From: a virus
IMG/VR virus record: IMGVR_UViG_3300044533_000198
Location: 1-20,405 of that record
Direction: 5' to 3' (one strand)
Length of the DNA: 20,405 nt
The translations under genes and the position numbers were made by a program. The notes below the pieces were generated by a model. That model had not been told where the DNA came from, made no database searches, and saw only the letters and a program-made list of their open reading frames with translations. This document shows, piece after piece, positions 1 to 20,405 of this stretch. Position 1 is the stretch's first letter. Every line of letters begins with the position of its first letter.

Positions 1-575
1 CTAAACAAAGCATAAGCCTCATTAGAGTTAGTTCCACCATCTTCACCACGCTCAATCAAAGCCCGAGCATAGGCACTTTGAGCCACTAAATAGTCTAAAA
101 CCTTGACTGAAGTGCCATCAGCAGACAGATTAGCCTGTGGGACAGTTACATCAAACTTCAATGTATATACGCCATCAGGAACTGGGAACAAATCAATCTT
201 TGTGTCGCCATTGCCATCTACACCACTAAAGCAAAACTCTGAGGGAATAGACTGTGAAGGTGTACCAAAGTTGAGCTTGCGGTTCATGTCCGCAACAGTA
301 GTGTTATCTAAAGTAATAACACTTGTGGTATTGATAGCATCGTTAACACGAAACTTCTGACCAACACCAGTTAAAGCATAGGAGCTTGTGCCAGAAGCAG
401 TAGTAACTGTAATTGTTTGAGATAAGACATTCCATGAATAAGCATCTTCAATCTGACGCTTACCATCATTGACAAACTTGCCAATCAAAGCAGAATAGGC
501 GGTTTCGCCAACAGTAGATACTGTGCTTTCACGCAAGCGAACTAACACATCGTTAACAAGTTCTAAATAGGTCAT
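1..575 (-). CDS. Virion adaptor-like structural protein (partial, C-terminus beyond window)
   Basis: The minus strand is open from an ATG at 575 to the window edge, about 191 codons, with no stop, so the gene runs out of the window. The product begins MTYLELVNDVLVRLRE and continues with a long beta-rich, Thr/Val/Gly-rich segment. This opening resembles head-to-tail adaptor proteins of podovirus-like phages that lie downstream of the capsid gene; that is from memory of the family, not a search. The ATG overlaps the stop of the upstream gene (ATGA), so the two are probably coupled. The position, last in a head-assembly operon, fits a connector or neck role. Structural class is fairly sure, exact role is not. 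Confidence 0.75.
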   Translation of the reverse strand, partial: MTYLELVNDVLVRLRESTVSTVGETAYSALIGKFVNDGKRQIEDAYSWNVLSQTITVTTASGTSSYALTGVGQKFRVNDAINTTSVITLDNTTVADMNRKLNFGTPSQSIPSEFCFSGVDGNGDTKIDLFPVPDGVYTLKFDVTVPQANLSADGTSVKVLDYLVAQSAYARALIERGEDGGTNSNEAYALF

Positions 576-907
576 GTTCGTTGCGCTCCTGATACTTCAA
601 ATGTGGCAATAAAACTGAATGTACTTGCACTTTGAGTAGTAATTTGAATTCTATCGCCTTCTTCTAAAACGATATAAGCATTGCCATCAAACTGAAGGTA
701 TTGCTTAGATGTAAAGTCGTAATTAGTAAGAATATCCAAGGTTGTGGCAGCACTTGCGTCATACCATTGAACAGTAATGTGCTTAGTCGAACCACCAGTA
801 TTGTGAATGTACATCACAGTAAACTTGGCGTAATAACCCGTAGGAACTGTATAAACAGTTGTCAGCGTATTCGCTGTTGGGTTAAGTCCGACAGATACTG
901 GTCTCAC
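572..907 (-). CDS. Putative virion-associated beta-sandwich protein, 111 aa
   Basis: The product is 111 aa, almost all predicted beta strand, with alternating Thr/Val/Tyr, no cysteines and no transmembrane segment. Phrases such as YAKFTVMYIHNTGG and LEEGDRIQITTQS are typical of small beta-sandwich decoration or fibre-base proteins in phage structural operons, but I do not recognise a named family. It overlaps the adaptor-like gene by ATGA on one side and the DUF6321-like gene by four bases on the other. A virion accessory protein is the most likely role, inferred from fold type and position. Confidence 0.7.
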   Translation of the reverse strand: MRPVSVGLNPTANTLTTVYTVPTGYYAKFTVMYIHNTGGSTKHITVQWYDASAATTLDILTNYDFTSKQYLQFDGNAYIVLEEGDRIQITTQSASTFSFIATFEVSGAQRT

Positions 908-1182
908 TTCATATTCCTCTTAGAGATCGCTTTAGCTTTAGCTTTAGCGTCTTCCTTGGACGTTGCGCCCCAAGCTCTAAGAGAAAGTAAAAGTCGGGTA
1001 GGCTTTCCATCTTTCATCTCAGCGCCAGGCATATTGCCCATTCGTGCTAAAAAGGATGCCCTACGAGGGTTATCTCCCGACTTAACTGGTGGTTTTAAAT
1101 TGCCACCCGTTTCTGCATTATACGATGCTCTGCCTTTAGCATTCAAGCCCCCTTTGGGGTTTTGATGCGCTTTTAAGGTCAT
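904..1182 (-). CDS. DUF6321-like small basic phage protein
   Basis: This 92-aa Lys/Arg/Gly/Asn-rich protein opens MTLKAHQNPKGGLNAKGR and carries ETGGNLKPPV and RRASFLARMGNMPG. These phrases match my memory of the DUF6321 family, found in the structural region of many aquatic podovirus-like phages. Its function is unknown. High positive charge suggests nucleic acid or protein-scaffold contact. It overlaps the next gene by ATGA at 1179-1182 and ends over the start at 907. Family assignment is from recognisable motifs, not a search. Confidence 0.8.
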   Translation of the reverse strand: MTLKAHQNPKGGLNAKGRASYNAETGGNLKPPVKSGDNPRRASFLARMGNMPGAEMKDGKPTRLLLSLRAWGATSKEDAKAKAKAISKRNMK

Positions 1183-1325
1183 TTCTTTTTAGCAGTCTTT
1201 GCTGCTTGCTTAAATGCCGCCTCAGTAGGTGCGCCTTTAGAACCAACCTTACGCATCTTTTCCTTAGAACCAGCCTTAATGCGTTCTTGTTTGGCATTGA
1301 TGTTAGCGTATAGACCTTGTTTCAT
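1179..1325 (-). CDS. Small basic phage protein, 48 aa (KQGLYANINAK type)
   Basis: A 48-codon minus-strand frame starts at ATG 1325 and ends with TGA at 1179, with ATGA overlaps at both ends. The product starts MKQGLYANINAKQERIKAGS and continues with a KMRKVGSKGAPTEAAF segment and a KTAKKK tail. I recognise this as a very common microprotein next to DUF6321-like genes in aquatic phages; its function is unknown. About a third of residues are Lys or Arg. Its short length makes it easy to miss. Confidence 0.85.
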   Translation of the reverse strand: MKQGLYANINAKQERIKAGSKEKMRKVGSKGAPTEAAFKQAAKTAKKK

Positions 1326-1468
1326 TTCTTTTTAGCCTTTCCCGCCTCGGACAAAGCAATAGCAATGGCTTGTTTTGGGTTAGTAACGACCTTTTTATTG
1401 GTAGTCAACTTACCCTTGCCAAACTCAGTCATCACTTTGCTGATTTTCTTTTGGGCTTTAGTTTTCAT
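1322..1468 (-). CDS. DUF6496-like small basic phage protein, 48 aa
   Basis: A 48-codon frame from ATG 1468 to TGA 1322 encodes a product starting MKTKAQKKISKVMTEFGKGK, followed by NPKQAIAIALSEAGKAKKK. The KVM.EF.KG and KQAIAIALSEAGK pieces match my memory of DUF6496, a small basic family common in phages and some bacteria, without known function. It overlaps the following 48-aa gene by ATGA and sits one base from the stop of the preceding gene, so it belongs to the same unit. Confidence 0.85.
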   Translation of the reverse strand: MKTKAQKKISKVMTEFGKGKLTTNKKVVTNPKQAIAIALSEAGKAKKK

Positions 1469-1469
1469 A

Positions 1470-1754
1470 TCAGTACAATATTTTTGCGATGATTGTTCCA
1501 GATGTATACGCTGTGCAATTGGCTCTTAAATACTTAGGAGCATTAGCCAAAGTAACAAATCCATCAGCCGTTAAAGCAGTGCCAACAGTGCTAAATGTTG
1601 TGCCATCAAGACTACCTTGAAGGGCAACAGTAGCAGTTGTGATACCTGTAACGTGCAGAATTGCTGGCATACCAGCATCTACCTGAACAGCCTTAGAAGC
1701 ACCTGTAGCAGTAACAGAGCTAAGAAGAGTAACGGGAGAAGTTAAAGATGACAT
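1470..1754 (-). CDS. Putative virion-associated protein, 94 aa
   Basis: The 94-aa product is Ser/Thr/Ala/Val-rich, beta-rich and lacks cysteine-rich or membrane segments apart from one Cys near the C-terminus. The part reading TATVALQGSLDGTTFSTVG looks like the surface loop of a small Ig-like or beta-sandwich domain in phage decoration and fibre proteins. I do not recognise a named family. The start at 1754 shares one base with the upstream stop (TAATG). Role inferred from composition and location among structural genes. Confidence 0.7.
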   Translation of the reverse strand: MSSLTSPVTLLSSVTATGASKAVQVDAGMPAILHVTGITTATVALQGSLDGTTFSTVGTALTADGFVTLANAPKYLRANCTAYTSGTIIAKILY

Positions 1755-1939
1755 TATTTACCTCGTCCAGATTTTTTCATCATGTTAGTAGCAGTACGAC
1801 CACCACGGGTAGGCATAGCTTTAGGCTTGCCAATAGCAATCATTACAGTAACGGGCATAGATTTCTTCTTACCATACTCTTTGGCTTCTTTTTCGCCTTT
1901 TTCTGTGTATGGGAATTTCTTGTTTCCAACTTGTGGCAT
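1754..1939 (-). CDS. Small basic phage protein, 61 aa (PQVGNKKFPYT type)
   Basis: The product starts MPQVGNKKFPYTEKGEKEAK and ends in a Lys/Arg/Gly-rich tail (TRGGRTATNMMKKSGRGK). The V..KKFPYT.KG opening recurs in small proteins of aquatic podovirus-like phages, so I regard it as real although uncharacterised. It has no membrane segment and very high positive charge. It overlaps the next gene by one base and sits eight bases after the preceding membrane protein gene. Confidence 0.75.
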   Translation of the reverse strand: MPQVGNKKFPYTEKGEKEAKEYGKKKSMPVTVMIAIGKPKAMPTRGGRTATNMMKKSGRGK

Positions 1940-1947
1940 ATAAATCC

Positions 1948-2151
1948 TTATCGAACTAGCTTGGTTGCAATGAAAGAAATGATACCGCCAACAACAGAGG
2001 CGATTGCCATTCCAACGAAAAAGCCACCTTTAGACTTGTTTGCCATTTCTAAAAGCGTTTTAATATCTTGGCGAAGTGCGTGAACTTCTGCTTGAAGAGC
2101 CTCAACTTGAGCTTCCAATTTGCCAAATTCTCTTGGATCAATTTCCGACAT
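1948..2151 (-). CDS. Coiled-coil single-TM protein, possible holin, 67 aa
   Basis: The start is set at the ATG at 2151, because an AGAGG sits about seven bases before it and a longer frame to 2235 would overlap most of the neighbouring gene. Residues 8-42 form a charged heptad-like helix (LEAQVEALQAEVHALRQDIKTLLE). Residues 48-64 are one membrane segment (GGFFVGMAIASVVGGIISF), followed by a short ATKLVR tail. Size, one TM segment and location are compatible with a small phage holin or other membrane accessory protein; no endolysin is visible in the window, so holin is only a suggestion. Confidence 0.75.
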   Translation of the reverse strand: MSEIDPREFGKLEAQVEALQAEVHALRQDIKTLLEMANKSKGGFFVGMAIASVVGGIISFIATKLVR

Positions 2152-2314
2152 TTTCAACCTCTTTCTTTGGTCTTCCAACCTTAGGTTTGTCTTCAACTTT
2201 CTTTGGAGTTTCCTCAACAAGGACGTATCCTTCATGACCTTTCATGCTATCAATATCATGCTGATAGGTGAAAGTAACTGTGTTTCCCGACTTTAAACAA
2301 CGAAAAGTAGCCAT
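2138..2314 (-). CDS. Small phage protein, 58 aa (ATFRC..SGN type)
   Basis: A 58-codon frame from ATG 2314 to TGA 2138 encodes MATFRCLKSGNTVTFTYQHD followed by IDSMKGHEGYVLVEE and a Lys/Pro/Val-rich tail. I recognise the FRC..SGNTVTF.YQHDID pattern from other aquatic podovirus-like phages, always as an uncharacterised structural-region protein. It overlaps the start of the coiled-coil membrane gene by 14 bases. It is the first gene after the terminator at 2324-2350, so it must be read by read-through or from an unseen promoter. Confidence 0.8.
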   Translation of the reverse strand: MATFRCLKSGNTVTFTYQHDIDSMKGHEGYVLVEETPKKVEDKPKVGRPKKEVENVGN

Positions 2315-2323
2315 AAAAACTCC

Positions 2324-2350
2324 AAAAAAAGGGGGGTATTAGCCCCCTTT
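2324..2350 (-). terminator. Rho-independent terminator
   Basis: On the minus strand the sequence reads AAAGGGGG, a six-base loop CTAATA, then CCCCCCTTTTTTT. This is a strong GC stem followed by a T tract, placed just after the stop of the 107-aa gene at 2353. It would end or attenuate transcription coming from the capsid gene. Confidence 0.85.
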
Positions 2351-2352
2351 AA

Positions 2353-2676
2353 TTAAACTGCACGACCAATGATTAAGGTCAATGTAGTTGATGCCAAGTC
2401 TACAGAACTGCCTGTAGGGTTGTAAGACACGATAGTAACTGTATTAGCAGCTGAAACATAGGCTCTACGAACCAAACCTGCTTCAGAAACGCCAATAGAC
2501 ATACCGATAACCATATCACCCAAAGCAACGCCTGGAACTGTAACTGTATCTGTATCAGTTGCAGTAGTAGCAATTGATGCGGTATTTAGAGTACAAGTAA
2601 CTTCCCAAGTGTCTGCAAACAAACCTCGGAACTGGTCATTGCCCCTACGGGAAACGACTGCTGTTGCTGCTGCCAT
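2353..2676 (-). CDS. Putative head decoration / capsid-associated protein, 107 aa
   Basis: The start at 2676 is chosen because AAGGAGATTT lies just before it; an upstream ATG at 2709 has no site and lies inside the preceding terminator. The product (MAAATAVVSRRGNDQFRGLF...) is beta-rich, Thr/Val/Ala-rich, without Cys-rich or membrane parts. Location directly after the major capsid gene, between two terminators and with its own strong ribosome site, fits an abundant virion protein such as a decoration protein. That is inference; I do not recognise a named family. Confidence 0.75.
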   Translation of the reverse strand: MAAATAVVSRRGNDQFRGLFADTWEVTCTLNTASIATTATDTDTVTVPGVALGDMVIGMSIGVSEAGLVRRAYVSAANTVTIVSYNPTGSSVDLASTTLTLIIGRAV

Positions 2677-2694
2677 AATAAATCTCCTTGATGT

Positions 2695-2726
2695 AAAAAA
2701 TCCCCCCACCGATTAAGGCGAGGGGA
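2695..2726 (-). terminator. Rho-independent terminator after the major capsid gene
   Basis: On the minus strand a ten-pair stem TCCCCTCGCC / GGTGGGGGGA (two G-T pairs) with loop TTAATC is followed by TTTTTT. It starts 12 bases after the capsid stop codon and ends just before the ribosome site of the next gene, so it probably sets the ratio of capsid to downstream messages. Confidence 0.85.
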
Positions 2727-2737
2727 AAAGGCAACTA

Positions 2738-3700
2738 TTAGGCTGGAACTGCTAACGCAAATGCGCTAGAAGACAAAGCTGCACCAGTTGTGGCGGCTGT
2801 ACGCATTGCTTTCACACCATAAAGTGTGTCAGATGTGAACAAGGTAGCCAAGTAGTCTTGTTTGTACTGAGTCTGTGAGCGGATGCCCATTTGCTCAACC
2901 AAAACCATAGAGTCCTTGTGACCCATCAAGCAGATACGATCTGTTGTAGAGTTACCAGCAGCAGTGTCAGCATTGCTTGTTGTGAACACGGGGATGCCAT
3001 ACAGTTGACCGATTTCACCATTACGGATTGCATTACCATTACCAATAAAAGCCTGTTCTGTGTAACGGGAAAGACCCATCAACGTATTGCGGCTTGAAGG
3101 AGGAATGATAAAGAAGCGACCATCCATAGGAGTGTCGTTATCATCCAAACGCTGAATAGTGCGACGGATAGCAGCATCAGTCAATGCGGAAGCATTGGAA
3201 GATGTGCTGTTATAAACAGTAGTACCATCACCGCCAACAAAGGCTTTGGTGGATGTATTGCTTGTCGCATAGTCGTTAGTACCGACAGTAGCACCATTGA
3301 ATGCACGACCCAATTGGATCAAGCTAGTGTCTACTTGCTTGGCAAGCGCATAGCCAGCGTCAGCAGTGTAGAACTGGCGCAAGCTGTTCAGGGCTTGTGC
3401 TTCAACGATGTCCTCAATGAAACGTGAATACTCAAAGTGTTGGTTAATGTTAACCAGAACTTCTGTCTCAGTGTCGGCAATCAATGTAACGGCAGTAGAT
3501 GCCGCTTTTGCTGTAGCTGAACCACGGGTAGGAGCTGGAATGTGAACAGTGTCACCTTTCTTGCCCTTGAAGTTCATCTTCATTACGATGTTAGCCAAAA
3601 CAAGGTTTTTCTTGTAAGCGGCTACGATTTCGTCAGACCAGATTTCTGGAATGAACTTTTCTGCGGTGGTTACTGTTACCGCTGGTGTTGGATATGCCAT
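2738..3700 (-). CDS. Major capsid protein
   Basis: The product is 320 aa, the usual size for an HK97-fold coat protein. The N-terminal part (TTAEKFIPEIWSDEIVAAYKK) followed by KGKKGDTVHIP and QHFEYSRFIEDIVEAQALNS is the pattern of podovirus-type major capsid proteins from aquatic phages. The middle holds a RFFIIPPSSRNTLMG segment and a late GIPVFTTSNA segment, both typical of this fold. A strong AGGAGATTTAATC precedes ATG 3700. It lies between the scaffold gene and a terminator, the standard order. It forms the icosahedral shell of the head. Confidence 0.93.
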   Translation of the reverse strand: MAYPTPAVTVTTAEKFIPEIWSDEIVAAYKKNLVLANIVMKMNFKGKKGDTVHIPAPTRGSATAKAASTAVTLIADTETEVLVNINQHFEYSRFIEDIVEAQALNSLRQFYTADAGYALAKQVDTSLIQLGRAFNGATVGTNDYATSNTSTKAFVGGDGTTVYNSTSSNASALTDAAIRRTIQRLDDNDTPMDGRFFIIPPSSRNTLMGLSRYTEQAFIGNGNAIRNGEIGQLYGIPVFTTSNADTAAGNSTTDRICLMGHKDSMVLVEQMGIRSQTQYKQDYLATLFTSDTLYGVKAMRTAATTGAALSSSAFALAVPA

Positions 3701-3718
3701 GATTAAATCTCCTAAAGT

Positions 3719-4459
3719 TTAACGAACCCGACCCTCTTGATAGGCTTGCATGATTTCATCACTTAAAGCGTCATATCTAGTTGGGTCTTGCATTTTAAGC
3801 CGAATAAGGTCAGCCCTTCTATATACCTTCTTTGATGATTCACCAGAACCACCTACATCAACACCTACTGCTTTCAAGTTCTGCTTGCGAGTTACCTCGC
3901 CATCATCACTAGACTGCTTCTGTTTAACAGAACGTAACTGTTTATAGGTAGATAGCAATTCATTAGCTGAGTCGAAATCGTATCCAGAATCGGCTTGCTC
4001 AAAAATCTTAATGCGAACAGGGCTAGACTTCACCCAATTTGCAAAGTCCTGATCTTTAGCAATTTCGCCAAAGTCGGGATGTTCTTGCGCTAACCTTTGC
4101 TGAATTTGCGCCCTTTTCATTTCTAGCGTTACTTGACGTGCCGCTAGGATGTCAGGGTGATTATCAACAGTCCTTTGAACTGCCTTCTGCGGATTCTCAA
4201 AGAAATCTACTTCAGGCTCTTCCTGTCTAGTTTGTTGTCGTGAACCAAGGTTCTGTTTGATAAGTTCATCGGCTAACTTTCTGACCTCGCCAACTTCCTG
4301 TGCTTGCTTTCCAATTAACTTTTCAGCCTCTTGGTGCATCCTCACAATGTCGTCTAAACTTTTGTCCCTGTATTTCTCAGGAAGTTCAGGCTTTTGCTCG
4401 ATCTTCTGTTGCTCAATCTCTAACTCACCCAACTCTTCTTTGTCATCATCAATCAACAT
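3719..4459 (-). CDS. Capsid scaffolding protein
   Basis: The 246-aa product is very rich in Glu, Gln, Lys and Asp, almost entirely helical, with no cysteine. It contains PEKYRDKSLDDIVRMHQEAE near residue 27 and a coiled-coil IGKQAQEVGEVRKLADELIK after it. The C-terminus (YDALSDEIMQAYQEGRVR) is basic, as in scaffolds that bind the coat protein through a C-terminal helix. It lies directly upstream of the capsid gene, 18 bases apart. It would guide procapsid assembly and leave the head afterwards. An AAGGAAAAAGT precedes the ATG. Confidence 0.9.
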   Translation of the reverse strand: MLIDDDKEELGELEIEQQKIEQKPELPEKYRDKSLDDIVRMHQEAEKLIGKQAQEVGEVRKLADELIKQNLGSRQQTRQEEPEVDFFENPQKAVQRTVDNHPDILAARQVTLEMKRAQIQQRLAQEHPDFGEIAKDQDFANWVKSSPVRIKIFEQADSGYDFDSANELLSTYKQLRSVKQKQSSDDGEVTRKQNLKAVGVDVGGSGESSKKVYRRADLIRLKMQDPTRYDALSDEIMQAYQEGRVR

Positions 4460-4516
4460 ACTTTTTCCTTTTCCTGCCGTTGTTCGGTTGTAGGAGATTC
4501 AACTCGGCATAATTGC

Positions 4517-4744
4517 TTATGAGTTGAGTTTCTGCTCCGCTTTCAATCTATCTAAGTGGCTCTTCTCGAACCTTCCATGCGATGATGGAAACGCTCCAGA
4601 CCACCCTTCTAGCTTAAAAGCTGGTGCAGATAAAATGCGATGAGTCTCCTCACCACAATCACACACAAGACTTGTTGTCTCATAATCAACAAATCTCTCT
4701 GTCTTATGCCCGTTTATACAGGCAAATTCATACATTCTTCTCAT
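4517..4744 (-). CDS. FmdB-like zinc-ribbon protein, 75 aa
   Basis: The N-terminus MRRMYEFACINGHKTERFVD followed by LVCDCGEETHRIL resembles the zinc ribbon of FmdB-type regulatory proteins, here with C-x3-H and C-x-C-G instead of two CxxC pairs. The rest (LEGWSGAFPSSHGRFEKSH) is a loop seen in phage members. A GAGGA lies six bases before ATG 4744, so this start is preferred over the second Met at 4735. It overlaps the preceding gene by 17 bases. Role in the head block is unknown; metal or nucleic-acid binding is inferred. Confidence 0.75.
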   Translation of the reverse strand: MRRMYEFACINGHKTERFVDYETTSLVCDCGEETHRILSAPAFKLEGWSGAFPSSHGRFEKSHLDRLKAEQKLNS

Positions 4745-4967
4745 TTAAGTCCTCAAATGCTCTTTCGCTGACTTGTTTCAAGTTTTTCAGCCAAATTAGT
4801 ATTGAATACTCACCTTTTCTGAATTGTAGACTTTTTTCGTCTGCAATTGTTGAGATATTATTCAAAGGTTCAATCATTTTGTCAACATCTTCCATTAAAT
4901 CTACCCACCCTTGAGTGGACATCATGGAAAATCTCTCTTCGTAGTACTTCTGAAGTTCTGGATTCAT
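4728..4967 (-). CDS. Conserved small phage protein between portal and scaffold, 79 aa
   Basis: The product (MNPELQKYYEERFSMMSTQG, then WVDLMEDVDKMIEPLNN and GEYSILIWLKNLKQVSERAF) is acidic and helical. I recognise this pattern as a small uncharacterised protein that recurs between portal and scaffold genes in aquatic podovirus-like phages. The ATG overlaps the portal stop (ATGA), so translation is likely coupled to the portal. A role in head assembly is suggested only by position. Confidence 0.8.
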   Translation of the reverse strand: MNPELQKYYEERFSMMSTQGWVDLMEDVDKMIEPLNNISTIADEKSLQFRKGEYSILIWLKNLKQVSERAFEDLNEKNV

Positions 4968-6937
4968 TGTCTAGTCATCTGCTTTTCAACAATCTTAGCC
5001 TTGTTCTGAATATCCGCTTCTTTAAGCATCAATTCAGCAACTTTGACACGCTTATCAAACTCTTTTGAAGCCAAAGCGTCATCAGTAGGGAGGTTCTTGG
5101 TATTAGCCGCCATACTCTTTGCTTGCAACTCAATAGGCATCAATTGCGCTTCAGTCAATAACTTTTGCGCTTCAGCCTTGTTCTGCTCTGCTTGCGTAGT
5201 TTGGACAGCAATCTGTGCTTGAGCCAGTTGCATAGCCAATTGTTGTTGCATCTGAGCCGCTTGTTGAGCCTGTGGATCAGCCGTAGCCATCTTGTCTAGC
5301 ATCTCGATCAACTCAAATCTGTTTGACAGAGAAGAATTAGCCATGATGCCCTTCAAAATGATAGGCAAAACAGGTGTATTAGGGCCAAGAGTCTGCAAAA
5401 GTGCAATGAACTGCTGTTGCTCATGCTCTCTAGCGATGATACCGAGTGCAGCAGTAGGTATGAATTTCATGTCCACAGTAGGGTAACGCTCTGGATCGAA
5501 CTGCATATAGCGATAGGCGGCTTTGGTGATAAAGGGGATCATGAAATCCTCTTGGAAGTTTACCAAGGTACGCTTGTATTTCTTGATAATCGAGGCAGTA
5601 GCCATCGAAATACCGCCCTGACCCGCATCTCTGGAGACAGCAGTAACCATTCCTTGTGAGTCAAGAGTGCCTGTTGCCATCAAAAGCATACGCTCAAACT
5701 CTTTGGCAGTTGTCAGGTTAGAACCATCAGTATTACCGAACTTGAATGGGAACAGAATCTCATTGGGATTGCCGTTTGTCAGGATAGCTTTACCTGGCTT
5801 TACTTCAAACTTAGCACCCCGTGGTAAACGGGTAGCATCCATAGCCATCATTGGGCTAGTTGTGAGAGCTAGTGAATCTAAGTGTGAACGAACTTGGGCA
5901 TCTATAGCTTTTTGTGAGTTGTAAGCCTTCTCAACAGTACCACGACCCAACAAGCGATTAGGAACTGTATCGTCCTGATAAGCAAGGATTGGGCGATCCT
6001 TCATCATGTACGGGTTCTTTTCTGCCTTCAGAAGAACACCATCATTGGCGATCACTACGATAGCCTCAACCAGATCGGAATACTCATCCTGAATACTGTC
6101 TTCAGGGAATAAGTCTTCTACTTCGCCATCTTCTTCGTTTTCTAGTTGTTCAAGATACTCACGAGGAACTAAACCATAGTAAGTCAAAAGTTTAACTTTA
6201 TCGTTTTCGTACTGAGAGACTTCTTGTGTAGGCTCTAAGTCTGTATCCATCGAATCAGTGCCAACCTTTACCTTGCGGTAGATGCCTTCTTCTTGACCTT
6301 TTACGATCTTGTGGATAGAGACATACTTCTCGATAGCCACACCCATACAGTCATCAATAGATGTTCCATTGGGGTCAAACAAGAAGTTACGGGGGTTAAC
6401 AGGAACAATCTTGACTGCAATGCGGTCTTGTTCTACCACTCCGATAGCCGCTTGTCCCATTTGACCAGGTATTGCTTGAGTAGCGGGGACAAAGACTTTT
6501 TCTGTTTTGACAACAATCTCACCGATGCCCGTACCATAGATTTCTGCCAACAGTTCAATCTGGTCAATAGACTTGCGAATCTTGTCTACTTTGAAGTCTT
6601 CCATCAGTTGTGCTTTGATGGCAGCAACATCTAGGGGGCTTCCATTGACATCACGAATATCGTCTTGAATGTCAAAGAACTCACCCTGACCAAAGATTGC
6701 TTCCATGATTTCGGCATGGCGTGTCTCTACGGCTTGTTGGGTAGCGGGGGTAACGATACGGCTACGCTCGGACTCACGGGTTTTGTCTTGGGCATCCCAT
6801 TCACCATTGAAGATGCGCTCATACTCTAGCCAATCAGTTAGGCAATTGACATCTCTCCAATCCCTCCATCTATCACAATGGTTGACAACAAAGTTAACTA
6901 TCTCTTTGTCTGAGTCGCTAGGTTCTTGGAATTCCAT
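4964..6937 (-). CDS. Portal protein
   Basis: The product is 657 aa, between T7-type and P22-type portals in length. It starts with an acidic helical region, then FNGEWDAQDKTRESERSRIVTP and TRHAEIMEAIFGQGEFFDIQ near residue 80, followed by an AEIYGTGIGEIVVKTEKVF strand typical of podovirus portals. Residues about 555-640 are Gln/Ala-rich and coiled-coil-like, like the crown or barrel of the P22 portal. It forms the dodecameric ring at the packaging vertex and binds terminase. It follows the large terminase by two bases, the standard order. The exact sub-family is uncertain; portal identity is firm. Confidence 0.92.
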   Translation of the reverse strand: MEFQEPSDSDKEIVNFVVNHCDRWRDWRDVNCLTDWLEYERIFNGEWDAQDKTRESERSRIVTPATQQAVETRHAEIMEAIFGQGEFFDIQDDIRDVNGSPLDVAAIKAQLMEDFKVDKIRKSIDQIELLAEIYGTGIGEIVVKTEKVFVPATQAIPGQMGQAAIGVVEQDRIAVKIVPVNPRNFLFDPNGTSIDDCMGVAIEKYVSIHKIVKGQEEGIYRKVKVGTDSMDTDLEPTQEVSQYENDKVKLLTYYGLVPREYLEQLENEEDGEVEDLFPEDSIQDEYSDLVEAIVVIANDGVLLKAEKNPYMMKDRPILAYQDDTVPNRLLGRGTVEKAYNSQKAIDAQVRSHLDSLALTTSPMMAMDATRLPRGAKFEVKPGKAILTNGNPNEILFPFKFGNTDGSNLTTAKEFERMLLMATGTLDSQGMVTAVSRDAGQGGISMATASIIKKYKRTLVNFQEDFMIPFITKAAYRYMQFDPERYPTVDMKFIPTAALGIIAREHEQQQFIALLQTLGPNTPVLPIILKGIMANSSLSNRFELIEMLDKMATADPQAQQAAQMQQQLAMQLAQAQIAVQTTQAEQNKAEAQKLLTEAQLMPIELQAKSMAANTKNLPTDDALASKEFDKRVKVAELMLKEADIQNKAKIVEKQMTRQ

Positions 6938-6939
6938 TC

Positions 6940-8199
6940 TTATACCCCACTAATAATATCTACTGGTTGCCAATCCTCACTGTCATCTTCTTCCATGTAA
7001 GATGTAACAGCCAGTTGGTCAATGTAACTGAGGGAGTCAGGCAAGTCATCATGGACTCCTTGAGCAGGGAACAGGATTAACTGGTCTACAAACTCATCCC
7101 AATCTTCTTCCGAATTTAACACAATTCTGCCATGCTCGAACCTACCTTGTAAAGCCCAGATGATTCTGTCCGCTTTTTTTCTATTCCCGTGGGTCAAATC
7201 CACAATGTGGGCATAGGTGTTATTCTTTCGCATCAAGTCTGACAAGTAGGGCAAAACAGCGTTCTTTAGCGCCCCCCTCTCTATCCCCACACTTAAAGGG
7301 CGGTAGTCCCGAATAGCAATCAGTATCTTGGAGGCGGTTTCTCGGATGTCCCAACGTCCATGTTCAATCTTCTCAACAAACCACTTCCCATCGTCTGTCA
7401 CCTTAACGATTGAGATAGCAGACTCGTCCAGACGCTTCTTTGCATTGGCTGCTTGTTTGGCAACTTCCTCAAACCCTGCAAGGTCAACAGCGATGTAGTA
7501 GCTTCCGTGTTCAGGACTAACCCCATATTTGATCCACTCTTCTTTGAATATGTCAGAACCCGCATTGGTAAAAGAAGCCATGTATTCTTGCTTGAAAGCA
7601 AAGCTACTAAGGGTTTTCTTGGCAGATTCAATCTCTTTTTGGTCAATCAAAGGGTTATCAGCAGTGGTGAAGTGCCAGGACTTCCAATCAGGATCATCCT
7701 CTGATTCACCCAACTTAAAGGTATCGTAGAACCAATTTCTGCCCTTCGGAGTGCCAATAAAGAGTGCTCTCCCCCGTTTATCAGACAAACTTGCTCGAAT
7801 GACCTGTTCCCATGCCTCGGGTTTAATGTCAGCAACCTCATCGAGAACGGCATAGGTCAATGAGACTCCACGAAGGGTATCAGGTCTATCCGCACCCCGA
7901 ACGTATATCCTAGCCCCGTTTATCAGGGTAATGTCTAGGTTGTTCACATGGGAAGACTGAATAACCTCTCTGCCAAGGTCTAGCAATAAGTCCCAAATAA
8001 TCTGTCTTGACTGTCCCATAGTGGGACTCACATAAAGAACCGCAGAGCCTTGTGGACACTTGAGTCCCTCTATCAGTAGGGTAACTGCCGCCATACGACT
8101 CTTACCGCACCTACGCCCAGCAGCCACAACCTTGAACCTTGTTTGGTCTTTGAAGACTTCTTGTTGCCAAGGAAGTAGAGAGAAGTTTAGATCAGCCAT
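6940..8199 (-). CDS. Terminase large subunit
   Basis: The 419-aa product has an ATPase domain with Walker A AGRRCGKS (residues 27-34), Walker B YAVLDE (116-121, catalytic Glu at 121) and a coupling motif ALFIGTPKGR (145-154). The C-terminal RNase H-like nuclease starts with YYIAVDLAG (Asp 239) and has an IERGALK segment further on. This is the DNA-packaging motor that cuts concatemers and pumps DNA through the portal. It overlaps the small subunit gene by eight bases. Length is slightly short for the family but no motif is missing. Confidence 0.95.
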   Translation of the reverse strand: MADLNFSLLPWQQEVFKDQTRFKVVAAGRRCGKSRMAAVTLLIEGLKCPQGSAVLYVSPTMGQSRQIIWDLLLDLGREVIQSSHVNNLDITLINGARIYVRGADRPDTLRGVSLTYAVLDEVADIKPEAWEQVIRASLSDKRGRALFIGTPKGRNWFYDTFKLGESEDDPDWKSWHFTTADNPLIDQKEIESAKKTLSSFAFKQEYMASFTNAGSDIFKEEWIKYGVSPEHGSYYIAVDLAGFEEVAKQAANAKKRLDESAISIVKVTDDGKWFVEKIEHGRWDIRETASKILIAIRDYRPLSVGIERGALKNAVLPYLSDLMRKNNTYAHIVDLTHGNRKKADRIIWALQGRFEHGRIVLNSEEDWDEFVDQLILFPAQGVHDDLPDSLSYIDQLAVTSYMEEDDSEDWQPVDIISGV

Positions 8200-8554
8200 A
8201 CTTAGCCTCTACGTCTTCAGGCTCAGTGTCAATAATCGTAGGCTCTTGTCCCAAACCAGTGATATTGATGGTTACGGCACTTCTCTGACTCTTGTCCTTT
8301 TCAAACAAAGAAACAGGAAGAGTCCTATCAAGACACATCTTTAGAGCAACGAGTTGATGGGGATGCTCATCATTAAGGGCTATCTCAATAACCTTCTGAG
8401 CCACATCTTTACCCCCACTCCTAATCATCAGCTCTTTAAGCTCCTTGAGACGTTGATGGTCTGTCTTAGGTAGTACAAGGGGTGGATTGTCAGCAAACCT
8501 CTGTATGGTCATCTTAACGCTTCCCTTTGGTCTTCCTCTTCCTCTTTTTTCCAT
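8192..8554 (-). CDS. Terminase small subunit
   Basis: The 120-aa product opens with an AT-hook-like RGRGRPKGS, then a helical part HQRLKELKELMIRSGGKDVAQK and a segment QLVALKMCLDRTLPVSLFEK. These phrases resemble small terminases of aquatic podovirus-like phages (memory, not search). A strong AAGGAGGACAAA precedes the ATG, and its stop lies inside the start of the large subunit gene. It recognises the packaging site and recruits the large subunit. As first gene of the late block it is probably read from the promoter at 8699-8726. Confidence 0.85.
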   Translation of the reverse strand: MEKRGRGRPKGSVKMTIQRFADNPPLVLPKTDHQRLKELKELMIRSGGKDVAQKVIEIALNDEHPHQLVALKMCLDRTLPVSLFEKDKSQRSAVTINITGLGQEPTIIDTEPEDVEAKYG

Positions 8555-8660
8555 TTTGTCCTCCTTGGAATGGATTAGTTCATTTTAGCTTTTTCTGAGG
8601 GTGGGATGCTCCACAAATATCTACCAACCCAACCTACCCCCTCCCCCCCATACATCACCT

Positions 8661-8715
8661 AGGGTTTCTACCTAAGGGGTTTTACCTAAGTACTTACCCT
8701 TATAGGGTTTACCCT
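8661..8715. promoter_or_regulatory. Cluster of AGGG-N4/5-(A/C)CCT operator-like dyads
   Basis: Three dyads are visible on the plus strand: AGGG-TTTCT-ACCT at 8661-8673, AGGG-GTTTT-ACCT at 8675-8687 and AGGG-TTTA-CCCT at 8704-8715. Their centres are about 14 and 28 bases apart. The third lies between the -35 and -10 of the minus-strand promoter and the other two cover the start and first transcribed bases, the layout of a repressor-controlled phage promoter. The binding protein is unknown; the HTH proteins at 12384-12851 and 16313-16675 are candidates by inference. Confidence 0.5.
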
Positions 8716-8726
8716 TACCTTGTCTA
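8699..8726 (-). promoter_or_regulatory. Sigma70-like promoter for the late/structural operon
   Basis: On the minus strand TAGACA (8721-8726, five of six to TTGACA), a 16-base spacer and TATAAG (8699-8704, five of six to TATAAT) form a good promoter about 145 bases before the small terminase start. The spacer contains a GGGTAAACCC dyad. The stretch AAACCCTATAAG recurs at 9155-9166. Confidence 0.6.
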
Positions 8727-8729
8727 AAT

Positions 8730-8815
8730 GCGAATGATTCTTATTTACGTTTCATGCAGTGAGAGTAGGCGAAGCACCATTTTTGATGTACTTGATCTAA
8801 TTGAGAACTATTCGC
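8730..8815. promoter_or_regulatory. Inverted pair of GCGAAT-type (Fur-box-like) motifs
   Basis: GCGAATGATTCTTA at 8730-8743 and TGAGAACTATTCGC at 8802-8815 are inverted copies with 11 of 14 matches. The first contains AATGATTCTTATT, one base from AATGATTCTCATT, a form of the Fur box as I remember it in beta- and gammaproteobacteria. They lie just upstream of the late promoter -35. Regulator identity is speculative. Confidence 0.35.
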
Positions 8816-8826
8816 GTTTACTCTCT

Positions 8827-8865
8827 CTTACTGATTCCCTTATGTCTTCCCTTACTGGTTCACTT
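8827..8865. repeat. Short direct repeat CTTACTG(A/G)TTC
   Basis: CTTACTGATTCCCTT at 8827-8841 recurs as CTTACTGGTTCACTT at 8851-8865, with two mismatches and a 24-base period. The second copy includes the stop codon of the gene at 8852. Purpose unknown. Confidence 0.4.
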
Positions 8866-9094
8866 GGATTGGGGCTGTATGTTTACCCGCAGAATCAATC
8901 GTAACCAATGCGATCTGATCTAAAGGGTTATCTACCCTATACCCTATCGAATGAAGATGCTGGTAGATGGCTAAGATGTTCTCGAAGCCTTTCGTTATGT
9001 TCCCCTTTCCCGCAGCCAATAAGATGTTACGCTTTGGGCTGTCTAATTTCCTGCGGAATTGGATTGTGTCAATCTGCGGATATCTTCCAGGCAT
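8852..9094 (-). CDS. Conserved-looking small phage protein of the control region, 80 aa
   Basis: The product starts MPGRYPQIDTIQFRRKLDSP, followed by KRNILLAAGKGNITKGFENILAI-type text and a C-terminal part IALVTIDSAGKHTAPI. A helical YQHLHSIGYRVDN segment in the middle looks conserved in aquatic phages, to my memory, without a known function. No Cys, no membrane segment, basic. A weak GGAA lies upstream of the ATG. It stands alone, 300 bases upstream of the terminase genes on the same strand. Two plus-strand frames over it look like shadows. A regulatory or packaging-linked role is conceivable but not shown. Confidence 0.65.
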   Translation of the reverse strand: MPGRYPQIDTIQFRRKLDSPKRNILLAAGKGNITKGFENILAIYQHLHSIGYRVDNPLDQIALVTIDSAGKHTAPIQVNQ

Positions 9095-9154
9095 TGTTTA
9101 TTCCAAAAAATTGATTTATTTAATTATTGCACACAATAGTTCTAGGGGTAAATA

Positions 9155-9166
9155 CTTATAGGGTTT
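9155..9166 (-). promoter_or_regulatory. Second copy of the AAACCCTATAAG promoter element
   Basis: The minus strand reads AAACCCTATAAG, identical over 12 bases to the late promoter -10 region at 8699-8710, 60 bases upstream of the small gene starting at 9094. The -35 (TTTATA or TTATAA) is poor, so it may be activator dependent or weak. Confidence 0.4.
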
Positions 9167-9200
9167 TGGAGGGGTGTTATAAATCAACAACTTACGAGAG

Positions 9201-9228
9201 TTGGCACGATTCTTCCCTGCTATATATA
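9201..9228 (+). promoter_or_regulatory. Sigma70-like promoter for the plus-strand operon 9278-10724
   Basis: TTGGCA at 9201-9206, a 16-base spacer and TATATA at 9223-9228 lie 50 bases before the first plus-strand gene. It lacks the AGGG/CCC element of the other promoters, so it may be an early constitutive promoter. A weak GAGGG...CCCTC hairpin follows at 9230-9251. Confidence 0.55.
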
Positions 9229-9277
9229 TGAGGGGGTAAGATTTTGCCCTCTTCTATCAACTTTAAAAGGTGTCAAT

Positions 9278-9508
9278 ATGGATAAAACAACTTACCAGCA
9301 AACCCGCAGATCAATCCGCGATAACGGGCTTCGCTACACCACATACCAGGCACAATGCGCAGGCAATATATCTGCGCTCTCAATTTGTGACTTCATAGCA
9401 AACACAATGCGACAGATTGACTGGCTGGCAATGAGACAATCATTTGCTCGTAATGAGCGGGCTTCTATAGCCTTTAAATTGACTACAAAAACAGATGGAA
9501 AGGTTTGA
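9278..9508 (+). CDS. Hypothetical phage protein, 76 aa
   Basis: This is the first gene after the plus-strand promoter. The 76-aa product (MDKTTYQQTRRSIRDNGLRY...) is basic, mainly helical, with two Cys (CAGN, SICDF) and no membrane segment. I do not recognise it. It has AAAAGGTGTCAAT before the ATG, nearly identical to the leader of the third gene of the operon. Position at the head of an early-type operon suggests a host-takeover protein, without direct evidence. Confidence 0.6.
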   Translation: MDKTTYQQTRRSIRDNGLRYTTYQAQCAGNISALSICDFIANTMRQIDWLAMRQSFARNERASIAFKLTTKTDGKV

Positions 9509-9510
9509 TC

Positions 9511-9606
9511 ATGGAAAACGGATTTTTAGATTATCTGGTGGCAATTGCAATTGGCCTGATGCTTTGCATTGGGGCTTTGCATTACTTCGATGTTTTGGTT
9601 AAATAA
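9511..9606 (+). CDS. Single-TM microprotein, 31 aa
   Basis: ATG 9511 follows the previous stop by two bases and has GGAAAGG about eight bases before it. The 31-codon frame encodes an acidic N-terminal MENGFLDYL, a membrane segment VAIAIGLMLCIGAL and a short HYFDVLVK tail, likely N-out or N-in single-span. Its spacing, ribosome site and clear membrane design make it a likely real gene. Function unknown. Confidence 0.55.
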   Translation: MENGFLDYLVAIAIGLMLCIGALHYFDVLVK

Positions 9607-9629
9607 TTTTCTTTTTATAGGTGTCAACA

Positions 9630-9923
9630 ATGAAAATCACACAACAAGCTAAAGACTTAGCCTCCAAAACTTCGGACGCTTACTCCTCAGATCGCTTCGC
9701 TAGTTGGGAGGGTGTCATTCAGACTCTTCTCAACCTTGGCTACTCTGAGATTGAAACAGAGGCGATTGTTCGCTCCAAATGGACTCGTTGGGCTTGTGAC
9801 CACGATACAAGTAGAAATCGTTATGGTCGCCATACATCTAGCGCAATGATTCGCTTTATGAAGGATACGCCTCAATCTGAGGTCACTGCATTGGTCAATG
9901 AAACTTTTGGAGTCTCAGTATGA
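9630..9923 (+). CDS. Hypothetical phage protein, 97 aa
   Basis: The ATG at 9630 is preferred over an in-frame GTG at 9621, because the GTG falls inside AGGTGTCAACA, which matches the ribosome-site leader of the gene at 9278. The product (MKITQQAKDLASKTSDAYSS...) is helical with a WEGVIQTLLNLGYSEIETEA segment like a small helical DNA- or protein-binding domain, then KWTRWACD and a HTSSAMIRFMKD part. I recall similar genes in aquatic phages, uncharacterised. It overlaps the next gene by ATGA. Confidence 0.7.
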   Translation: MKITQQAKDLASKTSDAYSSDRFASWEGVIQTLLNLGYSEIETEAIVRSKWTRWACDHDTSRNRYGRHTSSAMIRFMKDTPQSEVTALVNETFGVSV

Positions 9924-10156
9924 AAACAAATTACACAATGACAAAAAAAGCCTTTGAGCATCTCTTGTTTGACCTTGTGACTCCATTCAGGCTAGAGGTT
10001 TGCCCATACAAAGAGGAAACTGACCGATCTGCAGAATATCCCACATTCACCACAGTAAACCTTTACTACATGAATGGTAGACACATCGCCTCTTGGCACA
10101 AAGGCAAAGCATGGATTTTCAATGACGTTTTAGAAGCTACAAAGGAATTAGCATGA
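9920..10156 (+). CDS. Hypothetical phage protein, 78 aa
   Basis: The product (MKTNYTMTKKAFEHLLFDLV...) is a mixed alpha/beta small protein ending FNDVLEATKELA. It has one Cys, no motif that I know and no membrane segment. Start and stop overlap the neighbours by ATGA on both sides, which supports real translation and coupling. Function unknown; early-type operon membership is the only hint. Confidence 0.65.
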   Translation: MKTNYTMTKKAFEHLLFDLVTPFRLEVCPYKEETDRSAEYPTFTTVNLYYMNGRHIASWHKGKAWIFNDVLEATKELA

Positions 10157-10455
10157 AAGATATTACATATAACGGATGGTCAAATTACGCCACATGGCGC
10201 ATCAATCTAGAGGTTTTTGATGGTATTGATGTTGGTGAGTTTGATGGTGTTGATGATGCAGAACCTGATATTTACAACATTTCACTTCAACTAAAAGACT
10301 ACGCAGAAGAGTGCATCTTTTCAGGTCATAACGCAAACGCTCCTCATTATTGCAACCTCATTGAGGACTACGCTCGGGCTTTTCTGTCAGATGTCAATTG
10401 GTACGAAATAGCAAAGCACATGGTTAATGATTACATTTTGGAGAATCAAGAATGA
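10153..10455 (+). CDS. Small phage protein with YNGWSNYATWRINLE motif (DUF7249-like), 100 aa
   Basis: The N-terminal ITYNGWSNYATWRINLEVFDG is a motif I recall from a widespread family of small phage proteins, probably DUF7249; the name is from memory. The middle is acidic (DVGEFDGVDDAEPD) and the rest helical with NLIEDYARAFLSDVNWYEIA. No catalytic motif is evident. Overlaps with both neighbours are ATGA. Proteins of this kind sit in early operons; function unknown. Confidence 0.8.
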   Translation: MKDITYNGWSNYATWRINLEVFDGIDVGEFDGVDDAEPDIYNISLQLKDYAEECIFSGHNANAPHYCNLIEDYARAFLSDVNWYEIAKHMVNDYILENQE

Positions 10456-10649
10456 AAAAGACAATATATTTAAGGGATTATCTTGCTGATTTATATCTCG
10501 ATTGGGTTAATAACTTTTTGAGTATTGAGAGATTTGCAGAATATTATGGTTTAGATGATGATGATGCTAAAGCCTTGCTTGAAATAGCAAAGAAAAGCCA
10601 TGAACAACGAGTTGAGTATTCAAAGTTTTTAGAAGAGGAACTTGAATGA
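10452..10649 (+). CDS. Small phage protein with YLRDYLADLYLDWVNN motif, 65 aa
   Basis: The 65-aa product has the pattern YLRDYLADLYLDWVNNFLSI then FAEYYGLDDDDAKALLEIAK, a small all-helical protein with a possible HTH-like turn around the YGLDDDDAK part. The pattern recurs in phages, to my memory, as uncharacterised. It overlaps the previous gene by ATGA and is the last ordinary gene before the operon terminator. Confidence 0.75.
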   Translation: MKKTIYLRDYLADLYLDWVNNFLSIERFAEYYGLDDDDAKALLEIAKKSHEQRVEYSKFLEEELE

Positions 10650-10696
10650 TTTACGCTTGTCTTGCGTTGATCTTGCGAATACTTACTAAACGATAA
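10646..10696 (+). CDS. Possible 16-aa hydrophobic mini-gene
   Basis: An ATG at 10646 overlaps the preceding stop (ATGA), as in the other genes of the operon, and a 16-codon frame MIYACLALILRILTKR ends at TAA 10694-10696, three bases before the terminator. The peptide is a short hydrophobic helix with a basic end. Length is too small for any statistical support, so it may be chance. Confidence 0.3.
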   Translation: MIYACLALILRILTKR

Positions 10697-10698
10697 CC

Positions 10699-10724
10699 AA
10701 AAGCCCTCTTCGGAGGGTTTTTTA
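10699..10724 (+). terminator. Rho-independent terminator of the plus-strand operon
   Basis: The stem CCCTC (10704-10708), tetraloop TTCG and GAGGG (10713-10717), flanked by AAAAG and TTTTTT, is a classical intrinsic terminator. It closes the operon 9278-10696 before the convergent minus-strand block. Confidence 0.92.
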
Positions 10725-10765
10725 TTGCCTTGTGTAGGTTGGCATGGACAAGCACTTAAAACCGC

Positions 10766-11056
10766 CTAGAAGGGGCTTTTATGGCCTTTGGTGGGCATTT
10801 CTTCGCACAATCCTCGGATGGTTTCGTTCAATGCGTCTATTTCGTCCATTTTATTGATTGCCCAAGCCCTTCGTTGACCATGCCATCCCATCACTGGATT
10901 GCGGTGGCAATCGACACAAAGGGCAATGCAAGTGTACTGTAAACCTTGTTTATAGTGATGTGCCTCACTTGGGGCTGATGCCTGGCAAACTGAGCACGGG
11001 AGGTTTTTCACCCTTGCTAGGTGTAGTCTCTCTTTTGCGCTTAGTTTGTTGTTCAT
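10766..11056 (-). CDS. Ref-like / RecA-dependent nuclease family HNH-type protein, 96 aa
   Basis: The start at 11056 overlaps the upstream stop by ATGA; a longer frame to 11107 lies inside the neighbour. In this numbering there is a zinc-like C21-x2-C24, an SEAHH (30-34) with His 33/34, a C47-x2-C50-H51 and a GWHGQ (57-61). This is the arrangement of Ref-type (RecA-dependent nuclease) HNH proteins as in phage P1 Ref, only the core domain. It may cut displaced strands during recombination. Last gene of its operon. Family call from motifs; activity is inferred. Confidence 0.8.
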   Translation of the reverse strand: MNNKLSAKERLHLARVKNLPCSVCQASAPSEAHHYKQGLQYTCIALCVDCHRNPVMGWHGQRRAWAINKMDEIDALNETIRGLCEEMPTKGHKSPF

Positions 11057-11376
11057 TGTGTAGCTTTTTGCTCTATACGTGCACTGTATTGGGCGGTTCT
11101 CCAGCACTCAACCTTTGCTTGGGCGGCTGTCATTAGCCAACGATAGCGTTCTTCTATTTCAACGGCTGCCCTGATTCCCTCAAGTATTTCTACATACTCA
11201 GGGTGAGCATAAGCAAATGTGTCCTGCTTTCCAAGCACTTCAGTCTTTGCAAGGCTTTTCAGTTGTGCGTGTTTTGATCGCCTGAATTCTTCTAAAAACA
11301 TACGATCAGATTTAGCCTTTGCGTAAAGTGGGGCCGTTTTTATGATGAACTCTATTGCAAGTGTAGGCTCGTTCAC
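11053..11376 (-). CDS. Helical phage protein with MNEPT..A..FI module (full-length copy), 107 aa
   Basis: The start codon is a GTG at 11376, overlapping the upstream TGA (GTGA). Residues 1-69 (MNEPTLAIEFIIKTAPLYAK onward) are closely similar to residues 1-69 of the protein at 12047-12379; the two diverge after EGIR. The C-terminal part here (EERYRWLMTAAQAKVECWRT) is the normal ending of this family in other phages as I remember it, so this is probably the intact form and the other the chimera. All helical, basic. Function unknown; found near replication genes. Confidence 0.8.
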   Translation of the reverse strand: MNEPTLAIEFIIKTAPLYAKAKSDRMFLEEFRRSKHAQLKSLAKTEVLGKQDTFAYAHPEYVEILEGIRAAVEIEERYRWLMTAAQAKVECWRTAQYSARIEQKATQ

Positions 11377-11537
11377 GTTATCTCCCGTTCATAGTGTCGG
11401 TAGGTTGGGGCTACTTCATCTCTCCCGCATCGCCTACCATGCTCGTTAGCCTCTTGCAAAGCCTGAAAAGCCCATTTGCAGTTGGTACACACGTAATAGG
11501 GCGGGTTGCCTGGTGCATCTCTTTTTTGTTCAATCAT
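11373..11537 (-). CDS. Small Cys-containing phage protein, 54 aa
   Basis: The frame from ATG 11537 to TGA 11373 encodes 54 aa: MIEQKRDAPGNPPYYVCTNC, then KWAFQALQEANEHGRRCG and a charged tail. C17-x2-C20 and a later Cys 37 suggest a metal-binding knuckle. Its stop overlaps the GTG of the next gene, and its start overlaps the previous stop by eight bases, as expected of a real gene here. Without it there would be a 150-base hole in the operon. Confidence 0.7.
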   Translation of the reverse strand: MIEQKRDAPGNPPYYVCTNCKWAFQALQEANEHGRRCGRDEVAPTYRHYEREIT

Positions 11538-11796
11538 AGGTAATTGCCCTTTGTCGAATAATTTTGGCGCAATCTTGAATAGTTGTTCTCTCTACTTGGG
11601 CAAATTCAGGTTGATCGGGCCACTCTAGGGTCATGCTTTCGACCAGCTTTGCGTCTTCCTCTCTCTGTTGTTTAGCAACAAGTCTTGCAAAGGCTTGTAA
11701 TTGCTCGGTGTAAAACGAGTAAATGTATTCACCACTTGGGTGAACACCAAAGGCGGCAGTTTGCTTTGCCATCTTTTCGAGTTCATCTAGCTTCAT
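11530..11796 (-). CDS. Duplicated-module protein A, 88 aa
   Basis: The N-terminal 36 residues (MKLDELEKMAKQTAAFGVHP, then SGEYIYSFYTEQLQAFA) are nearly identical to those of the protein at 12848-13078; the rest differs and ends in ITYD. It looks like a small helical scaffold module with a variable tail. Similar MKLDELEKMA...FA proteins exist in phages to my memory, without function. ATGA overlap with the next upstream gene. Confidence 0.75.
   Translation of the reverse strand: MKLDELEKMAKQTAAFGVHPSGEYIYSFYTEQLQAFARLVAKQQREEDAKLVESMTLEWPDQPEFAQVERTTIQDCAKIIRQRAITYD
11688..11796. repeat. 109-base repeat, mate at 12970-13078
   Basis: The last 109 bases at the 5' ends of the genes at 11530 and 12848 align without gaps, with long identical blocks such as ATCTTTTCGAGTTCATCTAG. 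The two copies are direct and lie 1282 bases apart. They encode the shared MKLDELEKMA module. Confidence 0.85.
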
Positions 11797-11816
11797 GCTT
11801 GTCCCCTTGCTCGGAT
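11793..11816. repeat. 24-base identical repeat, mate at 12848-12871
   Basis: TCATGCTTGTCCCCTTGCTC followed by GGAT is identical at both sites. It encodes the IRARGQA ending plus the stop and the ATG of the next gene, so it is a natural junction for swapping downstream genes. Confidence 0.9.
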
Positions 11817-12050
11817 GGCTTTAACAATGTCTTGCCAATTCAAATATTTTGGGATTCTGCGTAGCGTAGGCTCAGTCCCACACGACACAACCACTTCATA
11901 CTCTCCATCAGGAATTTCAGCAATCTTTGCACACGCCTCACGCTCATGCTCTGCTACCAGTTTGGCAAAGCGCACAAGCCCATCTTCATCAAACTTCAGA
12001 CCGCTTACAGTGTGTTCTATTGCCAGTTTAACAATGTCGTCTTTGGTCAT
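11793..12050 (-). CDS. Duplicated-module protein B, 85 aa
   Basis: The start region (MTKDDIVKLAIEHTVSGLKF) is its own, but the block RFAKLVAEHEREACA and the C-terminus IRARGQA are shared with the 12848-13078 protein. The middle holds a PDGEYEVVVSCGTEPT strand segment. It is thus a mosaic of a new head, a shared connector and a shared end. Overlaps on both sides are ATGA. Function unknown. Confidence 0.75.
   Translation of the reverse strand: MTKDDIVKLAIEHTVSGLKFDEDGLVRFAKLVAEHEREACAKIAEIPDGEYEVVVSCGTEPTLRRIPKYLNWQDIVKAIRARGQA
11929..11970. repeat. 42-base identical repeat, mate at 12933-12974
   Basis: The 42 bases from GCACACGCCTCACGCTCATG to GTTTGGCAAAG are identical in both places. They encode the LVAEHEREACA connector in the 11793 and 12848 genes. 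Perfect identity implies a recent duplication or conversion. Confidence 0.9.
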
Positions 12051-12175
12051 ACATCCTCGGTTTTATAGTTGAGTTTGTGGTGCTGAAACCTCATTGCCGC
12101 CTCACACTCCATCTCTTTAAATTGCTCGTCAGAGAAAAGCCCAATGACATTGCGACCCTCAAACCAAACCTCTCT
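12047..12175. repeat. 129-base diverged repeat, mate at 13075-13203
   Basis: This encodes the REVWFEGRN...YKTED C-terminal module of the genes at 12047 and 13075. The copies have equal length, conserved blocks such as GTTTGTGGTGCTGAAACC, and many third-position changes, so they are older than the 42-base identical pair. Confidence 0.85.
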
Positions 12176-12379
12176 GATTCCCTCTAATATCCCGACATAA
12201 TCAGCGTGTGCATAGGCGTAAACCTCTTGTTTACCTAAAACCTCTGTTCCAGCTTGACTCATGAGTTGGGCTTTTCTACTTTTCCTGAATTCCTCAAGAT
12301 ACATTCGGTCGGCTTTGGCTTTGGCATACAAAGGGGCGGTATCGATTAGGTATTGAATGGCTTTGGTTGGTTCGTTCAT
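12047..12379 (-). CDS. Chimeric duplicated-module protein, 110 aa
   Basis: Residues 1-69 match the N-terminus of the protein at 11053-11376, and residues 70-110 (REVWFEGRNVIGLFSDEQ and ECEAAMRFQHHKLNYKTED) match the C-terminus of the protein at 13075-13308. The switch occurs at EGIR/EVWF, near 12173-12175. It is therefore most simply a fusion produced by recombination between two neighbouring genes. The frame is intact, so the hybrid may be expressed. Function unknown. Confidence 0.8.
   Translation of the reverse strand: MNEPTKAIQYLIDTAPLYAKAKADRMYLEEFRKSRKAQLMSQAGTEVLGKQEVYAYAHADYVGILEGIREVWFEGRNVIGLFSDEQFKEMECEAAMRFQHHKLNYKTEDV
12173..12379. repeat. 207-base diverged repeat, mate at 11170-11376
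   Basis: This encodes the 69-residue MNEPT...EGIR module shared by the genes at 11053 and 12047. A short identical block CTGATTCCCTC (11171-11181 and 12174-12184) lies right at the fusion point and may have been the microhomology for the recombination. Confidence 0.8.
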
Positions 12380-12383
12380 ATTT

Positions 12384-12851
12384 TTAACTTATCAATGTAC
12401 GAATAATATCTTTCAATTTATTTATCTCTAAGTCTTTGTCCTCAATAATTTTTTGGAGATCGTCAATAGTATTTCTGTTAGTCAAACCATTTATTGATTT
12501 AATCCTTCTTAAATTACAAAGCGTAACACCTACTGCTTCAGCCGCTTCTTTTCCTGTTGCATTTGGATTCAAGGCCAGATATTCTTTTATTCTTTTTGTA
12601 GCACTTGCTTGTGGCACTCCAATTTTTACAATTTCAGATTCAAGCCCATTTGCTTCAAAGATATGTTTTAAAAAATTAAACAAGCTGACTCTGGTGTCGT
12701 AATGCGGAATTGCACCATTTTCCCATCTTGCTAATGATTGTTGTTGAACAACTGTTTTTGCAAATTCTGAAAAAGCTGAACAAAACTGCTGTTGTGTAAA
12801 CCCTAGTGCCTGTCTATCAAGACTCAGCGACAAACCCCAATCTTTACTCAT
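12384..12851 (-). CDS. HTH (XRE-like) DNA-binding regulator with C-terminal coiled coil, 155 aa
   Basis: Residues about 8-64 form a Cro/CI-type HTH domain (SLDRQALGFTQQQFCSAF, then QQQSLARWENGAIPH). Residues about 87-120 (RIKEYLALNPNATGKEAAEA and VGVTLCNLRRIKSI) look like a second HTH. The C-terminal 35 residues form a short coiled coil, suggesting dimers. The DNA is visibly more AT-rich than its neighbours and it sits between duplicated modules, so it may be a later insertion. It starts on the preceding stop (ATGA). It could repress or activate the phage promoters here; no target is proven. Confidence 0.75.
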   Translation of the reverse strand: MSKDWGLSLSLDRQALGFTQQQFCSAFSEFAKTVVQQQSLARWENGAIPHYDTRVSLFNFLKHIFEANGLESEIVKIGVPQASATKRIKEYLALNPNATGKEAAEAVGVTLCNLRRIKSINGLTNRNTIDDLQKIIEDKDLEINKLKDIIRTLIS

Positions 12852-13078
12852 GCTTGTCCCCTTGCTCGGATAAGGGTTGCGTGATAGTTAAAATCTCCTT
12901 TAGCAAAGTCCTCAGAACATTCGCAAACTTCGGCACACGCCTCACGCTCATGCTCTGCTACCAGTTTGGCAAAGGCTTGTAGTTGTTCGGTATAAAACGA
13001 ATAAATGAATTCACCACTTGGATGAACCCCATAAGCGGCAGTCTTTTGCGCCATCTTTTCGAGTTCATCTAGCTTCAT
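12848..13078 (-). CDS. Duplicated-module protein A', 76 aa
   Basis: The first 36 residues (MKLDELEKMAQKTAAYGVHP...) nearly equal those of the 11530-11796 protein, the connector FAKLVAEHEREACA equals that of the 11793-12050 protein, and the end LIRARGQA equals the end of the latter. The central EVCECSEDFAKGDF stretch is unique. It contains parts of both neighbours, so it may be the ancestral unit from which the other two arose. ATGA overlaps on both sides. Function unknown. Confidence 0.75.
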   Translation of the reverse strand: MKLDELEKMAQKTAAYGVHPSGEFIYSFYTEQLQAFAKLVAEHEREACAEVCECSEDFAKGDFNYHATLIRARGQA

Positions 13079-13308
13079 AAATCCTCGGTCTTGTAGTTGA
13101 GTTTGTGGTGCTGAAACCGCATTGCAGCTTCACATTCGAGTTCACGAAAAGCCTCGTCAGTTAGCAACCCGATGCAATTACGCCCCTCGAACCAAACTTC
13201 CCGTACGGACTCATTGAAGGTGTCGTCAATGTCTTGCTCGTATTCGTAAACGACTGTTACGACTTCGCTACCCGCACCGATTGTTGTATCAAATTCCCAT
13301 GTGTTCAT
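13075..13308 (-). CDS. Small phage protein, MNTWEFDTTIGAGSEVVTV type, 77 aa
   Basis: An AGGAG lies six bases before ATG 13308 but only three before the ATG 13311, so 13308 is preferred. The N-terminal part (MNTWEFDTTIGAGSEVVTVV, then YEYEQDI) is a beta-rich motif I recall in small phage proteins; the C-terminal part (REVWFEGRNCIGLLTDEAFR onward) is shared with the chimera at 12047. First gene of the operon 10766-13308, behind an AT-rich leader. Function unknown. Confidence 0.75.
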   Translation of the reverse strand: MNTWEFDTTIGAGSEVVTVVYEYEQDIDDTFNESVREVWFEGRNCIGLLTDEAFRELECEAAMRFQHHKLNYKTEDL

Positions 13309-13360
13309 CATTAACTCCTGTTTAAAAATTAAATATTATCAAATTGTTTATGGTTTGGAA

Positions 13361-13376
13361 TAGGGACTTACCCTTA
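13361..13376 (-). promoter_or_regulatory. AGGG-N5-CCC-TAT regulatory element upstream of the 10766-13308 operon
   Basis: On the minus strand the region reads AAGGGTAAGTCCCTATTCC, strongly like AAGGGTAAACCCTATAAG at the late promoter. It overlaps the last codons of the resolvase gene and lies about 55 bases before the operon start. The -35 here is not convincing, so I call it an operator or promoter element without choosing. Confidence 0.45.
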
Positions 13377-13802
13377 GTCCAAGCATTCTTTTACGCAAAT
13401 ATCAACACCTGGCAGACTTGAATAAACCTTGGTAACGTGTATGTTGATGATCTGCGAGTCGTCATGGTAAACAACCCCGTTCATGCCATCTTCTACGCTT
13501 TTCAGGATATTGCTTGCGTCTGGCTTCTTTGTTGGCTTCTCTGACCCGTTAGAAATAGCCTCTAAACGCTTTTTGGTGCATGACTTGGGGATTGGTACTC
13601 GAATGTAAAGATAAAGGCTGACAGGGGTTTCCAATGGTTCGGAAGCACCCATTGCCTCGATTGCAGAATCCCTGATTAAAGTCTCATAGGTTCTTGTCTT
13701 CTCAGGGGTGTAAGTTTGCACAAAGTTTCCCCTCTTAACGTATCTAGCCCTTTGTTTGCCAACAGGGTTAGCGTCTACTTTAAAAGTTACCATGAATGTC
13801 AT
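13374..13802 (-). CDS. rusA: RusA-family Holliday junction resolvase
   Basis: The start at 13802 overlaps the methyltransferase stop (ATGA); upstream Met codons lie inside that gene. The 142-aa product has NPVGKQRAR near residue 12 and the catalytic region KKPDASNILKSVEDG with Asp 95, then GVVYHDDSQI with Asp 114/115. E. coli RusA uses PDxDN; here the second Asp is replaced by Ser 97, a variant I have seen in other phage members. It cuts four-way junctions made during recombination or replication and works with the ERF and SSB-like proteins in this window. Confidence 0.92.
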   Translation of the reverse strand: MTFMVTFKVDANPVGKQRARYVKRGNFVQTYTPEKTRTYETLIRDSAIEAMGASEPLETPVSLYLYIRVPIPKSCTKKRLEAISNGSEKPTKKPDASNILKSVEDGMNGVVYHDDSQIINIHVTKVYSSLPGVDICVKECLD

Positions 13803-14659
13803 TTTAGGATTCTCCATGCGGTAGCTGCACACAAGGGGACTTGTCCATTTCCAATGGCTTTAAGTCTGTCCACCCTAGCGGCCACCCCATCAACCACTCT
13901 ACCCAATTTGGGTTCAAAGTGCCACCAATCGGCCTCTGTTCCAAATGTTGGATTACGTTTGGCAATTGTCCCATGTGCGCTCTCTGACCATCCGCTATTT
14001 TTCTTTTGGTTGTTTCGAACCCATTTGCCCCTTTGTAGTCCCTGGTTGTTGGAGTCGGAAACATTCGTTGTCCCACAATAGTTTCTAGGTTTGGATTGCG
14101 TTTCTCGTTCCAAGCTGACTCTGGAGTTATCGTTGCTGCCATTGCTGAACAACTGCGAGGTGTAGGCCAGTTTTCCAACGATCCAGATTCTGTCCCTCTG
14201 ATGGTTTGCTCCAACGTCCGCTGCTCCCAACACTCCCCATCTCGCATCAAACCCCATTGTGGCCAGGTCTCCAAGAACTCGTCCAAGTCCCCGAGAAGTG
14301 AGCATTGGTGAGTTCTCCACAAAGACGTATCGGGGTCGTACTTCGTGAATGATCCTCGCCATTTCTCGCCACATTCCTGAGGCTTCTCCATCAATTCCTG
14401 CTCCTTTTCCTGCTGCGGAAATGTCGGTGCATGGAAAGCCTCCAGATATAACGTCAACAATTCCTCTCCACGGCTTTCCGTCAAAGGTTTGAACGTCATC
14501 CCAAATCGGGAAAGGCGGGAGAAGCCCGTCATTTTGTCTGGCGCACAGTACGCTTGCGGGGTACTGCTCCCACTCGACTGCACAGACTGTTCTCCATCCA
14601 AGGAGATGTCCCCCAAGTATTCCTCCACCAGCACCTGCGAATAAAGCCAACTCATTCAA
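13799..14659 (-). CDS. DNA (cytosine-5-)-methyltransferase
   Basis: The 286-aa product has motif I FAGAGGG (7-13), an AVEWEQYP acidic motif II near 29, motif IV GGFPCTDIS with catalytic Cys 77, motif VI YVFVENSP (Glu 115), motif VIII HQRDRIW (153-159) and motif X AIGNGQVP (268-275). The region 165-235, expected to be the target-recognition part, is poor in structure and rich in Asn/Ser/Gln. It methylates cytosine C5, probably to protect phage DNA from host restriction; the recognised site is unknown and no partner endonuclease is visible. A second frame covers almost the whole gene; see the next entry. Confidence 0.93.
   Translation of the reverse strand: MNELALFAGAGGGILGGHLLGWRTVCAVEWEQYPASVLCARQNDGLLPPFPIWDDVQTFDGKPWRGIVDVISGGFPCTDISAAGKGAGIDGEASGMWREMARIIHEVRPRYVFVENSPMLTSRGLGRVLGDLATMGFDARWGVLGAADVGANHQRDRIWIVGKLAYTSQLFSNGSNDNSRVSLERETQSKPRNYCGTTNVSDSNNQGLQRGKWVRNNQKKNSGWSESAHGTIAKRNPTFGTEADWWHFEPKLGRVVDGVAARVDRLKAIGNGQVPLCAATAWRILK
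13804..14655 (-). CDS. Overlapping-frame protein coextensive with the methyltransferase, 283 aa
   Basis: In the +1 frame a 283-codon reading frame starts four bases after the methyltransferase ATG (ATGAATGAG) and ends five bases before its stop. It holds phrases that I recall from many phage and prophage proteins: TGFSRLSRFGMT, SLWRTHQCSLLGDLDEF, ETWPQWGLMRDGECWEQ, WPTP (163-166), FPTPTTRDYKG (199-209) and LNPNWVEWLMGWPLGWTDL (247-265). The FPTPTTRDYKG stretch lies over DSNNQGLQR of the enzyme, and the LNP stretch over PKLGRVVDGVAARVDR. LNP.FVEWLMG.P.GW also occurs in C-terminal parts of other C5 methyltransferases. Either a true overprinted gene or a recurrent open shadow frame. Function unknown. 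Confidence 0.45.
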   Translation of the reverse strand: MSWLYSQVLVEEYLGDISLDGEQSVQSSGSSTPQAYCAPDKMTGFSRLSRFGMTFKPLTESRGEELLTLYLEAFHAPTFPQQEKEQELMEKPQECGEKWRGSFTKYDPDTSLWRTHQCSLLGDLDEFLETWPQWGLMRDGECWEQRTLEQTIRGTESGSLENWPTPRSCSAMAATITPESAWNEKRNPNLETIVGQRMFPTPTTRDYKGANGFETTKRKIADGQRAHMGQLPNVIQHLEQRPIGGTLNPNWVEWLMGWPLGWTDLKPLEMDKSPCVQLPHGES

Positions 14660-14864
14660 TTTGTCCTTCTTTCATTTGACGCATATAAAACCTGACTCGA
14701 TCTCTTGCGCCTGATCCATAGACCTTTTCGCAACGCTCAAGCCTGGCACGAACAAAATCGTTATCTCTGTTTGATTGCCAAGTTCGGTATATCTCCCTTG
14801 CTTCGGCTTTCTCTAAAACAACTCTGTCTCCTGCATTGGATATGTTTTTTCTACTGTATGCCAT
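14652..14864 (-). CDS. Small basic phage protein, 70 aa
   Basis: The product (MAYSRKNISNAGDRVVLEKA...) is Arg/Lys/Glu-rich and helical with a VRARLERCEKVYGSGARDRV region and a MRQMKEGQIE end. No motif is recognised with confidence. Its stop overlaps the methyltransferase start by ATGA-type spacing, so it may couple translation of that gene. The ATG is inside a TAGGTATATACCCTA dyad (14864-14878). Confidence 0.65.
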   Translation of the reverse strand: MAYSRKNISNAGDRVVLEKAEAREIYRTWQSNRDNDFVRARLERCEKVYGSGARDRVRFYMRQMKEGQIE

Positions 14865-14875
14865 AGGTATATACC

Positions 14876-14986
14876 CTACTCATCTAAGTCACCAGTTAGG
14901 ATTAACGCTTCAGTAATGAGACGTACGGGATATGGTACGCCCTCTTTTACTCTGTCTAGCAGTCTCATGGCTTCAAAGTAGTTCAT
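14876..14986 (-). CDS. Small phage protein, 36 aa (NYFEAMRLLDRVKEG type)
   Basis: The 36-codon frame from ATG 14986 to TAG 14876 encodes MNYFEAMRLLDRVKEGVPYP followed by VRLITEALILTGDLDE. I recognise this as a recurring micro-gene in aquatic phages. It overlaps the previous gene by ATGA and is 11 bases from the next start. All helical, no known function. Confidence 0.7.
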   Translation of the reverse strand: MNYFEAMRLLDRVKEGVPYPVRLITEALILTGDLDE

Positions 14987-15786
14987 GCTTTTTTCCTCAA
15001 CTCAGCCATCTTTGCTAAAACTTCTAGGGGTATAGGTGCTGCTTTTTTCGCATCTTCTGCAATCTTCAGCAAAGCAGGGTCAGGCTCATTTGATGACGCA
15101 ACAGTGAGCCTTACTTTGTCGGCAGGGTTTGGTTTAACAATCCACTCTGCTTTTAAACCTTGGCTGCTACGATTGCACCATTCAATCAAGAACTGTTCTA
15201 GTGTCCAACCTAGTTTTTTGGCTTCAACTATTGCTCCATCAAGAACTGTTTTAGTAATCGGGGCTTTCTTGCTCTTACGCAAAGTAACCCAATCATTCCA
15301 AACTTGCTGAGAAACATCTAAAGGACAAGCAACGATAGTTGCGCTATCTTTCTTTTTAGAAGGTGAAGATGTAGATGAAGATGAAGATGAAGGGGTTGGT
15401 TTTTGTTTATCCTCTTGGATAACCTTATGGTTAACCTTCAAGTTAGGATTGCCACCCAATTTACCACCTTCTGAACGCTTTTGTCTTAATTCTTCATCAC
15501 GAATCATGCGTCTTGAAAATATTGCACCATTATCAACATCATAGACACCAGACTCTTGAAGTTCGTGCAACCAACCCTGAACAACCTCTAATGGTTCACC
15601 AACCATACGAGCAAGGTTTGATGGAAGGATAACCTTGTCAGCAACCTTTAAATATCCATAAGGCGAACCTTCGTGCATAAAGCAAATCATGTCGATCCAC
15701 AATCCTCTAGCACCTGTTGAGCATGAACGCAATGCAGTGTCACGCAACCAATCACTTGGGTAAAATTGAAAAGATGGACGTTTCAT
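14983..15786 (-). CDS. Putative phage replication-initiation / primosomal protein
   Basis: The 267-aa product has a winged-helix N-terminal domain (FQFYPSDWLRDTALRSCSTG, then ARGLWIDMICFMHEGSPYGY; residues 5-110), a Ser/Thr/Pro/Lys linker (about 125-150) and a C-terminal helical domain (QQVWNDWVTLRKSKKAPITK, then LGWTLEQFLIEWCNRSSQGL) like the DnaT-like end of phage primosomal proteins. Such proteins load the host helicase onto the phage origin, as lambda O/P or DnaT do. Neighbours are an HNH gene and recombination genes. No phage helicase is visible, consistent with use of host DnaB. ATGA overlaps with both neighbours. Confidence 0.75.
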   Translation of the reverse strand: MKRPSFQFYPSDWLRDTALRSCSTGARGLWIDMICFMHEGSPYGYLKVADKVILPSNLARMVGEPLEVVQGWLHELQESGVYDVDNGAIFSRRMIRDEELRQKRSEGGKLGGNPNLKVNHKVIQEDKQKPTPSSSSSSTSSPSKKKDSATIVACPLDVSQQVWNDWVTLRKSKKAPITKTVLDGAIVEAKKLGWTLEQFLIEWCNRSSQGLKAEWIVKPNPADKVRLTVASSNEPDPALLKIAEDAKKAAPIPLEVLAKMAELRKKA

Positions 15787-16208
15787 TTGCCCACCTCATC
15801 TAGCCACTTCCAATAATCATTAGTTAACTCTTGACCTTTAAGGAACAAAAATTTATGTAACTGGAATTCAGGCTTTAAATTCATGCCAACAAATCCACCA
15901 ACTAAGTATGAAATTTCTTCTTTGTTGTATGGGCCATCAATTGGCAATCTAGACATTACCTCAAAAAATAAATCAACTTCTTTTTGATGTTCATTTTTAT
16001 GGCAACTCCAACACAATACTGTGTATTGTTTTAATGTGTAATCCCAAGGCTCTTTGCCTTTCGCATACATTTTGTGATGAACATGAAGTGTTGATTCGTT
16101 GTCGCCACATAACTGGCAAGTAAAATCATTATGTTCAAGAACCTCAAGACGTTTTTTCTGCCATAGAGGGTGTAATAGCTTTTCAGCATAAGTAGTTTTT
16201 TTGTGCAT
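15783..16208 (-). CDS. HNH endonuclease-like protein, 141 aa
   Basis: The N-terminal part AEKLLHPLWQKKRLEVLEHN is the usual lead into HNH domains. C31-x2-C34, H42-V-H44-H45 and C66-x2-C69-H70 with H74 follow, giving a zinc-stabilised HNH motif. The C-terminal 60 residues (DLFFEVMSRL onward) are helical and lack a known motif. It might be a free-standing nuclease for DNA processing, or a homing-type gene. It has an own promoter and GGAG site and its stop overlaps the replication gene. Nuclease activity is inferred from the motif. Confidence 0.85.
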   Translation of the reverse strand: MHKKTTYAEKLLHPLWQKKRLEVLEHNDFTCQLCGDNESTLHVHHKMYAKGKEPWDYTLKQYTVLCWSCHKNEHQKEVDLFFEVMSRLPIDGPYNKEEISYLVGGFVGMNLKPEFQLHKFLFLKGQELTNDYWKWLDEVGK

Positions 16209-16306
16209 TTAAGCATCTCCGCAAATCTCCCAGAAAGAAACTGCGGCAGGAGGGGAGTTCTCTTTTCAGTACGCTCATGACTTCGTACTTAGCCGTGTTT
16301 CAAAAC

Positions 16307-16335
16307 ATTGTATCAAATAAATTGATTGTTGGTAA
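16307..16335 (-). promoter_or_regulatory. Sigma70-like promoter for the HNH-replication-methyltransferase operon
   Basis: On the minus strand TTACCA (16330-16335), a 17-base spacer and TACAAT (16307-16312) precede the HNH start by 100 bases. The leader between 16209 and 16306 has no gene. It lacks the AGGG/CCC element. Confidence 0.5.
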
Positions 16336-16675
16336 TTTCATTTGTTGGTTTTTTGCCAAACAAACGAACAGCCTGGGCGTTCATAGAAGCATATTCAGAC
16401 TTAGTGAAAATGCCTTTAGCGTTTCTGATGTCAAACGGGTTTAGCAGATCACGAGGCTCTTCAACCTTTTCAGCCTCAATCATGTGTGGTGCTAAAGTGT
16501 ACTGAGAAACCCAAGAACGACCCATCTTAATTTTCCCGATTTTTAGTTTCTTCTTGTAGCTCATTTTTGTGCAACAAGCAGCAATAGATAGTCTTGGAAT
16601 GCCAGTTAAGTCCTCTATTTGGTACGAAGTAAGTGGGCCATTTTGTAATGCTCTGATAACTGCTTCTTGGGTCAT
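16313..16675 (-). CDS. Winged-helix DNA-binding protein, 120 aa
   Basis: The N-terminal half (VIRALQNGPLTSYQIEDLTG, then IPRLSIAACCTKMSYKKKLK) is an HTH or winged-helix domain similar to those of small phage regulators; IGKIKMGRSWVSQYTLA would be the wing. The C-terminal half is less ordered and has no known motif. It lies 100 bases before the HNH gene on the same strand and follows the 59-aa gene by ATGA. It may act on the divergent control region at 16852-16974. DNA binding is likely, target unknown. Confidence 0.75.
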   Translation of the reverse strand: MTQEAVIRALQNGPLTSYQIEDLTGIPRLSIAACCTKMSYKKKLKIGKIKMGRSWVSQYTLAPHMIEAEKVEEPRDLLNPFDIRNAKGIFTKSEYASMNAQAVRLFGKKPTNEITNNQFI

Positions 16676-16851
16676 TTGTAAAGGTTCTCTAGGTTGATTG
16701 GTCGGTTTAGATGGAGTTCTAGCGTTCTGGCAAGCAAGGCTGTTACAGCCGCATCAAAGTCCTCTGGTTCGGTTGTATAAGCATCTGCCATTGTTTGAGA
16801 GTACCCAAGCAAGGCTTCAGCGCATCTTTTTTCAAGTATTTCAGTTTTCAT
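16672..16851 (-). CDS. Small acidic phage protein, 59 aa
   Basis: A 59-codon frame starts at ATG 16851 and ends with TGA 16672, overlapping the winged-helix gene start (ATGA). The product (MKTEILEKRCAEALLGYSQT, then EPEDFDAAVTALLARTLELH) is acidic and helical. It is the first gene after the divergent control region, and without it there is an unexplained 180-base gap. I recall no named family. Confidence 0.65.
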   Translation of the reverse strand: MKTEILEKRCAEALLGYSQTMADAYTTEPEDFDAAVTALLARTLELHLNRPINLENLYK

Positions 16852-16865
16852 ACCAGTAGCCTAGC

Positions 16866-16871
16866 ATGATA
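16866..16871 (-). promoter_or_regulatory. -10 element of the leftward divergent promoter
   Basis: TATCAT on the minus strand is five of six to TATAAT, about 15 bases before the ATG at 16851, so a transcript would be short-leadered. The -35 (TTCCCT at spacing 17) is poor and overlaps the AGGG/CCCT dyad. Confidence 0.35.
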
Positions 16872-16877
16872 AAAAAG

Positions 16878-16906
16878 TTGCGTAAATTAGGGAAAACCCC
16901 TATGTA
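16878..16906 (+). promoter_or_regulatory. Sigma70-like promoter with internal AGGG-N5-CCCT operator (rightward)
   Basis: TTGCGT (16878-16883), a 17-base spacer and TATGTA (16901-16906) precede the plus-strand gene at 16975. The spacer contains the dyad TAGGG-AAAAC-CCCTA (16888-16902), directly against the -10. The leader also has a small GTGGG/CCCAC hairpin (16938-16957) just before the AGGAG site. Confidence 0.55.
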
Positions 16907-16974
16907 AAAACAGGAATCTATGTGGCACATTATCGATGTGGGCAAACAGTAACCCACGCTTAACAGGAGTAAAT

Positions 16975-17175
16975 ATGCCGATTCTTAATGGAAAAAAGGT
17001 TGTAGACCTAGAGATAGATGGAGTAGATAGCGGAGATTATCCAGACTTCTCTGATGCTTACTTTTCAGGTGGTTGCTATGAGGATGGAACACCATTGACA
17101 GACGATGAGTTAAACAAACTTACCGATCTGGCGGGTGATGTTCTGTGGGAAATGGCTTTTGAGAGTCTCACATGA
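16975..17175 (+). CDS. Small acidic phage protein, 66 aa
   Basis: The start at 16975 is chosen because an AGGAG lies seven bases before it; an upstream ATG at 16936 lies in the leader hairpin without a site. The product (MPILNGKKVVDLEIDGVDSG, then DYPDFSDAYFSGGCYEDG and LTDDELNKLTDLAGDVLWEM) is very acidic. I recall the PDFSDAYFS.A.Y.DGTPLTD.EL pattern in small phage proteins with unknown function. ATGA overlap with the next gene. Confidence 0.8.
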   Translation: MPILNGKKVVDLEIDGVDSGDYPDFSDAYFSGGCYEDGTPLTDDELNKLTDLAGDVLWEMAFESLT

Positions 17176-17360
17176 AAACAGTATTTGTACAGTATTCTGA
17201 ACATTTCTCAGACATCCACTACTGCCCTTATTGCCTGGCAATCAAAGGGGATAAAATAGTTTGCTGCCAAGAAGCAGACTTTATCGAGTTCAAGGATTTA
17301 TATCCTGAACAACAAAAAGAGATTATTCAACAAGAGTTAAACGAAAATCAAAGGAGTTAA
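17172..17360 (+). CDS. Small Cys-rich phage protein, 62 aa
   Basis: The product (MKTVFVQYSEHFSDIHYCPY, then CLAIKGDKIVCCQEADFIEF) has C18-x2-C21 and a CC pair at 31-32, which could bind one zinc ion. The last 20 residues are a charged helix. It overlaps the previous gene by ATGA and ends just before the ERF gene. No family recognised; a role in the recombination operon is possible. Confidence 0.65.
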   Translation: MKTVFVQYSEHFSDIHYCPYCLAIKGDKIVCCQEADFIEFKDLYPEQQKEIIQQELNENQRS

Positions 17361-17362
17361 TC

Positions 17363-17977
17363 ATGGGTGTACATAAAAAGTTGATGGAGGCAAGGTTACT
17401 CTTGCAACACGCTCCACTTAAAAAGTCGGGTCACAACAAATTTGCGGGGTATTCGTACTTTGAATTAGGTGACTTTCTGCCAACAATCAACTCAATCTTC
17501 TATAAGACTGGTTTGTGTGGTGTAGTGTCATTTGGCAAAGAGTTGGCTAGTCTGACTATCACAGACACAGATGATGGCTCAGAGATCGTTCTGACAAGCC
17601 CTATGGCAGAAGCAAACCTCAAAGGTTGCCATCCAATCCAAAACCTTGGTGCGGTAGAAACGTATACCAGGCGTTATCTGTGGGTTTCAGCAATGGAGAT
17701 TGTTGAACACGATGCACTCGATTCTTCTGCGCCTTTGAAGGAAGATAAGGTCATCATTAGCCCCACTCAAGGCGCACAAGATAATATTCCTCCAGAGGAG
17801 TTACAGTACTTGCAAGAGATGGCAGTTGAATTGATTGCTACCTGTGAGCAAGGTGACCCCAAGGCAGCTTGGGATAAGTTGGAATCAGAGAACCTAGATA
17901 GCGAACAGAAGATCGCTCTTTGGACTCTGCTTCCCAGTAAAGTGCGTTCAGCGTTAAAGAAAGCAAAGGAAATGTGA
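17363..17977 (+). CDS. erf: ERF-family single-strand annealing recombinase
   Basis: The 204-aa product has the ERF core: FAGYSYFELGDFLPTINSIF (residues 27-46) and GCHPIQNLGAVETYTRRYLW near 93-112. The remaining part is helical and acidic (PPEELQYLQEMAVELI). P22 Erf-type proteins form rings on single-stranded DNA and anneal complementary ends for circularisation and recombination. An AAAGGAGTTAATC precedes the ATG. It is followed by an SSB-like gene, its usual partner. Confidence 0.92.
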   Translation: MGVHKKLMEARLLLQHAPLKKSGHNKFAGYSYFELGDFLPTINSIFYKTGLCGVVSFGKELASLTITDTDDGSEIVLTSPMAEANLKGCHPIQNLGAVETYTRRYLWVSAMEIVEHDALDSSAPLKEDKVIISPTQGAQDNIPPEELQYLQEMAVELIATCEQGDPKAAWDKLESENLDSEQKIALWTLLPSKVRSALKKAKEM

Positions 17978-18213
17978 TGGAAAAGAAGGATAACTCAGGC
18001 GTTTTGTTCAAAAACGACAAAAAGGAGTCAGAGAAACACCCTGATTACAAAGGAAATATTACAGTGGGTGGTCAAGATTACTGGCTATCTGCATGGATTA
18101 AAGAGGGCAAGTCAGGCAAGTTCATGGGTTTAGCAGTATCACCCAAAGAAGACTATCAGCCCAAACAAGCCCCTAAAAAGGCTAGTTTTGAAGACGAAGA
18201 CCTGCCGTTTTGA
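17977..18213 (+). CDS. Small SSB-like protein with acidic DEDLPF tail, 78 aa
   Basis: The ATG at 17977 overlaps the ERF stop by one base and has AAAGGA six bases before it; an in-frame GTG at 17974 is less likely. The middle (YKGNITVGGQDYWLSAWIKE, then GKFMGLAVSPKE) looks like a short OB-fold-type strand set, and the end FEDEDLPF resembles the acidic tip of SSB. Similar short proteins follow recombinase genes in phages. It probably binds single-stranded DNA or recruits partners through its tail; the 78-aa length is less than a full SSB domain. Single-strand binding is inferred. Confidence 0.7.
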   Translation: MEKKDNSGVLFKNDKKESEKHPDYKGNITVGGQDYWLSAWIKEGKSGKFMGLAVSPKEDYQPKQAPKKASFEDEDLPF

Positions 18214-18227
18214 GTTAATATAAACCC

Positions 18228-18283
18228 GAGGGGAGAGCTGTGCAAAGGATTTTCCTAGCTTGCAGACGAGCAGTTTTCCCCTC
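18228..18283 (+). ncRNA. Candidate structured intercistronic RNA
   Basis: GAGGGGAGAGCTG (18228-18240) pairs without interruption with CAGTTTTCCCCTC (18271-18283): 13 pairs, two of them G-T. Inside, GCAAAGGA (18242-18249) pairs with TCCT (18253-18256) and TTGC (18260-18263), leaving a TTT loop and a three-base AGC bulge; AGACGAG remains unpaired. No T tract follows, so it is not an ordinary terminator. It ends seven bases before the AGGAG of the next gene. It might be a cis-regulatory leader, an RNase III site or a small RNA. I recognise no known family. Confidence 0.5.
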
Positions 18284-18301
18284 ACCCAATAGGAGTTAAT
18301 G

Positions 18302-18634
18302 ATGAGAGATATTTTTAACAACATGAAAGATTCGATGGAGAGATTCTTTGGTACTGAGCCTTTTAAGTTGGTACGCAAAGAAGACCCCACAACAAGCCAT
18401 CAAGCGGCTCAAGCAGTTGATACCACCAAGCTAGAAAGTCTTGTCTACGAGGCCATTAAGAGCCATCCAGATGGGTGTATCTCAGACGAGATACTAGAGA
18501 TGTATCCAAACTACCCATATTCCTCTATAACAGCAAGGTATCGTGCTTTGTTAGACAAGGGATTTATCGAAGTTACTGGCGTCAAACGTGGCAAGTTTGG
18601 CAGAAATCAACGAATTATGAAATGTAAACAATGA
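18302..18634 (+). CDS. Winged-helix-like phage protein, 110 aa
   Basis: The AGGAG at 18291-18295 is six bases before ATG 18302 and three before ATG 18299, so 18302 is preferred. The product has DPTTSHQAAQAVDTTKLESL near residue 29, then GCISDEILEMYPNYPYSSIT and ARYRALLDKGFIEVTG. This is the pattern of a phage winged-helix protein that I recall as widespread and uncharacterised. DNA binding is likely. It overlaps the next gene by ATGA and follows the structured RNA. Confidence 0.8.
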   Translation: MRDIFNNMKDSMERFFGTEPFKLVRKEDPTTSHQAAQAVDTTKLESLVYEAIKSHPDGCISDEILEMYPNYPYSSITARYRALLDKGFIEVTGVKRGKFGRNQRIMKCKQ

Positions 18635-18813
18635 TAGAAAAACCACCTTATTCCAAGATTAGTTATCCATCTGTGCCAAACAAGGATTTTAAATGGTCTT
18701 CAGGTTCAGACGTTCAAGCTATTTGGAGAAAACATGGATGGACTCCACCCTCTGAGAATATGCTGCCACCCCCGCCTGAGAAGTATCAAGAGCCTTTGCG
18801 GAGAGTGCGGTAG
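18631..18813 (+). CDS. Small Pro-rich phage protein, 60 aa
   Basis: The product (MIEKPPYSKISYPSVPNKDF, then KWSSGSDVQAIWRKHGWTPP) is Pro/Lys/Tyr-rich, with an AIWRKHGW.PP.E phrase recurring in small phage proteins as I remember. It overlaps the previous gene by ATGA and ends adjoining the convergent minus-strand gene with no spacer. No function known; no terminator is visible between the convergent genes. Confidence 0.75.
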   Translation: MIEKPPYSKISYPSVPNKDFKWSSGSDVQAIWRKHGWTPPSENMLPPPPEKYQEPLRRVR

Positions 18814-18957
18814 TTACTTAGCCAACAGGTAAAGACCTATATTTGAACTAGCGTAACCTGCATAGACAATCGCCATGTGCGGGTTACCCTTCAAAAACTG
18901 CTCTACCGCTATGTATGCGTAGATCAAGCCTGTCAAAGCAATCAACCAAGCACTCAA
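18814..18957 (-). CDS. Two-TM microprotein with TTG start, 47 aa
   Basis: A 48-codon frame starts with TTG at 18957, overlapping the stop of the phosphoesterase gene as TTGA, the same coupling as ATGA and GTGA elsewhere. The product begins (M)SAWLIALTGLIYAYIAVEQF, then LKGNPHMAIVYAGYASSNIG and LYLLAK: two hydrophobic helices around a basic loop. I recall this AxTG.IYAYIAVEQ..KGN pattern as a small phage membrane protein. Without it the 145 bases between the convergent genes are unexplained. Function unknown. Confidence 0.75.
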   Translation of the reverse strand: MSAWLIALTGLIYAYIAVEQFLKGNPHMAIVYAGYASSNIGLYLLAK

Positions 18958-19946
18958 AACGCACCTACATCAATTACTTCGCCTCTAAACTGAACCATGT
19001 CTTCATCAAATTTATGGACGAGTTCAGGCCATAAAAGCTGACCATTGAAGAAGTTTAACACGGCAAAACCCGACCTGTGATTGCTTGGGTTTAGTTCAGC
19101 ATAAGTAAATTGTGGGCCGTCTGGTTCAGCCAATGTTCCAGTATCGACCCCGTATCTCACGCCATTAAAATCACTGAATGGGGTTACTTTTAACGAGTGC
19201 AGATGCCCCGTCACCATTGAGACCCCGCTTGAAACCGCATTGTTGTGGGTAGCATGGATTCCACCCTTATATCGGTGCTTGATAATACATTGCTCAGTAG
19301 CCCAGACTGCCCAACAAAACTCCCACTCGGTAATGTGGTCTGTCAGCTTAAAGCCTAGAACCTCTTTAAATTGTGGTGCGTGTTGAGCCAATCTATTGCC
19401 AAACCGAATATCGTGATTACCCCATGTAAACAGTAGCTTTACATTATGTCGGACAGACTTTGCAATCTCCTCTATTTCGTCAAGCGCACCCTGACAGGCC
19501 TTTAGCTCTTGGATAACAGAAGTCTGTGGTTGGTCAGTTACATCATGGCGTGATATAGATGCTCCATCAAACGCATCACCATTACATATCACCGCCTTGG
19601 GTTTAAACTTCTCTATAGCCCATAGAAGCCCTTTAAACGCTGTTGTTCGTTGACCAGGTATGAAGTGAGCATCTGAGAACACAATGACAGTCCCATCTAG
19701 GATGCCAAGGTTAACTTGTTTTAGTGGAGAGAAGGACTTTGGTCTTTTAGCGTCATATTTAGCACTACGAGAGTCATTACCGCCTAATTTGACCTCATGA
19801 GTTTCCTCCATGCTACGTCTGCGGTAGTTAACTGCTCTCTCAGTGATGCCTAGAATCTTTGCTATTTTTGTAACAGATCGGTGCTTGTCCCACAGTTCCA
19901 TAAACTGCTCATCTGTACAAGAATTCATGTTATTACTTGATACCAT
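18954..19946 (-). CDS. HTH-fused calcineurin-like metallophosphoesterase, 330 aa
   Basis: AAGGATTCCA precedes ATG 19946, so this start is preferred over the Met at 19928. Residues 12-45 are a helix-turn-helix (TDEQFMELWDKHRSVTKIAK, then ITERAVNYRRR). Residues 85-260 hold the metal-binding set of the calcineurin family: DAH (92-94), GDAFD (123-127), GNHD (176-179), H231/H234 and GHLH (247-250). It likely cleaves phosphoesters, possibly in nucleotides or DNA. The HTH suggests recruitment to DNA. It overlaps the upstream gene by 14 bases and the TM microprotein by TTGA. Enzyme class is firm, substrate unknown. Confidence 0.9.
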   Translation of the reverse strand: MVSSNNMNSCTDEQFMELWDKHRSVTKIAKILGITERAVNYRRRSMEETHEVKLGGNDSRSAKYDAKRPKSFSPLKQVNLGILDGTVIVFSDAHFIPGQRTTAFKGLLWAIEKFKPKAVICNGDAFDGASISRHDVTDQPQTSVIQELKACQGALDEIEEIAKSVRHNVKLLFTWGNHDIRFGNRLAQHAPQFKEVLGFKLTDHITEWEFCWAVWATEQCIIKHRYKGGIHATHNNAVSSGVSMVTGHLHSLKVTPFSDFNGVRYGVDTGTLAEPDGPQFTYAELNPSNHRSGFAVLNFFNGQLLWPELVHKFDEDMVQFRGEVIDVGAF

Positions 19947-20307
19947 TGGAATCCTTAGACAGTAACTTTTCTAGCAGATTGATAACTCTATGTTCTTGCA
20001 TTTCAATCTCATCTTGAGATGATTTAGGGTCTTGAGCAACAGTCATCAAATCGTGCAGAAACACATGAAGTAACTCATGTAAAGCAGTCTGATCCAGAGA
20101 TTCAGGTGTGATCTTCTCAGCACCAAAATCACCTAGTCTGTAAGTAGCCAATCGAGCAGAAGCATTAAACTCAACAGAAGCCATAGCAGCCTTTGCTGGT
20201 TTACTTCCTTTTTCAATTCTCCAATCACCCAGACTAAGCACTTGTTGCCACTTTCTGACACTTTGTGCGAACAGTTTTGCATCTTCTGGTGTAGGAATGT
20301 TAGGCAT
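19933..20307 (-). CDS. SprT-like / gluzincin-type metalloprotease-like protein, 124 aa
   Basis: The product has QTALHELLHVFLHDL with the HExxH zinc motif at 77-81, a downstream helix EMQEHRVINLLEKLL that may give a third ligand or the structural Glu, and an N-terminal LSLGDWRIEK strand of the type seen in SprT-like domains. Such small phage proteins are often seen next to replication genes, to my memory. It could cut a host or phage protein, but activity is not shown. An AAGGTG lies seven bases before the ATG. It precedes the phosphoesterase gene in the same unit. Confidence 0.8.
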   Translation of the reverse strand: MPNIPTPEDAKLFAQSVRKWQQVLSLGDWRIEKGSKPAKAAMASVEFNASARLATYRLGDFGAEKITPESLDQTALHELLHVFLHDLMTVAQDPKSSQDEIEMQEHRVINLLEKLLSKDSNGIK

Positions 20308-20342
20308 TTCAACACCTTATACAGTATTTATGACAATTTAAT

Positions 20343-20405
20343 TTAAGAAGCAAGCACAAGTAAGGCGTGATCTATGTGCTTTATGCGGTCTTCTAGCCCT
20401 ATAAA
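20343..20405 (-). CDS. C-terminal tail of a further minus-strand gene (partial)
   Basis: From the window edge a 20-codon open frame ends with TAA at 20343. It reads FIGLEDRIKHIDHALLVLAS, a helical end typical of a real protein. It stops 35 bases before the metalloprotease-like gene start. With so little sequence its identity cannot be given. Confidence 0.45.
   Translation of the reverse strand, partial: FIGLEDRIKHIDHALLVLAS

What the first reader, a model, noticed from the sequence alone, without database searches (positions are those of the whole stretch)
11053..13308. Cassette of shuffled, duplicated gene modules
Seen: five small genes are built from four modules in different combinations. 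MNEPT...EGIR is in 11053 and 12047; REVWFEGRN...YKTED in 12047 and 13075; MKLDELEKMA... in 11530 and 12848; AKLVAEHEREACA plus IRARGQA in 11793 and 12848. Nucleotide identity ranges from 100% over 42 and 24 bases to clear divergence, so exchange happened more than once. Frames stay intact. Inference: an active domain-shuffling locus that generates variant small proteins, possibly against host defence.
Basis: seen in the sequence. Interest (0 to 1): 0.7.

Follow-up and report, generated by a model that had tools for sequence, protein, structure and literature searches.

The report
Phage gene cassette with swappable protein halves
A group of freshwater phages carries, at one variable spot in the genome, tiny unknown genes whose front and back halves are swapped between viruses at a short conserved middle stretch, giving a large combinatorial set of small proteins; the sequenced virus here also carries two versions of the spot joined end to end.

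Summary

(1) The A and B modules are not freely shuffled. They belong to two conserved framework genes, g8 (13075-13311) and g1 (11053-11376), which flank a variable cassette site. I found 186 distinct haplotypes, 47 of them empty, with 46 gene families. The window carries two cassette versions joined head to tail. Gene 12047-12379 is the in-frame joint, the 5' part of a g1 fused to the 3' part of a g8. It occurs in one other contig, identical to the window over 6,547 bp, and nowhere else among the relatives retrieved.

(2) The other modules belong to one unnamed family of ~60-100 aa proteins (11530, 11793, 12848). Across 185 distinct genes, 63 N-half and 74 C-half types occur in 114 pairings, with 32 complete four-way quartets. 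Some pairs have 100% identical DNA in one half and unrelated sequence in the other. All 92 one-ended switches fall in a 42-nt conserved hinge. C halves are shared with phages lacking the framework genes.

Likely mechanism: homology-directed exchange at the hinge, plausibly by the phage's ERF annealase. Function is unknown; host-facing binders are inferred. New variant of phage domain shuffling.

The parts
   Evidence: G8N-B architecture in 110 relatives; flanks the variable site in 186 haplotypes
12848..13078 (-). g7, swappable-half family (76 aa): MKLDELEK N half + hinge + C half ending IRARGQA
   Evidence: N/C clustering; C half 100% nt identical in L017 with a different N half; AF2 pLDDT 88
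12932..12973 (-). hinge of g7 (FAKLVAEHEREACA, 42 nt)
   Evidence: switch points fall here
12848..12871 (-). 24-nt conserved 3' tail (IRARGQA, stop, next start)
   Evidence: identical to 11793-11816
12384..12851 (-). g6, 155 aa, weak helix-turn-helix-like; only in the L002-type cassette
   Evidence: Pfam HTH_3 E 0.003, below cut-off; 99-100% nt in L002
12047..12379 (-). g5, hybrid gene: 5' part of a g1 (module A) fused in frame to 3' part of a g8 (module B)
   Evidence: only in the window and the identical contig L028; parents identified
12169..12178 (-). joint; ATCAGAGAGG, similar in both parent types (g1-type ATWAGAGAGG, g8-type ATCAAAGAGG)
11793..12050 (-). g4, swappable-half family (85 aa)
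   Evidence: C half 96% nt identical in L298/L299 with an unrelated N half
11928..11969 (-). hinge of g4
   Evidence: 42 bases shared with g7
11793..11816 (-). 24-nt conserved 3' tail of g4
11530..11796 (-). g3, swappable-half family (88 aa): MKLDELEK N half + diverged hinge FARLVAKQQREEDA + C0 half
11650..11691 (-). hinge of g3
11373..11537 (-). g2, 54 aa, zinc-finger-like; commonly follows C0-type members
   Evidence: DUF7128 E 7e-4 but below cut-off; architectures
11053..11376 (-). g1, downstream framework gene (107 aa); its 5' part is module A
   Evidence: A-G1C architecture in 114 relatives
13374..13832 (-). RusA-like Holliday junction resolvase next to the site
   Evidence: Pfam RusA E 1.8e-32, PHROG 140
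17363..17977 (+). ERF single-strand annealing protein, candidate exchange enzyme
   Evidence: Pfam ERF E 1.1e-8; PHROG 155 E 3.7e-20
17974..18213 (+). single-strand DNA-binding protein
   Evidence: PHROG 18154 E 4.4e-15

Best explanation
The locus is a variable cassette site between two conserved framework genes, g8 and g1, in a freshwater tailed-phage group. SHOWN: the site ranges from empty to 13 small genes, mostly chained by 4-base stop/start overlaps. Its commonest gene family has N and C halves that have been exchanged between phages, with the switch inside a 42-nt hinge. The window's interval consists of two cassette versions found separately in other phages; hybrid gene g5 is where the g1 of one meets the g8 of the other. 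INFERRED: exchange is homology-directed and uses the hinge (and often the conserved 3' tail) as the shared stretch, plausibly carried out by the phage's ERF annealase during mixed infection; the joint arose by one crossover at a short similar stretch. INFERRED, weaker (about 0.35): the proteins share a three-helix scaffold whose two variable segments (between helices 1-2 and 2-3) are exchanged independently, giving small binders of varying host or rival targets.
For: Framework and variable site. Two cassette versions: window 12301-13350 is 99-100% identical to L002, and 11251-11700 is 93-100% identical to cassettes such as L025/L031; joint and parents; second assembly. Swapping: 185 genes, 63 N x 74 C types, 114 pairings, 13 independent cycles, 32 four-way quartets; 68 pairs with N half >=97% nt and a different C half, 61 the reverse. 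Control: 59/138 family genes are in mosaic pairs against 132/4453 other genes. 92/92 one-ended switch points lie in the hinge window (0.32-0.38 expected if uniform). N-half and C-half distances correlate at r 0.21, against 0.53-0.78 in 10 of 13 control families. DNA-level hinge conservation: identical codon given same residue 0.61 in pairs differing in both halves, against 0.40-0.53 in control families at 20-40% identity. Cross-group sharing: g7 C half 100% nt in L017, g4 C half 96% in L298/L299, other half different in all 44 cross-group cases. Pairings recur: 23 in two or more IMG datasets. Shared topology in two AF2 models. ERF and SSB present; a phage Erf is efficient on diverged sequences (PMC3945230).
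Against: Hinge conservation can also reflect protein constraint on the central helix; the stretch is enriched in identical codons but not invariant, and recent common origin could contribute. No reads were available, and no experiment ties ERF to these exchanges. Nothing tests the binding role; modules evolve under purifying selection. The g4 model is only moderate (pLDDT 72.7). The exact order of events behind the joint is not resolved: the A part of g5 is nearer to L085/L007 (93%) than to L002 (88%).
Confidence: 0.75

Rival explanations
1. Ordinary tandem duplication: one ancestral cassette was duplicated inside this phage and the copies diverged.
For: The order g8-part, family gene(s), g1-part is repeated, and g5 is what a duplication joint would look like.
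Against: The upstream half is 99-100% identical to L002 and the downstream half 93-100% identical over 11251-11700 to other phages (L025, L031), while the two halves are only 74-85% alike; gene content differs between halves. The halves were different before they were joined.
Confidence: 0.08
2. Assembly chimeras: short-read assemblers joined different strains at the conserved 42-nt hinge and within g5.
For: All data are metagenome contigs, the hinge is shared by many genes, and mixed strains are present (14 haplotypes in one dataset).
Against: 23 pairings recur in two or more independent datasets and 21 have two or more distinct nucleotide alleles; the g5 joint recurs in a second contig; the joint has about 10 nt of similarity, too short for typical assembler k-mers (general knowledge). 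Pairings seen only once could still be chimeric.
Confidence: 0.07
3. The hinge is conserved only because the protein needs it; module swapping is a by-product of general phage mosaicism, the cassettes are near-neutral passengers, and no diversification function exists.
For: Other genes of these phages (DUF1376-like replication gene, ERF) are also mosaic; the hinge lies in the central helix of both models; 47 of 186 haplotypes lack any cassette.
Against: Most families of 20 or more members show no mosaic pairs at all, while 43% of this family's genes do; purifying selection on both halves argues against pure passengers.
Confidence: 0.35

Closest known systems
Domain mosaicism of phage proteins (Smug et al. 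2023, PMC10684548)
   Same: Fragments shared between otherwise unrelated phage proteins, recent and ongoing shuffling
   Different: Reported hotspots are receptor-binding proteins, endolysins and replication proteins; here it is an unnamed family of 60-100 aa accessory proteins with one fixed switch point. The authors predicted more mosaicism in proteins of unknown function and accessory proteins.
Relaxed homologous recombination by Rad52-like phage annealases (De Paepe et al. 2014, PMC3945230)
   Same: Erf/Red-beta-type enzymes recombine short, diverged stretches and make mosaic genomes; this phage encodes an ERF
   Different: There exchanges between phage and prophage sequences were measured; here the inferred exchange recurs within one 42-nt stretch inside a tiny gene. 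The enzyme link is inferred.
KilA-N / Bro-N / antirepressor proteins with exchangeable N- and C-terminal domains (from own knowledge)
   Same: Phage proteins with recombining halves
   Different: No sequence match; those are larger, named DNA-binding domains
lambda nin region (from own knowledge)
   Same: Chain of small overlapping genes, in some lambdoid phages with a RusA-type resolvase, mosaic among phages
   Different: Different genes; nin genes are not known to me to swap halves at one hinge

Membership tests
Phage domain mosaicism (Smug 2023 sense) | Homologous fragment shared by proteins otherwise unrelated | tested here: met
   129 half-shared pairs at >=97% nt identity; control. The halves differ in type, but all members share the hinge.
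Phage domain mosaicism (Smug 2023 sense) | Evidence of recent exchange | tested here: met
   100% nucleotide identity in one half, unrelated other half
KilA-N / Bro-N antirepressors | Match to the named domains | tested here: not met
   No Pfam, PHROG or NCBIfam match of that kind in 47 members
Shufflon / invertible gene segment | Inverted repeats at segment ends | tested here: not met
   Repeats are direct; only two weak inverted pairs, not at module ends
Diversity-generating retroelement | Reverse transcriptase with template/variable repeat and adenine-specific changes | not tested
   No reverse transcriptase among the window proteins scanned, but not all ORFs were scanned; the variation is whole-half replacement, not point changes
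Integron-type cassette array | Site-specific integrase and attC-like site per cassette | tested here: inconclusive
   No such repeat per cassette seen; integrase not specifically searched
lambda nin-like region | Small overlapping genes beside a Holliday junction resolvase | tested here: met
   -4 overlaps dominate (231 cases); RusA adjacent
lambda nin-like region | Homologous nin genes (orf, rap) | not tested
   Not searched specifically

The most novel reading that the evidence does not exclude
The hinge DNA is itself maintained as an exchange site: a phage-borne combinatorial system in which a conserved 42-nt stretch in the middle of a tiny gene, together with the conserved tail, lets an annealase mix N and C halves across unrelated phages, producing a shared library of small binders.
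Probability: 0.25. Interest if true: 0.85.

Novelty: new variant of a known kind. Interest (0 to 1): 0.6.

Why it matters
Phage domain shuffling is known mainly in large host-facing and replication proteins. Here it appears as extensive mixing of halves in very small accessory proteins, with a fixed switch point, an empty-site baseline and many natural recombinants. The family has no entry in Pfam, PHROGs or NCBIfam. It offers a natural library in which one half can be held constant while the other varies, so the contribution of each half to function could be tested directly. The window also catches a state in which two cassette versions are joined through one fusion between framework genes, a simple route by which such islands could grow.

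Tried and rejected
Simple tandem duplication: rejected, the halves have different close relatives. A as a freely mobile module: rejected, the retrieved relatives of g5 are g1 or g8 genes. Function by family search: none in Pfam, PHROGs, NCBIfam. Function by structure: no PDB match (best Foldseek E 0.66); viral library hits are uncharacterised proteins of uncultured phages. Host: one weak relative in a Hydrogenophaga MAG; host not established. Annotated phage records: no match with two queries, two weak ones with a third; a plasmid search gave none. The queries were composite sequences typed for the search, not natural proteins, so those two results are only rough guides. First hinge expression missed a variant and was replaced. 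Literature search for the EREACA motif gave only unrelated text. Positive selection by point change: not seen.

Full report
WHAT IS THERE. The window is a 20,405-base virus record of a tailed phage: portal, terminase, major head protein, ERF annealase, single-strand binding protein, RusA, cytosine methylase. On the minus strand eight small genes run from 13311 to 11053, nearly all joined by short overlaps.

RELATIVES. Scans of IMG/VR with five of these genes gave about 360 loci. They show that module A belongs to one gene (g1: A plus its own C-terminus, 114 of 118 hits) and module B to another (g8, 110 of 113 hits). These two genes flank a variable interval: 186 distinct haplotypes, 47 with nothing between them, others with up to 13 genes, 46 families, 61 architectures (genes called by a simple script of mine). 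One dataset (3300020042) alone holds 14 haplotypes, in which one N-half type occurs with six C halves.

THE JOINT. The upstream half of the window's interval (g8, g7, g6, start of g5) is 99-100% identical over 12301-13350 to L002, where it ends in a complete g1. The downstream half resembles other phages (L025, L031), 93-100% over 11251-11700. Gene g5 changes from g1-type to g8-type sequence at 12169-12178, where both parent types have a similar ten-base stretch, in frame. No other of 138 non-empty intervals holds a second g1 or g8 part. A separate contig with the identical joint exists. This is two cassette versions joined, not a duplication. Shorter patches (for example the 3' part of the A module, nearer to L007/L085 than to L002) show further exchange.

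THE SWAPPABLE FAMILY. Genes 11530, 11793 and 12848 belong to one family of 185 distinct genes in the data (176 proteins): N half, hinge FAKLVAEHEREACA, C half usually ending IRARGQA. Clustered at 60% identity there are 63 N types and 74 C types in 114 pairings; 32 quartets have all four combinations, which descent without exchange does not readily give; thresholds of 50% and 70% give 31 and 30. In 68 pairs the N halves are at least 97% identical in DNA while the C halves differ in type, and in 61 pairs the reverse. The alignment shows it for the window's own genes: g7's C half is base for base the same in L017, which has a different N half, and g4's C half is 96% identical in L298.

CONTROLS. 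With one criterion for all genes, 59 of 138 family genes but 132 of 4,453 others are in mosaic pairs; most large families have none, while a DUF1376-like replication gene and ERF have some. Switch points found without reference to the hinge fall in the hinge window in 92 of 92 one-ended cases, against 32-38% expected if uniform. N-half and C-half distances correlate weakly in the family (r 0.21) and strongly in most control families (0.53-0.78; exceptions: the two mosaic families, 0.34 and 0.43, and a small, little-varied one, 0.12). Loci were fetched partly with family members as queries, so family size is enriched, but the swapping measures are not directly selected for. Pairings are not assembly noise in general: 23 recur in two or more datasets (dataset labels were transcribed by hand).

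REACH. A 29-base hinge word (one free position) occurs exactly in 34 stretches of viral contigs, many without the framework genes; several such records of 20-70 kb have no terminase match to the window or only a weak one. In 44 cross-group cases of a shared half, the other half always differs. 'Out-group' here means no match to eight window proteins in the DNA held, at most about 12 kb per locus.

HOW IT PROBABLY WORKS. In both predicted models helix 1, a variable segment, a central helix holding the hinge, a second variable segment and a C-terminal helix follow each other (the second of moderate confidence). Exchange within the central helix would therefore swap either variable segment while keeping the scaffold. 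The hinge is more alike in DNA than its protein conservation predicts (0.61 against 0.40-0.53), and so is the tail (0.71), as expected if both serve as stretches of homology; but other causes could contribute. An ERF-type annealase, of a kind shown to act on diverged sequences (PMC3945230), is encoded here. This link is inferred, as is the function. Purifying selection (dN/dS 0.23 and 0.16) says the halves are real protein. I favour small host- or rival-facing binders at about 0.35.

NOVELTY. Domain mosaicism in phages is known, and its occurrence in unknown and accessory proteins was predicted (PMC10684548). The family, its fixed switch point and the degree of mixing appear undescribed in what I could search. 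New variant of a known kind.

Noticed in passing
window 13799-14659 and 13804-14655 (both minus strand): Two long ORFs in different frames over the cytosine methylase gene; in 24 gapless relatives the second frame had 23 stops in all (its ends included) against 198 in the third frame, so it stays largely open. Possible dual coding.
   Followed up: partly
families 8 and 13; window 17363-17977 for ERF: A DUF1376-like replication gene family (46 of 114 genes) and ERF (23 of 63) are also mosaic in these phages.
   Followed up: no
L031: The g4-like and g3-like genes form a single 165-aa ORF, so two family members are fused.
   Followed up: no
L099: A 44-aa piece of module A lies upstream of a complete g1; may be a second, independent cassette-joining event.
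   Followed up: no
L395 (MW202484.1 30627-38842), locus 4001-4216: Possible unannotated family member directly beside rusA in a Manatee Spring podovirus (weak match); the same record has a module A relative at 37599-37787.
   Followed up: partly
window 11373-11537: The zinc-finger-like gene g2 commonly follows C0-type family members with an 8-base overlap.
   Followed up: no
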